The translations under genes and the position numbers were made by a program. The notes beneath the pieces were generated by a model. The model saw only the letters and a list, made by a program, of their open reading frames with translations. It was not told where the DNA came from and did no database searches. This document shows positions 1-64,000 of a DNA stretch of 64,000 nucleotides, piece by piece; position 1 is the stretch's first letter, and each line of letters begins with the position of its first letter. Source of the stretch: Nitrospirota bacterium (GTDB lineage Bacteria; Nitrospirota; Nitrospiria; Nitrospirales; UBA8639); assembly GCA_003695915.1 (NCBI GenBank), contig RFGF01000111.1, forward strand, positions 1 through 64,000, given 5' to 3'.

Positions 1-1008
1 GAACAGAATGCTTCGGGCGTACAGATTCCTCAAGCTCTGATTCTGCTTCACAGCTTGACCAAACGTGGCCGAGTATTCGAAGGAAAAGCCTTTCTCGCAT
101 AGGGTGTTGCGGTGCTTCATCCAGGCGCCTTGCTCGCCTGCCGAGGCGCCGCGATGCCCTTCGTCCACGAGGACGAGATTGTTTGCCTCGAAGGCTTCGA
201 CATCCACGGTCTTTTCGCCCGTCTTTTCCTTGAGTTTGGTAATCTCCAGGATTTCGACTGCCTGGCCGGCGAACAGTCCGCGCCCGTCTTTGCTGAACAA
301 TTCGGCCTCGATGCCCGACTTCCGGAACTCTTTGAGATGTTGGGCGGAGAGTCCTTCGTTGGGCGTGAGCAGGATGATGCGGTTCAATTCACCGGCGCGT
401 CCATGCGCCTCCAGATAACGGCGGTATTGGAGGATGTGGGCATGCATGAGCAGCGTTTTGCCACTGCCGGTGGCCATCCAGAAGGCGATCTTGTTGAGCT
501 GCGTGCGTGCGTCACCGGCGGGATCCAGCAAAGCGAGCCGATCGCTCTCGGGAACACCGTTGTTAAAGGCTTCGATGTGCGTATTGAGCGCGGCGAGGAG
601 CGCCTGGGGATTCTGAAAATACCGATCGAGATAAATCTCCGTGAACAGCAGGGCCAGATACTGAAAATATTTCCACACCAACGGCGGGTCGCCATGAAGC
701 GTGCGTCGCTCATTGAGACGCTGGGTGATGGCGACAATCTCTTGGTCGTACGCGAGCAAAATATCATCCGGCAGTTGCGGACGCCTCTCCGCCGGCAGGT
801 GCACACACAGGGCGTGGTGGAAGCGATGAATATGATGTTCGTCGAGTCCTTCCAGCGCTTCATCGCGCAGATGCTCGACGAGCTGCTTAAAGTGCGAAAC
901 GCCAAAAAGTCCCAAGAGCCATTGATTCAGCACGAGCTGCCGCTCGAAACGCACGGGCGGGGGCGCCGTGGTCGTTGAAGGATTGCGTCTCTTCGTTTTC
1001 ATTCCCAT
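1..1008 (-). CDS. DEAD/DEAH-box helicase, type III Res-like (partial, N-terminal 336 residues)
   Basis: Open reading frame starting at ATG 1008 (a second in-frame ATG lies at 1002) and running off the left edge with no stop. Visible helicase motifs are a Walker A TGSGKT in the stretch [14 protein letters not shown], motif II DEGH in [12 protein letters not shown], and a motif III-like SAT in [10 protein letters not shown]. These are typical of superfamily 2 Res-type subunits of type III restriction enzymes and their relatives. The C-terminal half, where a nuclease domain would lie, is outside the window, so nuclease activity cannot be judged. It lies 59 bases after the ancestral end of the methyltransferase gene (1068) on the same strand, so it is probably the last visible gene of the SNF2-Mod-Res operon. 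It could equally be a helicase of a restriction-like defence system that is not classical type III. Confidence 0.85.
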
Positions 1009-1067
1009 GCTACGCTTTGGCTACACCGTCATATCGAACAAAACAATGCCAACCCCGCATCCCATGC

Positions 1068-1190
1068 TCACACATCCTGGGCATCGAACATCAGCCGGTG
1101 GAAGTCTTCCTCGATGAGGCGGACTTTCCAAGTGTCGTCAGGGGCTTTGAGGTTTTCCAGGTTGTTGGTGCCGTTGACGTAAATAAATAA
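1068..1190 (-). other. Displaced C-terminal end of the Mod gene after a TAAA-duplication frameshift
   Basis: On the plus strand 1180-1190 reads TAAATAAATAA. Removing one TAAA unit makes the minus strand read GAT CTT ATT TAC GTC AAC (D L I Y V N), which joins the main frame to about 40 further codons ending [18 protein letters not shown] at a stop in 1068-1070. That tail looks like real protein, whereas the observed tail ([14 protein letters not shown]) does not. Slipped-strand expansion in the cell or an assembly error would both give this. Stated from the sequence alone. Confidence 0.8.
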
Positions 1191-4100
1191 GATCGAATTC
1201 GCTGTCCTTGCTGGAGTACCCTTGCTTCGTGAACCACTCGTCGAGTACGAGGTTGTCCTGCTCGATGCCCTCGGGTGTATCCCCACCCGGACGGTTGCGC
1301 CAAATGACGAGCGTTTTCCGTCCGTCGCGGGTTTCTCCCTCGACAGTGCGGAACCACCAATAGCGTTCTTCCGTTGCAAGAGCGTTAGGATGCGGGATCT
1401 CCTTGAGCCGTCCATCGAGTAGCAAGCGCCTCGGGGCATCCAGGGGCAAATCCGGATCGACATCGCGCTTGAACGCCGCCGTGAAGGACTGCGGCGCGCT
1501 GAGATGCCGGACCGTGAGTCCGATGAGCCAATTGAACGTTTCGATGAGATCCACGCACACCTCGCGCGACTCGTCAGAGCCTGGGCGCTTCACCTTGAGC
1601 GTGTACGCAGTGGGATCGGTGAAAGCGGCGATGTTCAACAGCGACTGGCTGCCGCGCGTTTCCACGTCGAGCATGTAGCGCAGGATGTACTGCTCCCGGA
1701 GCCGGTCCGGCCCCTGGGCCTCCGGATGGCTAAACAGATCCTCCTGCGTCTTGGTGCGCTTCAGGTCCAGGTTGTTGAGCGTGTCTTCGTAGGATTCGAG
1801 CCGGATGACTTTAAACAGGCGCGGGCTGCGCTCGGCCTCCTCGGCCCTGGCCAGGCGCTTGGGCTTGCCGTCTTTCCACTCCGGCGTGAAGGTCACTTTC
1901 TTCAGGCGCGGGAGCAGGACGGTGTCGAAGTAGTCGGCCATTTCAACGAGGATAAACTTCCGCTGGCCGCCGTCCTCGCGGTTGAGGTTGATGACCGCGT
2001 GGCCGGTGGTGCCGGAGCCGGCGAAGAAATCAAGAATGATACTGCCTTCGTCAGACCAATAGCGGAGGCAGTCGACGACCAAGTGCAGCGACTTAGGATA
2101 GCTGAAAAATTGCTGCCCGATGACAGCATTGAGCAACTTAGTGCCATAAGTTGTTGCTGAATACTTTGAATCCACCCAAAGAGTCTTGGGTTTCTTACCG
2201 GCTGGGATGCGTGTCTTCTTTACTATTTCGATACGGCCCGCTTTCTCAATCACACCTATCTCGCCTGCGGCGATGTCTCTTGCAGCGCCGGCAGGGTTCA
2301 CTCGCCAAATTCTCTTTTCTCCTTTGGGATCAATTGGCCAAACCTCGGTTGCCCCTTCAAAGGGGGTCATACTTACACGTCCATCAGCCAAGCTCGCGTA
2401 AAGAGGAAACCACTGACCGGGACGATCTGTGGGCCTTGAATTACCGCCTCTTCTGCGAAGGTTATCCCAGAGAAACGGGCCTTTGTCATCTTGTTCTGTA
2501 TATAGCTTCTTCTCTTCGTCCGTGAGGCTCCGCAGCAACATTTGCATTGCCTCGATGTCGCGAGAGTAGATGTTACAATAATCGTGACTCAGCGCAGGGG
2601 TGTTTGGACGCAAGTTCTGGCCTGCGGGATTGACTTCTATCGCGAGCGTCGCAACCCGATTGGACTCTCCAAACACGTCGTCAAGGAAGCGCCGAACGAG
2701 AGGCAACTCAGTATCATCGATTGCGCACTCGAGTACACCACCTAGATGCAATAGCGGCCACGAAGAAAAAACGCGATTCTCAATCATGGTAAGCCAAGAA
2801 GAGTGCTTGTAGTTATTCTTGTAAACGAACGTATTCTCGCTTGTGTTGTACGGCGGATCAATATAGATGCAGTCTATCCGCTCCCGATACCGCGCTTGCA
2901 TCAGCGACAGCGCCTGAAAATTCTCGCTGTGGAACAGCACTCCGTCGGTCTGTTCGTCCACGTCGCCGATGGCTTCGAGCAGCCGTGCGGTGAAATCCGA
3001 GTCGAAGTGGCGCGTGTCTACCATGAGCGTCGGATGGGCCTTCAAAAACTCCACTGTCAGCGGCTCGCTGTACTCCGGCGCGCCCTCCTCGAATAGGTCC
3101 CCGCCGTCTGGCTTCAGCTTGTCGATGGCGCACAAGCGCACCCATTCTTCGCGCTGGGGGTCGTTGGCTGCGATCTCGGCATAGAACTCCTCTGGGATCA
3201 CGCCGAGCCGGATGCACCAGCTCGTCTCGGTCACGAACTTCTTTTTGAGCCACAATTTCTTCTGGAAGTCCTCGAGCTGGGCGAGGAAGTCGATGATCTT
3301 CCCGGCGATCTTGCGGATGACTTTGATCTTGGAGAGGTACTGCTCGACGCGCGGGGCGGTTTCGCTCTCGATATCGTCGAGGTGCATGACCTCGTTCTTG
3401 ATGTAGAAGTCGAGTTCGCGTCGCAGGAAGCCACCCAGGTCTTTGTGGATGAAGTAGTCGAAGGTGTTGCGGGCGGTGTAGCGGTTGAGATGCGCCCGCA
3501 GGCGGGTGTGGTCGGCCTGTTCGCCGTTGGCTTTGATGTGCGGTTGGCTCAGCTCTGTCATCCATGTTGCGAAACCGGTCTGGTTGACGGCAAAAATGCG
3601 CTGTTCGGCAAGGTCGAGCAGGTCCTTTTGCGCTGGTGGTTTGGCTTTTCCCTCCCGCTGGCCTTCCGGCCAATCCTCGATGGTCGCCGGACGGTACTCG
3701 AAGCAGATGACCAATTCTTTGCCTTCTGGCCCTTGCTCCTCGGTGATGAAATCCTCGGCAGCGAGGAGAAAGACCCGGTGGTTGCGCTCCTTGACGTTTC
3801 CATGCTCGCCCTCTTTGGCATCAACCAGACGGAAATGGACGCGCATGGGATTCTTTGTATCCTCGGGCCGCAATCGAAAGGCGTAATTGCGCAGGTGCTC
3901 GCTGGTCTTGATGTAGTACTGGTCATAGTTGGCCCAGTACAGCTTGACCTCTTCGCCCTCGTAAGGAATGGCGTAGACACCCTCTTTATACACGCGCTTG
4001 CTCAAGAAATCGCCCTCCGAATAGTAGCGGCGGAAGAAGCGATAGAGATGGTCATAGACTTCGGCCTCGAGCGCGTCGAGATCGACCGCGTCGTTGGCGA

Positions 4101-4386
4101 GGCGGGCGCGCAGTTCTTTAACCTTCTGTGTGCTTTCGGGATCGACGCCGAGCCCTTTGGCCTGCTCGATCGCCTGGGCCAGCTCCTTCTCGATCACCGC
4201 CTTGTCCGCTGGCTTATATTGGGCAAATGCCGCTCTCACCTGTGGCAGCAGATCATGGTCGAGAAACTGTGTGACCTCGGCACTCTTGGCATGCATGATG
4301 CGGTAGAAGCCGAAGTCCAGATCGGGCTGGTCGAGTTGAAACAGCTCCTTCAGCAGGGTTGTGAGTTTTTCGAATTTCTGACTCAT
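1138..4386 (-). CDS. Type III-like (Mod) site-specific DNA adenine methyltransferase, C-terminal frameshift
   Basis: 1082 codons from ATG 4386, chosen because AGGAGG lies about 9 bases upstream; a longer start at 4434 overlaps the SNF2 gene and lacks such a site. Motif IV DPPYNT is near residue 510 and the SAM-binding motif FAGSGTT near 788. The order DPPY before FxGxG marks a beta-class amino-methyltransferase, as in type III Mod. The long N-terminal part ([16 protein letters not shown] and onward) is typical of large Mod-like enzymes that travel with helicases. After DLIY near position 1190 the frame enters 14 unrelated codons and stops at 1138. The shifted frame reads [11 protein letters not shown] through to a stop at 1068. 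A TAAA tandem duplication at 1180-1190 explains this. The catalytic domain is untouched, so activity is possible but unproven. Confidence 0.88.
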
Positions 4387-4414
4387 GGGTGCGGGCCTCC
4401 TGCCGTGCCGAGTT

Positions 4415-7306
4415 TTACACGACTTCCCAGGCAATGGTGAAGAGCGGTTCCGTGTTGGTTTTCTGGATCATGCGTTTTTCGAGCTGATCGATGAGGGCGT
4501 CGCGCTTTTCGATAATCTCGTCCTCGATGCGGAAAATCTCCCGCCGCTGCTGGCGCTGCCGTTTTTCCAGTTTGTGCATTTCTACTTGAATCTCATGCTG
4601 CTCGGCCAGCGTGGCGGCTTGCCTGGCACGTCGGCGGAGCACCTTGATCTGTTCCTTGGTATCCTTGAGCGCTTTTTCTGCGGCCAAGACCATGTCGTCG
4701 GCCCATTGTTCGAGTTTTTCCCGTGCCTGCTGAAAGTGCCGATTGTTGGTTTCGAGGGAGCGGCTGATGGTCGCCTCGGCATGCCGTTTCGATTCGGCGG
4801 CCAGACGTTCGGCCACATCTTGAGGAAGCTCGCACGCGCCTGCGACGTGCGCGCGGCAGCCGAGCAGTTTCTCGCAGATTTCTTGATCGAGCGGACGGCC
4901 ATCGCGATCGAACGCAGAAAAGAGCACATATTCTTCCCGCTCATAGCTTTCGATCTCCAAGCGAGACAGGATGAGCCAGCCGCGGTTTCCGCGAAGCGCC
5001 TCCACCACACTGATGCGCGTGGGGTGATGGGAGATGTCGAAGACCAGACGGGCCGTCGGCGTTTCCAGGGCCTTGGCCTGTGCAATGACATGTTGGCCCA
5101 AGGGATGTGACAGGCGATATAAAAAGCGATCGGGCTCCATGGGTGGCGCATCGCGCACGCCGGATTCCCGTTTGGCGATGAGATGATACCGGCCGGATGG
5201 GACAGTCTCGATCGGTGGGGTATGAAGATCGAACGTCAGCGACGCATCGTCGAAGCGGGCATGGCGCTCCAACATGGTTTTGGTGACCTCCCAAAACCGT
5301 TTGCCGAATCGGTCGAGCCGATCCTGTGCGTTTTGCAGTTGGAGGCGAAGGCGTGCGTGGACATCTTCATCGAAATGTTCGAAGAGCGTTTTTCGCGCCT
5401 CGTCCAACCGCGCCTGAATGCGCTCCTCGAGTTCCGCCTGCAAGGCGGCAAAGGCGGCATCGATCTCTTCCGGCGTCCGGCATTCCTGATAGATCGCCAA
5501 AATTCGCTTTTCGAAGTCCACTCCTGATTCGATTGTGCCGAGCACCTCGTCCGAGGCCCCGAAGAGCCCGGTGAACAATTGAAATTTTTCAGTCAGAAGC
5601 TCCAACACGCGCCGGTCGGCGGCATTGCGCTCGTTCAGGAAATTGATGACTACGACATCATGCTGTTGCCCATAGCGGTGGCATCGGCCAATGCGTTGCT
5701 CGATACGCTGCGGATTCCACGGTAAATCGTAATTGATAACCAGGGAGCAGAACTGGAGATTGAGCCCTTCGGCCCCGGCTTCCGTTGCAATCATGATGGT
5801 GGCGTGGTCGCGAAAATGCTCGATGAGCGCGGTTCGCATGTCGATGGCTCGAGAGCCGGAAGACCGATGGGCATTCTCCGGCCTTGCCCGCCAACGCTCG
5901 TAGATGGCCGTTGCCTGGGGTCCCGCGTTCGTGCCATTGAAGACGACGATCTGATCGCGGTAGCCGTGTTCTTCCAAATACGCGGCCAGGTAATCCTGCG
6001 TTCGGCGCGATTCCGTAAAAATCAGGGCCTTCTTCCTGGCGCCAAGCGCGTCCATTTGTGCGAATCCGGTCGCCAGGGCTTTGAGGAGACTGACGCTTTT
6101 GGCATCGGTGCCAATGGCGCGCGCCCAGGTGGCCAGTTGCTGAAGCTCGATCATTTCCTTTTGGAGCTTGGCGCGGTCGAGCACTGGGAGACTGGGGGTG
6201 GAGTCGTCGGTTGGCGCTTCCTCGCTCTCGAGAATTTCATCGAGTAGCTCCTCGTCGAGATCTTCCGTTTCCGCAAGCCCTTCGAGGAATTCCCGATCAT
6301 TCGTCAATTTTGTATCACGAAGCGCTTCGAGTCGCCGTTGCATCATTTCGAGTGTGGCGGCAATGGCTCGGCTGGAAGACGCCAGAAGCTTGCGCAGGAT
6401 GAGTTGTGTCAAATGTCGTTGGCGCTTGGGGATCGCATACGTCTCGTCTCGACGGAGAAAGTCGGAAACGGCCTCGTAGAGGTGCTGCTCATAGTCCGTG
6501 GGGCAAAAAGGCTGGGTGATCGCCCGGCGTTCGGTATAGCGGATATATTCGCTCACTTGCTTGCGCAGGGTGCGCTTGGTGAAGTCCTGCAACCGCTGCC
6601 GCAAAGCATGAAGATTCCCGCCCGCTCCCATGAACTGGGCACGAAACGCATCGATGTCGCCAAAGAGGTGTTCGTCGATGAGCGTGGCAAGACCATACAA
6701 TTCGAGCAAGGAATTTTGCAGCGGTGTGGCGGTGAGAAGGAGCTTCCGGCAATCTTCCGTCGCCCATCGTAATCCTTGGCCGATTTTGTTGCTGGGTCGG
6801 TAGGCGTTTCGAAGTTTGTGGGCTTCGTCCATGACCACGAGGTCCCAGGCAACGGCTTTGATATCCTCGCGCAGTCGGTTGGCATAGGGATACGACATGA
6901 TGATCACGGCTTTTTGGTCGAGAGGATGCTCGGCTCTTCGTTGGGCCGCGCGATAGGCTTTAGCATCCAACACAAAGACCGGTAGATTGAACTTCTCTTC
7001 CAGCTCCAATGCCCATTGTTTACGAAGGGAGGCCGGACAGAGAACGAGCAAGCGGCGTTTGTGCTCAGCCCATAACTGGCAGAGGACAATGCCGGCTTCG
7101 ATGGTTTTGCCCAGCCCCACTTCGTCGCAGAGGATCACGCCCTTCGAAAGCGGGGATTGCAAAGCAAAGAGGGCCGCTTCGATTTGGTGCGGGTTCAAAT
7201 CCACGGCAGCATCGAACAGGGCCATGGACAGACGGTCGAGACCCGTGGCTCCCCGACGAGTCAGATCATAAGCAAAATAGCGGGCTTGATGCGGGGTCAG
7301 GGCCAT
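4415..7306 (-). CDS. SNF2-family helicase/translocase (HepA/RapA-like) of the defence operon
   Basis: 963 residues from ATG 7306. An earlier in-frame ATG at 7378 has no ribosome binding site, while 7306 has GAGG about 12 bases upstream, and [15 protein letters not shown] looks like a natural N-terminus. SF2/SNF2 motifs: [15 protein letters not shown] (Walker A/Q-rich entry), [11 protein letters not shown] (DEAH), [10 protein letters not shown], and in the C-terminal helicase lobe [13 protein letters not shown] (motif VI). The last ~300 residues are charged and partly coiled-coil ([21 protein letters not shown] region). It ends 28 bases before the Mod start, giving the order SNF2-Mod-Res. Such SNF2 proteins accompany DISARM class 1 and several type III-like systems. 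The role in restriction is inferred from context. Confidence 0.87.
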
Positions 7307-7912
7307 GAAATTCGTAGCCTCTTTTTCTGTAAAGATACGAAGCGAACCAGAATTATTACGGGGATGATCCGTCACCATATCGGCGGATCGATCTCGTTCG
7401 ATTCGCTGATTTCCACACGCTCTTCGCTGTCAGGCGTCATGGGTTGATTGCAACATTGCCCCGTTTTTGCATATGACCTGTTGAACGACATGCGCATGTC
7501 TTGAGTGTATTTGGACCCTAGAATGGCGATGCCGGCAATAGCTTCATGTGCAGAATATGCGGCATCATGGAGTTTCGAGAAATGTTCCCTGTCTCGACTT
7601 CGATATTGGCCGTGCTTCTCGTTGGTCGGGCTTTCAATTATAAGTGATGGGTATCTGTTTATCGATGTTATGATGATTTTTAGCGTATGCTCTTTTTAAA
7701 AAGAAAGATTCGTGGGATGACGGGCTAACCGGAAATTGGACAAGCCCGGTCTGGGAAAAATTTCGAATCCATGGATTGGTCGCTTGTGCTTTCTCCAAAA
7801 GGATGAGAGCCATGATCGAGCGGTACGGCTGGCTGTTTGCAGAAAGTCATGAGCGACCCATGCTCTTATGCCAGCGCAAGCTGAATGGTGATCGAGACAA
7901 TCGGGTTCGATC
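7307..7912. other. Divergent intergenic region, about 600 bases, no gene supported
   Basis: This region separates the minus-strand defence operon from the plus-strand acyl ligase gene and must hold both promoters. I saw no promoter with good spacing in either direction. It contains a perfect 14-bp palindrome (7487-7500) and a T/A palindrome TCTTTTTAAAAAGA (7690-7703). Short open frames exist (for example 7505-7699 plus, and a 41-codon minus frame ending at 7372), but none has a ribosome binding site or protein-like composition. Confidence 0.6.
7487..7500. promoter_or_regulatory. Perfect 14-bp palindrome GACATGCGCATGTC, possible operator
   Basis: The sequence GACATGCGCATGTC is fully self-complementary and lies about 180 bases upstream of the SNF2 start. 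Dimeric helix-turn-helix repressors bind sites of this form. No regulator gene is next to it, so the assignment as an operator is a guess. Confidence 0.3.
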
Positions 7913-10666
7913 ATGACGCTTGCTCACAATGCAAATATGTCCGCGCTTCGAGAAGAAAATTCTATCGCTAAACCCTTTTCTATACCTCAAGCGTTTTTCG
8001 CTGCGTGCGAGTCGGCCCCGGATCGGGTCGCCATCCAAATCAAGGAAGGTGCCGAATATCGACGACTCACGTACCGTGACTTGGCACAGCAAGTGCGAGC
8101 GTTTGCTGCCGCACTGATGACGAGCGGGGTCGAGCGAGGCGATCGGATCGCCATCTTCATGGAAAATCGGCCGGAGTGGGCGGTCGCGTATCTCGGGATC
8201 GTCACGGCCGGATGCACGGCCGTACCGTTGGATGTGCAGGTCTCGCCGGCGGAATTGGCGAGCTTGTTGAGGCGATCGCGGGCCCGCTTCGTTATCGTGA
8301 GCGACCATTCGCGCGCTCGGGTCTCGACGGTCGTGGAAGAATCGACGCAGTCTCTTTCGATTTGGTCTGTCGATGAAGCCGTCGCTCGTCGACCGCTCGG
8401 ATCGGGTGCGTCGATCGGAGCGGAAGCCGATCGCGCAGCGTTTCCTCCGGTCGATGCCGAGGATGTGGCCTCCCTCCTTTATACTTCCGGCACGACCGGC
8501 CTCCCGAAAGGTGTCCTGCTCACGCATCGCAATTTGATGTCCAATGCGACGGGACTATTGAGCTATGGGCTCGCCGGACCGGAGGATAACTTTCTCCTCG
8601 TCTTGCCGCTCCATCATCCCTACCCTTTCATGCTCGGGCTGCTGGTGCCGCTGTTGTTGGGGGCGAGGATCACCATCCTGACGAGCTTGAAAGGCCCCGA
8701 TCTGATCCAATGTATGCAGGAGACGCGCATCACCATTTTCATCGGTGTTCCGCAATTGTACGCCATGATGCGGCGAGCCATCTTCGATCGCATGCACGGT
8801 CAGCCCTTCGTGCTCCGCACGGTCGCCAGGGGATTGTTGGCGGTGTCCGGTTTGTGGCTCGCCCTGACTGGCTGGAAACTGGGCGCGGTCTTTTTCAGAA
8901 CGGTGCATCGCCGCTTGGGCGGCGCGCTCAAGCTTTTGGCCAGCGGCGGCGCGAAACTGGACCCTCAGGTGTTTTGGGACTTCGAGCGGATCGGATTCAC
9001 CATTCGCGAAGGCTATGGCCTGACCGAAACGAGTCCCGTCGTGGCCTTCAATCCGATCGATCGGCCGAAAATCGGATCCGTGGGCTTGCCGCTTCCTGGT
9101 GTGGAGGTTCGCATCGTCGCACCCGATGCGCAGGGCATCGGCGAAGTCGCGGTACGCGGCCCCAATGTCATGAAAGGCTATGATGGCGATCCAGAAGCCA
9201 CGAGGCAGGCGATTCGCGATGGGTGGTTTCACACAGGGGATCTCGGCTATCTCGATGCCGATGGGTACTTGTTCCTCGTCGGTCGGAGCAAAGAACTCAT
9301 CGTAACGCCCGGCGGAAAGAAGATCCAGCCGGAAGAGCTGGAGGCGATCTACGAACAGAGCCCGGCCATCGCCGAAATCTGCTTGTTGGGGCGCGAGGAC
9401 ACGGGGGAATTGCAGGCGGTCGTCGTTCCTGATCTCGACTACCTGGCGGCCAAGAAGGTGCCCGATATCCGGCAGCATCTCAAGGACGAACTGACACGGA
9501 TCGGTCTCACGTTGCCACCGCACAAGCGCGTGACGAAGCTTTCGATCGTCAAAGAGCCGCTTCCGCGCACGCGGCTGGGGAAGCTCCGGAGACATGAAGT
9601 GGCAGCCCTTCTCGTGCGCGAGCCGAAAGCAGCGGAGCCGACAGCGGCGTTGACAGCGGAGGACGCAGCGCTCTTCGCTACAGAGGAAGCCAAGTCCGTG
9701 CTAGAGGCCATCCAACGTGTTTTGCCGGAATCCAAGAGCGTGTCTCTTTCCGATCATCTGGATCTCGATTTGGGATTGGATTCCCTGCGGCGTATGGAGG
9801 TGGTTGCCATACTGGAGCAGCGCTATGGTCCGCTCCCCGACTCCTTCGCCATGGAAACCGTAACCGTACGCGATGTGATCGAGAAACTGCAGGCGTATGC
9901 GCAGGGCACGCAGAAAGCGGACGAGGTTGGCGGCGTGTCCTGGGACACTATCATCGAGGCCCCTCCGCCTCCGGAACTCGAAGCCTTGCTCTTCCGAGCG
10001 CCCTCCGGGGTCGAACGGGGTGTGGTCGGGGCGATGCGGGTGATCCTTCGCACGGTACTCCGCATAGGTTTTCGTTTTCAGGCGCAGGGAATCGAACGGC
10101 TGCCCCGCCGCGGCCCTTTCGTCTTGGTCGCCAATCACACCAGTTACTTCGATCCTTTTGTGATCCTGACTACCGTGCCGGCTCACATCTTTACGGACCT
10201 CTATATCCTAGGTTGGGAAGCGTATTTTCGGGGACGGTTTCTTCGCTGGGTGGCTCGGATCGGCCACGTCATCCCTCTAGGCATCGAGACCTCGTTTCTG
10301 ACGGCTCTGCGGATGGCCGTGGCCGTACTCAAGCTGGGGAAGAGTCTTTTGATCTTTCCGGAAGGGGAGCGGAGTGTGGATGGCCGCTTGCTCCCTTTCA
10401 AGAAAGGGGTGGGTATTTTAGCCAGTCATCTCCATGTGCCGGTGGTGCCGATGTGGATCGAAGGCACGTATCGCGTCTTGCCGGTCGGAGCTCGGTGGCC
10501 CCGCCGCCATCCGATTGCGCTGCGCATCGGGCCGCCCGTCACTATTACGTGCGAACAGGTGGAGCAATGGAAAGCTGAGGGCCTCGATCCCTCTGAAATG
10601 GCCACCCAACGGATTCGCGCGGCCGTCGAAAGTCTGGCCGGTGAGACGGTATGTAGCTCTGCTTGA
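7913..10666 (+). CDS. Trimodular acyl-CoA/ACP ligase - acyl carrier - PlsC acyltransferase
   Basis: 917 residues. Residues ~25-560 are an AMP-forming acyl ligase: P-loop TSGTTGLPKG (~191-200), YGLTETSPVV, and the GWFHTGDLGYLD and GRSKELI motifs. A carrier domain follows, with the phosphopantetheine serine in GLDSLRRME (Ser624). The C-terminus is a PlsC-type 1-acylglycerol-phosphate acyltransferase with the HX4D motif NHTSYFD (His742-Asp747) and FPEGERS (~815). The inferred reaction is activation of a free fatty acid, loading onto its own carrier, and transfer to a lysophospholipid or glycerol-phosphate acceptor. E. coli Aas has the same two activities in the reverse order and without the built-in carrier. 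The ribosome binding site is weak, and an in-frame ATG at 7937 is an alternative start. It is monocistronic. Confidence 0.88.
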   Translation: MTLAHNANMSALREENSIAKPFSIPQAFFAACESAPDRVAIQIKEGAEYRRLTYRDLAQQVRAFAAALMTSGVERGDRIAIFMENRPEWAVAYLGIVTAGCTAVPLDVQVSPAELASLLRRSRARFVIVSDHSRARVSTVVEESTQSLSIWSVDEAVARRPLGSGASIGAEADRAAFPPVDAEDVASLLYTSGTTGLPKGVLLTHRNLMSNATGLLSYGLAGPEDNFLLVLPLHHPYPFMLGLLVPLLLGARITILTSLKGPDLIQCMQETRITIFIGVPQLYAMMRRAIFDRMHGQPFVLRTVARGLLAVSGLWLALTGWKLGAVFFRTVHRRLGGALKLLASGGAKLDPQVFWDFERIGFTIREGYGLTETSPVVAFNPIDRPKIGSVGLPLPGVEVRIVAPDAQGIGEVAVRGPNVMKGYDGDPEATRQAIRDGWFHTGDLGYLDADGYLFLVGRSKELIVTPGGKKIQPEELEAIYEQSPAIAEICLLGREDTGELQAVVVPDLDYLAAKKVPDIRQHLKDELTRIGLTLPPHKRVTKLSIVKEPLPRTRLGKLRRHEVAALLVREPKAAEPTAALTAEDAALFATEEAKSVLEAIQRVLPESKSVSLSDHLDLDLGLDSLRRMEVVAILEQRYGPLPDSFAMETVTVRDVIEKLQAYAQGTQKADEVGGVSWDTIIEAPPPPELEALLFRAPSGVERGVVGAMRVILRTVLRIGFRFQAQGIERLPRRGPFVLVANHTSYFDPFVILTTVPAHIFTDLYILGWEAYFRGRFLRWVARIGHVIPLGIETSFLTALRMAVAVLKLGKSLLIFPEGERSVDGRLLPFKKGVGILASHLHVPVVPMWIEGTYRVLPVGARWPRRHPIALRIGPPVTITCEQVEQWKAEGLDPSEMATQRIRAAVESLAGETVCSSA

Positions 10667-10769
10667 GCCTGATCGAGCTGACCCGAAGTCGGTTCACTCC
10701 TCGATGGCGAGGACGTTGAGGGTGCGTGACGGCATGTTCCAAAAGGACGAGATCATCGCATAGTCTTAT

Positions 10770-11126
10770 CTAGTTCTTATCCTCGTTTTGGCCTGCGTTC
10801 TCGGTTTCCTGTTCTTCCTCGATTTCGAGCACTTCCCCGGTGATCGCATCGACATGCACTTCCATGATCTTGCCGTCTTTGGTCACAAGCTCGATTTCCC
10901 AAACCGTCTTGCCATCTTCTTCTTCCAGCTCGGCTTCGATCACCGTGACGTCGAATTGTTCACGCGCCACTTGAATGGCATCCTCGATGGGGATCGTAGC
11001 TTTCGAGACCAACGCGGCTCGGTGTTCGCCTTCGGCTTCTTGTTGATCGGCCAAAAGAGAGCTGGGTGTCACGATGAGCATCGTTAGCAACATCATGGGG
11101 AACATGCGAGTCCTAAGGTTTTTCAT
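10770..11126 (-). CDS. Exported PepSY-domain protein
   Basis: 118 residues from ATG 11126, preceded by GGAGG seven bases upstream (an in-frame ATG at 11141 includes that site). Residues 1-26 form a signal peptide (basic MKNLRTR, then hydrophobic MMLLTMLIVTPSSLLA). The rest is one PepSY domain: IEDAIQVAREQFDVTVIEAELE, a strand TVWEIELVTKDGKIMEVHVDA, and the closing TGEVLEIEE. The acidic tail is low complexity. PepSY modules are thought to modulate periplasmic proteases or metal/redox proteins, but no specific partner is suggested here. It converges on the acyl ligase gene, and no clear terminator was seen between them. Confidence 0.85.
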   Translation of the reverse strand: MKNLRTRMFPMMLLTMLIVTPSSLLADQQEAEGEHRAALVSKATIPIEDAIQVAREQFDVTVIEAELEEEDGKTVWEIELVTKDGKIMEVHVDAITGEVLEIEEEQETENAGQNEDKN

Positions 11127-11596
11127 GGTTTGACCCTCCATCGTAAGCGAACGAAGAGAAACGGTGATTTTGAACTTGCGAGAATTCTATGCCAGAAGAT
11201 GTCACCAAAAATTGTACCAGCGAATTCAGCCGCCAAATCCTTTGAGGCTCGAGCATGCCGAATCTAAGATGTCGGTGGCGGACAGTGTGCCAGAGTTGGT
11301 GAGGAGCTGTCATCATCCGAAGCATATTGTGCTAGCTCCATATCCTCAGCCGTTGGCAAAGTCTTTTAAAAACATACAATGTTGCAATCTGCTACAGCCA
11401 AGACTTTTGCGCTGTTGGAGTTTTCCCCATTTAGGGCTCATAGCATCATTGCACCTCCCGGTCTCGATTGCCTTTTCTCCCTACAACAATGAGGCAAATT
11501 TCTGAGTTGCAAGGCAAGGCATGAGTCTTGCCATTTCTTAAAAAGAAGGCACGAGAAGAGGCGATATTTTTACTGCATTCCGGGTGAGCTGAGGAA
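11127..11596. other. Intergenic region of about 470 bases with the pyruvate synthase promoter
   Basis: No gene is supported here. A plus-strand open frame at 11164-11505 has no ribosome binding site and an unlikely composition. The only recognisable element is the promoter at 11353-11380, which leaves an untranslated leader of about 210 bases before the first pyruvate synthase gene. An A/T-rich inverted motif TTCTTAAAAAGAA lies near 11535. Confidence 0.5.
11353..11380 (+). promoter_or_regulatory. Sigma-70-type promoter candidate for the pyruvate synthase operon
   Basis: TTGGCA at 11353-11358, a 16-base spacer, and TACAAT at 11375-11380. Each hexamer matches five of six consensus bases. Predicted start near 11387. 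It faces the oxidoreductase operon and is the best promoter in the gap. The 16-base spacer is slightly short. Confidence 0.5.
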
Positions 11597-12184
11597 ATGA
11601 TTCAAGTTCGTGTTCACGGGAGAGGTGGGCAAGGAATCGTCACAGCGGCTGAACTGTTATCAATGGCTGCCTTTTACGACGGCAAGTATGCACAGGCCTT
11701 TCCCACGTTCGGTTCCGAACGGATGGGGGCACCGGTGACCGCGTTTTGCCGCATCGACGACAAGCCTATTCGGAGCCGGGAGCCGATTTCCGAGCCCGAT
11801 GTGGTGTTGATTCAAGATCCGACGTTGCTGCATCAGGTCGATGTCTTCGGTGGATTGAATCCCAAAGGCCTTGTGCTCATCAACACGGCTCGAACACTCG
11901 AAGAGCTAGGGTTGGCGGAATTGTGTGCGCAGCATCCACAGATGCGCATGTACACACTGCCCGCCTCCGATATTGCATTGAAACATTTGGGACGTCCCTT
12001 GGCCAATGCGGCGATGGTGGCTGGCTTCGCGGCGGTGACCGGCGTGATCAGTCGGCAGGCAGTGGAACAGGCTATCGCGCGGCGATTCCCTGGAAGATTG
12101 GGTGAGCTGAACGCCGCCGTGGCCGATGAGGCCTTCGATTGGATGGCTGCTGCGAAGGAGGAAATGGCCGGTAGGAGTTCTTAG
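11597..12184 (+). CDS. porC: Pyruvate:ferredoxin oxidoreductase, gamma subunit
   Basis: 195 residues. MIQVRVHGRGGQGIVTAAELL is the hallmark N-terminus of 2-oxoacid oxidoreductase gamma subunits, followed by FPTFGSERMGAPV and a nucleotide-like fold through LIQDPTLL. The start ATG 11597 follows GAGGAA. This subunit helps bind CoA in the alpha-beta-gamma-delta enzymes. It is the first gene of a tight operon, with the alpha gene beginning 17 bases after its stop. In an rTCA-cycle organism the complex would run as pyruvate synthase, fixing CO2 onto acetyl-CoA with reduced ferredoxin. The pyruvate rather than 2-oxoglutarate assignment rests mainly on the alpha and beta subunits. Confidence 0.9.
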   Translation: MIQVRVHGRGGQGIVTAAELLSMAAFYDGKYAQAFPTFGSERMGAPVTAFCRIDDKPIRSREPISEPDVVLIQDPTLLHQVDVFGGLNPKGLVLINTARTLEELGLAELCAQHPQMRMYTLPASDIALKHLGRPLANAAMVAGFAAVTGVISRQAVEQAIARRFPGRLGELNAAVADEAFDWMAAAKEEMAGRSS

Positions 12185-12200
12185 TCGAGCGAGGAACATC

Positions 12201-13454
12201 ATGAAACAACAAATCGAAGGATCGCAAGCCATCGCCCAAATTGTCGCGCGTTGCCGTCCAGAGGTGATCGCGGCATATCCGATTTCGCCGCAAACGCACA
12301 TTGTGGAAGCGCTGGCCCGTCTGGTCAAAGCCGGCGAGATAGGACGGTGCCAATATCTCAACGTCGAATCGGAGTTCGCTGCACTGAGCGCGTTGATCGG
12401 GGCCTCCGCGACAGGGGCCAGGGCCTATACGGCGACGACGAGCCAAGGTCTCTTGTTCATGGCCGAAGCGGTCTATAACGCTGCCGGCCTGGGGTTGCCC
12501 ATTGTGATGACGATTGCAAATCGGGCGTTGGGGGCGCCCATCAATATTTGGAACGATCACTCGGATAGCATGGCCCTGCGCGATGCGGGATGGATTCAAT
12601 TCTATGCCGAGGATAACCAGGAGGCCGTGGATCTCCACGCGCTGGCCTTCCGTGTCGCCGAAGAATTGAGCTGTCCGGCGATGGTGTGTGTGGACGGCTA
12701 TGTCTTGACCCATGCGTACGAGCCCGTCGATGTGCCGGAACAGGCGGATGTCGATGCCTATCTCCCGCCGTACGAGCCGGTGCAAGTCTTGGATCCCGAC
12801 GATCCGGTCACCATCGGTGCCATGGTGGGTCCCGAAGCCTATGCCGAGGTGCGCTATCTCATGCATCACAAGCACATCAAGGCGCTGGAAGCGATCCCTC
12901 GATTGGGTACGGAACTCTCTGAACAATTCGGGCGGCCGTCCGGTCGACTCGTCGATCCCTATCGTATCGAAGAGGCGGACACGGTGATTCTCGCGCTGGG
13001 GTCGGTCAACGGCACGATCAAGGATGCGGTGGACGACCTGAGAGATGAGGGCTGGCCAGTCGGCGCCGTAAAGCTGGGCGTGTATCGCCCCTTCCCTGCC
13101 CATGCCTTGCGTCGAGTGGTTCAGGATGCCAAGCGGGTGATCGTGGTCGAGAAGGATCTGGCCATCGGTCACGGGGGCATTGTCTCCAGTGAGGTCAAGA
13201 TGGCGCTCAAGGGATTGCCGATCGTAGTGGAAACGGTGATCGCGGGGCTGGGCGGCCGTCCCATTCCCAAGGCCTCGATCGTTCGCACTGTCAAGGCGGC
13301 GTTTCTCGAAGGCTTGGAGGAACCCCATTTCCTGGACCTCAAGTGGGAGGTCGTCAACAAGGAACTTCGGCGCCAGGAGGAGCGGCGACGGTCGGGGCCG
13401 ACAGCGGCCAATATTCTGCGAGAGACCGGCCCGTTCGGGGTCCGAGTGCTCTAG
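12201..13454 (+). CDS. porA: Pyruvate:ferredoxin oxidoreductase, alpha subunit
   Basis: 417 residues from ATG 12201, chosen for GAGGAA upstream and because MKQQIEGSQAIAQIVARC is the usual N-terminus; the frame stays open back to 12126 inside porC. The family blocks are AAYPISPQTHIVEALA, ESEFAALSALIGASATGARAYTATTSQGL and RALGAPINIWNDHSD. The last resembles the pyruvate-type alpha subunit of Thermotoga and Pyrococcus more than the 2-oxoglutarate type. A second domain (~260-380) holds the transketolase C-terminal-like fold (VILALGSVNGTIKDAV, VVEKDLAIGHGGIVSSEV). The beta gene follows after a 91-base gap. Confidence 0.92.
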   Translation: MKQQIEGSQAIAQIVARCRPEVIAAYPISPQTHIVEALARLVKAGEIGRCQYLNVESEFAALSALIGASATGARAYTATTSQGLLFMAEAVYNAAGLGLPIVMTIANRALGAPINIWNDHSDSMALRDAGWIQFYAEDNQEAVDLHALAFRVAEELSCPAMVCVDGYVLTHAYEPVDVPEQADVDAYLPPYEPVQVLDPDDPVTIGAMVGPEAYAEVRYLMHHKHIKALEAIPRLGTELSEQFGRPSGRLVDPYRIEEADTVILALGSVNGTIKDAVDDLRDEGWPVGAVKLGVYRPFPAHALRRVVQDAKRVIVVEKDLAIGHGGIVSSEVKMALKGLPIVVETVIAGLGGRPIPKASIVRTVKAAFLEGLEEPHFLDLKWEVVNKELRRQEERRRSGPTAANILRETGPFGVRVL

Positions 13455-13545
13455 TGTTCAAGGGCTTCTCGTGCCAGACCAAGAGGATCGGCGAAAGAGG
13501 AGATCTCGAGGTGAAAAGATTTCCTAGCCAAGAGAGACGAAGGCG

Positions 13546-14556
13546 ATGCACTATCAACGGGTGAAATATTATCAGACCGGGACATTCACGGTCGGCAATC
13601 GTTTGCTGGATGAATCCAATCGAACGGTTCAAGCCAGAATGGACCGTACCAATTCGCTCAATTCCGGCCATCGAGCGTGTCAAGGCTGCGGGGAGGCCCT
13701 CGGCGCCCGCTATGCCATCGACGCCGCGATGCGGGCCGTGGACAATCAGCTCGTAGCTGTCAATGCCACGGGATGTTTGGAGGTGTTTTCCAGCCCGTAT
13801 CCGGAAAGCGCATGGCAGATTCCTTGGTTGCATTCCTTGTTCGGCAATGCTCCGGCTGTGGCGAGCGGCGTCGCCGCCGCCTTGCGTGCGAAAGGCAAAG
13901 ATCATATCCGTGTCGTTGGCCAAGGCGGCGACGGTGCGACGGTGGATATCGGCTTCGGATGTCTCTCGGGCATGTTCGAGCGCAACGACGACGTCTTGTA
14001 CATTTGCTACGACAACGAAGCGTACATGAACACGGGGGTTCAGCGATCGGGCTCCACGCCGCCCCGGGCTTGGACCAATACGACGCCGGCGGTCGGGCCT
14101 TCACCGGGAAATCCCATGGGTGTAGGAAAGAACGTGCCTCGCATTGCTATGGCGCACGGCATTCCCTATGTCGCGACGGCGTCGGTGGCCGATCTTCATG
14201 ATCTCGAAGCCAAAGTCTTCAAAGCCATGGGGATTCATGGGGCACGGTACATTCACATTCATGTCCCCTGTCCCCTCGGGTGGAAATCCGATCCCGCACA
14301 CACCATCAAAGTGGCGCGGATGGCGATCGAAAGCGGTCTCTTTCCGTTATTCGAGGCGGAATATGGGCGCGTGACGGATCGCACGTCCATTCGGCGCAAG
14401 GTCCCTGTCGAGCGCTATCTCGAATTGCAGGGCCGGTTTGCGCATCTGTTCGGCGATCCTCCCGATACCGAGGCGATTCGTGCTATTCAGGCCATCGCCG
14501 ATGCCAATATCGACATGTACGGATTACTCTCTGAAGAGGGACAACGTGGAACGTAA
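13546..14556 (+). CDS. porB: Pyruvate:ferredoxin oxidoreductase, beta subunit (TPP-binding)
   Basis: 336 residues. The Fe-S ligands CQGC (Cys45, Cys48) and NATGC (Cys77) are present, with a later Cys in HVPCPLGW. The thiamine diphosphate site is GGDGATVDIG (~127-136) plus NEAYMNTG (~157-164). This cysteine set and the phrases IPWLHSLFGNAPAVASG and VQRSGSTPP are typical of PorB. The first ~35 residues extend beyond the usual start. A GAAGG site sits before ATG 13546. The next gene starts at a GTG inside the last codons of porB, so the two are probably translationally coupled. Confidence 0.92.
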   Translation: MHYQRVKYYQTGTFTVGNRLLDESNRTVQARMDRTNSLNSGHRACQGCGEALGARYAIDAAMRAVDNQLVAVNATGCLEVFSSPYPESAWQIPWLHSLFGNAPAVASGVAAALRAKGKDHIRVVGQGGDGATVDIGFGCLSGMFERNDDVLYICYDNEAYMNTGVQRSGSTPPRAWTNTTPAVGPSPGNPMGVGKNVPRIAMAHGIPYVATASVADLHDLEAKVFKAMGIHGARYIHIHVPCPLGWKSDPAHTIKVARMAIESGLFPLFEAEYGRVTDRTSIRRKVPVERYLELQGRFAHLFGDPPDTEAIRAIQAIADANIDMYGLLSEEGQRGT

Positions 14557-16177
14557 GCCGTTTGCGATTACCCTGGATCCTGGATCGAGTCTGGCCAATC
14601 ACACTGGCAATTGGCGAACCATGCGCCCGGTGTATCGGGATCACCTTCCGCCATGCAATCATGCGTGTCCGGCCGGCGAGAATGTGCAGGGATGGCTCTA
14701 TTATGCAGAAGAAGGCGATTATGAACGCGCATGGCGCGTGTTGACGAACGACAATCCCTTTCCTGCGATTCACGGGCGTGTGTGCTACCACCCGTGCGAG
14801 ACCGCGTGCAACCGTGGGCAGCTCGATGAGGCGGTTGGCATTCATGCGGTAGAGCGCTTTCTCGGCGATTATGCGATTCAACAGGGATGGCGCATCGAAC
14901 CGGGTCCCCCGTCCGGCAAAAAGGTGTTGATCGTGGGGGCCGGGCCAAGCGGCTTGTCCGCGGCCTTTCATCTGGCGCGTTTCGGGCATGCGGTGACGAT
15001 CTACGAAGCAGGTCCCAAGCCCGGCGGCATGATGCGATTCGGCATTCCTCGCTATCGGCTCCCGCGCGAGGTGTTGGATGCGGAAGTGGCAAGAGTGGAG
15101 GCGATGGGCGTGACGATTCATCTCAATCGTCGTGTCGAGGATCTGGAAGCCGACATAAAAAACGGGGGATTCCATGCGACGTTCTTGGCGATCGGGGCGC
15201 ATCTGAGCAAACGGGTCGAGATTCCAGGGCGCGATGTGGGGCGGATTCTCGATGCGCTCTCGTTCTTAAAAAGCGTGGAAACAGGTGAGCCGCCGAAGAT
15301 CGGACGACGGGTTGCGATCTATGGTGGGGGCAATACGGCGATCGATGCGGCGCGGACGGCGAAACGATTGGGAGCGGAAGAAGCGGTGATCGTGTATCGC
15401 CGGGATCGCGAGCATATGCCGGCGCATGACTTCGAGGTAGAAGAGGCGCTGGAAGAAGGAGTGCTAACCAAATGGCTTCGGACCATTCGCCAGATCGACG
15501 AAGGGGGCACCTTGACGGTGGAAGTCATGGAACTGGACAAGCAGGGATACCCGCGACCGACCGGCCGCTTCGAGACGTTGGAGGCCGATTCCGTCATTTT
15601 GGCGCTCGGCCAAGAAGTCGATACCCGCTTTTTACGAAAAGTGCCAGGGATCGAGATTTCCGATGACGGCGTCATTCAGGTCGATGAGACGATGATGACC
15701 GGACGCACGGGTATTTTTGCCGGTGGCGATATGGTTCCTGCCGAGCGGACTGTGACTGTGGCGACCGGGCACGGGAAAAAAGCCGCTCGTCATATCGATG
15801 CGTATCTGCGCGGTGTCCGCTATGTGAAACCGCCCGGCAATCCTTTAGCCACGTTCGACCGATTGAATACCTGGTATTACACGGATGCGCCCCATATCCA
15901 TCAGCCGTATTTGGATCGAGTACGTCGTCAGACGACGTTCGACGAAGTCGTGCTCGGGTTGGATGAATCGACCGCGTTGTTGGAAGCCCGGCGCTGTTTG
16001 TCCTGCGGGATGTGTTTCGAATGTGATAACTGTTATGGTATGTGTCCTGACAACGCCATTATCAAGCTTGGCCCTGGGAAGAAATACCGGATCGATTATG
16101 ACTATTGTAAAGGATGTGGCATTTGCGCAGAAGAATGCCCTTGCGGGGCGATCGAGATGGAAAAAGAGATTCGTTGA
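14546..16177 (+). CDS. GltD-like FAD/NAD(P)H oxidoreductase fused to a 2x[4Fe-4S] ferredoxin (delta-type subunit of POR)
   Basis: 543 residues from GTG 14546, chosen because GAGGGA precedes it and it overlaps porB by 11 bases. The N-terminal domain has the GltD-type cysteine pattern (CNHACPAGENVQGW, CYHPCETACNRGQ). Next come a FAD-binding GAGPSGLSAAFHLARFG, an NAD(P)H-binding GGGNTAIDAARTAKRLG, and the closing TGRTGIFAGGD. The C-terminus carries CLSCGMCFECDNCYGMCP and CKGCGICAEECPCGAIEM, i.e. a bacterial-type ferredoxin with two cubane clusters, as expected of a PorD subunit. It probably links NAD(P)H to the oxidoreductase or to free ferredoxin. It is annotated in some genomes as glutamate synthase small subunit, but no large subunit is present and the location argues for a role in pyruvate synthase. 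Confidence 0.87.
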   Translation: MERKPFAITLDPGSSLANHTGNWRTMRPVYRDHLPPCNHACPAGENVQGWLYYAEEGDYERAWRVLTNDNPFPAIHGRVCYHPCETACNRGQLDEAVGIHAVERFLGDYAIQQGWRIEPGPPSGKKVLIVGAGPSGLSAAFHLARFGHAVTIYEAGPKPGGMMRFGIPRYRLPREVLDAEVARVEAMGVTIHLNRRVEDLEADIKNGGFHATFLAIGAHLSKRVEIPGRDVGRILDALSFLKSVETGEPPKIGRRVAIYGGGNTAIDAARTAKRLGAEEAVIVYRRDREHMPAHDFEVEEALEEGVLTKWLRTIRQIDEGGTLTVEVMELDKQGYPRPTGRFETLEADSVILALGQEVDTRFLRKVPGIEISDDGVIQVDETMMTGRTGIFAGGDMVPAERTVTVATGHGKKAARHIDAYLRGVRYVKPPGNPLATFDRLNTWYYTDAPHIHQPYLDRVRRQTTFDEVVLGLDESTALLEARRCLSCGMCFECDNCYGMCPDNAIIKLGPGKKYRIDYDYCKGCGICAEECPCGAIEMEKEIR

Positions 16178-16204
16178 CGCAGGAACCAACAACGGGAGGA
16201 ATTC

Positions 16205-17074
16205 ATGGGGATCAAGATTCTGTTAGCGGTGGATGGGTCGGAACGATCGTATGAGGCTGCGCGTGCCATCGGCGTGCTGGCGGCAGGATCCGAATTGGTG
16301 GTGCTCAATGTGGTCGATGTGCCGGGGCTGGCCTACCCGACGCTCGGAGCCGGACTGGCCAAAGATCTCGCTATGCAAGTGGAGCTGGCGATGCGCAAAG
16401 AAGCCGAGCAGGTCTTGGACCGCGTGACGTCCTTCCTCCCTTCGGATCTAGCGTCTGTGCAGAAACGGATCGAACTCGGGTCACCGGCCGAGATGATCCT
16501 GACCGTCGCAAAAGAATGCCAGGTAGATCTCATCGTGCTCGGCTCTCGAGGATTGGGGCCCATACGCGAGCATGTTTTCGGCAGTGTCTCGCATCGTGTG
16601 ATGACTCATGCGCCCTCTTCGACATTGATCGTCAAAGGCCCTCTTCAAGAAGTTCGTCAAATCCTCCTGCCCGTGGAAAGCGAAGAAGACGGCGAGGCTG
16701 CGGTGGCCTTCCTCAGCAAAAAACCCTTTCGCATGTTACCTAAAGTCATGGTGTTACACGTCGTGCCCTTTACCCAGCCGGTGTTGCCCGTCGGCGCATT
16801 GATCCCTGAGAAATTCAGAAAGGAAATGATCGCGTATGCAGAAGAATTTACAGGGAACATTGCTGCACGCCTCACTCAGCTTGGGTACGAAGCGGAAGGT
16901 GTAGCGGTGATGGGGGCGCCAGCGCTTGCGATTGCCGAAGAGGCCGAGGCGCATTGCCCGGAACTCATTCTCATGCGAACCCACAGTCGATCCGGGTTGA
17001 GCCGGTTTCTGCTGGGCAGTGTATCCCATTCCGTCGCCCATCACACCGCCTGTTCGTTTCTGTTGATCAAGTGA
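16205..17074 (+). CDS. Tandem-domain universal stress protein (UspA family)
   Basis: 289 residues with two Usp domains, about 1-145 and 146-289. The first has the ATP-binding pattern GSRGLGPIREHVFGSVS after IKILLAVDGSERSYEAAR. The second ends with RTHSRSGLSRFLLGSVSHSV but lacks a clean N-terminal LLPVD-type loop (QILLPVESEEDGEAA). It begins 27 bases after the flavoprotein stop behind GGGAGG, so it probably belongs to the same transcript and may respond to redox or energy stress. The exact function of Usp proteins is not predictable from sequence. Confidence 0.9.
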   Translation: MGIKILLAVDGSERSYEAARAIGVLAAGSELVVLNVVDVPGLAYPTLGAGLAKDLAMQVELAMRKEAEQVLDRVTSFLPSDLASVQKRIELGSPAEMILTVAKECQVDLIVLGSRGLGPIREHVFGSVSHRVMTHAPSSTLIVKGPLQEVRQILLPVESEEDGEAAVAFLSKKPFRMLPKVMVLHVVPFTQPVLPVGALIPEKFRKEMIAYAEEFTGNIAARLTQLGYEAEGVAVMGAPALAIAEEAEAHCPELILMRTHSRSGLSRFLLGSVSHSVAHHTACSFLLIK

Positions 17075-17177
17075 CTGGTTGCTCATTTGCCTATCTCTCC
17101 GATCTGTCCTATCGCGAATGTTTTGCAAAACCACTCTACGCGGGAGCGAGTCTTTGATGCCCACGGGCAATGGATAG

Positions 17178-17193
17178 TCCCATTTCGATGGGA
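17178..17193. terminator. Small hairpin between convergent genes
   Basis: TCCCAT-TTCG-ATGGGA, a perfect 6-bp stem with a UUCG-type loop on the plus strand, lies between the stop of the Usp gene and the stop of the pentapeptide gene. Neither side has a T-run, so it may only mark transcript ends. Confidence 0.3.
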
Positions 17194-17201
17194 AGACCAG
17201 A

Positions 17202-17864
17202 CTAGGGCTGCGAATTGTGGTGATGGTTACGCGCCTGTCGGAGAAGGCGCTCCATGAGCCCGGGATCGAGCAAGGCGTCCTGCCAGCTTTTCGCCTTCAG
17301 TAATCGTTCCTCGTCCAGATGCATTGTGTGTTGAAGATTGGTCCGGATGAGTCGGGCTCCTGTGAGCGAGGTGTGGTGAAGGGAGGCGCTCTCGAGGTTG
17401 GCCTCGGTGAGGTCCGCTTCTCGCAAGTCGGCCATAAAGAGATTGGCTTGAGCGAGATTGGCGTGTCGAAGACACGCCCAAGGCAGAGAGGCTCGGGTAA
17501 GATTGGCCCACCGAAGATCTGCACCGGTCATGTCGGCTCGAATAAGCCCGGAGCCCGTCAAATCGACACGGGGCATGATGGCATGAGACAGGATTGCTTT
17601 GATGAGATTCGCCTCCAAGATATCGGATTCGGTCAGGTTGGCGCCGGACAGATCGGCTTCTGTGAAATCGACACGGAAGAGGTAGGCGTCCGAAAGGTCG
17701 GCGCGGGTGAGATTCGCACGCGAGAGATCGGCAAGCGTCAAATCGTACCCCGAGAGATCCGCCTGGCTGAGATCGGGTATCACCATGGGATTGGTTCGTC
17801 GAAATTTGTTCCACGCCTCGACTCCTCCTTGCAGAAGCCGGGCGACATGCTCCGGATTCGCCAT
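17202..17864 (-). CDS. Pentapeptide-repeat protein
   Basis: 220 residues, of which about 35-190 are nearly continuous A(D/N)LxX repeats (ADLSG, ANLTR, ADLSD, ANLTE, ANLIK, ADMTG, ADLRW and so on). These fold as a right-handed four-sided beta helix. The N-terminal ~30 residues (EHVARLLQGGVEAWNKFRR) form a helical cap seen in many cytosolic members. No signal peptide or membrane segment is visible. It lies 63 bases downstream of hflC on the same strand and may be co-transcribed with hflKC. The function is unknown; some family members mimic DNA and protect gyrase, but nothing here points to that specifically. Confidence 0.85.
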   Translation of the reverse strand: MANPEHVARLLQGGVEAWNKFRRTNPMVIPDLSQADLSGYDLTLADLSRANLTRADLSDAYLFRVDFTEADLSGANLTESDILEANLIKAILSHAIMPRVDLTGSGLIRADMTGADLRWANLTRASLPWACLRHANLAQANLFMADLREADLTEANLESASLHHTSLTGARLIRTNLQHTMHLDEERLLKAKSWQDALLDPGLMERLLRQARNHHHNSQP

Positions 17865-17927
17865 GAACGCTGCGTCGGTCAGAAGGATCGGAATTTTTCC
17901 TGTGTCTTACCGATTGGGGCGTCGGGG

Positions 17928-18788
17928 TTATCGTTTCTTGAGGTACTGGAGAAATTCCGATTGCGGACTGAGCAACAGTAAGGTGTCATCTTTGAGCGTT
18001 GTCTTGTACGCTTCCATGGATCGGGTAAAGGCAAAAAATTGGGGATCTTGGCGGTAGGCACCGGCGTAAATGCTGAACGCTTTGGCATCTCCTTCCCCCC
18101 GAATCTGTTGGGCCGTTTTGTAGGCTTCCGCTAGGATGATCTCTTTTTCTTTGTCGGCTTCCGAGCGGATTTTTTGTGCCTCTTCCTCGCCTTCGGCTCG
18201 ATACTGCTTGGCCTGGCGTTCGCGCTCGGCTCGCATGCGGGCAAAGACAGCCTTTTCATTCTGCTCCGGCAAATCGGCCCGTTTGATGCGCACATCCAGC
18301 ACCGCGAGTCCATACGGCGAGGCCTTTTCGTTCGCACGCTCGGTGACGACTTTCATGATGAGCGATCGATTCGCAGAGACAATCTCCGTGAGTTCGTGCC
18401 GTCCCAGCTCAACCCGCAGTTCGGAGTAAATGATATCGTCCAATCGCTGCAAGGCGTTTCGTTCCGTTTGAAAGGCCTGATAAACGCGAAGCGGATCGAC
18501 GATTTGCCATTTGGCGAAGTTGTCGATGACGATCGTTTTTTTATCCAGGGTGATGACATCCCGGGCCGGGGCATCGTAATCGAGCAATCGTTTGTCGAAG
18601 TATTTGACGTCTTGGATGAACGGAATCTTGAACTTCAGTCCTGGTTCCGTGATGGTGCGCACGGGTTTCCCCAGTTGGACGATGATCGCCGATTCCGTCA
18701 GATCGACGACGAAAAAGGGCGAAACGCCGAGCATGAACAATAATCCAAGGACGACGATAATGCCGATCAACAAGTTTTGCTTCGTCAT
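17928..18788 (-). CDS. hflC: HflC, membrane protease modulator
   Basis: 286 residues: an N-terminal membrane anchor (residues ~5-26, LLIGIIVVLGLLFMLGV) followed by a band-7/SPFH domain (FFVVDLTESAIIVQLGKPVRTITEPGLKFKIPF) and a coiled, Glu/Arg-rich segment (RAEGEEEAQKIRSEADKEKE). HflC with HflK forms a large periplasm-facing ring around FtsH and modulates membrane protein degradation. The start codon overlaps the hflK stop by four bases (ATGA), showing coupling. The length is close to the E. coli protein. Confidence 0.92.
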   Translation of the reverse strand: MTKQNLLIGIIVVLGLLFMLGVSPFFVVDLTESAIIVQLGKPVRTITEPGLKFKIPFIQDVKYFDKRLLDYDAPARDVITLDKKTIVIDNFAKWQIVDPLRVYQAFQTERNALQRLDDIIYSELRVELGRHELTEIVSANRSLIMKVVTERANEKASPYGLAVLDVRIKRADLPEQNEKAVFARMRAERERQAKQYRAEGEEEAQKIRSEADKEKEIILAEAYKTAQQIRGEGDAKAFSIYAGAYRQDPQFFAFTRSMEAYKTTLKDDTLLLLSPQSEFLQYLKKR

Positions 18789-19816
18789 GATCCGGTCCTC
18801 CCTTCGGTGCGAGACCCTCGCAGCCGCTCGAGCGGAAGATAGGGCAGAACATTGGAGCCGGCTTCGGTGTCGAGGATGATGGTGTCGGTATTTTTCAACA
18901 CCTCCTCCATCGTTTCGATATAGATGCGCTTGCTGATGACGTCCTTGGCTTGTTGATATTCTTTGAGCAATTGATTGAACCGATGCGCTTCTCCTTCCGC
19001 CCGGGCGATACGAGCTTGGGCATAGCCTTCGGCCAAATTGATTTCCCGTGCCGCTTCTCCTTTGGCTTTGGGGATGAGATCGTTGCGATAGCCGTGTGCC
19101 TGATTGATGAGTTTTTCACGATCCTCCTTCGCGCTGGCGACATCTTTGAATGCGGCGGCGACGGCTTCCGGAGGATTGACATCTTGAAGCTGGACGGTCG
19201 CGATTTGCACGCCGGCTTCGTATTGATCGAGAATGCGTTGGAGAAGCTCTTGCGTATTCTGTTGAATCTCGGCTTTCCCAACGGTCAAGGCGTCGTCGAT
19301 TTTGCCTTTGCCGATGATTTCGCGCATCGAGGCTTCGGCGGCATTATGAATCGTTCGCTCGATATTGGCGACTTTATATAAGTAATTGCGCGGATCTTTA
19401 ATTTTATATTGCACGATGAATTCGACGGACAGGATATTCATGTCCCCCGTCAACATGAGTGCTTCGCGGGGAACCGGTCGGGTTCGGCCCCGTGGGTCGG
19501 TTCGAAATCCGATTTCCAGCCGGTGCAATTTTTGAACTTTTGGCGTGACGACAGATTCGATGAACGGAATTTTGAAGTGAGGACCTGGTTCGACGATCCG
19601 TACGATGTCGCCAAAGCGTTTCACCAACCCTTGTTCATCGGGAGCAACGATAAACACAGATTGCCACAGGGCCAGCACGGCCAAGACGACCCAAATGACC
19701 GATTTGAATCCACCGGTCGGGAGCCAGCGTTTTAATTGGTCTTGGGCTTTGCGCCACGCTTCATCGAGCGGATCGTTCCCGCGTTGCCCCCAGGGATCTC
19801 TCGGTTCCCATGCCAT
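18785..19816 (-). CDS. hflK: HflK, membrane protease modulator
   Basis: 343 residues: a Gly/Pro/Trp-rich cytosolic start (MAWEPRDPWGQRG), one membrane segment (~42-58), an SPFH domain with IVAPDEQGLVKRFGDIVRIVEPGPHFKIPF, then a helical region rich in charged residues ending TIILDTEAGSNVLPYLPLERL, a typical HflK C-terminus. AAGGAG lies before ATG 19816. It is first in the hflK-hflC unit, divergent from the pseudouridine synthase gene. No GYPVLY-type FtsH gene is in the window. Confidence 0.92.
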   Translation of the reverse strand: MAWEPRDPWGQRGNDPLDEAWRKAQDQLKRWLPTGGFKSVIWVVLAVLALWQSVFIVAPDEQGLVKRFGDIVRIVEPGPHFKIPFIESVVTPKVQKLHRLEIGFRTDPRGRTRPVPREALMLTGDMNILSVEFIVQYKIKDPRNYLYKVANIERTIHNAAEASMREIIGKGKIDDALTVGKAEIQQNTQELLQRILDQYEAGVQIATVQLQDVNPPEAVAAAFKDVASAKEDREKLINQAHGYRNDLIPKAKGEAAREINLAEGYAQARIARAEGEAHRFNQLLKEYQQAKDVISKRIYIETMEEVLKNTDTIILDTEAGSNVLPYLPLERLRGSRTEGRTGS

Positions 19817-20025
19817 AATTCTCTCCTTACTCGAATTGCTGCCGCTGAATGCATGCGGTGTCCATCAGTCAGCGGCTGAACACGTTAGCAGATTGCTGAC
19901 GGACGAGCAACAAAGGAGCCGGTCGATGGGTAAAGCGTCTGCCGAGGTGTTTGAGTGCTCGAGCTTGGCGCACCACGGCTGAGAGTGGGCCGCTCTACAC
20001 GGTTGGGCAAGGGGTTCGATAGAAT

Positions 20026-20688
20026 ATGCCGGTGAGTCATCCGCGTCAGTCACAGGCGACACCGACCAAGAAGAGACCTCCACGAGTCGTGGCCTTTCAC
20101 AAGCCCTACGGCGTGCTGTGTGCGTTTACGGATCGATTGGGACGATCGACTTTGGCGGATTTTATCGAGGTCCCGGACGTGTACCCGATGGGACGCTTGG
20201 ATTACGACAGCGAAGGGCTCGTGCTGTTGACGTCCGATGGCCGCTTGCAACAGCAGGTGACTCATCCTCGTTCGAAAGTATGGAAAGAGTATCTCGTTCA
20301 AGTCGAGCGAGTCCCTGATCCGGCTGCGCTGAGGCGTCTGCGACGAGGGGTGGTGATTCGGTCGCATCGAACGCGCCCTGCGGAGGTTCGGCTTTTGCGC
20401 GAAGAGCCAACGGTCTGGCCGCGTCCTGTTCCCATACGAGTCCGCAAGACCGTTCCTACAGCGTGGTTGCGGATTCATCTTCACGAAGGGAAAAACCGAC
20501 AAATACGACGGATGACCGCCGCGGTCGGGTATCCCACGCTCCGGCTCATCCGTATCGCCATAGGGCCGATTCGATTGGACCGTCTCCAACCGGGACAGTG
20601 GCGCGTCTTGCGCAGCGATGAAATTCGACGTCTTCGAGCGGCCTGCGCGCGGTCAATCGAGGTGGATTCCGGCCATACGGCATCGTGA
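20026..20688 (+). CDS. RluE/RsuA-family rRNA pseudouridine synthase
   Basis: 220 residues. VVAFHKPYGVLCAFTD is followed by the catalytic block GRLDYDSEGLVLLTSDG, with Asp59 as the expected nucleophile, and by GKNRQIRRMTAAVGYPTLRLIR. It lacks the N-terminal S4 domain of RsuA/RluB, and the short length matches RluE, which modifies 23S rRNA U2457 in E. coli. A start codon at 20026 leaves ~20 basic residues before the domain. Site specificity is inferred from family resemblance only. Confidence 0.85.
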   Translation: MPVSHPRQSQATPTKKRPPRVVAFHKPYGVLCAFTDRLGRSTLADFIEVPDVYPMGRLDYDSEGLVLLTSDGRLQQQVTHPRSKVWKEYLVQVERVPDPAALRRLRRGVVIRSHRTRPAEVRLLREEPTVWPRPVPIRVRKTVPTAWLRIHLHEGKNRQIRRMTAAVGYPTLRLIRIAIGPIRLDRLQPGQWRVLRSDEIRRLRAACARSIEVDSGHTAS

Positions 20689-20716
20689 TGTTACGTGCCT
20701 CTTTTCAATCGTTGCC

Positions 20717-20745
20717 TTGAACATTGGCAAAGGGATCAGTACAAT
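20717..20745 (+). promoter_or_regulatory. Sigma-70-type promoter for hppA
   Basis: TTGAAC at 20717-20722, exactly 17 bases, and TACAAT at 20740-20745. Predicted start near 20752, giving a leader of about 160 bases before the GTG start of hppA. This is one of the best-matching promoters in the window. Confidence 0.65.
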
Positions 20746-20792
20746 GGGCCGCTCTGTTGAACACTTCACTACGTACATGCTCTCTCGTAATT

Positions 20793-20809
20793 CATGATCT
20801 GTGATCATG
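20793..20809 (+). promoter_or_regulatory. Hairpin in the hppA leader
   Basis: CATGATC-TGT-GATCATG is a perfect 7-bp inverted repeat with a 3-base loop inside the predicted hppA 5' leader. A weaker repeat (AGACC/GGTCT) follows near 20840-20860. It could be an mRNA-stabilising structure or an operator, and no known riboswitch pattern was recognised. Confidence 0.35.
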
Positions 20810-20911
20810 CGTGTCTTGCGCTCTCGCGCTGAGGGCGTCGAGACCCTGCATACCAGGTCTTCCTGAATCAGCCGTGAGACGAATCTCTTGCCAAACAGGG
20901 AGGATCATGCT

Positions 20912-22963
20912 GTGAGCATCGATACCGTACTGCTGTTTTCCATTGTCTCGAGCGTGGCGGGCATTGCCTATGGTTTGTATCTGACTTTTTGGGTATTGAA
21001 ACGCGATGCTGGAAGCGAGACCATGCAACGAATCGCGCAGGCCATCCAAGAAGGAGCCAGTGCCTATCTCAATCGTCAGTATCGAACCGTGGGCATCGTG
21101 GCGATCGTGATTTTCGCCATTTTGTCCTTGGCCGGATTGTGGTCGGATAAATTCGGGCTGTTGACCGGATGCGGGTTCCTGCTCGGAGCGGTGGCCTCGG
21201 CGACGGCTGGATACGTAGGGATGATCATTGCCGTTCGGGCCAATGTTCGGACAGCCCAGGCGGCGGTCGAAGGGCTCAATCCAGCGCTCCAGGTCGCGTT
21301 TCGCGGTGGAGCCGTGACGGGGTTGTTGCTCATCAGCTTGGGGCTCCTGGCCCTGGCTTTGTTTTATGCCATCGCCAACTGGATCGCAGGGCCGGAGCAT
21401 GCCGTTCATGCGCTGATCAGTTTAGGGTTCGGGGGAAGTCTCATCTCGGTCTTTGCCAGGGTCGGCGGTGGAATATTTACCAAAGCCGCAGATGTGGGAG
21501 CCGACCTCGTTGGAAAAGTCGAGGCCGGCATACCCGAAGATGATCCGCGCAATCCTGCCGTCATTGCCGACAATGTCGGAGACAATGTTGGCGATTGCGC
21601 CGGCATGGCTGCCGACTTGTTCGAGACGTATGTCGTGACGATCGTCGCAGCCATGGTGTTGGCTCTGAGTCTCTTCCCGGGCGATGCCCAACCCGTCGTC
21701 TATCCACTGGTGTTGGGTGGGGTCACGATTTTTGCGACCATCCTCGGAACGTTTTTTGTCCGTGTGAGTCCAGGAGGAACCATCATGTCGGCCTTGTACA
21801 AGGGGTTGTTTGTCAGCGGGGGGATTGCCGCAGTGGCGTTCTTCCCTGTGACGATGGCCATGATGGATGGTGTCGCCGGAGTCTCGGGCGTCAGTTACTA
21901 TATCGCGGCCTTGCTGGGGCTGATTGTCACCATCGCCTTAGTTTTTATTACCGATTACTACACCTCGACTCATTATTCACCGGTCCAAGAAATCGCGAAG
22001 GCCAGTGAAACCGGTCATGCCACCAACATCATTGCCGGGTTGGCGGTGGGAATGCAGGCGACCGCTTGGCCCGTCGTTGTCATTGTGACCGCGATTTTGA
22101 CGAGCTTTGCCGTCTGCGGAGGCATGGATGGTGGTGGATTGTATGGTGTAGCGATTGCCGCTGTGTCCATGCTCTCCATGGCCGGGATCGTCGTGGCCAT
22201 CGATGCGTTCGGCCCGATTACCGACAATGCCGGCGGGATCGCAGAAATGTCCCACCTGGGGGCCAACATTCGGGAAATTACCGATGCCCTCGACGCAGTC
22301 GGCAACACGACCAAAGCCGTGACAAAGGGCTATGCCATTGGTTCGGCCGGATTGGCTGCCTTGGTGCTCTTTGCCGAGTACGGACGTGCCGCGAGCACGG
22401 AAGTCGTTCAACTAGCGTTCGACTTGAAAAATCCCGATGTCTTGGTCGGACTGTTCATCGGCGGGATGCTTCCGTTCATTTTCGGGGCATTGTGCATGAA
22501 GGCTGTCGGTCGGGCTGGTGGCTTGGTGGTCGAGGAAGTGCGCCGGCAGTTCCGTGAAATCAAAGGGATTATGGAAGGAACAGGCAAACCGGAATACGGG
22601 ACCTGTGTCGATATCGTCACCAAAGCCGCGCTCCAAAAAATGATGATTCCGGGCATGATCCCGGTTTTCGCTCCGATTATTGTCGGAATCGTGCTGGGCC
22701 CGGTGGCATTGGGTGGCGTGTTAGTCGGGAGCATCGTGACTGGCTTGTTTTTAGCGATTACCATGACCAGCGGCGGCGGAGCATGGGACAATGCGAAAAA
22801 ACTCATCGAAGAACAGGGCCAGAAAGGAACCGAAACCCACAAAGCGGCCGTGACCGGAGACACGGTCGGCGATCCGTTCAAAGATACGGCAGGACCGGCG
22901 ATCAATCCCATGATCAAGGTGATCAATATTGTCGCGCTCTTGATTATTCCGTTGTTGGTGTGA
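20912..22963 (+). CDS. hppA: Membrane-bound proton-translocating pyrophosphatase, K+-independent type
   Basis: 683 residues from GTG 20912, chosen for AGGGAGG about 10 bases upstream. It hydrolyses pyrophosphate and pumps protons across the membrane, recovering energy from biosynthesis. Substrate-site motifs include [35 protein letters not shown] and, near the end, [21 protein letters not shown]. About 15-16 membrane helices are apparent. At the subtype position the sequence reads GNTTKA with Lys468. Lysine here (GNTTKA rather than GNTTAA) is the established mark of K+-independent H+-pumping enzymes. It follows its own promoter and seems monocistronic. Confidence 0.95.
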
Positions 22964-23075
22964 GACCGATGAGATCGCTCATGTGAGAGAGGCCAGGCGA
23001 TGCGAGAAGCGGGCTTCGTCAAGAGCCGGGGTGTGGGATCTCGAAGAAGAGCAACCTGCGCGAAGTTCCGAGCGG

Positions 23076-23540
23076 TTACCGAGTTGCTCGATCGGGCACC
23101 CACTGTTTGGTTTTCCTGCGGGTGTGTGAGGTCTGCCGGCGGGGAGTATGCACGGTCTTGTATCGCCAACCGAGCGAGCGGAGCAATCGTGAAATATGAT
23201 CAGGATGGTAGCGAACACCGAATAATTGCCGAATGATTTTTCCCACGCTGGTGCACGTCCATCGGTCCGATGCAATGCGAAAGGTGCGCGGGTTCTGGCG
23301 CAGGACTTGAAGCAGCCGGCGACGTTGGATTGGGGTGAGGCGGGACGGTCGACCCGTATGAGGTTTGGCTTTGAGGGCTGTGAGTCCACCTGTGCGATAC
23401 GCGTCCATCCAGCGTTTCACGGAGGACGGTGCAGCACCGACCCGTCGCGCCACTTCACGAATTCCATACCCCTTTGCCAACAGTTTGGCCGCCCGTCGGC
23501 GCCGCGCTTCTAACTCGGCTGCACTGCCTTTTGGTCGCAT
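23076..23540 (-). pseudogene. Truncated IS630-family transposase (N-terminal DNA-binding part only)
   Basis: 154 codons beginning MRPKGSAAELEARRRRAAKLL. It holds the helix-turn-helix of IS630-type transposases (YGIREVARRVGAAPSSVKRWMDAY), the GLTALKAKPHTGRPSRLT linker, and a second winged-helix block (FGVRYHPDHISRLLRSLGWRY). Translation stops just where the DDE catalytic domain should begin. Only ~110 bases remain before the hppA stop, and no DDE motif appears there in any frame. Full-length relatives are about 340 residues. No clear terminal inverted repeats were found. It is a decayed insertion sequence. Confidence 0.75.
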
Positions 23541-23621
23541 AGCCTACTCTTTCGGTCAGCGAGGTCGGATTTCTTGAGTGCCGTGAGAGAAAGAGATGAA
23601 CGCGTAAACATCTCGGGATGG

Positions 23622-23637
23622 TACCGCGATCGCGGTA
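23622..23637. promoter_or_regulatory. Perfect 16-bp palindrome upstream of azoR, candidate operator
   Basis: TACCGCGATCGCGGTA is fully self-complementary and lies about 90 bases before the azoreductase start. A TetR- or MarR-like repressor could bind such a site. It could also be leftover IS sequence, because it lies just upstream of the decayed transposase. Confidence 0.4.
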
Positions 23638-23648
23638 GTCCATGTACC

Positions 23649-23672
23649 CTCGACGAACGGATGATCGTCGAG
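23649..23672. repeat. 8-bp inverted repeat upstream of azoR
   Basis: CTCGACGA, an 8-base loop, and TCGTCGAG, 11 bases after the 16-bp palindrome and about 55 bases before the azoR start. No T-run follows, so it is more likely an mRNA leader hairpin or second regulator site than a terminator. Confidence 0.4.
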
Positions 23673-23727
23673 AAGGTTGAGAGAGAAGAAGCCATGCCAG
23701 AATACCAAACACAAAGGAGGGAATCGA

Positions 23728-24357
23728 ATGGCGACTGTGTTATACATCGAATCATCACCGCGAAAGGCGCGCTCACATTCCATTGCGGTGGCCACCGCAT
23801 TTTTGGAGGCCTATCGTGCCTCCCATGAGGGAGACACGATCGAGAAGCTGGATCTCTGGAACACGGATCTCCCGGCGTTCGATGGCGCGATGCTGGAGGC
23901 CAAATACGCGATCATGCATGGTCAACCGCATACGCCGGAACAGGCTGATGCGTGGAGACGGGTCACGTCGATGTTTCAACAATTTCAGTCAGCGGATAAA
24001 TATGTCTTCAGTCTCCCGATGTGGAACTTCGGTATTCCGTATCGACTGAAACAATATATCGATATCATCACCCAACCGGGATTGGCGTTTAGTTTTTCAC
24101 CGAGTGAAGGGTACAAGGGCCTGGTAACGGGAAAACCGGCCGTGGTGATCTATGCCAGCGGAGGAATCTACAGCGAGGGATCGGGCGCCGAGTCGTTCGA
24201 TCTTCAGAAACCTTATATGAAATTGTGGCTCTCGTTTATCGGCTTTACGGACATTCATGCTCTTGTCGTTGAAGGAACCTTGCAGGGGCCGGACGTGGCT
24301 GCGAAGAACCAGGCACAAGCTATCGAACAGGCGAAACGGTTGGCCCAGGTGGTATAG
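23728..24357 (+). CDS. azoR: FMN-dependent NADH-azoreductase / quinone reductase
   Basis: 209 residues from ATG 23728, which has AAAGGAGGG 8 bases upstream; the frame stays open back to 23677 without a site. Flavodoxin-like fold: VLYIESSPRKARSHSIAV (FMN phosphate loop), FSLPMWNFGIPYRLKQYIDIITQPG (the signature PMWNFGIP region), and IYASGGIYSEG. AzoR-type enzymes reduce quinones and azo compounds with two electrons using NADH and protect against quinone stress. It is monocistronic, preceded by two palindromes that may be operators, and converges on the nicotinamidase gene. Confidence 0.9.
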   Translation: MATVLYIESSPRKARSHSIAVATAFLEAYRASHEGDTIEKLDLWNTDLPAFDGAMLEAKYAIMHGQPHTPEQADAWRRVTSMFQQFQSADKYVFSLPMWNFGIPYRLKQYIDIITQPGLAFSFSPSEGYKGLVTGKPAVVIYASGGIYSEGSGAESFDLQKPYMKLWLSFIGFTDIHALVVEGTLQGPDVAAKNQAQAIEQAKRLAQVV

Positions 24358-24370
24358 GTGACGTGCACGG

Positions 24371-24415
24371 CCATGGAAGAACAGAGACGCTTCTGCTATG
24401 CAGAAGGCCTCATGG
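24371..24415. terminator. Nested inverted repeat between convergent genes
   Basis: The core is CTTCTGC-TAT-GCAGAAG (24390-24406), a perfect 7-bp stem, enclosed by CCATG (24371-24375) and CATGG (24411-24415). It lies between the azoR stop and the nicotinamidase stop. Neither strand shows a strong T-run, so it is a candidate bidirectional transcript end of modest confidence. Confidence 0.4.
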
Positions 24416-24448
24416 AGACACTGTTGAGGCGGGCGGCGAGAAAAGGGA

Positions 24449-25099
24449 TTACGATTCGGAAGAAGGATCGATGCCCAAATCCTTGGCCGTAGCGAGCATG
24501 GCTCCGGCATCCGCCATTTCTTGCAAGGCTCGAGCGGAGTCATCAGGATGGATGTTGACGCCTTTTGTGGCATCTTGGAGCACAACGACGTCGAAACCCA
24601 ATTTGCGCGCATCGAGCACGGTGTGTTTCACACAGACATCCGTGGCCAATCCCAGGACGTAAAGCCTTCGGATCTGTAAATCTTCGAGGTGCTCGGCCAA
24701 GGAGGTGCCCTGAAATCCGGAATACGCGTCTCGATCGGGATCGGTCCCTTTTGAGATGACGATGGTGCCAGGAGGCATGATCAATTGCGGATGAAATTGT
24801 GCGCCGAGCGACCCCTGCACACAATGAGGGGGCCAAGGGCCGTTCCGTTCTTGAAATGAGCAGTGGTGGGGAGGATGCCAGTCGCGCGTGGCAAAAATCG
24901 GCAAGCCGTTGGCATGAAAAAAGCGGATATACGCATTGACGATGGGAATGATGGTGTCGGCTTGGGGAACGCCGAGTGCTCCGCCCGGGAAAAAGTCGTT
25001 TTGGAGATCGACTAGCAACAGCGCCGATTGCCGATCAGGTTGTGGCACATGTGAGCCTTCACGGGATGGCTGCTGGGAGGATGGCCGAGCGAGTTTCAT
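24449..25099 (-). CDS. Nicotinamidase / isochorismatase-family amidohydrolase (PncA-like)
   Basis: 216 residues, or 199 if the GTG at 25048 (which has AAGG upstream) is the start. The core reads ALLLVDLQNDFFPGGALGV (catalytic Asp), TRDWHPPHHCSF (metal ligands Asp and His), VISKGTD (catalytic Lys) and GLATDVCVKHTVLDA (nucleophilic Cys). This matches nicotinamidase, which converts nicotinamide to nicotinic acid in NAD salvage, better than isochorismatase. It starts six bases after the argB stop on the same strand, so it is probably the last gene of the cysQ-to-argB operon. Confidence 0.85.
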   Translation of the reverse strand: MKLARPSSQQPSREGSHVPQPDRQSALLLVDLQNDFFPGGALGVPQADTIIPIVNAYIRFFHANGLPIFATRDWHPPHHCSFQERNGPWPPHCVQGSLGAQFHPQLIMPPGTIVISKGTDPDRDAYSGFQGTSLAEHLEDLQIRRLYVLGLATDVCVKHTVLDARKLGFDVVVLQDATKGVNIHPDDSARALQEMADAGAMLATAKDLGIDPSSES

Positions 25100-25105
25100 G
25101 GATGT

Positions 25106-25999
25106 TTAGGAAACGATCTCTGTCCCGATGCCTTTGTCGGTAAAGATTTCCAATAAAATCGCATGAGGAACGCGCCCATCGATGATATGGGCCTTGTGGA
25201 CGCCCCCCTGCAGGGCGGTCAAACATGCATGAACTTTCGGAAGCATGCCTTCGCTGATCACATGCTTCCTCACCATCCGCTCCATATCTTTCCGGGAGAG
25301 TGTCGGGACATGATGCCCTTCCGCGTTGCGAATCCCCTTGACATCGCTCAATACCAGGAGTTTTTCGGCATGGATAGCCGCGGCGATGCAGCCTGCCACC
25401 AAGTCGGCATTGATATTGTGCGTCCGACCCTTGCGATCGACGCCGATCGGAGCGATGACTGGAATAAAGTGATCTTCCTGAAGCTTGAGCAAGAGGCTAG
25501 TGTCGATCTTATCCACTTCGCCCACGAGTCCGTATTCCTGTTCGTCCTTGGTGTCCGAGGTTCCGCTGAGTCCGTGCCAAAGCGCCTTGGAAGTGAATGG
25601 TTTGGTGAGAATCATGCCCCCATCCTTCCCCGTGAGGCCGACGGCTTTCGCTCCATGGTGGTTGAGAAGCGTGACAATTTCTTTGTTGATTTTCCCCCCG
25701 AGCACCATTTCCACGATGTCCATCGTGGCCTCATCGGTGACACGAACACCGTTCACAAATTTGGGCTGAATGCCGAGTTGGCCGAGCATGGTGTTGATTT
25801 GCGGGCCGCCGCCATGAACGATGACCGGGTTGAGACCGACGTATTTCAGGAGGACCACATCTTCGGCAAACCCGTTTTTGAGCTCGTCATGTATCATGGC
25901 TTTACCGCCATATTTAATCACCACGGTTTTGCCGGCAAAACTGCGGATGTATGGAAGGGCTTCGACGAGGATATCGGCTTTTTTGATCAGTTGGTCCAT
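25106..25999 (-). CDS. argB: Acetylglutamate kinase
   Basis: 297 residues. It phosphorylates N-acetylglutamate in arginine synthesis. VVIKYGGKAM (phosphate binding), NPVIVHGGGPQINTMLGQLG, and the nucleotide-binding IGVDRKGRTHNINADLVAGCIAA and LVLSDVKGIRNAEG are all canonical. The closing region RVPHAILLEIFTDKGIGTEI is typical. The N-terminal helix (DILVEALPYIRSFAGK) is of the hexameric, arginine-sensitive kind, which suggests feedback inhibition. It lies 60 bases after hslU. Confidence 0.95.
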   Translation of the reverse strand: MDQLIKKADILVEALPYIRSFAGKTVVIKYGGKAMIHDELKNGFAEDVVLLKYVGLNPVIVHGGGPQINTMLGQLGIQPKFVNGVRVTDEATMDIVEMVLGGKINKEIVTLLNHHGAKAVGLTGKDGGMILTKPFTSKALWHGLSGTSDTKDEQEYGLVGEVDKIDTSLLLKLQEDHFIPVIAPIGVDRKGRTHNINADLVAGCIAAAIHAEKLLVLSDVKGIRNAEGHHVPTLSRKDMERMVRKHVISEGMLPKVHACLTALQGGVHKAHIIDGRVPHAILLEIFTDKGIGTEIVS

Positions 26000-26059
26000 G
26001 AGGACTTGTCCTTCGACCGAAAAGATGGAACCGAGATGTGCTTCAAACGCGCTTCTAAC

Positions 26060-27466
26060 TTATAAAATGAACCGGCTGAGATCTTCGTCTTTGACGATGT
26101 CGCGCAATTGCTCTCGGACATAGGCGGCATCCACCACGACCTTTTTGTCCGCAAGATCCTGTGCTTCAAACGATACATCTTCCAAAAGGCGCTCGACAAT
26201 AGTGAACAGGCGCCGGGCACCGATATTTTCCGTCCGCTCATTCACTTGCAGGGCCGTGAGGGCAATCTCTTCGAGTCCATCCTGCGTAAACTCCAAATGG
26301 ATGCCTTCTGTCGCCAACAGGGCTTGATATTGCTTGACCAGAGCATTCTTCGGTTCGGTCAGAATGCGGATCAAATCGTCTTTGGACAAGGGTTCTAACT
26401 CGACGCGAATCGGAAAGCGCCCTTGCAATTCGGGAATCAGGTCGGATGGCTTCGCGACGTGGAACGCACCGGCGGCCACGAACAAGATATGATCGGTTCG
26501 GACAGGTCCGTACTTGGTGTTGACGGTGGATCCTTCGACAATCGGGAGCAAGTCGCGTTGGACGCCTTCACGGGATACGTCCGGTCCTCCCATGGTGCGT
26601 TCACGGACCGCGATTTTATCGATTTCGTCGAGGAAAACGATGCCAGCTTCTTCGGTGCGGGCAATGGCCTCTTTCGTCACCTCTTCCATGTCGATCAGTT
26701 TTTGCGCCTCCTCTTGCGCTAAAAATCGGAGCGCCTCGGGCACTTTCATGATTAGGTTTTTTTTCTTGCCCGGCATGAGGCCGCCCAACATTTCCCGCAA
26801 ATGGTGTTCCAATTCTTCCATGCCCCCAATGTTCGAGATAATCCCGACGGGCAGTCCGCGTTCTTTGACCTCCAATTCGACGGTGCGATCGTCCAATTTG
26901 CCTTCCCGCAACTTGAGACGCAATTTCTCGCGGGTGGCGTCGTGCACGCGAGTCGCCTCTTTTCGATCCTCATCTTCGTCGGAAGCGGCGAGTCCCGATG
27001 GTCGAATCGACGGAGAGGAAGGGAGCAAAAGATCCAACAACCGTTCTTCCGCTAATTCGTCGGCCTTCTGTTGGACTTTTTCCAAATATGCGGCTTTGAC
27101 CATGTTGACGGACAATTCCGTAAGATCGCGGATAATCGATTCCACGTCCCGGCCTACGTATCCCACTTCCGTGAACTTCGAAGCTTCGACTTTAATGAAC
27201 GGGGCATTGGCTAATTTGGCCAGGCGTCGCGAAATTTCCGTTTTCCCGACGCCGGTCGGGCCGATCATGATGATGTTCTTGGGCAAAATTTCTTCCCGGA
27301 GTTCGGGGCTCAATTGTTGGCGTCGCCAACGATTCCGCAACGCAATTGCGACCATGCGCTTGGCTTCCCGCTGGCCGATGACGTAGCGATCGAGTTCCTC
27401 GACGATTTGCCGAGGCGTCAAGGCATTGATATTGACCGACTCGGCAGGTTGGGGTGAATAGCTCAT
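26060..27466 (-). CDS. hslU: ATPase subunit of the HslVU protease
   Basis: 468 residues. [31 protein letters not shown] is the HslU N-terminus. Walker A is [15 protein letters not shown] (69-76) and Walker B is [11 protein letters not shown]. The I-domain insertion is acidic and variable ([16 protein letters not shown]). The C-terminus ends in EDLSRFIL, as needed for docking into HslV. It unfolds substrates and feeds them to HslV. It starts nine bases after hslV. Confidence 0.96.
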
Positions 27467-27475
27467 AGGATAGTC

Positions 27476-28006
27476 CTATAACTCCTCGATAACGATATGC
27501 TGGTTCGTGTAAATATCGATGCCGGCGGCAATATTCATGGCATGCTCCACGATGTCCCGCACGTTCAAGCTCGAATGACATAGTAGCGCACGGGCGGCTG
27601 CCAATGCATAGGGGCCGCCGGAACCAATGGCCATGATCCCGTCTTCCGGCTCGACTACGTCGCCGGTCCCAGAAATGATAAAGGAATGGTCACGATCAGC
27701 CACGGCCAGCAGCGCCTCTAAGCGCCGCAAGGCGCGATCGGTACGCCAATCTTTGGCGAGTTCGACGGCCGCCCGGGTGAGATTGCCCCGATATTCATCC
27801 AGCTTGGATTCGAATTTTTCGAACAGGGTGAAGGCGTCGGCTGTGGCACCGGCAAATCCTGCCAAGACAGTGTTCTGATACAGCCGTCGAAGCTTGCGGG
27901 CGTTGCGCTTCATGACGGTCGTTCCGACGGTGACTTGTCCATCGGAGCCCATCGCCACTGCCGGTCCCTTTCGCACGCACAAAATCGTGGTCGAATGGAT
28001 GATCAT
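27476..28006 (-). CDS. hslV: Peptidase subunit of the HslVU protease
   Basis: 176 residues: [26 protein letters not shown], then the conserved [34 protein letters not shown] and [15 protein letters not shown]. The catalytic N-terminal threonine should be Thr6, exposed by removal of MIIHS, similar to the short propeptide of firmicute ClpQ and unlike the single Met of E. coli HslV. The stop/start overlap with xerC (four bases) indicates coupling. Confidence 0.95.
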
Positions 28007-28992
28007 GCAGACTCGCTGGAGGATGTCGAGGATGCAGGAGGGACGCGCCCGGCGCGAGGATGCGCTCGATCATAGACGCTCATCAGATGATCCGCAGCAA
28101 GATGCGTGTATTTCTGCGTCGTGGCCAACGACGCATGGCCGAGCATTTCTTGGATGACTCGCAAATCCGCTCCTTCGTCGAGAAGATGGGTGGCAAAGGA
28201 ATGCCGCAGGACATGCGGCGTAATGCTGCCACCCGGAAGCCGTTCCGAATATTTTCTGACGATCCGCTCGACCGATCTGGCGGACAGGCGACCCCCTCGC
28301 AAGTTTTGAAACACCGGCGAGGCACCGAGCGTATGGATCTGTGTCACGAATGTGTCGTCATCTCGTGCAGGAGAAGACTCGGGCCCTGGATGGATCAAGG
28401 TGACCAAATAGGCTTTGAGCGAATCGATCGCCACATCGCCGATGGGGACGATTCGTTCCTTTTTCCCTTTGCCCCGAAGATGAGCGAATCCGCTTTCGAG
28501 ATTAAGGTCCGCCCAATTCATGCCTACTAATTCGCTCACTCGCGCACCGGTCGAATAGAGCGTTTCCAAGATGGCGCGATTGCGAAGAGTGGCGCGGCTT
28601 TTTTCCATTTGGCCATCCAGCAATGTCGCCGCCTCGTCTTTGGTGAGGACCGTCGGGAGCGGGCGCAGTTGTTGAGGAGCGCGAATTTGGGTTGTGGGGT
28701 TGATCGGAAGACGGCCTTCTCTCACGAGGAACCGAAAAAAACTCCGGAGCGTGGCGAGCTTTCGTGCCAACGTTGCCTTGTGTTCGCGTCGTTCATCGAG
28801 CCAGTGGAGAAAACTGCGAATGGCGTAAGCATCCACCGCTTCCGGGCGCGGGGGACCAGCAGAAGGTTGTAAAGCGGTGGTCAGAAATTCGGTGAACTGC
28901 CGAAGATCGGACTGGTATGCGCGGATCGTTTCCGGAGATGCGTCCCGTTCCAAATCTAAGTAATTGATAAAACTTCGTATTGCGTGATCCAT
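28003..28992 (-). CDS. xerC: Tyrosine recombinase XerC
   Basis: 329 residues. The N-terminal SAM-like core-binding domain (~1-95) is followed by the catalytic domain, with the active-site set Arg151 (TGARVSEL), Lys175 (RGKGKKER), His260 and Arg263 ([12 protein letters not shown]), His286 ([11 protein letters not shown]) and Tyr295. All six catalytic residues are present. It would resolve chromosome dimers at dif with XerD. It is somewhat longer than the usual ~300 because of an insert near residue 205 ([12 protein letters not shown]). It overlaps trmFO by ~37 bases. Confidence 0.92.
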
Positions 28993-30281
28993 TGATCGAA
29001 CTCCCTCACGGCCCGCTGCCGGATTTGTCGTCGTTTCTCCTGTTTGTCGCGAAGAGAAGCCGGCAGCGGGGGAAATAAGCCGAAGTTGATATTGATCGGT
29101 TGAAAATACCGGGGATCGCTGTTGGTGATGTACTGAATCAGTGCGCCGTGTGCCGTCGTGGGAGGCGGGACAATCAAGGGAAGTCCGGCCAATTGGCGAG
29201 CTGCATTGATGCCGGCCAATCCGCCGCTTGCAGCCGCTTCCACATAGCCTTCGACCCCGACAAGCTGCCCGGCTACATACAAGGTGGGGCGAGCCTTGAG
29301 TTGCAACGTCGGGTGGATCAGCCGTGGGGCGTTGACGAATGTATTCCGATGGATGCTGCCGTACCGCAGAAACTCGGCTTCTTCCAACCCGGGGATCATA
29401 CGAAAGACCCGACGTTGCGCTGGATACGTCAGCTTGGTTTGAAACCCCACCAGGTTATAGCAGGAACCGTGTCGGTTTTCAGGGCGTAATTGGAGGACGG
29501 CATAGGGGCGTTGCCCGGTTCGAGGATCGACCAACCCGATCGGTTTGAGCGGACCGAAGACCAGTGTTTGACGACCCCGCTCGGCCATCACTTCGATGGG
29601 TAAGCACCCTTCGAAATACGGGATACGCTCGAATTCTTTGGCGGAGACGCGATCGGCTGTCACCAAGGCGTCGTAGAAGGCATCGTAGGTTGGCCGGTCC
29701 ATGGGGCAGTTGAGGTAATCGTCGCCGCCCTTCCCGTACCGTGAAGCTCGGAAGGCTTTCTCCATGTTGATGGATTCGGCATCGACAATCGGCGCAATGG
29801 CATCGAAAAAATAAAGGTTGTCAGCATCGGTGACTCGCCGCAGGGCCTCTGTCAACTTGGGAGACGTGAGCGGGCCGGTCGCCATAATACAGAGGGCATC
29901 GTCTGGAAACTCGGTGACTTCTTCCCGAAGAATACGGACGTTGGGATGGTGCTCCAATGCATCCGTGATACGTTTGGCAAATTGTTCGCGATCGACCGCG
30001 AGCGCCATGCCGGCCGGCACACGGACCTCGTCGGCGACCGCGATGATCAAGGAATGGAGCCGACGCATTTCGTCTTTCAAAATGCCCGGGGCACTCAGGC
30101 TGTCGTTGGACCCCAATGAATTGGAGCACACGATTTCGGCAAGGTACCCGGTTTGGTGGGCGGGTGTGGAGGTGGTGGGCCGCATTTCGTATAGGGTCAC
30201 CTTGGCCCCGTGATTGGCGGCTTGCCATGCCGCCTCGCTACCGGCTAATCCTCCACCGATAATGACAATCTCGTCTCGCAT
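28956..30281 (-). CDS. trmFO: Methylenetetrahydrofolate-tRNA-(uracil-54-C5)-methyltransferase TrmFO
   Basis: 441 residues from ATG 30281; a GTG four codons earlier is possible. [30 protein letters not shown] binds [29 protein letters not shown] and the closing blocks [28 protein letters not shown] and NINFGLFPP are specific to this family. It makes ribothymidine at tRNA position 54 using methylene-folate rather than SAM. The order trmFO-xerC-hslV-hslU is the same as in the Bacillus codY operon. Confidence 0.96.
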
Positions 30282-30328
30282 AACCCCGTTCACCGCGATC
30301 GGATTCTAAGAACCCGCTCGAAAACCTG

Positions 30329-31180
30329 TCAACCGACGAGCGGAAAAGCGAGAAGGGGGCTGATAGTCTGAATCAGCCAGTCGTGACAGATTCCATTGGT
30401 GGCCAGGAGACCGTTAGTATTCCGGACCTCATGGCAACTGTAGCAAATCGCCTCGCCGCGCAAATCGGTAAAGCGCCCTCCCGCTCCTCGAAGGATGGCT
30501 TCTGGAGCGCAGGCATCCCAGGCACTGGTGTACGGAGTCGGCTCGATATAGAGGTCGGCTTGCCCGGTCGCAATGAGTCCGATCTTCAACCCCACGCTCC
30601 CATATCGAATTTCTTGAGTGATGCCGGTTTTTTGGCAGATTTGGTCAAGAATCGGATGTCGATGGGAACGAGAAGCAGCCAGGCGTAGCTCGTGAGGAGC
30701 CTGCCTGGATGAGACATGCAGAGCGATGCGTACACCCTGGGATGCTTCCAGCCAAGCCCCGCTCTCGGTCATGCCGGTATACAACCGATTGGCGGTCGGC
30801 TGATAGACCGCACCGAGGAAGGCCCGACCCTTCACTGCCAATCCGATCATGACGGAAAACTCGCCATTTTTCGCAATGAACTCTTTCGTGCCGTCCAAGG
30901 GATCGACATACCATATGCGTTCCGGCTCCACGGCATAGTCTGATAGAGGGCTTTCCTCGGCCACGATGGCATCGTGGGGAAAGCTACGAGTCAATCGATC
31001 GATAATCAACTCGTTCGCCCGTTTGTCCGCTTCCGTCACCGGACCCGCTCGTCCTTTCGATTCGATGGTGTAGGTCGTGTCGTAATACTTCAGAACGAGT
31101 ATGCCTGCCTCGCGAGCGATGTCGGCTATCAGATCGAGCTCTGAATGATAATGGTGATCCTGATGGACTGGAGGAGACAT
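30329..31180 (-). CDS. CysQ-like 3'(2'),5'-bisphosphate nucleotidase (inositol monophosphatase family)
   Basis: 283 residues from ATG 31180; the frame is open further upstream but without protein-like sequence. Metal-site motifs: AEESPLSD, WYVDPLDGTKEFI (the DPLDGTKEF form is typical of CysQ), and SAWDACAPEAILRGAGG. It probably hydrolyses PAP from sulfate assimilation, though inositol-phosphate activity cannot be excluded. It lies 47 bases before trmFO and seems to lead the minus-strand operon. No strong ribosome binding site was seen. Confidence 0.85.
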   Translation of the reverse strand: MSPPVHQDHHYHSELDLIADIAREAGILVLKYYDTTYTIESKGRAGPVTEADKRANELIIDRLTRSFPHDAIVAEESPLSDYAVEPERIWYVDPLDGTKEFIAKNGEFSVMIGLAVKGRAFLGAVYQPTANRLYTGMTESGAWLEASQGVRIALHVSSRQAPHELRLAASRSHRHPILDQICQKTGITQEIRYGSVGLKIGLIATGQADLYIEPTPYTSAWDACAPEAILRGAGGRFTDLRGEAICYSCHEVRNTNGLLATNGICHDWLIQTISPLLAFPLVG

Positions 31181-31521
31181 GCTTGCCGGATCGAAGGCGT
31201 CAAGCCCAGCGAAAGAACGCGGGTGAATAGACCTGTCATGGTTTTGAACACGAACCGATTGAATCGGGATCTTTCGCTTTTCTCTTTTATGATTGTTTGA
31301 TGATCGGCGTTCGTTTCGAACGTTCCTTGAATAACAGTCTCCCATACCCTCGAGGAAGGCGCAAGGTTGGTCGAGGTTTGGAAACCGGCTTCGGTTTGGT
31401 AGGCCGCACGGTACTCAGGAAGCTTAAAAAATAATCGGGAGTCGCTTGATATGGAAAGAGAAGGCCCGTATGATCCATCGTTTATCTTCCATTTTCTCTT
31501 TCTTGCCGAGGAGGTGTCGCG
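31181..31521. other. Divergent intergenic region of about 340 bases
   Basis: It lies between cysQ (minus) and the PagL-like gene (plus). The only clear element is the plus-strand promoter at 31446-31474. Open frames here have no ribosome binding site and are low-complexity. Confidence 0.5.
31446..31474 (+). promoter_or_regulatory. Sigma-70-type promoter for the PagL-like gene
   Basis: TTGATA at 31446-31451, exactly 17 bases, and TATGAT at 31469-31474. Predicted start near 31481, about 40 bases before the proposed start codon. Confidence 0.6.
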
Positions 31522-32205
31522 TTGTGTTCGTCCTTGCAGTCGATCTACAAAAGGTTTGCGCGTGGTTCCCGTTCCCACACTGTGATGAGATGGATGAACG
31601 CGAGCGGTCTTCTGCTCAGTATCGGGCTTACGCTCATCGGTGTCGGGTCGGGCTGGGCAGCGACCGGTCATGCTCGTGAGAACGTGAATGCCGGAACCGT
31701 AGAAGTTGGGTTTCTTTCAGGGTACTGGCAGGGCAACAATCTCTTCGGAAACGAGCCGTCGGCCAATCGCAGCGCAGTGTTGTTTCTTCCCCGAGTGGGT
31801 CTGGTTGTGACGGATGAGTTAGGGACTGGCTGGTTCCGCGGCAACGTCGAAGTCATGCTCGAGCCGCTCGCGGCTCATTTTTTTCATCCCTTCAGCGCTT
31901 CCGCTTTTGGGGGCACGGCGATGGCTAAATACAATTTCCTCTCGTTCGGCAGGTGGATGCCGTTTTGGGATGGCGGAGCCGGCATGCTTTGGACCGATCT
32001 GGCTCCTCGAATTCCCGAGCAAAGCACGCGATTCAACTTCGTGTTGCAAACGGGACCCGGTGTTCAATATTTTTTGATGTCCCGGTTGACCATGACTGCT
32101 GGAGTCCGATTCCATCATATTTCGAATGCCGGCATCGGAGCACGCAATATCGGACTCAATGCCTGGTTGTTCAATGTTGGCGTCTCGTATTTTTTCCCCC
32201 GATGA
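31522..32205 (+). CDS. PagL-like lipid A 3-O-deacylase (acyloxyacyl hydrolase family)
   Basis: 227 residues from TTG 31522, chosen because GAGGAGG lies seven bases upstream; ATG 31585 is an alternative without such a site. A signal peptide ends near GSGWAA. The mature part alternates hydrophobic and polar residues, as in an 8-strand outer-membrane barrel, and ends in aromatic Phe-Phe-Pro-Arg. The active-site block FHHISNAGIG carries the His-Ser-Asn arrangement of PagL. It would remove the 3-linked acyl chain of lipid A in the outer membrane. It is probably monocistronic, or leads the unknown gene and hpnR. Confidence 0.8.
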   Translation: MCSSLQSIYKRFARGSRSHTVMRWMNASGLLLSIGLTLIGVGSGWAATGHARENVNAGTVEVGFLSGYWQGNNLFGNEPSANRSAVLFLPRVGLVVTDELGTGWFRGNVEVMLEPLAAHFFHPFSASAFGGTAMAKYNFLSFGRWMPFWDGGAGMLWTDLAPRIPEQSTRFNFVLQTGPGVQYFLMSRLTMTAGVRFHHISNAGIGARNIGLNAWLFNVGVSYFFPR

Positions 32206-32230
32206 TCCGATGGCCAACATTCACTGAACG

Positions 32231-32818
32231 GTGAAGCATCTGGGTGTTCATGTGTCTCGAGCCATGCCCATCACGACGCTTGCTCAGCGCGTGCTCTCGC
32301 ATCTCCCTCGTTTGGGGTTGATTTACGAAGACATGACGCCTATTCCTGATCTGCTCGAGCAGGTCCGTCTGGCCTCCCCGACGGAGTTATGCGAGGGGGC
32401 CATCAGCGATCCCGTCATGACCGAGCTCGTACGGGCGGGGTTGCTTTTGGTCTCGGGTGGATTGGACGAGGCGCACCGGATTGTGCAGCCTATCGAAGTG
32501 CCGGAGGCCTATTATTGGCATGCGATCGTCCATCGTCTCGAGCCTGATTGGGCCAATGCCAAGTATTGGTTTCGGCGCCTCGGTCGACATGCGGTCTTCG
32601 AAGAACTGGCCACGCCGGCTATTCGTGCGGCATTGCCAGGAACGGCCGTTTTGGAGCACGTGCTGACCGATGGCCGTTTGGATCCGTTTCGCGTTGTGGA
32701 TCTCTGTGAGGCATGCGTGAACGGGACAGCCCCTATCCTGCGACATGAGTTGGAAGCCCTGCAGCGCGAAGAGATCGCGCGGTTGTTGCACACCTGCCTC
32801 CGCTCAGCGAAGGTCTGA
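32231..32818 (+). CDS. Conserved hypothetical protein
   Basis: 195 residues from GTG 32231, with ATG 32264 as an alternative start; neither has a good ribosome binding site. It is soluble, with no signal peptide or membrane segment. The central block YYWHAIVHRLEPDWANAKYWFRRLGRHAVFEEL has the look of a conserved catalytic or binding core (several Trp/Tyr/His residues). The C-terminus has a cysteine pair (LCEACVNG). It sits 25 bases after the PagL-like gene and 69 before hpnR, so it may be co-transcribed with them. No function is proposed. Confidence 0.7.
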   Translation: MKHLGVHVSRAMPITTLAQRVLSHLPRLGLIYEDMTPIPDLLEQVRLASPTELCEGAISDPVMTELVRAGLLLVSGGLDEAHRIVQPIEVPEAYYWHAIVHRLEPDWANAKYWFRRLGRHAVFEELATPAIRAALPGTAVLEHVLTDGRLDPFRVVDLCEACVNGTAPILRHELEALQREEIARLLHTCLRSAKV

Positions 32819-32887
32819 TCGGCAATGGGGGCTTCGATCCGTCAACTTAGTTCGATATCCATGAGGCACTCAAGAAGGCGGTCATCC

Positions 32888-34432
32888 ATGAAAATTCTCT
32901 GCGTACATCCCAGTCCGTTGATGTATACGAAAATATATCTGCGTCTCGAGCCGTTGGGATTGGAGTTGGTGGCAGGGGCGCTCCGAAAAGTCGGGCACGA
33001 GGTCAGATTGATCGATCTACAAGTCGATACCCATCGGACGTACATTGCCCTGCTCGACAGTTGGAAGCCGGACGTCGTAGCCTTTTCGTGTAATTATCTC
33101 GCCAATGTGCCAGAAGTCATCGACTTGGCCAAAGCCACCAAACAGCATCGGCCTCGAAGTTTCGTGATCGTCGGTGGGCATAGCGCGTCTTTTGTGGCCG
33201 TCGAATTGCTCGAACACGCGAACGGGGCGATCGATTGTGTCCTCAAAGGAGAAGGGGAAGCGGCGATTGTCGAGGTACTGGAAGCAGTGGCGCACGATCG
33301 GAAGTCCGTGCATCGGGTCCCTGGGGCGCTGACGATGCAGGGGGAGGGGCCTCCCCCTCGATTCATCTCCAGCTTAGATGAGATCCGACCCGCCCGTGAC
33401 CTTTTGCGGCATCGGCGAAAATATTTTCTTGGAGTGCTCGATCCCTGTGCCTCGATCGAGTTTAGCCGGGGCTGTCCCTGGGATTGCTCGTTCTGCAGCG
33501 CGTGGACATTTTACGGTCGAAGTTATCGAATGGCTTCTCCCGAGGTAGTGGTGGACGAGCTCGCTCACATTCGAGAACCCGGCGTGTTTATCGTCGATGA
33601 TGTGGCGTTCATTCAGGCCAATCATGGCTTCGCCATCGGTGAGGCGCTGGCCCGGAAAGGCGTCAAAAAAGAATATTATTTGGAAACTCGTGGCGATGTC
33701 TTGCTGCGGAACAAAGATGTGTTTCGATTTTGGACCACGCTGGGCTTGAAGTACATGTTTCTCGGCATCGAAGCGATCGATGAAGAGGGCCTGGCGTTTC
33801 ATCGAAAGCGTATCACGCATAGCAAGAATTTCGAGGCCCTAGAGTTTGCCCGAACGTTGGGAATCTCCGTTGCGATCAATTTGATTGCGGATCCTGACTG
33901 GGATCGCTCGCGGTTCGAAGTCGTCCGGCAATGGTGCTTGGAGATTCCGGAAATCGTCAATATCAGCGTCAATACGCCGTATCCTGGGACGGAAAGCTGG
34001 TTGACTGACGGTCGACGAGTGGTGACTACGGATTACCGGTTATTCGATATTCAGCATGCCGTGCTCCCCACGAGGCTTCCGCTTCCCGAATTTTACGCAG
34101 AACTCGTCAAAACCCAACAAATTCTCAATCGCAAGCATCTCGGCTGGGAGGCGCTGAAAGGGACAGTGAAGATTGCGGCAAAGCACGTGCTGAAAGGACA
34201 AACCAACTTCATCAAAATGCTCTGGAAGTTCAACAGCGTTTATGATCCGGCACTCCAACTCGCGGATCATCAACGCCCGGTCACCTATCACATGACCCTC
34301 CCCGACCCGGCACAATCGGAAAGAACCGGCAAAGTCCTGTATATTCATTCCGCTCGTGGGCGTCGCGCCCGAGCGCTCGATGACAGCACCGAACAATTTG
34401 TGGAATCGACTCGGATGAAGGCCGGAGGCTAG
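32888..34432 (+). CDS. hpnR: Hopanoid C-3 methylase, B12-binding radical SAM enzyme
   Basis: 514 residues from ATG 32888 (GAAGGCGG upstream); the frame is open back to 32825 with an Arg/Ser-rich non-conserved stretch. An N-terminal cobalamin-binding-like domain (~1-140, ILCVHPSPLMYTKIYLRLEPLGLELVAGAL) is followed by the radical SAM cluster motif CPWDCSFC (Cys196, Cys200, Cys203) within EFSRGCPWDCSFCSAWTFYGRSYR. These blocks match what I know of HpnR, which methylates hopanoids at C-3 on ring A. Ring formation (shc) is encoded ~15 kb away in the same window. The C-terminus (LDDSTEQFVESTRM) is variable. Confidence 0.88.
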   Translation: MKILCVHPSPLMYTKIYLRLEPLGLELVAGALRKVGHEVRLIDLQVDTHRTYIALLDSWKPDVVAFSCNYLANVPEVIDLAKATKQHRPRSFVIVGGHSASFVAVELLEHANGAIDCVLKGEGEAAIVEVLEAVAHDRKSVHRVPGALTMQGEGPPPRFISSLDEIRPARDLLRHRRKYFLGVLDPCASIEFSRGCPWDCSFCSAWTFYGRSYRMASPEVVVDELAHIREPGVFIVDDVAFIQANHGFAIGEALARKGVKKEYYLETRGDVLLRNKDVFRFWTTLGLKYMFLGIEAIDEEGLAFHRKRITHSKNFEALEFARTLGISVAINLIADPDWDRSRFEVVRQWCLEIPEIVNISVNTPYPGTESWLTDGRRVVTTDYRLFDIQHAVLPTRLPLPEFYAELVKTQQILNRKHLGWEALKGTVKIAAKHVLKGQTNFIKMLWKFNSVYDPALQLADHQRPVTYHMTLPDPAQSERTGKVLYIHSARGRRARALDDSTEQFVESTRMKAGG

Positions 34433-34565
34433 AGCCGTGACTCTCCTCGGCCGTGTCGCGTTGTTGCAGCATGGCGAACCGTGAGTTCCTAAGGCGGAAT
34501 GGTGGCCAACTTATGGATGAGAGGGTATTTTCTGGCGTGAGCGCCATGACGTGAATAGCGGGCGC

Positions 34566-35927
34566 TTACAGTAAGCCCAGTGCATGGAGCAGGACAAGCG
34601 TCACGGCAAAGGGAGCGACATAGCGGATGAGCAGGTGCCAGAGGGTGTAGCCGAGAGGATGACGGATGTCTAATTCCGATCGGCTTGTCTCCGGTGCCAT
34701 GACCCAGCCGGCAAAAGAGGCAATGAGAATGCCTCCTACCGGGAGCATGAGGTTGGAAGTGAGAAAATCCAAGAGGTCAAAAAACGTCATGCCAAACACA
34801 GTGCGATCGGCCCACACGTTGAACGAGACAACGGTCCCGATTCCCAAGGCCCATGTGCTGATCCCGCACCAGAGGGATGCCGAGGCGCGTGTCATGTCAT
34901 AGCGTTCGATGCACAAGGTGACAGCGGGTTCGATCAGAGAAATCGAAGAGGTCCACGCGGCAATCAACAGCAGCACGAAAAACAAAAAGCCAAAGATCAA
35001 GCCGCCGGTCATGTGGCCGAAGGCGACGGGAAGAGTTTCGAAAATTAAACTCGGCCCTGCTCCTGGTTCCATGCCGTTGGCGAAGACGATCGGAAAAATG
35101 GCCATGCCGGCAATCAACGCGACCGCGGTATCGCATCCGGCAATGGCAATGGAGGTCCCGGCAATAGAGGTGCCTTTGGGGACATACGATCCATAGATCA
35201 TGATCGTGCCCATCCCGATACTGAGACTAAAAAACGCTTGACCCATCGCTGTTAACATACTCGTCCCTGACAGACGGCTGACATCCGGCGTAAACAAAAA
35301 GGCCAGTCCGTCGAAGAAAAACCCGGTCGTCGTGGCATAACCCAACAGCAGAAGCAGCAGGACGAACAGGGCCGGCATCAAAAATTGCACGGCTTTCTCG
35401 ATGCCGCCTTGGACGCCTTTGGCCACGACCATCATGGTCATGATCATGAAGACGGTATGCCAGAACAAGATGGCCCAGGGATTGCCCACAAAAGCCTCGA
35501 ACATGGTGTGAGCGCTGGCGCCCGTCACGCCGCGGAAGGCTCCCGTGGCCGATTTGAACACATACGCCAACGTCCATCCACCGATGACGCTGTAATACGA
35601 TAAAATCAACATGCCGGCCAACGTGCCCAGCCATCCCACGCTCTGCCACCATGGCCCTGCTCCGCTTTCCTCCGCGAGAATTTTCATGGTATTGACCGGG
35701 GTGTATCGGCCTCGGCGTCCGATCAGGATCTCGGCCATCATCAAGGGGATCCCCAAGGCGGCCACACAGACGATGTAGACCAGCACGAAGGCGCTGCCGC
35801 CGTGGACACCGGTGAGATAAGGAAATTTCCAGATGTTTCCTAACCCAACGGCTGCGCCGGTGGCGGCAAGAATAAATGTCCATCGGGACGACCATTGTCC
35901 ATGGATGGATTGCTGAGACATGGCCAT
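34566..35927 (-). CDS. Sodium-dependent transporter, NSS (LeuT-like) family
   Basis: 453 residues with about 11 membrane segments. The N-terminal signature ATGAAVGLGNIWKFPYLTGVHGGSAFVLVYI is the unwound TM1 of NSS transporters that binds sodium and substrate. The SIGMGTIMIYGSYV block is the matching TM6. Substrate (amino acid or amine) cannot be predicted. It lies opposite hpnR (convergent) and thyX (divergent). No operon partner is visible. Confidence 0.92.
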   Translation of the reverse strand: MAMSQQSIHGQWSSRWTFILAATGAAVGLGNIWKFPYLTGVHGGSAFVLVYIVCVAALGIPLMMAEILIGRRGRYTPVNTMKILAEESGAGPWWQSVGWLGTLAGMLILSYYSVIGGWTLAYVFKSATGAFRGVTGASAHTMFEAFVGNPWAILFWHTVFMIMTMMVVAKGVQGGIEKAVQFLMPALFVLLLLLLGYATTTGFFFDGLAFLFTPDVSRLSGTSMLTAMGQAFFSLSIGMGTIMIYGSYVPKGTSIAGTSIAIAGCDTAVALIAGMAIFPIVFANGMEPGAGPSLIFETLPVAFGHMTGGLIFGFLFFVLLLIAAWTSSISLIEPAVTLCIERYDMTRASASLWCGISTWALGIGTVVSFNVWADRTVFGMTFFDLLDFLTSNLMLPVGGILIASFAGWVMAPETSRSELDIRHPLGYTLWHLLIRYVAPFAVTLVLLHALGLL

Positions 35928-36030
35928 GCTGAGCTGATTCGGATAGGGACGTGCCGAACGTTAGGGCCGCTGAGTGTAGCGAGCGGATCATGTGGATGCA
36001 AGTTCGACACCATAGGTGATGGGACGTCAC

Positions 36031-36060
36031 TTGAGTTCTTTCCGAACGTCGTCTTATAGT
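36031..36060 (+). promoter_or_regulatory. Sigma-70-type promoter for thyX
   Basis: TTGAGT at 36031-36036, an 18-base spacer, and TATAGT at 36055-36060. Predicted start near 36067, leaving a short leader of about 20 bases with AGGA before ATG 36089. Confidence 0.55.
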
Positions 36061-36088
36061 GAGGCGTCGATCGCCTGAAAGGATGTCC

Positions 36089-37576
36089 ATGCCTGACCAG
36101 CGTGATGCACGCCGTATTGTCGCCCTAGCGCCGATGCCGCCGGAACCGGCGGCCTACGCTCTCGCCCGCTATAGCCGGTCGCCCGATTCGATCGAAGAGA
36201 GTCTCCGCTGGGTTCATGCCCATTCCTCGGAAAAATTTTGGGAACAATTTTATTTTGCGTATGGACATGGGTCGATCGCGGATCTCGGACATGTGACCAT
36301 CTGTCTGGAAAATATTTCCGAATTCGCCGCGATCCGTCTCGAAGACGAACCACTCTGGGATGGCCAAGCAAAGTCGAGCCGCTACCAAAATTTTGCGACA
36401 GCCGGTAGCGTGGTACCAGAAGCGATCGTCGGGACGGAGGTCGAAGCACGATATCGAGGAATTCAAGGGAGCTTGTTCAGCGTCTATGCGCTCCTTCAAG
36501 AGCCGTTGAAAGAGTTCTTGCAGGAGCGATACCCACGACCGGAAGGTATGACCGCGTCCCAGTATGAACGGACGATCGCAGCTCGGGCCTACGATGTGAC
36601 GAGGTATTTGTTGACACTCGGCACCAAAACGAACGTGGGTCAGGTGGTGAGCATTCGGACGCTCGAAAAGCAAATTACGCGCTTCCTTTCCATGCAGATG
36701 CCGGAATTGCAGGCCATTGGTCAGGAATTAAAAGAAGTCTGCGCCAAACCTCCGCTTCAACTATGGGCGGAGCTTCAAGGCGTCAAGGGCGAACCGCCGA
36801 CGCCATTAGCTCCGACGCTTGCCCGCCATGCGGGGCCGAGTGCCTACCTCTCCACCGTGTATCGCGATCTGACCCGCGAGGCGAAAGAGCAACTGCGACG
36901 ATGGGGCATCGACCGCCCGAGTGCATGGATGCAGCAGCGCGATGTGGATTTGATCGATGCGCATCCCCCACTCGATGAGATCGCCGCCACCCTGTTGTAT
37001 CGTGTCAGCCACGCACCGTATCGCACGATTTTGGATCATGTTCAAGCATGGCCCGAACAAGAAAAACGGCGATTAGTCGAAGAGGTGCTACGCACGCGCG
37101 GGCCTCACGATGAACTGGTGCCAGAATTTCGTTCCGGTTATACATTTATCTTCGATGTGCTCATGGATATCGGGGGATGGCGAGATTTGCACCGCCACCG
37201 TCGCTGCCAACAGATCCAACAACCCTTTACGACCCTTCACGGCTTTGATGTGCCACCGATCCTGCAGGAGGTAGGCCTCGAACCGTCCTATGTGCAGGCT
37301 ATGGAAGCCGTGAAACGGGACATCGAGGCGCTCCGAGGGGAGAGTCAAGAAGCGGCTCTCTATGCAATTCCGTTTGGATTCAAGGTCCGGTGTCTCTTTA
37401 AAATGGATTTTGCGGAAGCCGAGTACATCGCTCGACTGCGTTCCGGCGTCAAAGGGCATTGGTCGTACCGGCGTATCGCCTGGCGGATGAAAGAACAGAT
37501 TGCGGCTCGCTATCCGTTTCTCGGCGACAAGATCGAGGCCACGCCTCCTGAAGTCGATGAATCCTTGGTTCGGTGA
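36089..37576 (+). CDS. thyX: Tandem ThyX-domain protein, FAD-dependent thymidylate synthase family
   Basis: 495 residues from ATG 36089 (AGGA seven bases upstream; ATG 36083 also possible). Two ThyX-like halves are visible. The first has YGHGSIADLGHVTICLENISEFAAIRLED and DGQAKSSRYQNF. The second has VSHAPYRTILDHVQ and GGWRDLHRHRRCQQIQQPF. The canonical single-domain motif RHRx7S is split: RHR occurs only in the second half, and the serine/arginine (SSRY) part only in the first. Ordinary ThyX is ~220-250 residues and makes dTMP with methylene-folate, NADPH and FAD. Whether this double form is catalytic is uncertain. Confidence 0.8.
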   Translation: MPDQRDARRIVALAPMPPEPAAYALARYSRSPDSIEESLRWVHAHSSEKFWEQFYFAYGHGSIADLGHVTICLENISEFAAIRLEDEPLWDGQAKSSRYQNFATAGSVVPEAIVGTEVEARYRGIQGSLFSVYALLQEPLKEFLQERYPRPEGMTASQYERTIAARAYDVTRYLLTLGTKTNVGQVVSIRTLEKQITRFLSMQMPELQAIGQELKEVCAKPPLQLWAELQGVKGEPPTPLAPTLARHAGPSAYLSTVYRDLTREAKEQLRRWGIDRPSAWMQQRDVDLIDAHPPLDEIAATLLYRVSHAPYRTILDHVQAWPEQEKRRLVEEVLRTRGPHDELVPEFRSGYTFIFDVLMDIGGWRDLHRHRRCQQIQQPFTTLHGFDVPPILQEVGLEPSYVQAMEAVKRDIEALRGESQEAALYAIPFGFKVRCLFKMDFAEAEYIARLRSGVKGHWSYRRIAWRMKEQIAARYPFLGDKIEATPPEVDESLVR

Positions 37577-37704
37577 ATCGAGGACAGAATGATTGAGAGT
37601 GAGAGATCCATGCGGGTTAGCATTTTGTCGACGTTGGAGGTTTTCTGGCAACGAATCATCTCGGCTCTTTGAGGTCCTTTCACCATGCAACAAGGACGAC
37701 TCCT

Positions 37705-38754
37705 ATGAATATCGAAGCCAACCACGTTCCGTACCACGACAACAACCAAGAGGAGGCGATCGCTGCCGCCTTCCGGCGGGCTGACTGGGCTGCCGTCAAG
37801 GAGTTGGCATCGGTTTGGGCGCAGAACGTTGACACCGATCCTCGTCCTCATTTTGCGCTGAACGTGGTGCATTTGATTGAAGAAGAATTTGGGAAAGCCT
37901 GGCAGGCTCATAGTCGATGTCTCTCCGAATCCTCGGATATCGAACGGGTCGGGGGCTGGGTCAACGCAATGAGGAGCCGTTACCCGGCGGATAGCGTGAT
38001 CCATTTGATCGAAGGTCTGTTTCTGGCGCAGTCAGGGAAGTCCGAGGCCTCCATCGGGTCCTACCAAGCGGCGGCAAACGCTGATCCTCACTCTCCCTAT
38101 CCACACTTTTTCATGGCACAAATTTATCAGCGCCTGGCTCGCAGTGAGGAGGCGATCAAAGCCTATCGCGAAGCGCTCAAGCGCGATCCCGCTTATGTGG
38201 CGGCGCGGTTGAACTTGGGAGTGGCATATCAGGAGCAAGGTCGTTTGGAAATGGCAATCCCGCAGTATCGGGAAGTCATCAAACTGCGACCCCATGAATT
38301 GATTGCGCATACGAACCTTGCTTGCGCTCTAGTCGAGCAAGGCAAGATTGATGCCGGGATCGAGGAATACAAAAAGGCTTTGGCGATTTGTCCAGAGGAT
38401 GCCGAAGTGCATTTTGCGTTGGGCGGGGTTTATGAGAGCAAAGGACGTAAGGATCTTGCCAAACGAGAGTATGAGGAAGCCTTACGGATCAACGAGGCCT
38501 TTGCCCCGGCTGCGACAGCGCTCGGCTGGTATTATTTTGAAAAACGGCAATTCGATATCGCCTTGGATTATTTCAGTAGAGCCGTGAAAGTCGATCCGAA
38601 CGATGCTCACGCTGTCTTCGGCATTGGTCGAGTCTATGATGAAAAAGGCAAACCGGAATTAGCCTCCGCGCATTATGAACAAGCATTGGCGCTCGAAAAA
38701 AATCCCGAGCGCAAGACACGGATTTTGAATTTCATGGACAAAGTCGTGGGCTGA
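37705..38754 (+). CDS. TPR-repeat protein
   Basis: 349 residues from ATG 37705 (AAGGAC upstream). Residues ~120-345 form about seven tetratricopeptide repeats (for example ARLNLGVAYQEQGRLEMAIPQYREVIKLRP, followed by similar 34-residue units). The N-terminal ~110 residues are helical and less regular. No signal peptide. It is a protein-interaction scaffold of unknown role, and the neighbours do not suggest one. It converges on the 90-residue unknown gene. Confidence 0.85.
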   Translation: MNIEANHVPYHDNNQEEAIAAAFRRADWAAVKELASVWAQNVDTDPRPHFALNVVHLIEEEFGKAWQAHSRCLSESSDIERVGGWVNAMRSRYPADSVIHLIEGLFLAQSGKSEASIGSYQAAANADPHSPYPHFFMAQIYQRLARSEEAIKAYREALKRDPAYVAARLNLGVAYQEQGRLEMAIPQYREVIKLRPHELIAHTNLACALVEQGKIDAGIEEYKKALAICPEDAEVHFALGGVYESKGRKDLAKREYEEALRINEAFAPAATALGWYYFEKRQFDIALDYFSRAVKVDPNDAHAVFGIGRVYDEKGKPELASAHYEQALALEKNPERKTRILNFMDKVVG

Positions 38755-38773
38755 CCGAATTCATGAAAAAACA

Positions 38774-39046
38774 TCAGGCTTGTTCTCTCAAGAATTGCTG
38801 CAGGCGGGCAATTTGGGTATTCGCGTCAGGGCCATGATTGAGAGCAGCTTGAATTTGTTCTCTCAGATAAGAGGAATAGCCGACTTTATCCAGAAACACG
38901 GGAAGGAATTGCTCCGGAGACGATGAAGCATAAGGGATGAGCGCTTCGACCACGTCGTCGCTTACAGGCACATAACAGTGATCGATGTGGAGAATGACTT
39001 TGTAATGATGTCCTTCACCCCGTTGTTCAAAAGATAAGCCTTTCAC
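38774..39046 (-). CDS. Small conserved hypothetical protein
   Basis: 90 residues from GTG 39046, chosen for AAGGAGG four bases upstream (an ATG at 39082 lies before that site). It starts VKGLSFEQRGEGHHYKVILHIDHCYVPVSDDVVEALIPY and ends in a helical QIQAALNHGPDANTQIARLQQFL segment. Small, soluble, acidic. No family recognised. The strong ribosome binding site supports it as a real gene. Confidence 0.6.
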   Translation of the reverse strand: MKGLSFEQRGEGHHYKVILHIDHCYVPVSDDVVEALIPYASSSPEQFLPVFLDKVGYSSYLREQIQAALNHGPDANTQIARLQQFLREQA

Positions 39047-39280
39047 ACTGCCTCCTTCCGGTCTCAACCCGGCACCGCTCATCGAGCAGGCGTCATTCTA
39101 GGGCATCGAATTCTGGGAAAACAAGACATTCCATTCTTGACTGGCTCCAAACCCTATGGTAGCGTGCCTTGCTGCTCGTGCTGAATGCACCGTGATGCGA
39201 GAACCCGTTTCTGTGAAGAACAAGCAGAGTTTTGATGGGGTTTTTCATTTCGTAAAGATCCGAACACGGAGATTCTGTGT

Positions 39281-40438
39281 ATGCTCAAACGTTATTTGTT
39301 AGCTCCGGGTCCCACCCAAGTCCCACCGGAGGTGCTTTTGGCCATGGCAACTCCGGTCATTCATCATCGCGCACCTGAATTTGCGGACTTGTTTGGGCGG
39401 GTTCGAAACGATCTTAAAACGGTGTTTCAAACAGCCCAGGATGTCTTGATTCTTGCCTCTTCCGGCACCGGCGCGATGGAAGGAGCCGTCAGCAATTTTT
39501 TGTCGCCGGGGGATAAGGCCATTGTCATCAACGGAGGGAAATTTGGCGAACGATGGGGAAAACTGTGCCAAACGTTCGGCGTCCATGTGGTGGAAATCAA
39601 AGTCGAGTGGGGGCAGGAAGTCGATCCGCAGCTCGTGCACGAGGCGCTGAGAAAGGATCCTTCCATCAAAGCCGGCTATGTTCAAGCGAGCGAAACATCG
39701 ACGGGAATCGCCCATGATATCAAGGCGTTGGCCGAGCTCGTTCGAGAGCGGGACGAAACGATTTTGGTCGTCGACGCCATTACCGCACTGGGGGTCTTCG
39801 ATATTCCGACCGATGCATGGGCGTTAGACGTGGTGGTGGCTGGCTCTCAAAAGGCCTTCATGCTGCCACCGGGCTTGGCCTTTGTGAGCGTGAGCGAAAA
39901 GGCGTGGCGATTGGCGGAGAAAGCAAAAAATAGCGCCTTTTATTTTAATTTCAAGAAAGAACGCGATGCTCAGGCAAAGAATCAAACGGCATATACGCCA
40001 GCCGTTTCGATGATTGTCGGGTTGGAAGCCGTCCTTCGCATGATGAAAGCGGAAGGGCTCCAGAATATGTTTGCACGACAACGTCGATTAGCTCATGCCA
40101 TGCGGGAGGCCGTTCAGGCGGCTGGCCTCTCCTTGTTTACCAAAGGCCGGCCCAGCGATGCCTTGACGGTGATCGCCGCTCCGCCTGGTATCGATGGCCA
40201 AGCCGTATACAAACAGCTGCGTGAGCAATACGGTATTACCGCGGCTGGCGGACAGGATCACTTGAAAGGGAAAATCTTTCGACTCTCTCACATGGGATAT
40301 GTCGATACGTTCGATGTCATTATGGGCATGGCCGCGGTGGAGATGGTGTTGAAAGATCTTGGTTATCCGATTCGGCTTGGACAGGGTGTGGGAAAAGCCC
40401 AAGAATTGTTGTGTGCGTCAGCGCAAAAAGCGGGGTGA
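39281..40438 (+). CDS. Class V aminotransferase (serine-glyoxylate/alanine-glyoxylate type), probable phosphoserine aminotransferase
   Basis: 385 residues. KRYLLAPGPTQVPPEVLLAMATPVIHHRAPEF is the class V N-terminus. LASSGTGAMEGAVSNFL binds the cofactor phosphate, VVDAITALGVFDIPTDAW holds the Asp, and VVAGSQKAFMLPPGLAFVS places the PLP lysine at Lys191. It lies 12 bases before serA, so it probably provides the transamination step of serine synthesis in place of a classic SerC. Class V enzymes of this type are documented as phosphoserine/serine aminotransferases in archaea and Thermotoga-like bacteria. The direction and amino donor are not predictable. Confidence 0.85.
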   Translation: MLKRYLLAPGPTQVPPEVLLAMATPVIHHRAPEFADLFGRVRNDLKTVFQTAQDVLILASSGTGAMEGAVSNFLSPGDKAIVINGGKFGERWGKLCQTFGVHVVEIKVEWGQEVDPQLVHEALRKDPSIKAGYVQASETSTGIAHDIKALAELVRERDETILVVDAITALGVFDIPTDAWALDVVVAGSQKAFMLPPGLAFVSVSEKAWRLAEKAKNSAFYFNFKKERDAQAKNQTAYTPAVSMIVGLEAVLRMMKAEGLQNMFARQRRLAHAMREAVQAAGLSLFTKGRPSDALTVIAAPPGIDGQAVYKQLREQYGITAAGGQDHLKGKIFRLSHMGYVDTFDVIMGMAAVEMVLKDLGYPIRLGQGVGKAQELLCASAQKAG

Positions 40439-40450
40439 TTTCGGGGTATC

Positions 40451-42043
40451 ATGAACATTCTGATTAGCGACAAATTATCGCCACGTGGTGTCGAGATCCT
40501 TGAGCGCGCAGGGTTCAAGGTCACCGTCAAAACCAATTTGTCCAAAGAAGAATTGTGCAAAGAAATCGGGCAGTACGAGGGATTAATTGTCCGGTCAGGA
40601 ACCCAGGTGACCGCGGATGTGATCGAGGCGGGCACGCGGTTGCGGATTATCGGCCGTGCCGGAACCGGTCTGGACAATGTCGATAGCGAGGCTGCGACGC
40701 GTCGGGGTATCGTGGTGATGAATACTCCTGGCGGGAATACGGTCACCACGGCTGAGCACACTATCGCCATGCTGGTCGCGATGAGCCGAAGAATCCCCCA
40801 AGCGACGGCGTCGGTCAAAGCAGGGAAGTGGGAAAAGAACCGGTTCATGGGGACCGAATTGGCCAACAAAACGTTGGGTCTGGTGGGGTTGGGACAGATC
40901 GGCTCGTACGTGGCGAAACTCGCGCAAGGCCTGGGTATGAATGTGATCGGCTATGACCCTTATCTCGATCCGGCTCGTGCGCAGCAACGGGGGATTGAAG
41001 TGGTGACGCTCCCAGAGCTGTTTCAGCGTGCTGACATCATTTCTGTCCATACACCTTTGACTGCTGAAACGAGGGGATTGATCAATGCCGAAGCGATCAA
41101 ACAAATGAAGCCCGGTGTGATGATCGTCAATTGTGCACGAGGCGGTATCGTCGATGAACGAGATTTGTATGAAGCCCTACAATCGGGACACGTCGCGGCT
41201 GCTGCGTTCGATGTGTTTGAGACCGAGCCGGTGCCATCGGATCATCCGCTGTTATCGCTCGAGAATTTTATTGGCACCCCGCATATTGGGGCCTCCACCG
41301 AGGAAGCCCAAGAAAACGTGGCGATCGCGATCGCCGAGCAATTTGTTGATTACTTCAAACGCGGCATTGCTCGGGGTGCCGTGAATATGCCTTCTGTTCC
41401 ACCGGATGTGTTGCCACAACTCCAGCCGTATTTGACGCTGGCGGAGCGGATGGGATCCTTTCAGGCGCAGTTGCTAGAAGGAGGACTCAGATCGGTTACA
41501 GTCGAGTATTTTGGTGACGTCGCCAATATGACGGTGGCTCCGATTACCGTGGCGGTGTTGAAAGGGCTGCTCGCTCCGATTCTCGAAGACGTGATCAACT
41601 ATGTGAATGCTCCCTTGGTGGCAAAGGAACGGGGTATCGAGGTCAAAGAGGTCAAAAGCGGAGATGCCGGCGACTATACGAGTTTGCTTCGAATCAAAGT
41701 CGAAGCTGGATCGCAACAGCACACACTCGGCGGAACGTTATTCCACCGCAAAGAGCCCCGGATTATCGACATCAACGAGTTTCAGGTCGAGGTCGTCTCT
41801 GAAGGTCACATGCTCCTTATTTATAATGTCGATCGACCTGGGGTGATCGGGATCGTCGGACAGGTGTTGGGCGAGCATTCCGTGAATATTGCGCAAATGC
41901 AATGTTCGAGAGCGGAGCGTGGTGGGCGCGCCTTGTTGATTATCGGGTTGGACGAACCTCTCCCGCCACAAGTGCTGAATCGTCTCAAACAAGAACGTGA
42001 TATCCTATCGGTGCGAGTGGTGGATCTTTCCAAAGGAAGCTGA
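40451..42043 (+). CDS. serA: D-3-phosphoglycerate dehydrogenase (long form with ACT domain)
   Basis: 530 residues, the usual length of the long form. The substrate and NAD domains include GRAGTGLDNVDSEAATRRGIVVMNTPGGNT, LGLVGLGQIGSYVAKLAQGLGM and NCARGGIVDERDLYEAL (Arg), FETEPVPSDHPLL (Glu) and PHIGASTEEAQENVA (His). The intervening ASB domain is followed by a C-terminal ACT domain (LLIYNVDRPGVIGIVGQVLGEHSVNIAQMQ), which suggests serine feedback control. It oxidises 3-phosphoglycerate to phosphohydroxypyruvate, which the adjacent aminotransferase would convert. Confidence 0.95.
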   Translation: MNILISDKLSPRGVEILERAGFKVTVKTNLSKEELCKEIGQYEGLIVRSGTQVTADVIEAGTRLRIIGRAGTGLDNVDSEAATRRGIVVMNTPGGNTVTTAEHTIAMLVAMSRRIPQATASVKAGKWEKNRFMGTELANKTLGLVGLGQIGSYVAKLAQGLGMNVIGYDPYLDPARAQQRGIEVVTLPELFQRADIISVHTPLTAETRGLINAEAIKQMKPGVMIVNCARGGIVDERDLYEALQSGHVAAAAFDVFETEPVPSDHPLLSLENFIGTPHIGASTEEAQENVAIAIAEQFVDYFKRGIARGAVNMPSVPPDVLPQLQPYLTLAERMGSFQAQLLEGGLRSVTVEYFGDVANMTVAPITVAVLKGLLAPILEDVINYVNAPLVAKERGIEVKEVKSGDAGDYTSLLRIKVEAGSQQHTLGGTLFHRKEPRIIDINEFQVEVVSEGHMLLIYNVDRPGVIGIVGQVLGEHSVNIAQMQCSRAERGGRALLIIGLDEPLPPQVLNRLKQERDILSVRVVDLSKGS

Positions 42044-42113
42044 CCACCCTTTACTTTGCCTCTGCGCTGTCCTCTCCTCGAGTTAAGTAGGTCCCAAATT
42101 GAAAGGGTCGGAC

Positions 42114-43475
42114 GTGCATTCCACGGTGAACGCGCCGCGTTCCCTCATTCCCATCGGTGCAGCGGCGTTGCTCCCTGATACGGCTGAGCACGTGCGCCGT
42201 TTGGAAGAAGTGTTGCTCGGCCGTATCGGTCAATGGGGGTACCGAGAAATTATACCTCCCACGTTCGAGTACTTGGATGTTCTGTCGGCGGGCTTGGCCC
42301 CACCGGTTCTGGAGAAATGTTTCAAGTTTGCGGATTGGACCACGGGGCGCATCTTGGTGCTTCGCCCCGATGTGACTGCACAGATTGCACGGATTGTCGC
42401 TATGGGAATGGGGGGAGCGGAACTTCCTCTTCGCTTCTGTTACCGTTCGACGGTATTTCGTTACGAACCGGAACATGTAGGCCGCGATCGAGAAATTTTT
42501 CAAATCGGGGTTGAATTGATCGGCGTAGATGGTCCGCATTTCGATGCGGAATTACTGCTATTGTTGGTCGAGCTGATGAAGGCGGCGGGGCTACCGGACT
42601 TTACCGTTTCATTGGGACACGTGGGGTTCTATCAGCGATTGCTCGTTCAGTCTGGATTGTCGCCGGAGAAACGAAGAGAGGCTGAATATGCTGCAGCACA
42701 TAAAGATCTCCCGCGTCTTGAGCAAGTCTTGGCTCAGGAGCGTGTCTCACGTCGATTAGCCCGAACCTTGTTGGAAACACTGGAGCGCTGTGGGCGCGAC
42801 GATGTCTTGGAATGGGGACGCCGGATTGCTGGACGGGATCCAGCATTGCGGGAACCGCTTGATCGATTGGCTTCCGTGTATCGATTCCTGATCAAGGCTG
42901 GCTGTGGCAATCATGTGGTGCTGGATCTAGGAGAATTTCGAGGGTTCGATTATTATGACGGCGTGGTCTTCGATGTGTTTACCGACACAGTGGGACGCGA
43001 ACTAGGCGGAGGGGGACGCTATAATCATCTTATTGGCCGGTTTGGGCGAGATCTTCCTTCGACAGGTTTTGCTGTCGATATCGATCGGTTGTTTGCCGCG
43101 ATGCGTCCAGGTGACGGCTCCCAGAAGACAGCTCGGTTGCCGGTTGTCGTGCTTTCGGCCCCACGCCAGTATCAGGCAGCCTGGAAGCTTGCCCAGCGGC
43201 TTCGTGCCTCAGGCTGGACTGTCGTGCAAGATACGGTTCTATCGGCTGAAGCGTTGCAAATACGACATCTTCGAAAGCAGAGGCGGTATATCTCGGCTTC
43301 TGCGATCGTAATGCTCGGCGCTGATGGATTGTCAAAAACAGAAGCGTTCGTCGCGCTTCCAGGCCAGTCTTTCCGTGCGAGTAAAGTACAACAAGGCGAT
43401 CTTCCATCCGTGTTGCATACATCGGTATTGTCCGAAGGTGCCGATGGAAGGGCCCCTGGCTCGCGTCCGTCCTAA
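42114..43475 (+). CDS. hisZ: ATP phosphoribosyltransferase regulatory subunit HisZ
   Basis: 453 residues from GTG 42114 (AAAGGG upstream). It is a paralogue of histidyl-tRNA synthetase: GYREIIPPTFEYLDVL, LRPDVTAQIARIVA, LRFCYRSTVFRYEPEHVGRDREIFQIGVELIG, and the closing RGFDYYDGVVFDVF and GGGRYNHLIGRFG. It activates the short HisG, which is not in the window. It is longer than most HisZ proteins because of a C-terminal domain (from ~345, PVVVLSAPRQYQAAWKLAQRLRASGWTVV) resembling the anticodon-binding domain of HisRS. It precedes dnaB by 81 bases. Confidence 0.88.
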   Translation: MHSTVNAPRSLIPIGAAALLPDTAEHVRRLEEVLLGRIGQWGYREIIPPTFEYLDVLSAGLAPPVLEKCFKFADWTTGRILVLRPDVTAQIARIVAMGMGGAELPLRFCYRSTVFRYEPEHVGRDREIFQIGVELIGVDGPHFDAELLLLLVELMKAAGLPDFTVSLGHVGFYQRLLVQSGLSPEKRREAEYAAAHKDLPRLEQVLAQERVSRRLARTLLETLERCGRDDVLEWGRRIAGRDPALREPLDRLASVYRFLIKAGCGNHVVLDLGEFRGFDYYDGVVFDVFTDTVGRELGGGGRYNHLIGRFGRDLPSTGFAVDIDRLFAAMRPGDGSQKTARLPVVVLSAPRQYQAAWKLAQRLRASGWTVVQDTVLSAEALQIRHLRKQRRYISASAIVMLGADGLSKTEAFVALPGQSFRASKVQQGDLPSVLHTSVLSEGADGRAPGSRPS

Positions 43476-43556
43476 GACCCATTCTGGCTTGTCGTATGAG
43501 TGACAAATCTCGGCTGCTGGTGCGATTGGTAACAAGAACTCAGGGGTAAGGCCGTC

Positions 43557-44924
43557 ATGTCTCAATCAGCGATGTCTCTCTCGGAAATCACGAATCTTCG
43601 CTTGCCTCCGCAGAATCTCGAAGCGGAACAGTCAGTGCTCGGTGCGATCCTGTTAGACAATGCGGCGCTCAATCGCGCGATGGAACTGCTGACAGAAGAC
43701 GATTTTTATCGCACCGCACATCGCAGTATTTTTCGGGCCATGGTGGCCTTGTCCGAGCGAAACGAGGCTGTCGATCAAATTACCCTGACGGAATATCTCC
43801 GTGCGCAGGGTGAATTGGATCACGTTGGGGGAGCGACGTATATTGCCGAGCTGGTGCAGATGGTTCCCAGTGCAGCCAATATCCGGTATCACTGCAAGAT
43901 CGTTCGCGACAAAGCCCTGATGCGAAATTTGGTTCGCACCGCCACAGACGTCGTCACTCGGGGATATGACGGCACAGCTGATCCAGAGACGCTGTTGGAA
44001 TTTGCCGAGCGGGAAGTCTTTCGTCTGGCCCAGGGGAAGCTGGGTCAGGCTTTCCAGCCGGTCAGTCACATCATTAAGGAAAGCGTGGAACTGGTCGATC
44101 GGTTGTATAGTCGAAAGGAACGGATCACCGGAATTCCGACAGGCTTTACCGATCTCGACAATCTCCTTGCAGGATTGCAGCCGACCGATTTAATCATCAT
44201 CGCGGGCCGGCCGAGCATGGGGAAAACCAGTCTCGCGTTGGGGATTGTAGAGCATGCGGCCTTGGAGGCGAATGCTTCCGTCGGCATTTTCAGTTTGGAA
44301 ATGTCGAAAGCTCAATTGGTGCTCCGCATGTTGAGTTCCCAAGCCTTGTTGGATTCTCATGCTCTTCGGACCGGACAGCTATCGAAGTCGGATTGGGTGG
44401 CGCTGACGGCGGCAGCTAGTCGATTGGAGCGCGCCCGGATTTTCATTGATGATTCCGGAAACCTCACGGTTCAGCAGATGCGCGGCAAAGCCCGGCGCCT
44501 GAAAGCGGAGCATGGGTTGGATTTGCTGGTGATCGATTATCTTCAGTTAATGGAAGGGCGACGGGATGCCGAATCCCGACAACAGGAGATTTCTGATATT
44601 TCGCGTGGCTTGAAAGCGTTGGCAAAGGAATTGGGGATTCCGGTTGTGGCGCTCTCCCAGCTCAGCCGGGCTGTCGAAAATCGGAAACCGCCCATTCCGG
44701 TCTTGGCTGATCTCCGGGAGTCCGGGGCCATCGAACAGGATGCCGACGTCGTTATGTTCATTTATCGCGATGAAGTCTATGATCCAGAGAGCGACGAAAA
44801 AGGCATTGCGCATATTCTGGTGCGAAAGCACCGGAATGGTCCGATCGGAGACCGGCTTTTGCAATTTCACGAGCGATATGCCAAATTCAATAATCTTGAA
44901 AAAGACCATAGAGACATAATATAG
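43557..44924 (+). CDS. dnaB: Replicative DNA helicase DnaB
   Basis: 455 residues. The N-terminal domain (LRLPPQNLEAEQSVLGAILLDNAALNRAMELL) is followed by a linker and the RecA-like domain with Walker A AGRPSMGKTSLALG, Walker B LLVIDYLQLMEG, and the DnaB block LRESGAIEQDADVVMFIYRDEVY. AGGGGTAAGG lies before ATG 43557. No intein is present, which is worth noting for this family. The stop is followed by a direct repeat at 44921-44941. Confidence 0.97.
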   Translation: MSQSAMSLSEITNLRLPPQNLEAEQSVLGAILLDNAALNRAMELLTEDDFYRTAHRSIFRAMVALSERNEAVDQITLTEYLRAQGELDHVGGATYIAELVQMVPSAANIRYHCKIVRDKALMRNLVRTATDVVTRGYDGTADPETLLEFAEREVFRLAQGKLGQAFQPVSHIIKESVELVDRLYSRKERITGIPTGFTDLDNLLAGLQPTDLIIIAGRPSMGKTSLALGIVEHAALEANASVGIFSLEMSKAQLVLRMLSSQALLDSHALRTGQLSKSDWVALTAAASRLERARIFIDDSGNLTVQQMRGKARRLKAEHGLDLLVIDYLQLMEGRRDAESRQQEISDISRGLKALAKELGIPVVALSQLSRAVENRKPPIPVLADLRESGAIEQDADVVMFIYRDEVYDPESDEKGIAHILVRKHRNGPIGDRLLQFHERYAKFNNLEKDHRDII

Positions 44925-44941
44925 GTAAAACATAGGTAAAA
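44921..44941 (+). repeat. 10-bp direct repeat at the dnaB stop
   Basis: ATAGGTAAAA occurs at 44921-44930 and again at 44932-44941, separated by one base. The first copy contains the dnaB stop codon. Probably a chance or slippage duplication. Confidence 0.7.
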
Positions 44942-45028
44942 AGGTCGCATGGAAAGTGGCCGAATCGCTAGAAAGCGCTTGGCGCGCACGAAAATCGGCA
45001 ATGGCGAATGTGCCGCGAGGATGAGGCT

Positions 45029-46822
45029 ATGAACAATCGATGTTTCAACCGATTTCAGATAGCGGAACTCAGACAGTGGTATCGCGTGACCCTGCTCGTG
45101 GGGATCGTGCCGGTGATGATGCTGTCTTGTGGAACTGCTCCGGATACCAAGCGGTCCGTTGGCCCCGCGCCTACGGTCTCGTCGTCATGGGCGTCTCCTG
45201 ACGCCTCGTTTCATTTTCTCCGAGGGTACCTGGCTGAATTGGATCATAACCTGAGTCAAGCGATTCAGGAATATCAAACAGGTTTGGCCTTTGATCCCGA
45301 TTCGGTTTTTCTGAAATTGAGCATCGCCAAGTTGCATTATTTAAATGGAGAGATGAATGCGGCGGTGGCGATGGCGAAGCGCATTCCAGTGGATAAGGTC
45401 GCCGAGAGTTCGATTCTCTTGCAATTAGCGAGAATTTATGCCGGAGCCGATCATGCGAACGAGGCGTTAGCGCTCTATGAGCGCGTGATCCGTCAGGATC
45501 CGGACCGACCGCGCGTGAGGGTGATGAAGGGGGTGCTTCTCCTGAGCTTAAAGCGAACTGCTGAGGCGCAACAAACTTTTGAAGCGGAGTTGAAGCGGTA
45601 CCCTCGTTCCGCTGAAGCCTCTTTTTACCTGGGCGTTCTGGCGGCCGATGAAGGGCGTTTGGTTGAGGCGCGCCGCGCGTTTGAACAGGCCATCGAGTTC
45701 AAGCCGGATTATGATCGGGCGTATCGAAGGTTGGCTGCCTTGTTGGAAAAGCAGGGTCGGCTCGATCAAGCCAAGGACATCTATGCGCGATATTTAAAAG
45801 ATGTTAACTCGCATCATCGCGAGTTTCGGTTTCAATTGGTTCGGCTCCATTTGAAAACACGTGCCTATGAAGCCGCCTTGCAAGAGCTTGACCATATTCT
45901 CCGGGATAATCCCGACGATCTCAGCGCAAAGATTCGCGTGGCGCTTGTTCACGGTGAAATGAAGGAATACGAGCAAGCGGTCCAAGAATTGCGGGCGATT
46001 CTGCAGCAGCGACCGAACGAGTTACGGGTGCGGGATTACTTGGGGCAGATCTTCGAAGAGATGAAAGCGTATGACCGAGCGATTCAGGCCTATCGAACTA
46101 ATCTGGAGATCGATCCTACATATTATGATAGCGTCTTGCATCTTGGCTTTGTGTCCTATCGCTTGAAGCACTATGACGACGCTCGTTCCTATTTGGAGCG
46201 GGCCGTGAATTTACATCCGCAAAAACCAGAGCCGTATATTCTCTTGGGATTGACCCATATGCAGACCGATGACTTTGGGGCGGCGGCCAAGGTGTTCGAG
46301 GAAGGTGTTCGTCAAAATCCTAATAATGCGGATCTCCATTTTCATTTAGGGACGGCCTATGACAAACTCGATCGGTTCGACGACGTCGTTCGAGCCATGG
46401 AGCGGGCGTTGGAGCTCAATCCCGACCATACCGATGCGCTGAATTATTTGGGATACAGTTTTGCGGATCGGGGAATACGGATTCAGGACGCTCTGCGATT
46501 GACTCGACGGGCGGTGGAGCTGAAGCCTGACAATGGCTACTATATCGATAGCTTAGGATGGGCGCTCTATAAAATGGGCCGCATCGACCAAGCCTTGGCA
46601 ACATTGGAACGAGCGGCCTCTTTGGTTTCCGATGACCCCGTGATTTACGAGCATCTTGGGGAGATTTATTTGATTCGACAGGAGCGGGATAAAGCCAAAA
46701 AAGCCTGGCTGCGTTCCATCAAGTTGGATTCATCCAATAAAACACTCATCAAACGATATCAAGAAGAAGGGTTTGGCGATCCACTCCTTCAAGCTTCCGT
46801 TGTTACACCGGAAACGCCATAG
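45029..46822 (+). CDS. Large TPR lipoprotein
   Basis: 597 residues from ATG 45029 (GAGG upstream; ATG 45008 also possible). A basic, hydrophobic start ends in MMLSCG, so Cys34 is a likely lipoprotein site, although Met at the -3 position is atypical. From ~60 to the end there are about 14-15 tetratricopeptide repeats (for example ARRAFEQAIEFKPDYDRAYRRLAALLEKQGRLDQAKDIYARYL). It is probably anchored in a membrane and acts as an assembly scaffold. The neighbouring pilin-like and sugar-nucleotide genes suggest a surface-structure or polysaccharide role, but that is only context. Confidence 0.85.
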   Translation: MNNRCFNRFQIAELRQWYRVTLLVGIVPVMMLSCGTAPDTKRSVGPAPTVSSSWASPDASFHFLRGYLAELDHNLSQAIQEYQTGLAFDPDSVFLKLSIAKLHYLNGEMNAAVAMAKRIPVDKVAESSILLQLARIYAGADHANEALALYERVIRQDPDRPRVRVMKGVLLLSLKRTAEAQQTFEAELKRYPRSAEASFYLGVLAADEGRLVEARRAFEQAIEFKPDYDRAYRRLAALLEKQGRLDQAKDIYARYLKDVNSHHREFRFQLVRLHLKTRAYEAALQELDHILRDNPDDLSAKIRVALVHGEMKEYEQAVQELRAILQQRPNELRVRDYLGQIFEEMKAYDRAIQAYRTNLEIDPTYYDSVLHLGFVSYRLKHYDDARSYLERAVNLHPQKPEPYILLGLTHMQTDDFGAAAKVFEEGVRQNPNNADLHFHLGTAYDKLDRFDDVVRAMERALELNPDHTDALNYLGYSFADRGIRIQDALRLTRRAVELKPDNGYYIDSLGWALYKMGRIDQALATLERAASLVSDDPVIYEHLGEIYLIRQERDKAKKAWLRSIKLDSSNKTLIKRYQEEGFGDPLLQASVVTPETP

Positions 46823-47105
46823 CACTTTTTCAGATGCATCATCCTATCGCAGCTCTTCGTCTCTCTTTCTGTGGTCCGGACGCGTCGTGTCTTGGAGCCA
46901 TTAGCGCGAATCAGAGGTGAATCGTTCGTAGGCTTGTGCTCGCGGGTGGATGGATGGGTGTGGAATTCCGTTGCGCCCTTAAACTTAAGCTGTCGTCAGC
47001 CGCTCACGATATGATACTAGGCACGAATAGTGAACTGCTGCAACGCGTCACGGATTAGCGAGAGCAGGGATTGATATGAGTCTGACCCTGGAACGGAGGG
47101 TAGGT

Positions 47106-47552
47106 ATGGGCGGGGTTCTCAAGAGCGAGCATGGGTTCAGTCTGACCGAGTTGATGATTGTGGTCGCTATTATTGGCATTTTGGCGACGATCGCCATCCC
47201 AAACTTTCTTCGCTATCAGGCCCGAGCGAAGCAGACCGAAGCGAAAAACAACTTGGTAGCGATTCATACAGCGGAAATTGCGTATTTTGCCGAACATAAC
47301 AGCTATATTGATGATTTCAACGCGATCGGGTTTGCCGTCAGCGGATCGTCGCAGCGCTATTACTATGAGCTTGGAAAAGCCAGTGCGGGAACGTTGCCGC
47401 CAGGGTGCTCAACTTCGACGTTAGATTCGGTCTCCTCGACAGGCTTTGTCGCCGTCGCTATTGGCAATATCGATAGCGATGCTACCTGCGATGTCTGGAC
47501 GATTGACCAGGACAAAGTTTTGAAAAACGTCATCAATGACGTGTCCTCGTAA
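47106..47552 (+). CDS. Type IV pilin-like prepilin
   Basis: 148 residues from ATG 47106 (GGAGGG upstream). The leader MGGVLKSEHG is followed by the N-methylated Phe11 and the classic hydrophobic segment FSLTELMIVVAIIGILATIAIPNF with Glu5 of the mature protein. Two cysteines near the C-terminus (CSTST and ATCDVW) may form a D-region disulfide. The compact globular domain resembles minor or short PilA pilins (and GspG-type pseudopilins). No assembly ATPase or platform gene is nearby. Confidence 0.9.
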   Translation: MGGVLKSEHGFSLTELMIVVAIIGILATIAIPNFLRYQARAKQTEAKNNLVAIHTAEIAYFAEHNSYIDDFNAIGFAVSGSSQRYYYELGKASAGTLPPGCSTSTLDSVSSTGFVAVAIGNIDSDATCDVWTIDQDKVLKNVINDVSS

Positions 47553-47732
47553 CAAGGACGCGCTCGCACTATGTCCCCGCGCACAGATTGCGATTCCATG
47601 CGCCTTCTCCAAGACAGCCACGATCTTGGGTAAATGGTGGCTATCCATTCTGTCGGTTAAGTTCTCCCATCGGCTCCCCGAAAAGGGTGAGAGATGACAA
47701 GAAAAAGTATCGCACAGAGAGGAGGAGTATCG

Positions 47733-49040
47733 ATGTCGTTGGTGAAGAAAATTCAAGATAAATCGGCGCGAGTTGGGGTGGTGGGCTTGGGTTATGTGGG
47801 GCTTCCGCTTGCGGTTTTGAATGCAAAAGTTGGGTTCACCGTTATCGGCATCGATGAGGTTCCGGAAAAAGTCGAATCGGTCAATAAAGGCAACAACTAT
47901 ATCTCTGACGTCGTCGACGCAGAATTGAAGGAGGTTGTGGAAAGCACGCGCTTGGTTGCGACCACAGATTTTTCTGTGCTGCGAGATTGCGACATCGTGT
48001 TGATTTGTGTCCCCACGCCATTGACAAAGAATAAAGAGCCCGACCTGACGGCGATTGTGAAAGTCACGGAAATATTATCCCGGTATGTTCATCCTGACAT
48101 GTTGGTCGTCCTGGAAAGCACCACATATCCTGGTACGACGGAGGAAGTCATTCTTCCCAAATTAACGCAAAAGGGATTGATGGCCGGCAAGGATTTGTTT
48201 GTGGCCTTTTCTCCTGAGCGGGTCGATCCCGGCAATCGAACCTTCAAAACTCACAATACGTATAAGTTGGTCGGAGGGGTCACGGATGCGTGTCGAGATG
48301 TTGCCCAACTGTTTTACGAGCAATCAATTGTTAAGATTTTCCCCGTCAGCTCCCCCCGGGTCGCTGAAATGACCAAGGTATTCGAAAATGTGTTTCGCTC
48401 GGTCAACATTGCTCTGGTCAACGAACTCACGCAATTATGCGAGCGGATGAAGATCAATGTGTATGAAGTCATCGATGCGGCGGCGACAAAGAATTTCGGG
48501 TTCATGCCGTTTTATCCCGGGCCCGGCGTCGGAGGCCATTGTATCCCGTTGGATCCCTATTATTTAGCATGGAAGTCGAAGGAGTATGACCTGCATACGC
48601 GCTTTATCGAGTTGGCAGGCGAAATTAACGAAGGCATGCCCTATTTTGTGGTGAATAAGCTGCAACGGATTCTGAATCGCTATGGACGATGTTTGCGAGA
48701 CGCTCCCATTTTTGTATTGGGGGTCACGTATAAAGCCGATATTGGCGATCCACGGGAATCGCCTGCAACAAAGGTGATGGCCCTGTTGTTGCGAGAAGGC
48801 GCGTTGCTACGGTATTCGGATCCCTTTACCCCAACGCTGATGCTCGAAGGCCAGGAGTATCGATCCCAAGCCATTACGCCGGATCTCTTGGCGAGCAGCG
48901 CGTGTGCCCTCATTTTGACGGCTCATTCGGCCTTTGACTATGACATGATCGTCGAACATGCTCCGGTCGTGTTCGATACGCGAAATGGTACCCGTCATGT
49001 CACGCATCACCGGGAGAAAATTATTTTGCTCTCCACCTAG
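47733..49040 (+). CDS. Nucleotide-sugar dehydrogenase (UDP-N-acetyl-hexosamine 6-dehydrogenase family)
   Basis: 435 residues from ATG 47733 (GAGGAGG upstream). The Rossmann motif is GVVGLGYVGLPLAVLNAKVGF. The catalytic cysteine is in PGPGVGGHCIPLDPYYLAW, and the C-terminal domain has GVTYKADIGDPRESPATKVM. It oxidises C6 of a UDP-sugar twice to give a uronic acid. The sequence is closer to WbpA/WecC-like enzymes than to short UDP-glucose dehydrogenase, but the exact sugar is not certain. No other polysaccharide genes are beside it. Confidence 0.87.
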   Translation: MSLVKKIQDKSARVGVVGLGYVGLPLAVLNAKVGFTVIGIDEVPEKVESVNKGNNYISDVVDAELKEVVESTRLVATTDFSVLRDCDIVLICVPTPLTKNKEPDLTAIVKVTEILSRYVHPDMLVVLESTTYPGTTEEVILPKLTQKGLMAGKDLFVAFSPERVDPGNRTFKTHNTYKLVGGVTDACRDVAQLFYEQSIVKIFPVSSPRVAEMTKVFENVFRSVNIALVNELTQLCERMKINVYEVIDAAATKNFGFMPFYPGPGVGGHCIPLDPYYLAWKSKEYDLHTRFIELAGEINEGMPYFVVNKLQRILNRYGRCLRDAPIFVLGVTYKADIGDPRESPATKVMALLLREGALLRYSDPFTPTLMLEGQEYRSQAITPDLLASSACALILTAHSAFDYDMIVEHAPVVFDTRNGTRHVTHHREKIILLST

Positions 49041-49114
49041 TCGGTTGAATGCTTCCTCTTCCGATTGCCATGCTGACTCGCCCGAGCTTCTTCCACCTGC
49101 TTCCCAAAGATTTC

Positions 49115-49144
49115 TTGACAGGCTTTCGATGCGGTTGTTATAAG
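49115..49144 (+). promoter_or_regulatory. Strong sigma-70-type promoter for the hopanoid/Mla operon
   Basis: TTGACA at 49115-49120, an 18-base spacer, and TATAAG at 49139-49144. It lies about 100 bases before the shc start and is one of the clearest promoters in the window. It would drive shc and probably the genes through mlaC, since no terminator is seen between them. Confidence 0.6.
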
Positions 49145-49247
49145 CCCTAGCAATTACTGGTTTCTTTACGAATAGCGTGCCTTGGCCTCGATTGCCTTAG
49201 CATGCTCCCGCGTCGCCCTTCCCTTAACCGCCACGAAGAATGGATCC

Positions 49248-51428
49248 ATGAAACGATTGAAAGCTCTCATTGTGCGCTTATCTGATAGTCTCTTGAACAA
49301 TATCGCCTTGGGGCTTCCTCGCAGCGGAGTTCGATCGCGAAGGAAAGCCCCACCATTGAAACTGGTCTCCCATAATCCGCATCCGGTGGTCGAGTCCTCA
49401 CAAGTTCTCGGACGAGCTGAGCCGACTGTGGCCGGACATGCTGAAGCCATCGAAGACGCTTTGCACAGAGGCGCAGCATGGTTTTTAGCGCACCAAGACT
49501 CCGAGAATGGCTATTGGGTTCACGAGTTAGAAGCGGATACGACGCTGACTTCTGAATACATCATGCTGCGACGCTTTCTCAATCAGGTAGATTTGGATCG
49601 CGAGCGAAAAGCGGTGCGCTATTTGCTGCACACCCAATTACCTGAAGGGGGGTGGTCGATTTATGCAGGCGGCCCTGCAGATGTAAGCGCGTCTGTCAAA
49701 GCGTATTTTGCCCTGAAGCTGGCGGGCGTGTCCGCTGATGAGCCCGCCATGCAATTGGCGCGCGAGGCGATTTTGCGTCAGGGGGGCGTTGTCTCAGCCA
49801 ATGTGTTCACGAAGATCATGTTGGCGTTGTTCGGCCAATACGATTGGCGCGGCATACCGAGTATGCCTCCCGAACTCGTATTGGCCCCACGCTGGCTGTA
49901 CTTCAATCTCTATGCTGTATCGTACTGGTCGAGAGCGGTCATTATCCCGCTACTCATCATCTTTGCCTATCGGCCCCTCTGTCCGATTGCTCGAGAGCAG
50001 GGCGTAGAGGAGCTTTTTGTCGTTCCGCCCGAGCGGGTCGATTATCGAACCTCCCCTCCCTTCCAGCGAGATGCCGCGTGGTTCAGTTGGCGAAACTTTT
50101 TCGTATGGGTCGATGGCCTGTTGAAGTTATACGAATGTTATCCTTTGGTCGAGTTGAGGCGCCGGGCATTGAAAAGGGCCGAACAATGGATGCTCGAGCA
50201 TATGCAGGGAGAAGGCGGTCTCGGCGCCATTTATCCGGCTATGGCGAATTCTGTCATGGCCTTGCAGGTATTGGGCTACTCGCCGGATCATCCTGTGCGA
50301 GCCAAAGCCTTGTCGGAAATCGAAGCCCTCGAGGTGCATACCGCGGCTCCGGACGGCAATCCTTCCCCTCCGATGATGCATGTGCAACCTTGTTTTTCTC
50401 CAGTGTGGGATACGGCCCTGACCATCAACATGTTGATCGAGCGTGGCTTGCCGTTGGATCATCCAGCGCTCCTTCGAGCGGCATCGTGGTTGCGCGCTCG
50501 CCAATGCGCACGCATTGGTGATTGGATCGTTTCGGCTCCGCAGGCAAAACCGGGCGGCTGGTATTTCCAATTTGAAAACGAATGGTATCCCGACGTCGAT
50601 GATACCGCCGCGGTAGTGATCGCGCTGGCGAAACTGCATGCGATGCCCCCTGCGGAGCAGGATGATGCGATTCGTCGCGGCTATGAATGGGTACTGGCGC
50701 TACAAAGCTCCGATGGGGGGTGGGGAGCCTATGACAAAGATAATAATCGCTTGATCTTCAATAAAATCCCGTTTGCGGATCATCAGGCTCTTTTGGATCC
50801 TAGCACTGCGGATCTGACTGGTCGATGTCTCGAAATGTTGGGCACTCTGGGATACGATCGAACGCACCCGGCCGTTCAACCGGCGTTGGAGTTTTTGCGT
50901 CGGGAGCAGGAGCCGAATGGCAGTTGGTATGGACGGTGGGGGGTGAATTACATTTATGGGACATGGTGTGTGTTGTCGGGGTTGCGCGCGATCGGCATGG
51001 ACATGTCCGCCCCGTGGATCCAACGGGCTGTGACATGGCTGGAGTCTGTTCAGAATCAAGACGGGGGATGGGGCGAATCTTGCCTCTCGTATGAGGATCC
51101 GGCGTGGGCCGGAAGAGGGGAGAGCACTCCTTCTCAGACAGCATGGGCCGTGATGGGCTTGTTAGCGGCCGGTGTCTCGGATTCGATCAACGTGCTTCGT
51201 GGCGTCCATTATTTACTCAAGCACCAACGTGAGGATGGCGTATGGGATGAGCCCTTGCATACCGGCACGGGATTTCCGCGGGTGTTTTATCTTCGCTATC
51301 ACGGCTATAGCAAATATTTCCCGCTCTGGGCGCTTGCCATGTATCGGAATGTCAAAATGCAAGGACAGTCGAGGGCCGATGAATTGCGCAAAGCCGCGCA
51401 GGCGGTGCGGCGGAGGTCTTTCTCTTAG
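49248..51428 (+). CDS. shc: Squalene-hopene cyclase
   Basis: 726 residues from ATG 49248. It cyclises squalene to hopene or diplopterol at the membrane. The catalytic DxDD is PDVDDTAAVV at Asp449-Asp452. Several QW repeats are visible (QSSDGGWGAYDKDN, QNQDGGWGESC, LPEGGWSIYAGG, REQEPNGSWYGRWG). The monotopic membrane-binding region is probably the hydrophobic segment ~220-250. It starts the run shc-hpnG-mlaEFDC. Squalene-forming genes (hpnCDE) are not in the window. Confidence 0.96.
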   Translation: MKRLKALIVRLSDSLLNNIALGLPRSGVRSRRKAPPLKLVSHNPHPVVESSQVLGRAEPTVAGHAEAIEDALHRGAAWFLAHQDSENGYWVHELEADTTLTSEYIMLRRFLNQVDLDRERKAVRYLLHTQLPEGGWSIYAGGPADVSASVKAYFALKLAGVSADEPAMQLAREAILRQGGVVSANVFTKIMLALFGQYDWRGIPSMPPELVLAPRWLYFNLYAVSYWSRAVIIPLLIIFAYRPLCPIAREQGVEELFVVPPERVDYRTSPPFQRDAAWFSWRNFFVWVDGLLKLYECYPLVELRRRALKRAEQWMLEHMQGEGGLGAIYPAMANSVMALQVLGYSPDHPVRAKALSEIEALEVHTAAPDGNPSPPMMHVQPCFSPVWDTALTINMLIERGLPLDHPALLRAASWLRARQCARIGDWIVSAPQAKPGGWYFQFENEWYPDVDDTAAVVIALAKLHAMPPAEQDDAIRRGYEWVLALQSSDGGWGAYDKDNNRLIFNKIPFADHQALLDPSTADLTGRCLEMLGTLGYDRTHPAVQPALEFLRREQEPNGSWYGRWGVNYIYGTWCVLSGLRAIGMDMSAPWIQRAVTWLESVQNQDGGWGESCLSYEDPAWAGRGESTPSQTAWAVMGLLAAGVSDSINVLRGVHYLLKHQREDGVWDEPLHTGTGFPRVFYLRYHGYSKYFPLWALAMYRNVKMQGQSRADELRKAAQAVRRRSFS

Positions 51429-51535
51429 AAACGAATTCATGTTCCTGCGCATGGCGGTTGAACCGGCGGCTGACCCCCGTTGCCCATTTCGATCTGCAAG
51501 GCGAAAGGCATCGCCCTCCTCTGTTGACGTATCCG

Positions 51536-52336
51536 ATGGGTTTCGATCTCACCATCGCCGTTTTCACGGCAACGTTCTGGGAATTCCGGGCCGTTCAACG
51601 TGCGCTATCCTCCTTTCGATACATCCGCACGTCGACTGCGACTCGTCTGACGGGATTTGATGACTCTCGCCGTGTCGTGTTGATTCGGACGGGGATCGGC
51701 CCGATAAAGGCTGCTCGGGCGTGTCAGGATCTCTGCTCTTCGGAGGGTGTGGATCTGATTATCGCATCCGGCTTCATCGGTGGTCTTCACCCCGCTGATG
51801 TCGGAACGTTGGTCGTCGCCCATTCTGTCGAGTCGGTTCAGCCCTGGCCGGATGCGCTCCCGGTCGTGGAGGGTCTGCGCTGTCATCACGCTGTCATGCT
51901 GGGCACGGTCGAACTCGGAAACAGGCTGGAGATGCCTATGTTGCAAGGGAAGGTCGTTACCGCTGGGCGAATACTTCCGTCGTCGCATGAAAAGCGCAGG
52001 ATGGCTGAGAAGACGGGAGCGGTCGGTGTCGATATGGAAAGTGCGGCTATAGGGTGGGTGGCGCATGAGCATCGGTGCCCCTTTCTAGTTATCCGGTCGA
52101 TTACCGATGGCGTGTCCAACGATTTACCCGTCGATTTCAATCTGTTTCTCTCTCCGCGTGGGTGGGTTCACGGGATCGGTGCGTTGATGTCGCCCCAACG
52201 GATCAAGGAGATGTATCGTCTCAAGTGCGCCATGGATCGGGCATCTCGAGTATTGACAAATTTTTTCCATGCGTTTTTCGCATCAGCGACATGGGAGCCG
52301 GTGTCGAAATCCCAAAAGGTTCTCGGACATGGCTAG
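51536..52336 (+). CDS. hpnG: HpnG-like hopanoid-associated nucleosidase/phosphorylase
   Basis: 266 residues from ATG 51536; upstream frame (to 51458) is possible but non-conserved. It is of the MTA/SAH nucleosidase and purine nucleoside phosphorylase fold: LIRTGIGPIKAARACQDL, IIASGFIGGLHPADVGTLVV, the active-site VGVDMESAAIG and the late SITDGVSND. In the hopanoid pathway HpnG removes adenine from adenosylhopane, the product of HpnH, to give ribosylhopane. Location between shc and hopanoid-linked transport genes, with hpnH in the same window, supports that role. Its stop overlaps the mlaE start by eight bases. Confidence 0.78.
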   Translation: MGFDLTIAVFTATFWEFRAVQRALSSFRYIRTSTATRLTGFDDSRRVVLIRTGIGPIKAARACQDLCSSEGVDLIIASGFIGGLHPADVGTLVVAHSVESVQPWPDALPVVEGLRCHHAVMLGTVELGNRLEMPMLQGKVVTAGRILPSSHEKRRMAEKTGAVGVDMESAAIGWVAHEHRCPFLVIRSITDGVSNDLPVDFNLFLSPRGWVHGIGALMSPQRIKEMYRLKCAMDRASRVLTNFFHAFFASATWEPVSKSQKVLGHG

Positions 52337-53111
52337 AATCCCGGTTCTGGCTGTTCGCAAAATCGGAGCAGGGACGTTACTCCTCATCGAGGAAATGGGA
52401 CGGATGTTTTTGTTTCTCCTGCGGACCCTTTCCTGGTTATGTCGCCCGCCGTTTCGGTTTTCTCTGATCGTCAAGCAATTGCATTTCGTTGGGTTTAAAT
52501 CGACGTTCGTTGTGGTTCTCACCTCCACGTTTACCGGGATGGTGTTAGGACTCCAGGGCTATTATTCGCTCAGAAAATTCGGATCGGAAGCCTTGCTGGG
52601 ATCGGCGGTCGCTTTGAGCATGATCCGCGAATTGGGCCCCGTCCTCGCTTCGCTCATGGTGACGGCCCGCGCAGGTTCGGCGATGACGGCGGAAATCGGC
52701 ATCATGCGCATTACCGAGCAAATTGATGCGCTTGAAACCATGGCCATCAATCCGTTGCAATATTTGATTACGCCCAAGTTGGTGGCGAGCGTCGTCGGCG
52801 TGCCCTTGTTGGTCGCGATGTTCGACATTGTGGGCATTTGGGGAGGGCATTTGGTGGGGGTCAATTTGCTGGGCGTCAGTTCGGGATCGTATTGGAGTTC
52901 CATTGAATCTGCTGTAGAATGGCGCGATGTCTACGGGGGCATTCTCAAATCCATCAGTTTTGGGCTGATTATCAGTTGGGTTTGCTGCTATAAAGGATTT
53001 TACACGACATTGAGCGCAGAAGGGCTTGGCAAAGCGACGACGGAAGCCGTCGTGCTCACATCGGTATTGATCTTGGTTTGGGATTATTTCCTCACCTCCG
53101 TGTTGTTATAG
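52329..53111 (+). CDS. mlaE: ABC transporter permease, MlaE family
   Basis: 260 residues from ATG 52329, inside the last codons of hpnG, so they are translationally coupled. Five or so membrane segments. The MlaE signature region LREFGSEALLGSAVALSMIRELGPVLASLMVTARAGSAMTAEIG is almost intact, as is IGIMRITEQIDALETMAINPLQYLITPKL. MlaE forms the inner-membrane core of a lipid transporter. Here it is a candidate hopanoid or phospholipid transporter. Confidence 0.93.
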   Translation: MARIPVLAVRKIGAGTLLLIEEMGRMFLFLLRTLSWLCRPPFRFSLIVKQLHFVGFKSTFVVVLTSTFTGMVLGLQGYYSLRKFGSEALLGSAVALSMIRELGPVLASLMVTARAGSAMTAEIGIMRITEQIDALETMAINPLQYLITPKLVASVVGVPLLVAMFDIVGIWGGHLVGVNLLGVSSGSYWSSIESAVEWRDVYGGILKSISFGLIISWVCCYKGFYTTLSAEGLGKATTEAVVLTSVLILVWDYFLTSVLL

Positions 53112-53179
53112 CATGATCAATCACGAAGAAGGGGCGGACGCCATAGCCATTGCTGGCCGAATTCGAGAGGCGTGTCTTC

Positions 53180-53938
53180 ATGATTACCCTCACCGGCATT
53201 CATAAGACATTGGGTGGCCAGCCTGTCCTCAGGGGAGTCGATCTGGAGATTCCTGCCGGTCGATTGACAGCGATCATCGGACCGAGTGGCGAGGGGAAAA
53301 GCGTCTTGCTCAAACATATGATCGGCCTGTTGCGACCGGATCGAGGACATGTCTTCGTGGACGGGGTCGATATCGCACGCATTAGCGACAAAGAATTGAA
53401 TGCCATTCGAAAACGGTTTGCGATGTTGTTCCAGTCCGCAGCTTTATTCGATTCCATGACGGTCTTCGAGAACGTGGCGTTTCCCTTGCGGGAAAAGCAA
53501 TTGGCTAGCGAGCCCGAGCTATCCACGATGGTTCAAGGCATGCTCGATCGCGTAGGATTGGGGAACATGGGGCATAAGTATCCAGCGGAACTGAGCGGCG
53601 GAATGAAAAAACGAGCCGGGTTGGCTCGCGCCCTCGTCACGGGTCCGGAAATTATTTTGTTTGACGAGCCGACGACGGGATTGGATCCCTTGATGACGAA
53701 ATCCATCCATGACCTCATCGTAGCGATGCATCGGGTGTTTGGGTTCACGGGCGTTATTGTCAGTCATGAAATTCCGAAGATTTTTTCCATCGTGGACTGG
53801 GTCGCGATGCTCAGAGACGGAAAAATTCTTGCCATGGCGCCGTCGCAGGAATTTCAACGGATTCCCGATCCTCGGGTTCAGGAGTTCATCTGCATCGACG
53901 ATGCGCCCGCTGCTGTTGCACCGTGTCGGGAGCATTGA
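53180..53938 (+). CDS. mlaF: ABC transporter ATP-binding subunit, MlaF family
   Basis: 252 residues from ATG 53180 (GAGAGG upstream). Walker A IGPSGEGKSVLLKHM, signature LSGGMKKRAGLARAL, Walker B IILFDEPTTGLDP, and a switch His in VIVSHEIP. The Gly-Met-Lys-Lys-Arg signature variant is typical of MlaF. It lies 68 bases after mlaE and should power lipid movement with it. Confidence 0.93.
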   Translation: MITLTGIHKTLGGQPVLRGVDLEIPAGRLTAIIGPSGEGKSVLLKHMIGLLRPDRGHVFVDGVDIARISDKELNAIRKRFAMLFQSAALFDSMTVFENVAFPLREKQLASEPELSTMVQGMLDRVGLGNMGHKYPAELSGGMKKRAGLARALVTGPEIILFDEPTTGLDPLMTKSIHDLIVAMHRVFGFTGVIVSHEIPKIFSIVDWVAMLRDGKILAMAPSQEFQRIPDPRVQEFICIDDAPAAVAPCREH

Positions 53939-54034
53939 CTTCGATGGGGTATGCGAGCGGTGGACTGTGGGCAATAATGCAAAAGCGACGGCGGGAGCAT
54001 CTTCCGAGCACCGGCAGGTGAGATCGGAGCAATA

Positions 54035-54478
54035 ATGGAACGGGGCGCAATTGAGTTAACCGTCGGCATGTTTGTGCTGGTGGGCGTTATCTGTCTCGGA
54101 TACTTGGCCGTGAAGTTGGGAAAGCTCGAGCTCATCGGTGGAAATTATTACGAATTGCACGCGGAGTTTTCCTCGGCCTCCGGTCTCAAACCGGGAGCGC
54201 CTGTCGAAATTGCCGGGGTCCAAGTGGGCCGTGTGAAAGACATTCGGCTTCAAGACGATCAGGCGCATGTCGTTTTTTCGATCCAAGACGGTGTGGCGAT
54301 TTATAGCGATGCGATTGCATCGATCAAGACGCGCGGCATCATTGGGGAAAAATATGTGGAAATTTCTCCAGGGGGCAGCGGCGAGCGCCTTCGGAACGGC
54401 GGTGTCATACAGGATACGGAGTCCGGTATCGATTTGGAACAGGTTATTAGCCAATTTATTCATGGGACAGTTCAATAA
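54035..54478 (+). CDS. mlaD: MCE-domain lipid-binding protein, MlaD family
   Basis: 147 residues: one N-terminal membrane anchor (~9-26, VGMFVLVGVICLGYLAVKLG) followed by one MCE domain (YYELHAEFSSASGLKPGAPVEIAGVQVGRV, TRGIIGEKYVEISPGG). MlaD forms a hexameric ring that carries lipids between the inner membrane and MlaC. It is single-MCE, like E. coli MlaD. The start ATG follows GAGC with a weak site. Confidence 0.92.
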   Translation: MERGAIELTVGMFVLVGVICLGYLAVKLGKLELIGGNYYELHAEFSSASGLKPGAPVEIAGVQVGRVKDIRLQDDQAHVVFSIQDGVAIYSDAIASIKTRGIIGEKYVEISPGGSGERLRNGGVIQDTESGIDLEQVISQFIHGTVQ

Positions 54479-54574
54479 GCCAACGATGCACAGGGCGTCC
54501 ACGAAAGGAGCGAACACACCATGACGGCGGGGACGACACTTTCCACGAGCCAATTCGAAGGCGGAGGCTGGTCG

Positions 54575-55216
54575 ATGTTACGGGCTCTGCACTCTAAGGC
54601 CTTGTTGCGGGTAGGACTTTTCTGTGCGACGATCGTCTTGACCAGTGCCCCATGCTCGATGGCGGGTGAGGAAGCAAAAACGCCAACGGAAGCGGTCAAA
54701 GAAACGGTTGATGCCGTGATCGCGATCCTCTCCGATCCTGAAATGAACAAGCCCGGGCGGGAGCAGGAACGTCGCCAACGATTGGAAGAGGTGATTGGTC
54801 GGCGATTTGATTACGCAGAGATGGGTAAGCGAACGTTGGCCAAACACTGGCGAAAATTAACGCCAGCTCAGCAACAGGAATTCGTACAACTCTTTCAACA
54901 ATTTCTCACGAATTCCTATGCCGGGAATGTCGATGGATATTCCGGCGAACAAGTGCAATATTTGAAGGAGCGGCTGAAGGGAAATTTTGCGGAAGTCCAG
55001 ACGAAGGTGGTATCGCCCAAGGTCCAGATTCCCTTGGATTATCGACTCATCAACAAGAACGGCGAGTGGAAAGTCTACGATGTGGTGATTGACGGAGTCA
55101 GCCTGATGCAGAACTATCGCCGCCAATTTGACCGGATTATTCGTACTTCATCGTTCGATGGGCTTCTCGAACAATTAAAGAGCAAGGCCGCTCAGTCTTC
55201 GACGAAGTCCTCATGA
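54575..55216 (+). CDS. mlaC: MlaC-family periplasmic lipid carrier (toluene-tolerance Ttg2D / HpnM-like)
   Basis: 213 residues from ATG 54575 (GGAGG upstream); ATG 54521, which also has AAAGGAG, would add 18 residues. A signal peptide ends near CSMA. The mature part is a Ttg2-type domain: RFDYAEMGKRTLAKHWRKLTPAQQQEFVQLFQQFLTNSYAG, followed by the strand-rich LINKNGEWKVYDVVIDGVSLMQNYRRQFDRI. HpnM of hopanoid clusters is in the same family, so the protein may carry hopanoids rather than only phospholipids. Confidence 0.87.
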   Translation: MLRALHSKALLRVGLFCATIVLTSAPCSMAGEEAKTPTEAVKETVDAVIAILSDPEMNKPGREQERRQRLEEVIGRRFDYAEMGKRTLAKHWRKLTPAQQQEFVQLFQQFLTNSYAGNVDGYSGEQVQYLKERLKGNFAEVQTKVVSPKVQIPLDYRLINKNGEWKVYDVVIDGVSLMQNYRRQFDRIIRTSSFDGLLEQLKSKAAQSSTKSS

Positions 55217-55432
55217 TGTGCAAACGGATGCTTAGAAACGCTCCGGCATGATGGCGGTGAACGTGGGCATGGAGAGAGAAGCGGCGAGTCGCTCGCCTGC
55301 TCGCATTGACAGGCTGCAAAAACTGTGTGAAACTTCGGCAAGTGGCTCAGTTGCGCCAGCAATGGCCTTTCTTTGTGTGTCTCCAATACATTTTCTTTCT
55401 GGTCGAGAATCGTCAAGAGAAAGGGTGTTCCT

Positions 55433-57331
55433 ATGTCCTTATTGAAAAGGATCGAGAATCCTTTGGATGTGAAAAAGCTGACGCCTGACCAGCTTCCGGC
55501 GCTGTGTCAAGAGGTGCGGGATTTCATCATTCCGGTGTTGTCGAAAGTGGGCGGACATCTGGCGTCGAACCTCGGTGTGGTCGAGCTCACCGTCGCACTG
55601 CATTATTTATTGAACACCCCCAAAGACAAAATTATCTGGGATACGAGCAATCAAACCTACACCCATAAGCTCCTGACAGGTCGCCGAGAGCGGTTCCATA
55701 CGCTCCGACAATTCGGGGGGTTGAGCGGGTTCTGCAAGCGCGAAGAAAGCGTGTACGACACATTTAATGCCGGTCATGCTGGGACAGGTGTGTCAGCCGC
55801 GGTCGGCTTTGTCGAGGCGCGTCGGCATTTGGCGGAAGACTATAAAGTGGTGTGTGTCGTCGGTGACGGCGCGCTCACGGCGGGCATGACGCTGGAAGGG
55901 CTCCAACATGCCGGCGATTTAAAGCAAGACCTGCTGGTGGTATTGAACGATAATCAAATGTCGATTTCACGCAATGTCGGAGCCATCTCGGCCTACCTCA
56001 ATCGCACGTTTACAGGCGAGTTCTACACGCGGTTACGGGAAGAAACGTCACAGTTGTTGGAGACGATTCCGCAGATTGGCGAGCCCATGAAACGCATGGC
56101 CCTTCGAGCTGAGGAATTGGCCAAAGGATTGTTGCTGCCTGGGCTGTTGTTCGAAGAACTCGGGTTCAGATATGTCGGTCCCATCGACGGCCACAACTTC
56201 GACCACCTGCTCCCCACCTTGGAAAATACGCTCAAGCTGAAAGGGCCTACGCTGCTTCATGTCATTACCAAAAAGGGGTTGGGCTACGAACCGGCCATGC
56301 GGGATCCAGTGTGGTTCCATGCTTGTTCGCCGTTCGACCTTGCAACAGGGCGTCCTCTGAAAAAGTCGACGACGCCCTCGTATAGCGAAGTAGCCGTGCA
56401 AACGCTGATCGATTTGGCCCGCCAGGACAAACGCATTGTCGCGCTCACAGCGGCCATGTGCGAAGGCACAGGTCTCTCGGCGTTTGAAAAAGTGTTCCCT
56501 GATCGGCTCTACGATGTCGGGATTGCCGAGCAGCATGCCGTGACATTTGCCGCGGGGTTGGCCGCTCAGGGATTGAGGCCGGTGGTGTGTATGTATTCGA
56601 CATTTCTCCAACGGGCCTATGATCAAGTGGTTCACGATGTGGCAACACAAAATTTGCCCGTCACGTTTTGTATCGATCGCGGGGGATTGGTTGCCGAAGA
56701 CGGAACTACCCATCATGGCGCCTTCGATCTCGCGTATTTGCGCCATGTCCCCAATATGGTGATCATGGCACCAAAAGATGAAAACGAACTCCGTCGGATG
56801 GTGAAAACATGCTTGCAGCATGACGGTCCGGCGGCTGTGCGGTATCCGCGTGGGCGAGGGATCGGTGTGACTATCGACGAAGCGGCTCCGCCTGTTCCCA
56901 TAGGCAGCGGCGAACTTCTTGTCGAAGGTTCCGATATTGCCCTGGTGGCGCTGGGCGTGACGGTGCCGCCTGCTGTCGAAGCCGCAGCGCGATTGGCGGA
57001 GGAAGGCATTGCGGCGACTGTGGTCAACGCACGGTTCGTGAAGCCATTGGACAAGGTGCTCCTTCGTCGAGTGGCCGGTCACGTGAAATGTCTGCTCACG
57101 ATCGAAGAGGGCTGTCGCATGGGCGGATTCGGATCGGCGGTTCTGGAATGGCTCTCGGATGAGGGTTTGTGGAATCTCCCTGTTCGATGTCTGGGGTTGC
57201 CTGATCGGTATATCGAGCAAGGGCCGCAAGAATTGCTGCGTGAAAAATATGGTTTGACGGCCACCGGGATTTTCGAAGAGGCCAAACTGTTGTACGAGCG
57301 CGTGTCCATGCAAGCCGTGTTGCGCGGGTGA
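55433..57331 (+). CDS. dxs: 1-deoxy-D-xylulose-5-phosphate synthase
   Basis: 632 residues from ATG 55433. TPP sites are GDGALTAGM (~144-152) and NDNQMSIS (~172-179). The His of GGHLASNLGVVELT is present, and the catalytic Glu lies in GIAEQHAVTFAAGLA. It condenses pyruvate and glyceraldehyde 3-phosphate, starting the MEP isoprenoid pathway. The usual dxs phrase before the GHxxTxxS block is modified (FNAGHAGTGVSAAVG). ispG follows at once, so these two pathway genes are linked. Confidence 0.95.
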   Translation: MSLLKRIENPLDVKKLTPDQLPALCQEVRDFIIPVLSKVGGHLASNLGVVELTVALHYLLNTPKDKIIWDTSNQTYTHKLLTGRRERFHTLRQFGGLSGFCKREESVYDTFNAGHAGTGVSAAVGFVEARRHLAEDYKVVCVVGDGALTAGMTLEGLQHAGDLKQDLLVVLNDNQMSISRNVGAISAYLNRTFTGEFYTRLREETSQLLETIPQIGEPMKRMALRAEELAKGLLLPGLLFEELGFRYVGPIDGHNFDHLLPTLENTLKLKGPTLLHVITKKGLGYEPAMRDPVWFHACSPFDLATGRPLKKSTTPSYSEVAVQTLIDLARQDKRIVALTAAMCEGTGLSAFEKVFPDRLYDVGIAEQHAVTFAAGLAAQGLRPVVCMYSTFLQRAYDQVVHDVATQNLPVTFCIDRGGLVAEDGTTHHGAFDLAYLRHVPNMVIMAPKDENELRRMVKTCLQHDGPAAVRYPRGRGIGVTIDEAAPPVPIGSGELLVEGSDIALVALGVTVPPAVEAAARLAEEGIAATVVNARFVKPLDKVLLRRVAGHVKCLLTIEEGCRMGGFGSAVLEWLSDEGLWNLPVRCLGLPDRYIEQGPQELLREKYGLTATGIFEEAKLLYERVSMQAVLRG

Positions 57332-57336
57332 CCTCG

Positions 57337-58521
57337 ATGCAGATTACTCGGCGAAAGACAAAACAGATTCAGGTCGGTTCCGTCAAGATTGGCGGGGGAG
57401 CGCCGATCTCCGTCCAATCGATGACCATACCCAGCCCGAGCGATGTCAAAGCGACCTTGGAGCAGATTCGCCGATTAGAAGAAGCCGGGTGCGAGTTGAT
57501 TCGCGTGGCGGTGCCGGACAAGGAATCTGCCCGAGCGCTTCGCACGATCAAAGCGCAGATGACCGTTCCGTTGATTGCCGATATTCATTTTGATCATCGA
57601 CTAGCGTTGATGGCGGCCGAAGTTGTGGACTGTGTGCGGATCAATCCCGGCAACATCGGCCCATGGTGGAAGGTCATGGAAGTGGTCAAGGCGGTCACCG
57701 AGCGTGGGATCCCTTTGCGAATCGGCGTGAATGCGGGATCGTTGGATCGGCATGTTTTGAACAAGTATGGGTATCCGACCGCGGAAGCCTTGGCTGAATC
57801 GGCCCTGATCACCGTGCGGGCGCTTGAGGATGCCGGCTTTACCAACATGAAAGTGTCGTTGAAAGCCTCCGATGTGCACATGGCTATCGATGCATATTGG
57901 CACTTTGCGAACCAAAGTTCGTATCCCCTCCATCTGGGCATCACAGAAGCCGGGACGGTTCAAACGGGGGCGGTCAAGTCGGCTTTGGGAATCGGTTGGT
58001 TATTGATGAACGGTATCGGAGATACCATTCGGGTTTCCTTGGCTGCCGATCCGGTCGAGGAAGTCCGCGTGGGCTTCGAAATTTTAAAATCCTTGGAATT
58101 GCGCCATCGGGGGGTCAACGTCATTGCCTGTCCCACTTGCGGACGAGTCGAAATCGACGTGGTCCGCATGGCCAATGAGCTTGAGCGGCGTCTCAGCCAC
58201 ATTACGACGCCGCTCACCGTGTCTGTTCTTGGCTGCGTGGTCAATGGAATCGGAGAAGGAAAAGAAGCGGATATTGGTATCGCTGGAGGACAAGGCGTTG
58301 GGATTTTGTTCAAACATGGCAAACTGGTTCGAAAAGTTCCTTCTGAAGAGCTGATGGAGACGTTGATTCAAGAAGTCGAATTGATGGCCAAAGAACGAGC
58401 ATCCGAACAGGATGGTCGTGCGAACGAGCACGATCGTCAAGGTTCTAGCGAGTCGCCGTTTTCTCCTGCCAATCAAAAAGACCTTCCCGTCCTCTCGCTC
58501 GATGCCGCGTCCAGCGAGTGA
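57337..58521 (+). CDS. ispG: 4-hydroxy-3-methylbut-2-enyl-diphosphate synthase IspG
   Basis: 394 residues from ATG 57337; a GTG at 57328 overlaps the dxs stop by four bases and may be the true start. The TIM barrel has VQSMTIPSPSDVKATLEQIRRLEEAGCE and the HFD-type block IADIHFDHRLAL. The three Fe-S cysteines are in VIACPTCGRVEID and VLGCVVNGIGE. The C-terminus carries a low-complexity acidic/Glu-rich tail. It makes HMBPP using electrons from ferredoxin or flavodoxin. Confidence 0.94.
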   Translation: MQITRRKTKQIQVGSVKIGGGAPISVQSMTIPSPSDVKATLEQIRRLEEAGCELIRVAVPDKESARALRTIKAQMTVPLIADIHFDHRLALMAAEVVDCVRINPGNIGPWWKVMEVVKAVTERGIPLRIGVNAGSLDRHVLNKYGYPTAEALAESALITVRALEDAGFTNMKVSLKASDVHMAIDAYWHFANQSSYPLHLGITEAGTVQTGAVKSALGIGWLLMNGIGDTIRVSLAADPVEEVRVGFEILKSLELRHRGVNVIACPTCGRVEIDVVRMANELERRLSHITTPLTVSVLGCVVNGIGEGKEADIGIAGGQGVGILFKHGKLVRKVPSEELMETLIQEVELMAKERASEQDGRANEHDRQGSSESPFSPANQKDLPVLSLDAASSE

Positions 58522-58546
58522 TTAGGTAACGGACTGACGAAAGAAA

Positions 58547-58593
58547 AAGTACGAAAGGCTCTCAATGAAAATTGTTCTTGAGAGCTCGTACTT
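58547..58593 (+). terminator. Long bulged hairpin after ispG
   Basis: AAGTACGA (58547-58554), a 3-base bulge, GCTCTCAA (58558-58565), a 12-base loop, TTGAGAGC (58578-58585) and TCGTACTT (58586-58593). That gives 16 pairs in two helices. No long T-run follows, so it is a transcript-end or processing hairpin rather than a textbook terminator. It ends inside the promoter of tRNA-Cys. Confidence 0.5.
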
Positions 58594-58621
58594 GTGCTCC
58601 GAAATTCCTCGCTTCTATAAT
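58592..58621 (+). promoter_or_regulatory. Promoter of tRNA-Cys
   Basis: TTGTGC at 58592-58597, an 18-base spacer, and a perfect TATAAT at 58616-58621. The expected start lies at about 58628, so the transcript would begin one or two bases before the mature tRNA end at 58630. Confidence 0.6.
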
Positions 58622-58629
58622 GGCTTCGG

Positions 58630-58705
58630 GGCGCCGTACCCAAGTGGCTAAGGGAGCAGTCTGCAAAACTGCGATTCGGCGGTTCGATCCCGCCCGGCGC
58701 CTCCA
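58630..58705 (+). tRNA. tRNA-Cys (anticodon GCA)
   Basis: A complete cloverleaf: acceptor GGCGCCG/CGGCGCC, D stem CCC/GGG, anticodon stem GCAGT/ACTGC with loop CTGCAAA (anticodon GCA), T stem GGCGG/CCGCC with TTCGATC, discriminator T (the expected U73 of tRNA-Cys) and an encoded CCA at 58703-58705. Confidence 0.95.
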
Positions 58706-58799
58706 ACTGGTTTTTGCTTGACCGCATTTTCATCAAATTCATCGGATCTCGTGCGCAAGAGCCGAGCGTGCGTTGTCTAGCCGGGGAGTTCGAACGACA

Positions 58800-58823
58800 A
58801 ACCGATGAGCCAACCGATGAGCC
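58800..58823 (+). repeat. Exact tandem 12-bp duplication in the hpnH leader region
   Basis: AACCGATGAGCC is repeated twice head to tail at 58800-58811 and 58812-58823. It is non-coding and lies about 120 bases before hpnH. It may be two binding sites for a regulator or a simple slippage product. Confidence 0.85.
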
Positions 58824-58879
58824 ACAGATGGCACGGAGAGATCCTTCCTTCACTAACTAACTCATAATCGTCTTCCAAA

Positions 58880-58912
58880 TAGCCGTTTCCCAACTGCGAA
58901 AAGAAACGGCTA
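58880..58912 (+). promoter_or_regulatory. Perfect 10-bp inverted repeat upstream of hpnH
   Basis: TAGCCGTTTC (58880-58889), a 13-base loop, and GAAACGGCTA (58903-58912), 32 bases before the hpnH start and 15 bases before its ribosome binding site. No T-run follows. It is either an operator or a leader hairpin. Confidence 0.5.
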
Positions 58913-58944
58913 AAGCCAGACGTGCACAAAAGGAGACACGATAT

Positions 58945-59961
58945 ATGGCGGTTCCGATCTCGCAAATGTATACCGTGGCTAAATACGTGATGATGCAACA
59001 CTGGCGCGGGGTCGAGCGGTATCCGCTCGTGCTCATGTTGGAGCCTTTATTTCGATGCAATTTGGAATGCGCAGGATGCGGAAAGATCCAATACCCTGAG
59101 CATGTCTTGAATCGTCGTTTAACGCCTGAGCAGTGCTGGGCGGCCGCAGATGAGTGTGGTGCACCGATTGTCAGTATTCCGGGCGGTGAGCCGTTGATCC
59201 ATCCCGAGATGCCCGAGATTGTCCGAGGCCTGATCGAGCGGAAGAAATATGTCTATTTATGCACGAACGGAATCCTGCTGGAGCGAAAGTTGAAAGAGTA
59301 TACGCCATCGAAGTATCTGACGTTCAGCATTCATATGGATGGCTTGCAAGAGGATCACGATCATGCCGTCTGTCGCGAAGGCGTCTATGAGACGGCGGTC
59401 AAGGCGATTCGAGCTGCGGTGAAGGCTGGATTTCGGGTGACGACCAATACGACGTTGTTCGATGGTGCGGATCCCGTCAGAATGCGGCGGTTTTTCGATG
59501 AAATGATGGCCCTCGGTGTCGAAGGCATGATGCTGTCGCCGGGGTACAGCTATGAAAAGGCGCCGGACCAACAAAGCTTTTTGAAACGCGATCGGACCCG
59601 AGCCCTGTTCGCCCAACTGTTACGGCGTCCCAAACGTCAATGGCGTTTCAATCAATCTCCGCTGTTTTTGGAGTTCCTCATGGGAAAGCGGGATTATCAC
59701 TGTACGCCGTGGGGCAATCCAACCTACAACATCTTTGGATGGCAAAAGCCGTGCTACCTTCTCCAAGATGGCTATGCCTCGAGTTTTCAAGCGCTACTCC
59801 AAGAAACCGCCTGGGACAAGTATGGCAGCGACCGAAATCCCAAATGTGCAGACTGTATGGTGCATTGCGGCTATGAAGCTTCGGCCGTTCGAGACACCTT
59901 TTCGACATGGAACGGGTTTTTCCGGACGGTCAAATTGACCTTGTTTCCTCGTGCCATCTAA
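58945..59961 (+). CDS. hpnH: Adenosylhopane synthase HpnH (radical SAM)
   Basis: 338 residues, with AAAGGAGA nine bases before ATG 58945. The radical SAM motif is CNLECAGC (Cys38, Cys42, Cys45) in LMLEPLFRCNLECAGCGKIQYP, which is characteristic of HpnH. It is followed by SIPGGEPLIHPEMPEIVRGL and ITFSIHMDGL-type blocks. A C-terminal cysteine set (NPKCADCMVHCGYEASA) fits the family. It joins the 5'-deoxyadenosyl group to diploptene, the first step of side-chain extension in C35 hopanoids. HpnG acts next. Confidence 0.93.
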   Translation: MAVPISQMYTVAKYVMMQHWRGVERYPLVLMLEPLFRCNLECAGCGKIQYPEHVLNRRLTPEQCWAAADECGAPIVSIPGGEPLIHPEMPEIVRGLIERKKYVYLCTNGILLERKLKEYTPSKYLTFSIHMDGLQEDHDHAVCREGVYETAVKAIRAAVKAGFRVTTNTTLFDGADPVRMRRFFDEMMALGVEGMMLSPGYSYEKAPDQQSFLKRDRTRALFAQLLRRPKRQWRFNQSPLFLEFLMGKRDYHCTPWGNPTYNIFGWQKPCYLLQDGYASSFQALLQETAWDKYGSDRNPKCADCMVHCGYEASAVRDTFSTWNGFFRTVKLTLFPRAI

Positions 59962-60331
59962 AGGTCTCGCAGTCATGGATTGCCACGAGTCGATAGGCTC
60001 TCCAGCTCGCAGTCTCCAAGGGTGTCTGTTCGTTTTCCAGACGACAGAGGAGCGACGACGGGTTGTGGATTTGGCCTTTGACTATCGTGGAGATGTTACG
60101 TTGATTTTCACTTCCGGTGAACGAATAGAGGGATATGTGTTTGATCGAAACACGGAAATTGAGCGCCCTTACCTCAAGCTATTTCCCAAAGACCAACCAG
60201 AAGCGAGAGTGATCCTCCTCGATGATCTCCGAGGGATTTTCTTTTCCGGGGAAGATGCCGCATTTGGGAAGTCATGGGAGGATTGGCAGAAAAAAGCCCA
60301 AAAAGTTGCCCGCCCTTCCCGCAGTGCGTAA
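59951..60331 (+). CDS. Small conserved hypothetical protein coupled to hpnH
   Basis: 126 residues from ATG 59951, overlapping hpnH by 11 bases; ATG 59975 is an alternative. The core VVDLAFDYRGDVTLIFTSGERIEGYVFDRN looks like a small beta-barrel, perhaps Sm/SH3-like, followed by ARVILLDDLRGIFFSGED and a basic C-terminal tail. No membrane segment or signal peptide. The overlap implies translational coupling and a link to hopanoid synthesis, but function is unknown. Confidence 0.7.
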   Translation: MPSKGLAVMDCHESIGSPARSLQGCLFVFQTTEERRRVVDLAFDYRGDVTLIFTSGERIEGYVFDRNTEIERPYLKLFPKDQPEARVILLDDLRGIFFSGEDAAFGKSWEDWQKKAQKVARPSRSA

Positions 60332-60479
60332 TTAGGTGTCCTCGCGGGAGATCGGTTCCATCCTTCTTCTTTTCGATAAAGACTTATAAGAAAGACAGGT
60401 GCTGCAAGCCCCAGCAGTCTTTGCCTGTCGGAAGAGCATTCTCGTCTGCTGGCCAGGAATCTGTGCGCCAGTCAAATGA

Positions 60480-60508
60480 TTGACATGGCTAACGGTCTGT
60501 GCTAGAAG
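60480..60508 (+). promoter_or_regulatory. Sigma-70-type promoter of the leader RNA before the oxidase operon
   Basis: Perfect TTGACA at 60480-60485, exactly 17 bases, and TAGAAG at 60503-60508. Predicted start near 60515, about 315 bases before the cytochrome c start codon. Confidence 0.6.
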
Positions 60509-60514
60509 TGCCGG

Positions 60515-60733
60515 ACCATTTTTAAGAGAACGATGAAAGCTTTGTGGAAGCATTCCTGATGAGAAGATCGTCTCGGAAACGGCAAACGCTACGGTACGAC
60601 AGCACAAATTTACAAGTTCTGTTTGCTGTCCGACGATTGTTCGCATAGCGAGCTACACAGGTATCGACTAAAAATGTTGGCAGTCAAGGCGCTTTTATTC
60701 CTGGCTGATGTGGCAGGGGAAAAGCGTTTTTTT
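60515..60733 (+). ncRNA. Candidate leader RNA or small RNA (about 220 nt)
   Basis: Defined by a strong promoter at its 5' side and an intrinsic terminator at its 3' side. Inside are two overlapping mini-frames: MKALWKHS (60533-60559, preceded by AAGAG) whose stop overlaps ATG 60559 of a 29-residue Arg-rich frame ending at 60648. It could be an attenuator that controls the following operon, or an independent small RNA. No known riboswitch or 6S/SRP pattern was recognised. A further frame of 43 codons (60674-60805, no ribosome binding site) runs through the terminator. Confidence 0.4.
60690..60733 (+). terminator. Intrinsic terminator upstream of the oxidase operon
   Basis: The arms 60690-60703 and 60714-60726 form 13 pairs (CGCTTTT with AAAAGCG, then TTCCTG with CAGGGG, including two G-U pairs and a single bulged A at 60697). 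The loop is 10 bases, followed directly by seven T (60727-60733). It lies 95 bases before the cytochrome c start, with the same orientation. Confidence 0.7.
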
Positions 60734-60828
60734 ATGGAGTGGGTATTCGATTCTTATTCTGATGGAAGAGCATTGGCCTTTGAACAAACGGCGCGTTTCA
60801 TTTGAGTCATTTAAAAAGAGGGGGAGTT

Positions 60829-61314
60829 ATGAGCGTGAATACATGGGGAAGAGTGGGTTTCTTCATGGTAGCTTCGACACTGTTCTTGAGCGTGACGGCT
60901 TGTGGGGGAGGAGAAGGACCGCCACAACCGCCGCCGCCAGCTCCCCCCGAGTATGCCGATAAGCACATGCCGCCGGACTACTGGAACAATCCAGACATCA
61001 TCGAAGAAGGGCGTCAGATTTATACTGGAGCGCAGAATATCGATGTGAATTGTGCCAGCTGTCATGGAAAAGACGGAAAACCAGTGAAGGCGGGAGCTCG
61101 GGATTTTCGCAGAACCGATTGGATGCAATTGTTTTCGGATTCGCAATGGTTTTGGCGTGTCTCGGAAGGGGTCAAAGGAACCAAGATGAAGGCCTGGAAA
61201 TCGAAGCTCTCCGAAGATGAGCGGTGGAAGGTCATCGCTTACGAAGCCACGTTTGGGTTAAAAGGCAAAAAATACGATCCGGAGAAAAAGGCATGGGTGC
61301 CGGATACGGATTAA
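60829..61314 (+). CDS. Lipoprotein c-type cytochrome
   Basis: 161 residues from ATG 60829 (GGGGGAG upstream; the frame is open to 60802). The signal ends in a lipobox SVTAC, giving a lipidated Cys25, then a Pro-rich linker (PPQPPPPAPP). One heme c site CASCH (75-79) and a plausible axial Met120 in KGTKMKAW. It is expected to be tethered to the periplasmic side of a membrane. It heads the operon with the bd-like oxidase and a second cytochrome and may pass electrons to them. Confidence 0.92.
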   Translation: MSVNTWGRVGFFMVASTLFLSVTACGGGEGPPQPPPPAPPEYADKHMPPDYWNNPDIIEEGRQIYTGAQNIDVNCASCHGKDGKPVKAGARDFRRTDWMQLFSDSQWFWRVSEGVKGTKMKAWKSKLSEDERWKVIAYEATFGLKGKKYDPEKKAWVPDTD

Positions 61315-61416
61315 AACGGATGCTCTCGACGTAGCTCGTTGGGCATCGGTGTGCATGACAGGAACCATTCGTAGCGAGTCGATTCGGCAAAGCAGGAAAG
61401 GAGGGTCGCTTTCTCG

Positions 61417-63132
61417 ATGAGCATAACATGGACCCGGAGTCTTTTGATGGTACTGGGGCTACTGGTAACGGGAGCGTCGGTGGCGTTCGCGCAAGCTCCC
61501 GATCCTCCGCCTGCCGAATTCCCGTACACAGGAAATCGAACCGGGGTGTGGATCGTGGCTCAGCTCCATATTTTGTTTGCCGCGTTCATTCTCGGAGCAC
61601 CCATCTTTGCGGTGGTTTCGGAGTGGCTAGGGTACAAGAACAACGATCCGAAATACGATCGTCTTGCCAAGGAAGTCACCAAAGTCACCGTGATTCTGTA
61701 TAGCATGACCGCTCTGACGGGGGGATTGTTTATTTTTGTCCTTCTGGCGACCTATCCGGACTTTACCACCTGGTTGATTCGGCATTTCTTTTTGATCTTC
61801 GCCCTTGTGTATCCGCTCCTCTTCATCGCCGAAACGGTGGTCTTGTACACCTACTTTTATTCTTGGGATTCGCTGAAGGGGCCTAAAAAGGCTCGCCACA
61901 TTGCCTTAGGGGTCTTGCTCAACGTCATCGGAACCGTCACGCTCTTTGCCATTGACGGACCCACGGCGTTTATGAACACTCCGGCAAAAGCCGCTGAAGG
62001 CGTATCGTTGTTCGAATTTGTTCAGTCGGCCGGTTTATGGGATAAGATGGCCAATTATAGCTGGATGCCCTTGAACCTCCATCGATTGGTGGGCAACGTG
62101 ACCTTCGGCGGGTTTATAGCAGGGCTGATCGCTGCGTATATGTATATGGGATCGAAAACCGATGAAGAGCGATCTTATTATGATTGGATGGGGTTTGTCG
62201 GAAACCTGATCGGTGTCGGTGCGTTACTGTTATTGCCCTTCATGGGCTATTTGTTGGCCTATGAGCTCTGCGATTACGATGCCTCCATTTGTCCATATAT
62301 GATGGCGGATCAACTGTCCATGTTCTTTGAAATGCAAGGCGCCATGGTCGGGTTAATTTTCTTGGCCAGCAATTATTATATCTGGCTCAGCATGAAGCGA
62401 ATCGAAGGCGTGGAGCGAGTTCGCATCTCAGGGCTTGTCATGGTGGCCGTGATTATCATGCCGGCAGTCATGGGCTTGGCGTGGAAAATGTTTCCGCCTC
62501 CGGAGTGGCAATCGTTGATCTTTCTCGTTTTGCTAGTAGCCTTGCCGCCCATCCTGAGTAGGGTTCCAGGTCTCGGGTTTACGGTGTCGTCTTTTACGAT
62601 GATCAAGGTTGGATTCTTGATGATCGTGGTGGCTGATGCTATTTGGATGACGCCTCATGGATTCGTTGCAACCCAATCATTGGCCACTGAGGAATTGGAA
62701 TTACCGTCATGGGCGAGCGAGTTGGCGTTGATGCCGGCCAAAAATGCCGCGGCCTTTACGTTGGTCTACTTAACGGTTGTCAATTATATCTTGTATAACC
62801 GAGCCATTCGGCAAGGCACGATCGTTTGGGGAAAGATCGACTTTGCTTCCCAATTTGTTCTGGTCTTTCTGGCGTACAGCGCGATTTGGACGATGGGCTT
62901 GATGGGGGCCGTTCGTTCGCTGACGAGGAAATATTATCACGTGTATAACTTGCTCCCAGATTTTACACCGGAGTCTTTCACGCCGACTTTGGCTTATTCG
63001 GCGTGGTGGATTACCGCGATCACGTTGGCATTTTATGTCGTCGTCAGTTTTGCCATCTTGGTGACGCTAAGACCCGGTGAGCAAAAAGTGCCAGTGCCTC
63101 ATGCCGCGGCTGTGCCGGCCGGAGCCAAGTAG
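61417..63132 (+). CDS. Cytochrome bd-like oxidase subunit of the Nitrospira type
   Basis: 571 residues with an N-terminal signal peptide (to ~26, ASVAFAQA) and about 13-14 membrane helices. Relation to CydA is distant: a conserved His in WIVAQLHILFAAF and another in PLNLHRLVGNVTFGG fit heme ligands, but the normal quinol-binding Q-loop is not evident. Proteins of this type, next to cytochrome c genes, have been proposed as terminal oxidases in Nitrospira. The lack of a CydB gene and the presence of two c-type cytochromes suggest a cytochrome c donor. The exact heme set is not proven by sequence. Confidence 0.75.
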   Translation: MSITWTRSLLMVLGLLVTGASVAFAQAPDPPPAEFPYTGNRTGVWIVAQLHILFAAFILGAPIFAVVSEWLGYKNNDPKYDRLAKEVTKVTVILYSMTALTGGLFIFVLLATYPDFTTWLIRHFFLIFALVYPLLFIAETVVLYTYFYSWDSLKGPKKARHIALGVLLNVIGTVTLFAIDGPTAFMNTPAKAAEGVSLFEFVQSAGLWDKMANYSWMPLNLHRLVGNVTFGGFIAGLIAAYMYMGSKTDEERSYYDWMGFVGNLIGVGALLLLPFMGYLLAYELCDYDASICPYMMADQLSMFFEMQGAMVGLIFLASNYYIWLSMKRIEGVERVRISGLVMVAVIIMPAVMGLAWKMFPPPEWQSLIFLVLLVALPPILSRVPGLGFTVSSFTMIKVGFLMIVVADAIWMTPHGFVATQSLATEELELPSWASELALMPAKNAAAFTLVYLTVVNYILYNRAIRQGTIVWGKIDFASQFVLVFLAYSAIWTMGLMGAVRSLTRKYYHVYNLLPDFTPESFTPTLAYSAWWITAITLAFYVVVSFAILVTLRPGEQKVPVPHAAAVPAGAK

Positions 63133-63155
63133 GTTACGCGAAGGAGAAATGCCAT

Positions 63156-63968
63156 ATGTCGGAATCGAGTTTTGCGAAGAGAGCGATCAAGAAACTGATT
63201 TATGGAATCGTTATCGGGATTATACTCGTTGTCGCCGCAAAGCTGACGCATTTCCCCTTCGTGTTCCAAGTGATGTTTTTCATCTACGCCTTGCTCGGGG
63301 CGCTGGTGTTTATCTTGCTCGATGCTCCGCCTATGAAACCGCTCCAGGGCGGGAAGGCTGTTATGGGTTTGGTCCTGTTTTATGTGATTGTCTCTGGCCT
63401 CTATATCGGAGGTGCGACAAGCCTTCCGCAATATGATCCTGAAGTAGAGAAAGGAAAAATCGAAAAAATTCTCAAACCGCGGCGTGCCAGAACGCAGCAG
63501 GGGAAAGTGGAAGAACTGCTGGCTCGCGCAAAGGCACTGGATGAAAAGGCGGAAATGATCGCCAAACAATTACAGGCCTTAGGGGCCGGAAAGATCGAGG
63601 AGGTGCAGGTTGCCTCGGCAGGGCCAGTTGGTGGAGCAGCGAGTGACGATATCATCGCCAAGGGAAAGGAACAATGGGAGCTTCAGGAATGTTACAACTG
63701 TCATAAGCTCTTTGGGCAAGGTGGGAAAAAGCGGGGCCCCCCATTGGACAATATCGGGAATCTTATGACACCGGAGCAAATTCGCGAAAAGATTTTGGAT
63801 CCCAAGAGTTGGATGGCCGAGGGCTATGAGAAGGAGTACAAGAAGGGAAAAATGCCGGATAAATACAAAGATTTGATGTTCCCGGAAGAGATCGATGCGT
63901 TGGTCGCCTTTCTGTCGACTCTCAAAAATCCGTCGGTCAAGACGCCGAAACCCATCAAGATGAAATAA
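63156..63968 (+). CDS. Membrane-anchored c-type cytochrome with three membrane helices
   Basis: 270 residues. Three hydrophobic segments (~14-29, 34-54, 68-86) are followed by a charged coiled-coil (~98-142, QGKVEELLARAKALDEKAEMIAKQLQ), then a cytochrome c domain with CYNCH (179-183) and a likely axial Met233 in GKMPDKY. It sits 23 bases after the oxidase gene and is probably the membrane electron-transfer subunit. The coiled coil may serve as a stalk that places the heme domain. Confidence 0.88.
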   Translation: MSESSFAKRAIKKLIYGIVIGIILVVAAKLTHFPFVFQVMFFIYALLGALVFILLDAPPMKPLQGGKAVMGLVLFYVIVSGLYIGGATSLPQYDPEVEKGKIEKILKPRRARTQQGKVEELLARAKALDEKAEMIAKQLQALGAGKIEEVQVASAGPVGGAASDDIIAKGKEQWELQECYNCHKLFGQGGKKRGPPLDNIGNLMTPEQIREKILDPKSWMAEGYEKEYKKGKMPDKYKDLMFPEEIDALVAFLSTLKNPSVKTPKPIKMK

Positions 63969-64000
63969 CGCAATTTTAACGCCTCACGTCATTTGAAGTT

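What the first reader, a model, noticed from the sequence alone, without database searches (positions are those of the whole stretch)
60829..63968. bd-like oxidase flanked by two c-type cytochromes and without CydB
Normal bd oxidases take electrons from quinol and have CydA plus CydB. This one has an N-terminal signal peptide, lacks an evident Q-loop and is enclosed by a lipoprotein and a membrane cytochrome c. It looks like a cytochrome c-linked oxygen-reducing or electron-transfer complex of the type proposed for Nitrospira.
Basis: partly seen in the sequence, partly recalled or inferred. Interest (0 to 1): 0.6.

Follow-up and report, generated by a model that had tools for sequence, protein, structure and literature searches.

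The report
Cytochrome-c-linked bd-like respiratory module, Nitrospirales
A nitrite-oxidising bacterium carries a relative of an oxygen-using respiratory enzyme that has lost its quinol-binding loop and sits between two cytochromes c; it is a known, conserved but untested part of the Nitrospira respiratory chain, and the gene usually proposed to reduce oxygen is its neighbour about 4 kb downstream.

Summary
60829-61314 is a monoheme cytochrome c lipoprotein, 61417-63132 a CydA-family membrane protein ('bd1'), 63156-63968 a membrane cytochrome c; no CydB, no Q-loop. bd1 is the orthologue (76%) of 'bd-like_1' of Nitrospira moscoviensis, role unknown. [quoted passage not shown] bd1 keeps counterparts of E. 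coli H19, E107, H186 and M393. It lacks E99, E445, GRQPW, the quinol residues, a His found in 25/26 other bd-like proteins, and two helices those proteins share. A clear orthologue is in 48/49 family genomes; closed genomes G013 and G014 have NXR but no heme-copper oxidase or CydB, so some bd-like protein probably reduces O2 there. In three distant Nitrospirota genomes (two families) a shorter bd1 with its cytochromes sits in a molybdoenzyme operon with no PsrC/NrfD anchor in the stretch read. Best reading: a heme-b membrane module moving electrons between periplasmic cytochrome c/molybdoenzymes and the membrane chain; O2 reduction by bd1 itself is possible but not favoured. No biochemical test was found.

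The parts
60829..61314 (+). Monoheme cytochrome c lipoprotein (161 aa; lipobox VTAC, proline-rich linker, CASCH)
   Evidence: lipobox-like motif 77/78 and one CxxCH 78/78 orthologues
61417..63132 (+). bd1: OR-N-type CydA-like membrane protein (571 aa), orthologue of N. moscoviensis bd-like_1; signal peptide; H51, E139, H161, H222, M439, H508 conserved
   Evidence: PF01654; AlphaFold model pLDDT 72.9, ten best PDB matches all CydA, prob 1.00; alignment and conservation; tree
62425..62595 (+). About 57-residue, two-helix insert (bd1 residues ~337-393) in bd1 of Nitrospirales, absent from the shorter homologues of related lineages
   Evidence: helices 339-358 and 364-380 in the model
63156..63968 (+). 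Membrane cytochrome c (270 aa; about three hydrophobic helices, charged linker, one CYNCH)

Best explanation
The three genes encode a membrane electron-transfer module. bd1 is a quinol-site-less CydA homologue of the OR-N family. It probably holds a low-spin heme b (H222/M439, the counterpart of b558) and at least one more heme near H51, close to the periplasmic face. The lipoprotein and the membrane-anchored cytochrome c exchange electrons with it. In Nitrospirales it works beside the Rieske/cytochrome b pair, bd2 and the alternative NxrC encoded directly downstream, carrying electrons between the cytochrome c pool fed by nitrite oxidoreductase and the membrane chain; bd2 is the more likely oxygen-reducing member. 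Shown: gene content, conservation, synteny, homology, conserved and lost ligand positions, molybdoenzyme operons in related lineages. Inferred: heme content, direction of electron flow, complex formation, which paralogue reduces O2.
For: Ligand pair H186/M393 conserved as H222 and M439 in 38/38 bd-like proteins; H19 as H51 and E107 as E139 in 12/12 bd1. Quinol residues lost. Trio in fixed order with Rieske-cytb-bd2-cytc-cytc-altNxrC across nearly all loci long enough (exception L043). bd1 lacks the His found in 25/26 other OR-N proteins and the two helices they share. In G102, G097 and G060 a shorter bd1 with its cytochromes c is encoded with a Tat-type Mo-bisMGD subunit (formate dehydrogenase / thiosulfate reductase / ArrA group), an FeS subunit and a TorD-like chaperone, with no NrfD/PsrC-like gene in the stretch read. 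OR-N proteins of G157 and G218 sit beside NxrAB-like genes and have Met where H19 should be. In the class around Nitrospirales, seven of nine sampled genomes with OR-N proteins show no match as strong as bd1; two of the seven, G182 and G226, also lack CydB and heme-copper oxidase.
Against: bd1 keeps the same helix 1-4 core residues as bd2, so the sequence does not exclude O2 reduction. G102, G097 and G060 also encode heme-copper oxidases and two of them CydB, so they may be aerobes whose molybdoenzyme feeds bd1 as an oxidase. The molybdoenzyme association rests on three genomes in two families. bd1 and bd2 are nearly always neighbours in Nitrospirales, which also fits a heterodimer.
Confidence: 0.43

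Rival explanations
1. bd1 is the CydA' partner of bd2: the two paralogues form an OR-N CydAA' cytochrome c oxidase, the terminal oxidase of Nitrospirales, with bd1 as accessory or second heme-carrying subunit.
For: PMC12342949 proposes that the NIDE0901-like OR-N2 subunit forms a CydAA' oxidase with an OR-N1-type CydA; bd1 and bd2 lie in one conserved cluster; in closed genomes G013/G014 no heme-copper oxidase or CydB was found.
Against: bd2-type proteins occur without a strong bd1 match in G182 and G226, and bd1 occurs in molybdoenzyme operons with no bd2 beside it. In one genome (L043/G015) the two genes are more than 1 Mb apart. Whether bd1 is the published 'OR-N1' could not be mapped: the defining paper is not held.
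Confidence: 0.3
2. bd1 with its two cytochromes c is by itself a cytochrome c-dependent oxygen reductase.
For: CydA fold and H19, E107, H186, M393 counterparts retained; no quinol site; two dedicated cytochromes c; 43/49 family genomes have no heme-copper oxidase above cut-off.
Against: E99, E445 and GRQPW counterparts lost, a His common to other OR-N proteins missing, two OR-N helices missing; the published candidate is bd2 (PMC6606698, PMC12342949); neighbours in distant lineages are molybdoenzymes.
Confidence: 0.15
3. bd1 has a new quinone site and runs electrons from cytochrome c to quinone (reverse transport) as an alternative complex III.
For: Proposed for bd-like proteins in PMC3578206; adjacent to Rieske/cytochrome b genes; related operons lack a PsrC/NrfD-type quinone subunit in the stretch read.
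Against: Known quinol-binding residues and the Q-loop are absent; a bc-type pair next door could do the same job.
Confidence: 0.12

Closest known systems
bd-like_1 of Nitrospira moscoviensis (region of NITMOv2_0740, alt_nxrC_1; PMC6606698)
   Same: Orthologue: 76% identity, same neighbours in the same order (L089)
   Different: None of note; its role is described as unknown there too
bd-like_2 / NIDE0901 / OR-N2, proposed Nitrospira terminal oxidase
   Same: Same OR-N group; same gene cluster; shared H51/E139/H161/H222/M439/H508
   Different: Separate clade (100/100 support for bd1); bd1 lacks the H388/H389/H537 counterparts and two helices, and has its own two-helix insert
Canonical cytochrome bd (CydAB, E. 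coli bd-I)
   Same: Fold of CydA, helix 1-4 core residues, b558-like His/Met pair
   Different: No CydB, no Q-loop, no E99/E445/GRQPW, cytochromes c in the operon
bd-like protein of the NXR clusters of Nitrospina and anammox bacteria (PMC3578206)
   Same: Quinol-site-less CydA homologue beside mono- and diheme cytochromes c and molybdoenzyme genes, as described in that paper
   Different: Its setting resembles the bd3-type module rather than bd1; sequences not compared here

Membership tests
Canonical cytochrome bd quinol oxidase (CydAB) | CydB subunit encoded with CydA | tested here: not met
   No CydB beside bd1; the one CydB-family match of the genome pairs with another CydA on C112
Canonical cytochrome bd quinol oxidase (CydAB) | Q-loop with quinol residues K252/E257 | tested here: not met
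   They align to I291 and M296/S301
Canonical cytochrome bd quinol oxidase (CydAB) | Heme ligands H19, H186, M393 | tested here: met
   H51, H222, M439 in both bd1 profile alignments
Canonical cytochrome bd quinol oxidase (CydAB) | E99 and E445, GRQPW motif | tested here: not met
   E99 is V131; E445 is S501 (local alignment uncertain); of GRQPW only R448 is kept, as R504
OR-N family of the bd superfamily (quinol site absent, likely cytochrome c as donor) | CydA homology, missing quinol site, grouping with Nitrospira bd-like proteins | tested here: met
   family as reported in PMC10839748 and PMC13189123
OR-N subfamily OR-N1 | Placement in the published OR-N1 clade | not testable with these tools
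   Murali et al. 2021 is not held
Proposed Nitrospira terminal oxidase (NIDE0901-like, bd-like_2) | Orthology to bd-like_2 and its extra conserved His residues | tested here: not met
   Different clade; those His residues absent
Oxygen reductase | O2 reduction activity | not testable with these tools
   Needs purified complex or mutants

The most novel reading that the evidence does not exclude
bd1 with its lipoprotein and membrane cytochromes c is a general membrane electron-transfer unit, derived from an oxygen reductase, that serves periplasmic molybdoenzymes in place of a PsrC/NrfD anchor in distant Nitrospirota and was joined in Nitrospirales to a bc-type pair and a bd-like oxidase; that is, part of the bd superfamily no longer reduces O2.
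Probability: 0.3. Interest if true: 0.75.

Novelty: new member of a known kind. Interest (0 to 1): 0.45.

Why it matters
Most Nitrospirales lack a heme-copper oxidase, and how they reduce oxygen is an open question in the nitrogen cycle. In closed genomes G013 and G014, with nitrite oxidoreductase, no heme-copper oxidase and no CydB were found, so some bd-like paralogue is the likely O2 reductase there. The data also separate bd1 from bd2, so one 'bd-like oxidase' label should not be given to both. If bd1 is an electron-transfer unit for molybdoenzymes, it is an unusual reuse of an oxygen-reductase fold.

Tried and rejected
First alignments of bd1 with bd2 misplaced the C-terminal half until shorter bd1 homologues showed the two-helix insert. 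A search in the class of G060 covered only 6 genomes and gave no further clear bd1. The alternative oxidase search (PF01786) found none in 13 genomes but its control did not ring, so it proves nothing. The bd2 model was poor (pLDDT 56) and was not used. Model coordinates are not returned, so heme-site geometry was not measured. Viral fold library: no match with E <= 0.001. A weak COX1 match in this genome (C85, 20.9 bits, 19.3, cut-off 34.8) shows no HPEVY or HH motif by eye in its translation, so it was not counted as an oxidase. Solved-structure searches found only canonical CydA, no OR-N structure. Murali 2021 and Lucker 2010 are not held.

Full report
OBSERVATION. Three ORFs lie at the stated coordinates on the + strand: a cytochrome c lipoprotein 60829-61314, a CydA-like protein 61417-63132 ('bd1') and a membrane cytochrome c 63156-63968 (domains). 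Gaps are 102 and 23 nt; the next gene, a Rieske protein, starts at C15:64001, one base past the window. Contig C15 runs to 74976 and was read: Rieske, cytochrome b, a TM protein, a second CydA-like protein ('bd2', C15 67073-68944), two cytochromes c, an EB_dh-domain protein (alternative NxrC), a diheme cytochrome c, then UbiA on the other strand.

WHAT IS KNOWN. This matches the region of Nitrospira moscoviensis that holds complex III_1, bd-like_1, bd-like_2 and alt_nxrC_1 (PMC6606698). There, bd-like_2 was proposed as terminal oxidase from putative heme b and copper sites, bd-like_1 has a 'yet unknown role', and the region is strongly transcribed. In that paper two cytochrome c genes lie between the proposed oxidase and alt_NxrC_1; here they lie between bd2 and the alternative NxrC, so bd2 is bd-like_2 and bd1 is bd-like_1. 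PMC12342949 calls the NIDE0901-like subunit OR-N2 and proposes a CydAA' oxidase with an OR-N1 CydA. The OR-N family is described as likely using cytochrome c instead of quinol, without experimental confirmation (PMC10839748).

DISTRIBUTION. In the family of 49 genomes held, every genome has a bd-like match, but the clear bd1 orthologue is in 48; G031 (73% complete) has only a paralogue-level match (E = 2.2e-49). G018's bd1 carries in-frame stops, and G030 and G033 are partial. N. moscoviensis (L089) and N. defluvii (L099) have it at 76% and 75%. The order lipoprotein-bd1-cytc-Rieske-cytb-bd2-cytc-cytc-altNxrC holds in nearly all loci long enough to show it; in L043 (genome G015, 78% complete, one contig) bd2 lies over 1 Mb away, and L080 and L117 are incomplete or divergent. 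HCO (PF00115) is over cut-off in 6/49, CydB in 21/49. Closed genomes G013 (100% complete) and G014 (99%) have neither, yet have NxrA at 93% identity to this genome's. This genome has CydAB on C112 and an NxrA with NxrB on C12.

SEQUENCE. Profile alignment to canonical CydA (E. coli, this genome's own and 12 from related genomes) puts E. coli H19 on H51, E107 on E139, H126 on H161, H186 on H222, M393 on M439, E99 on V131 and E445 on S501; the last is uncertain. M439, H222, H161 and H508 are invariant in 38 OR-N proteins, H51 in all 12 bd1. H389 of bd2 is His in 25/26 other OR-N proteins and aligns to Leu in 12/12 bd1. Other OR-N proteins have two helices before the last pair that bd1 lacks, while Nitrospirales bd1 has a two-helix insert at ~337-393 that G200, G206, G102 and G060 lack. 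A tree gives bd1 100/100 support on a long stem. The model (pLDDT 72.9) finds CydA structures as its ten best PDB matches, TM-scores 0.37-0.58.

MOLYBDOENZYME LINK. In L128 (G102), L161 (G097, same genus) and L129 (G060, another family) a shorter bd1 lies with a Tat-type Mo-bisMGD subunit, an FeS subunit and a TorD-like protein. L128 and L161 also have the lipoprotein cytochrome; in L129 the membrane cytochrome carries two CxxCH and a c554-like cytochrome lies in front of bd1. Best PDB and NCBIfam hits of the Mo subunits are formate dehydrogenase, thiosulfate reductase and ArrA; none passes a curated cut-off, so the substrate is unknown. None of the three stretches read holds an NrfD/PsrC-like gene; the contigs are short, so one elsewhere is not excluded. 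In G157 and G218, OR-N proteins of the bd2 type adjoin NxrA/NxrB-like genes and have Met in place of H19.

bd2 WITHOUT bd1. Among the nine sampled non-Nitrospirales genomes of the class, all with OR-N matches, seven show no match at the strength expected for bd1 (G165, G176, G182, G202, G217, G224, G226). HCO and CydB were searched only in G182 and G226 of those seven, and neither has them; neither has an NxrA match at E <= 1e-50. Whether they respire O2 is unknown.

CONCLUSION. The genes are real and conserved. Membership in OR-N is supported; membership in canonical CydAB is refuted. Function rests on inference: electron-transfer module 0.43, CydAA' partner of bd2 0.30, oxidase alone 0.15, quinone-coupled 0.12. 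The first two could both be partly true.

Noticed in passing
   Followed up: yes
L128 20-9244, L161 1-5740, L129 323-7993: Operons joining a shorter bd1 and its cytochromes c to a periplasmic molybdoenzyme with TorD-like chaperone; no NrfD/PsrC gene in the stretch read.
   Followed up: partly
L162 and L163 (G157, G218): NxrAB-like genes beside an OR-N protein in Nitrospirota outside Nitrospirales; the H19 counterpart is Met.
   Followed up: partly
G000:C104 197-3634: A second, divergent NxrA-like molybdoenzyme (36% identity) in this genome, and another large molybdopterin match near 17568-18611.
   Followed up: no
G000:C98 (L007 5710-7689 and 11425-13320, minus strand): bd-like_3 and bd-like_4; two genes between them look by eye like formylglycine-generating-enzyme relatives.
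   Followed up: partly
G000:C85 (L158 2306-3577): 424-aa membrane protein with a weak COX1 match below cut-off; no HPEVY or HH motif seen by eye.
   Followed up: partly
L006 6096-7043: 316-aa membrane protein between cytochrome b and bd2 with no Pfam match.
   Followed up: no
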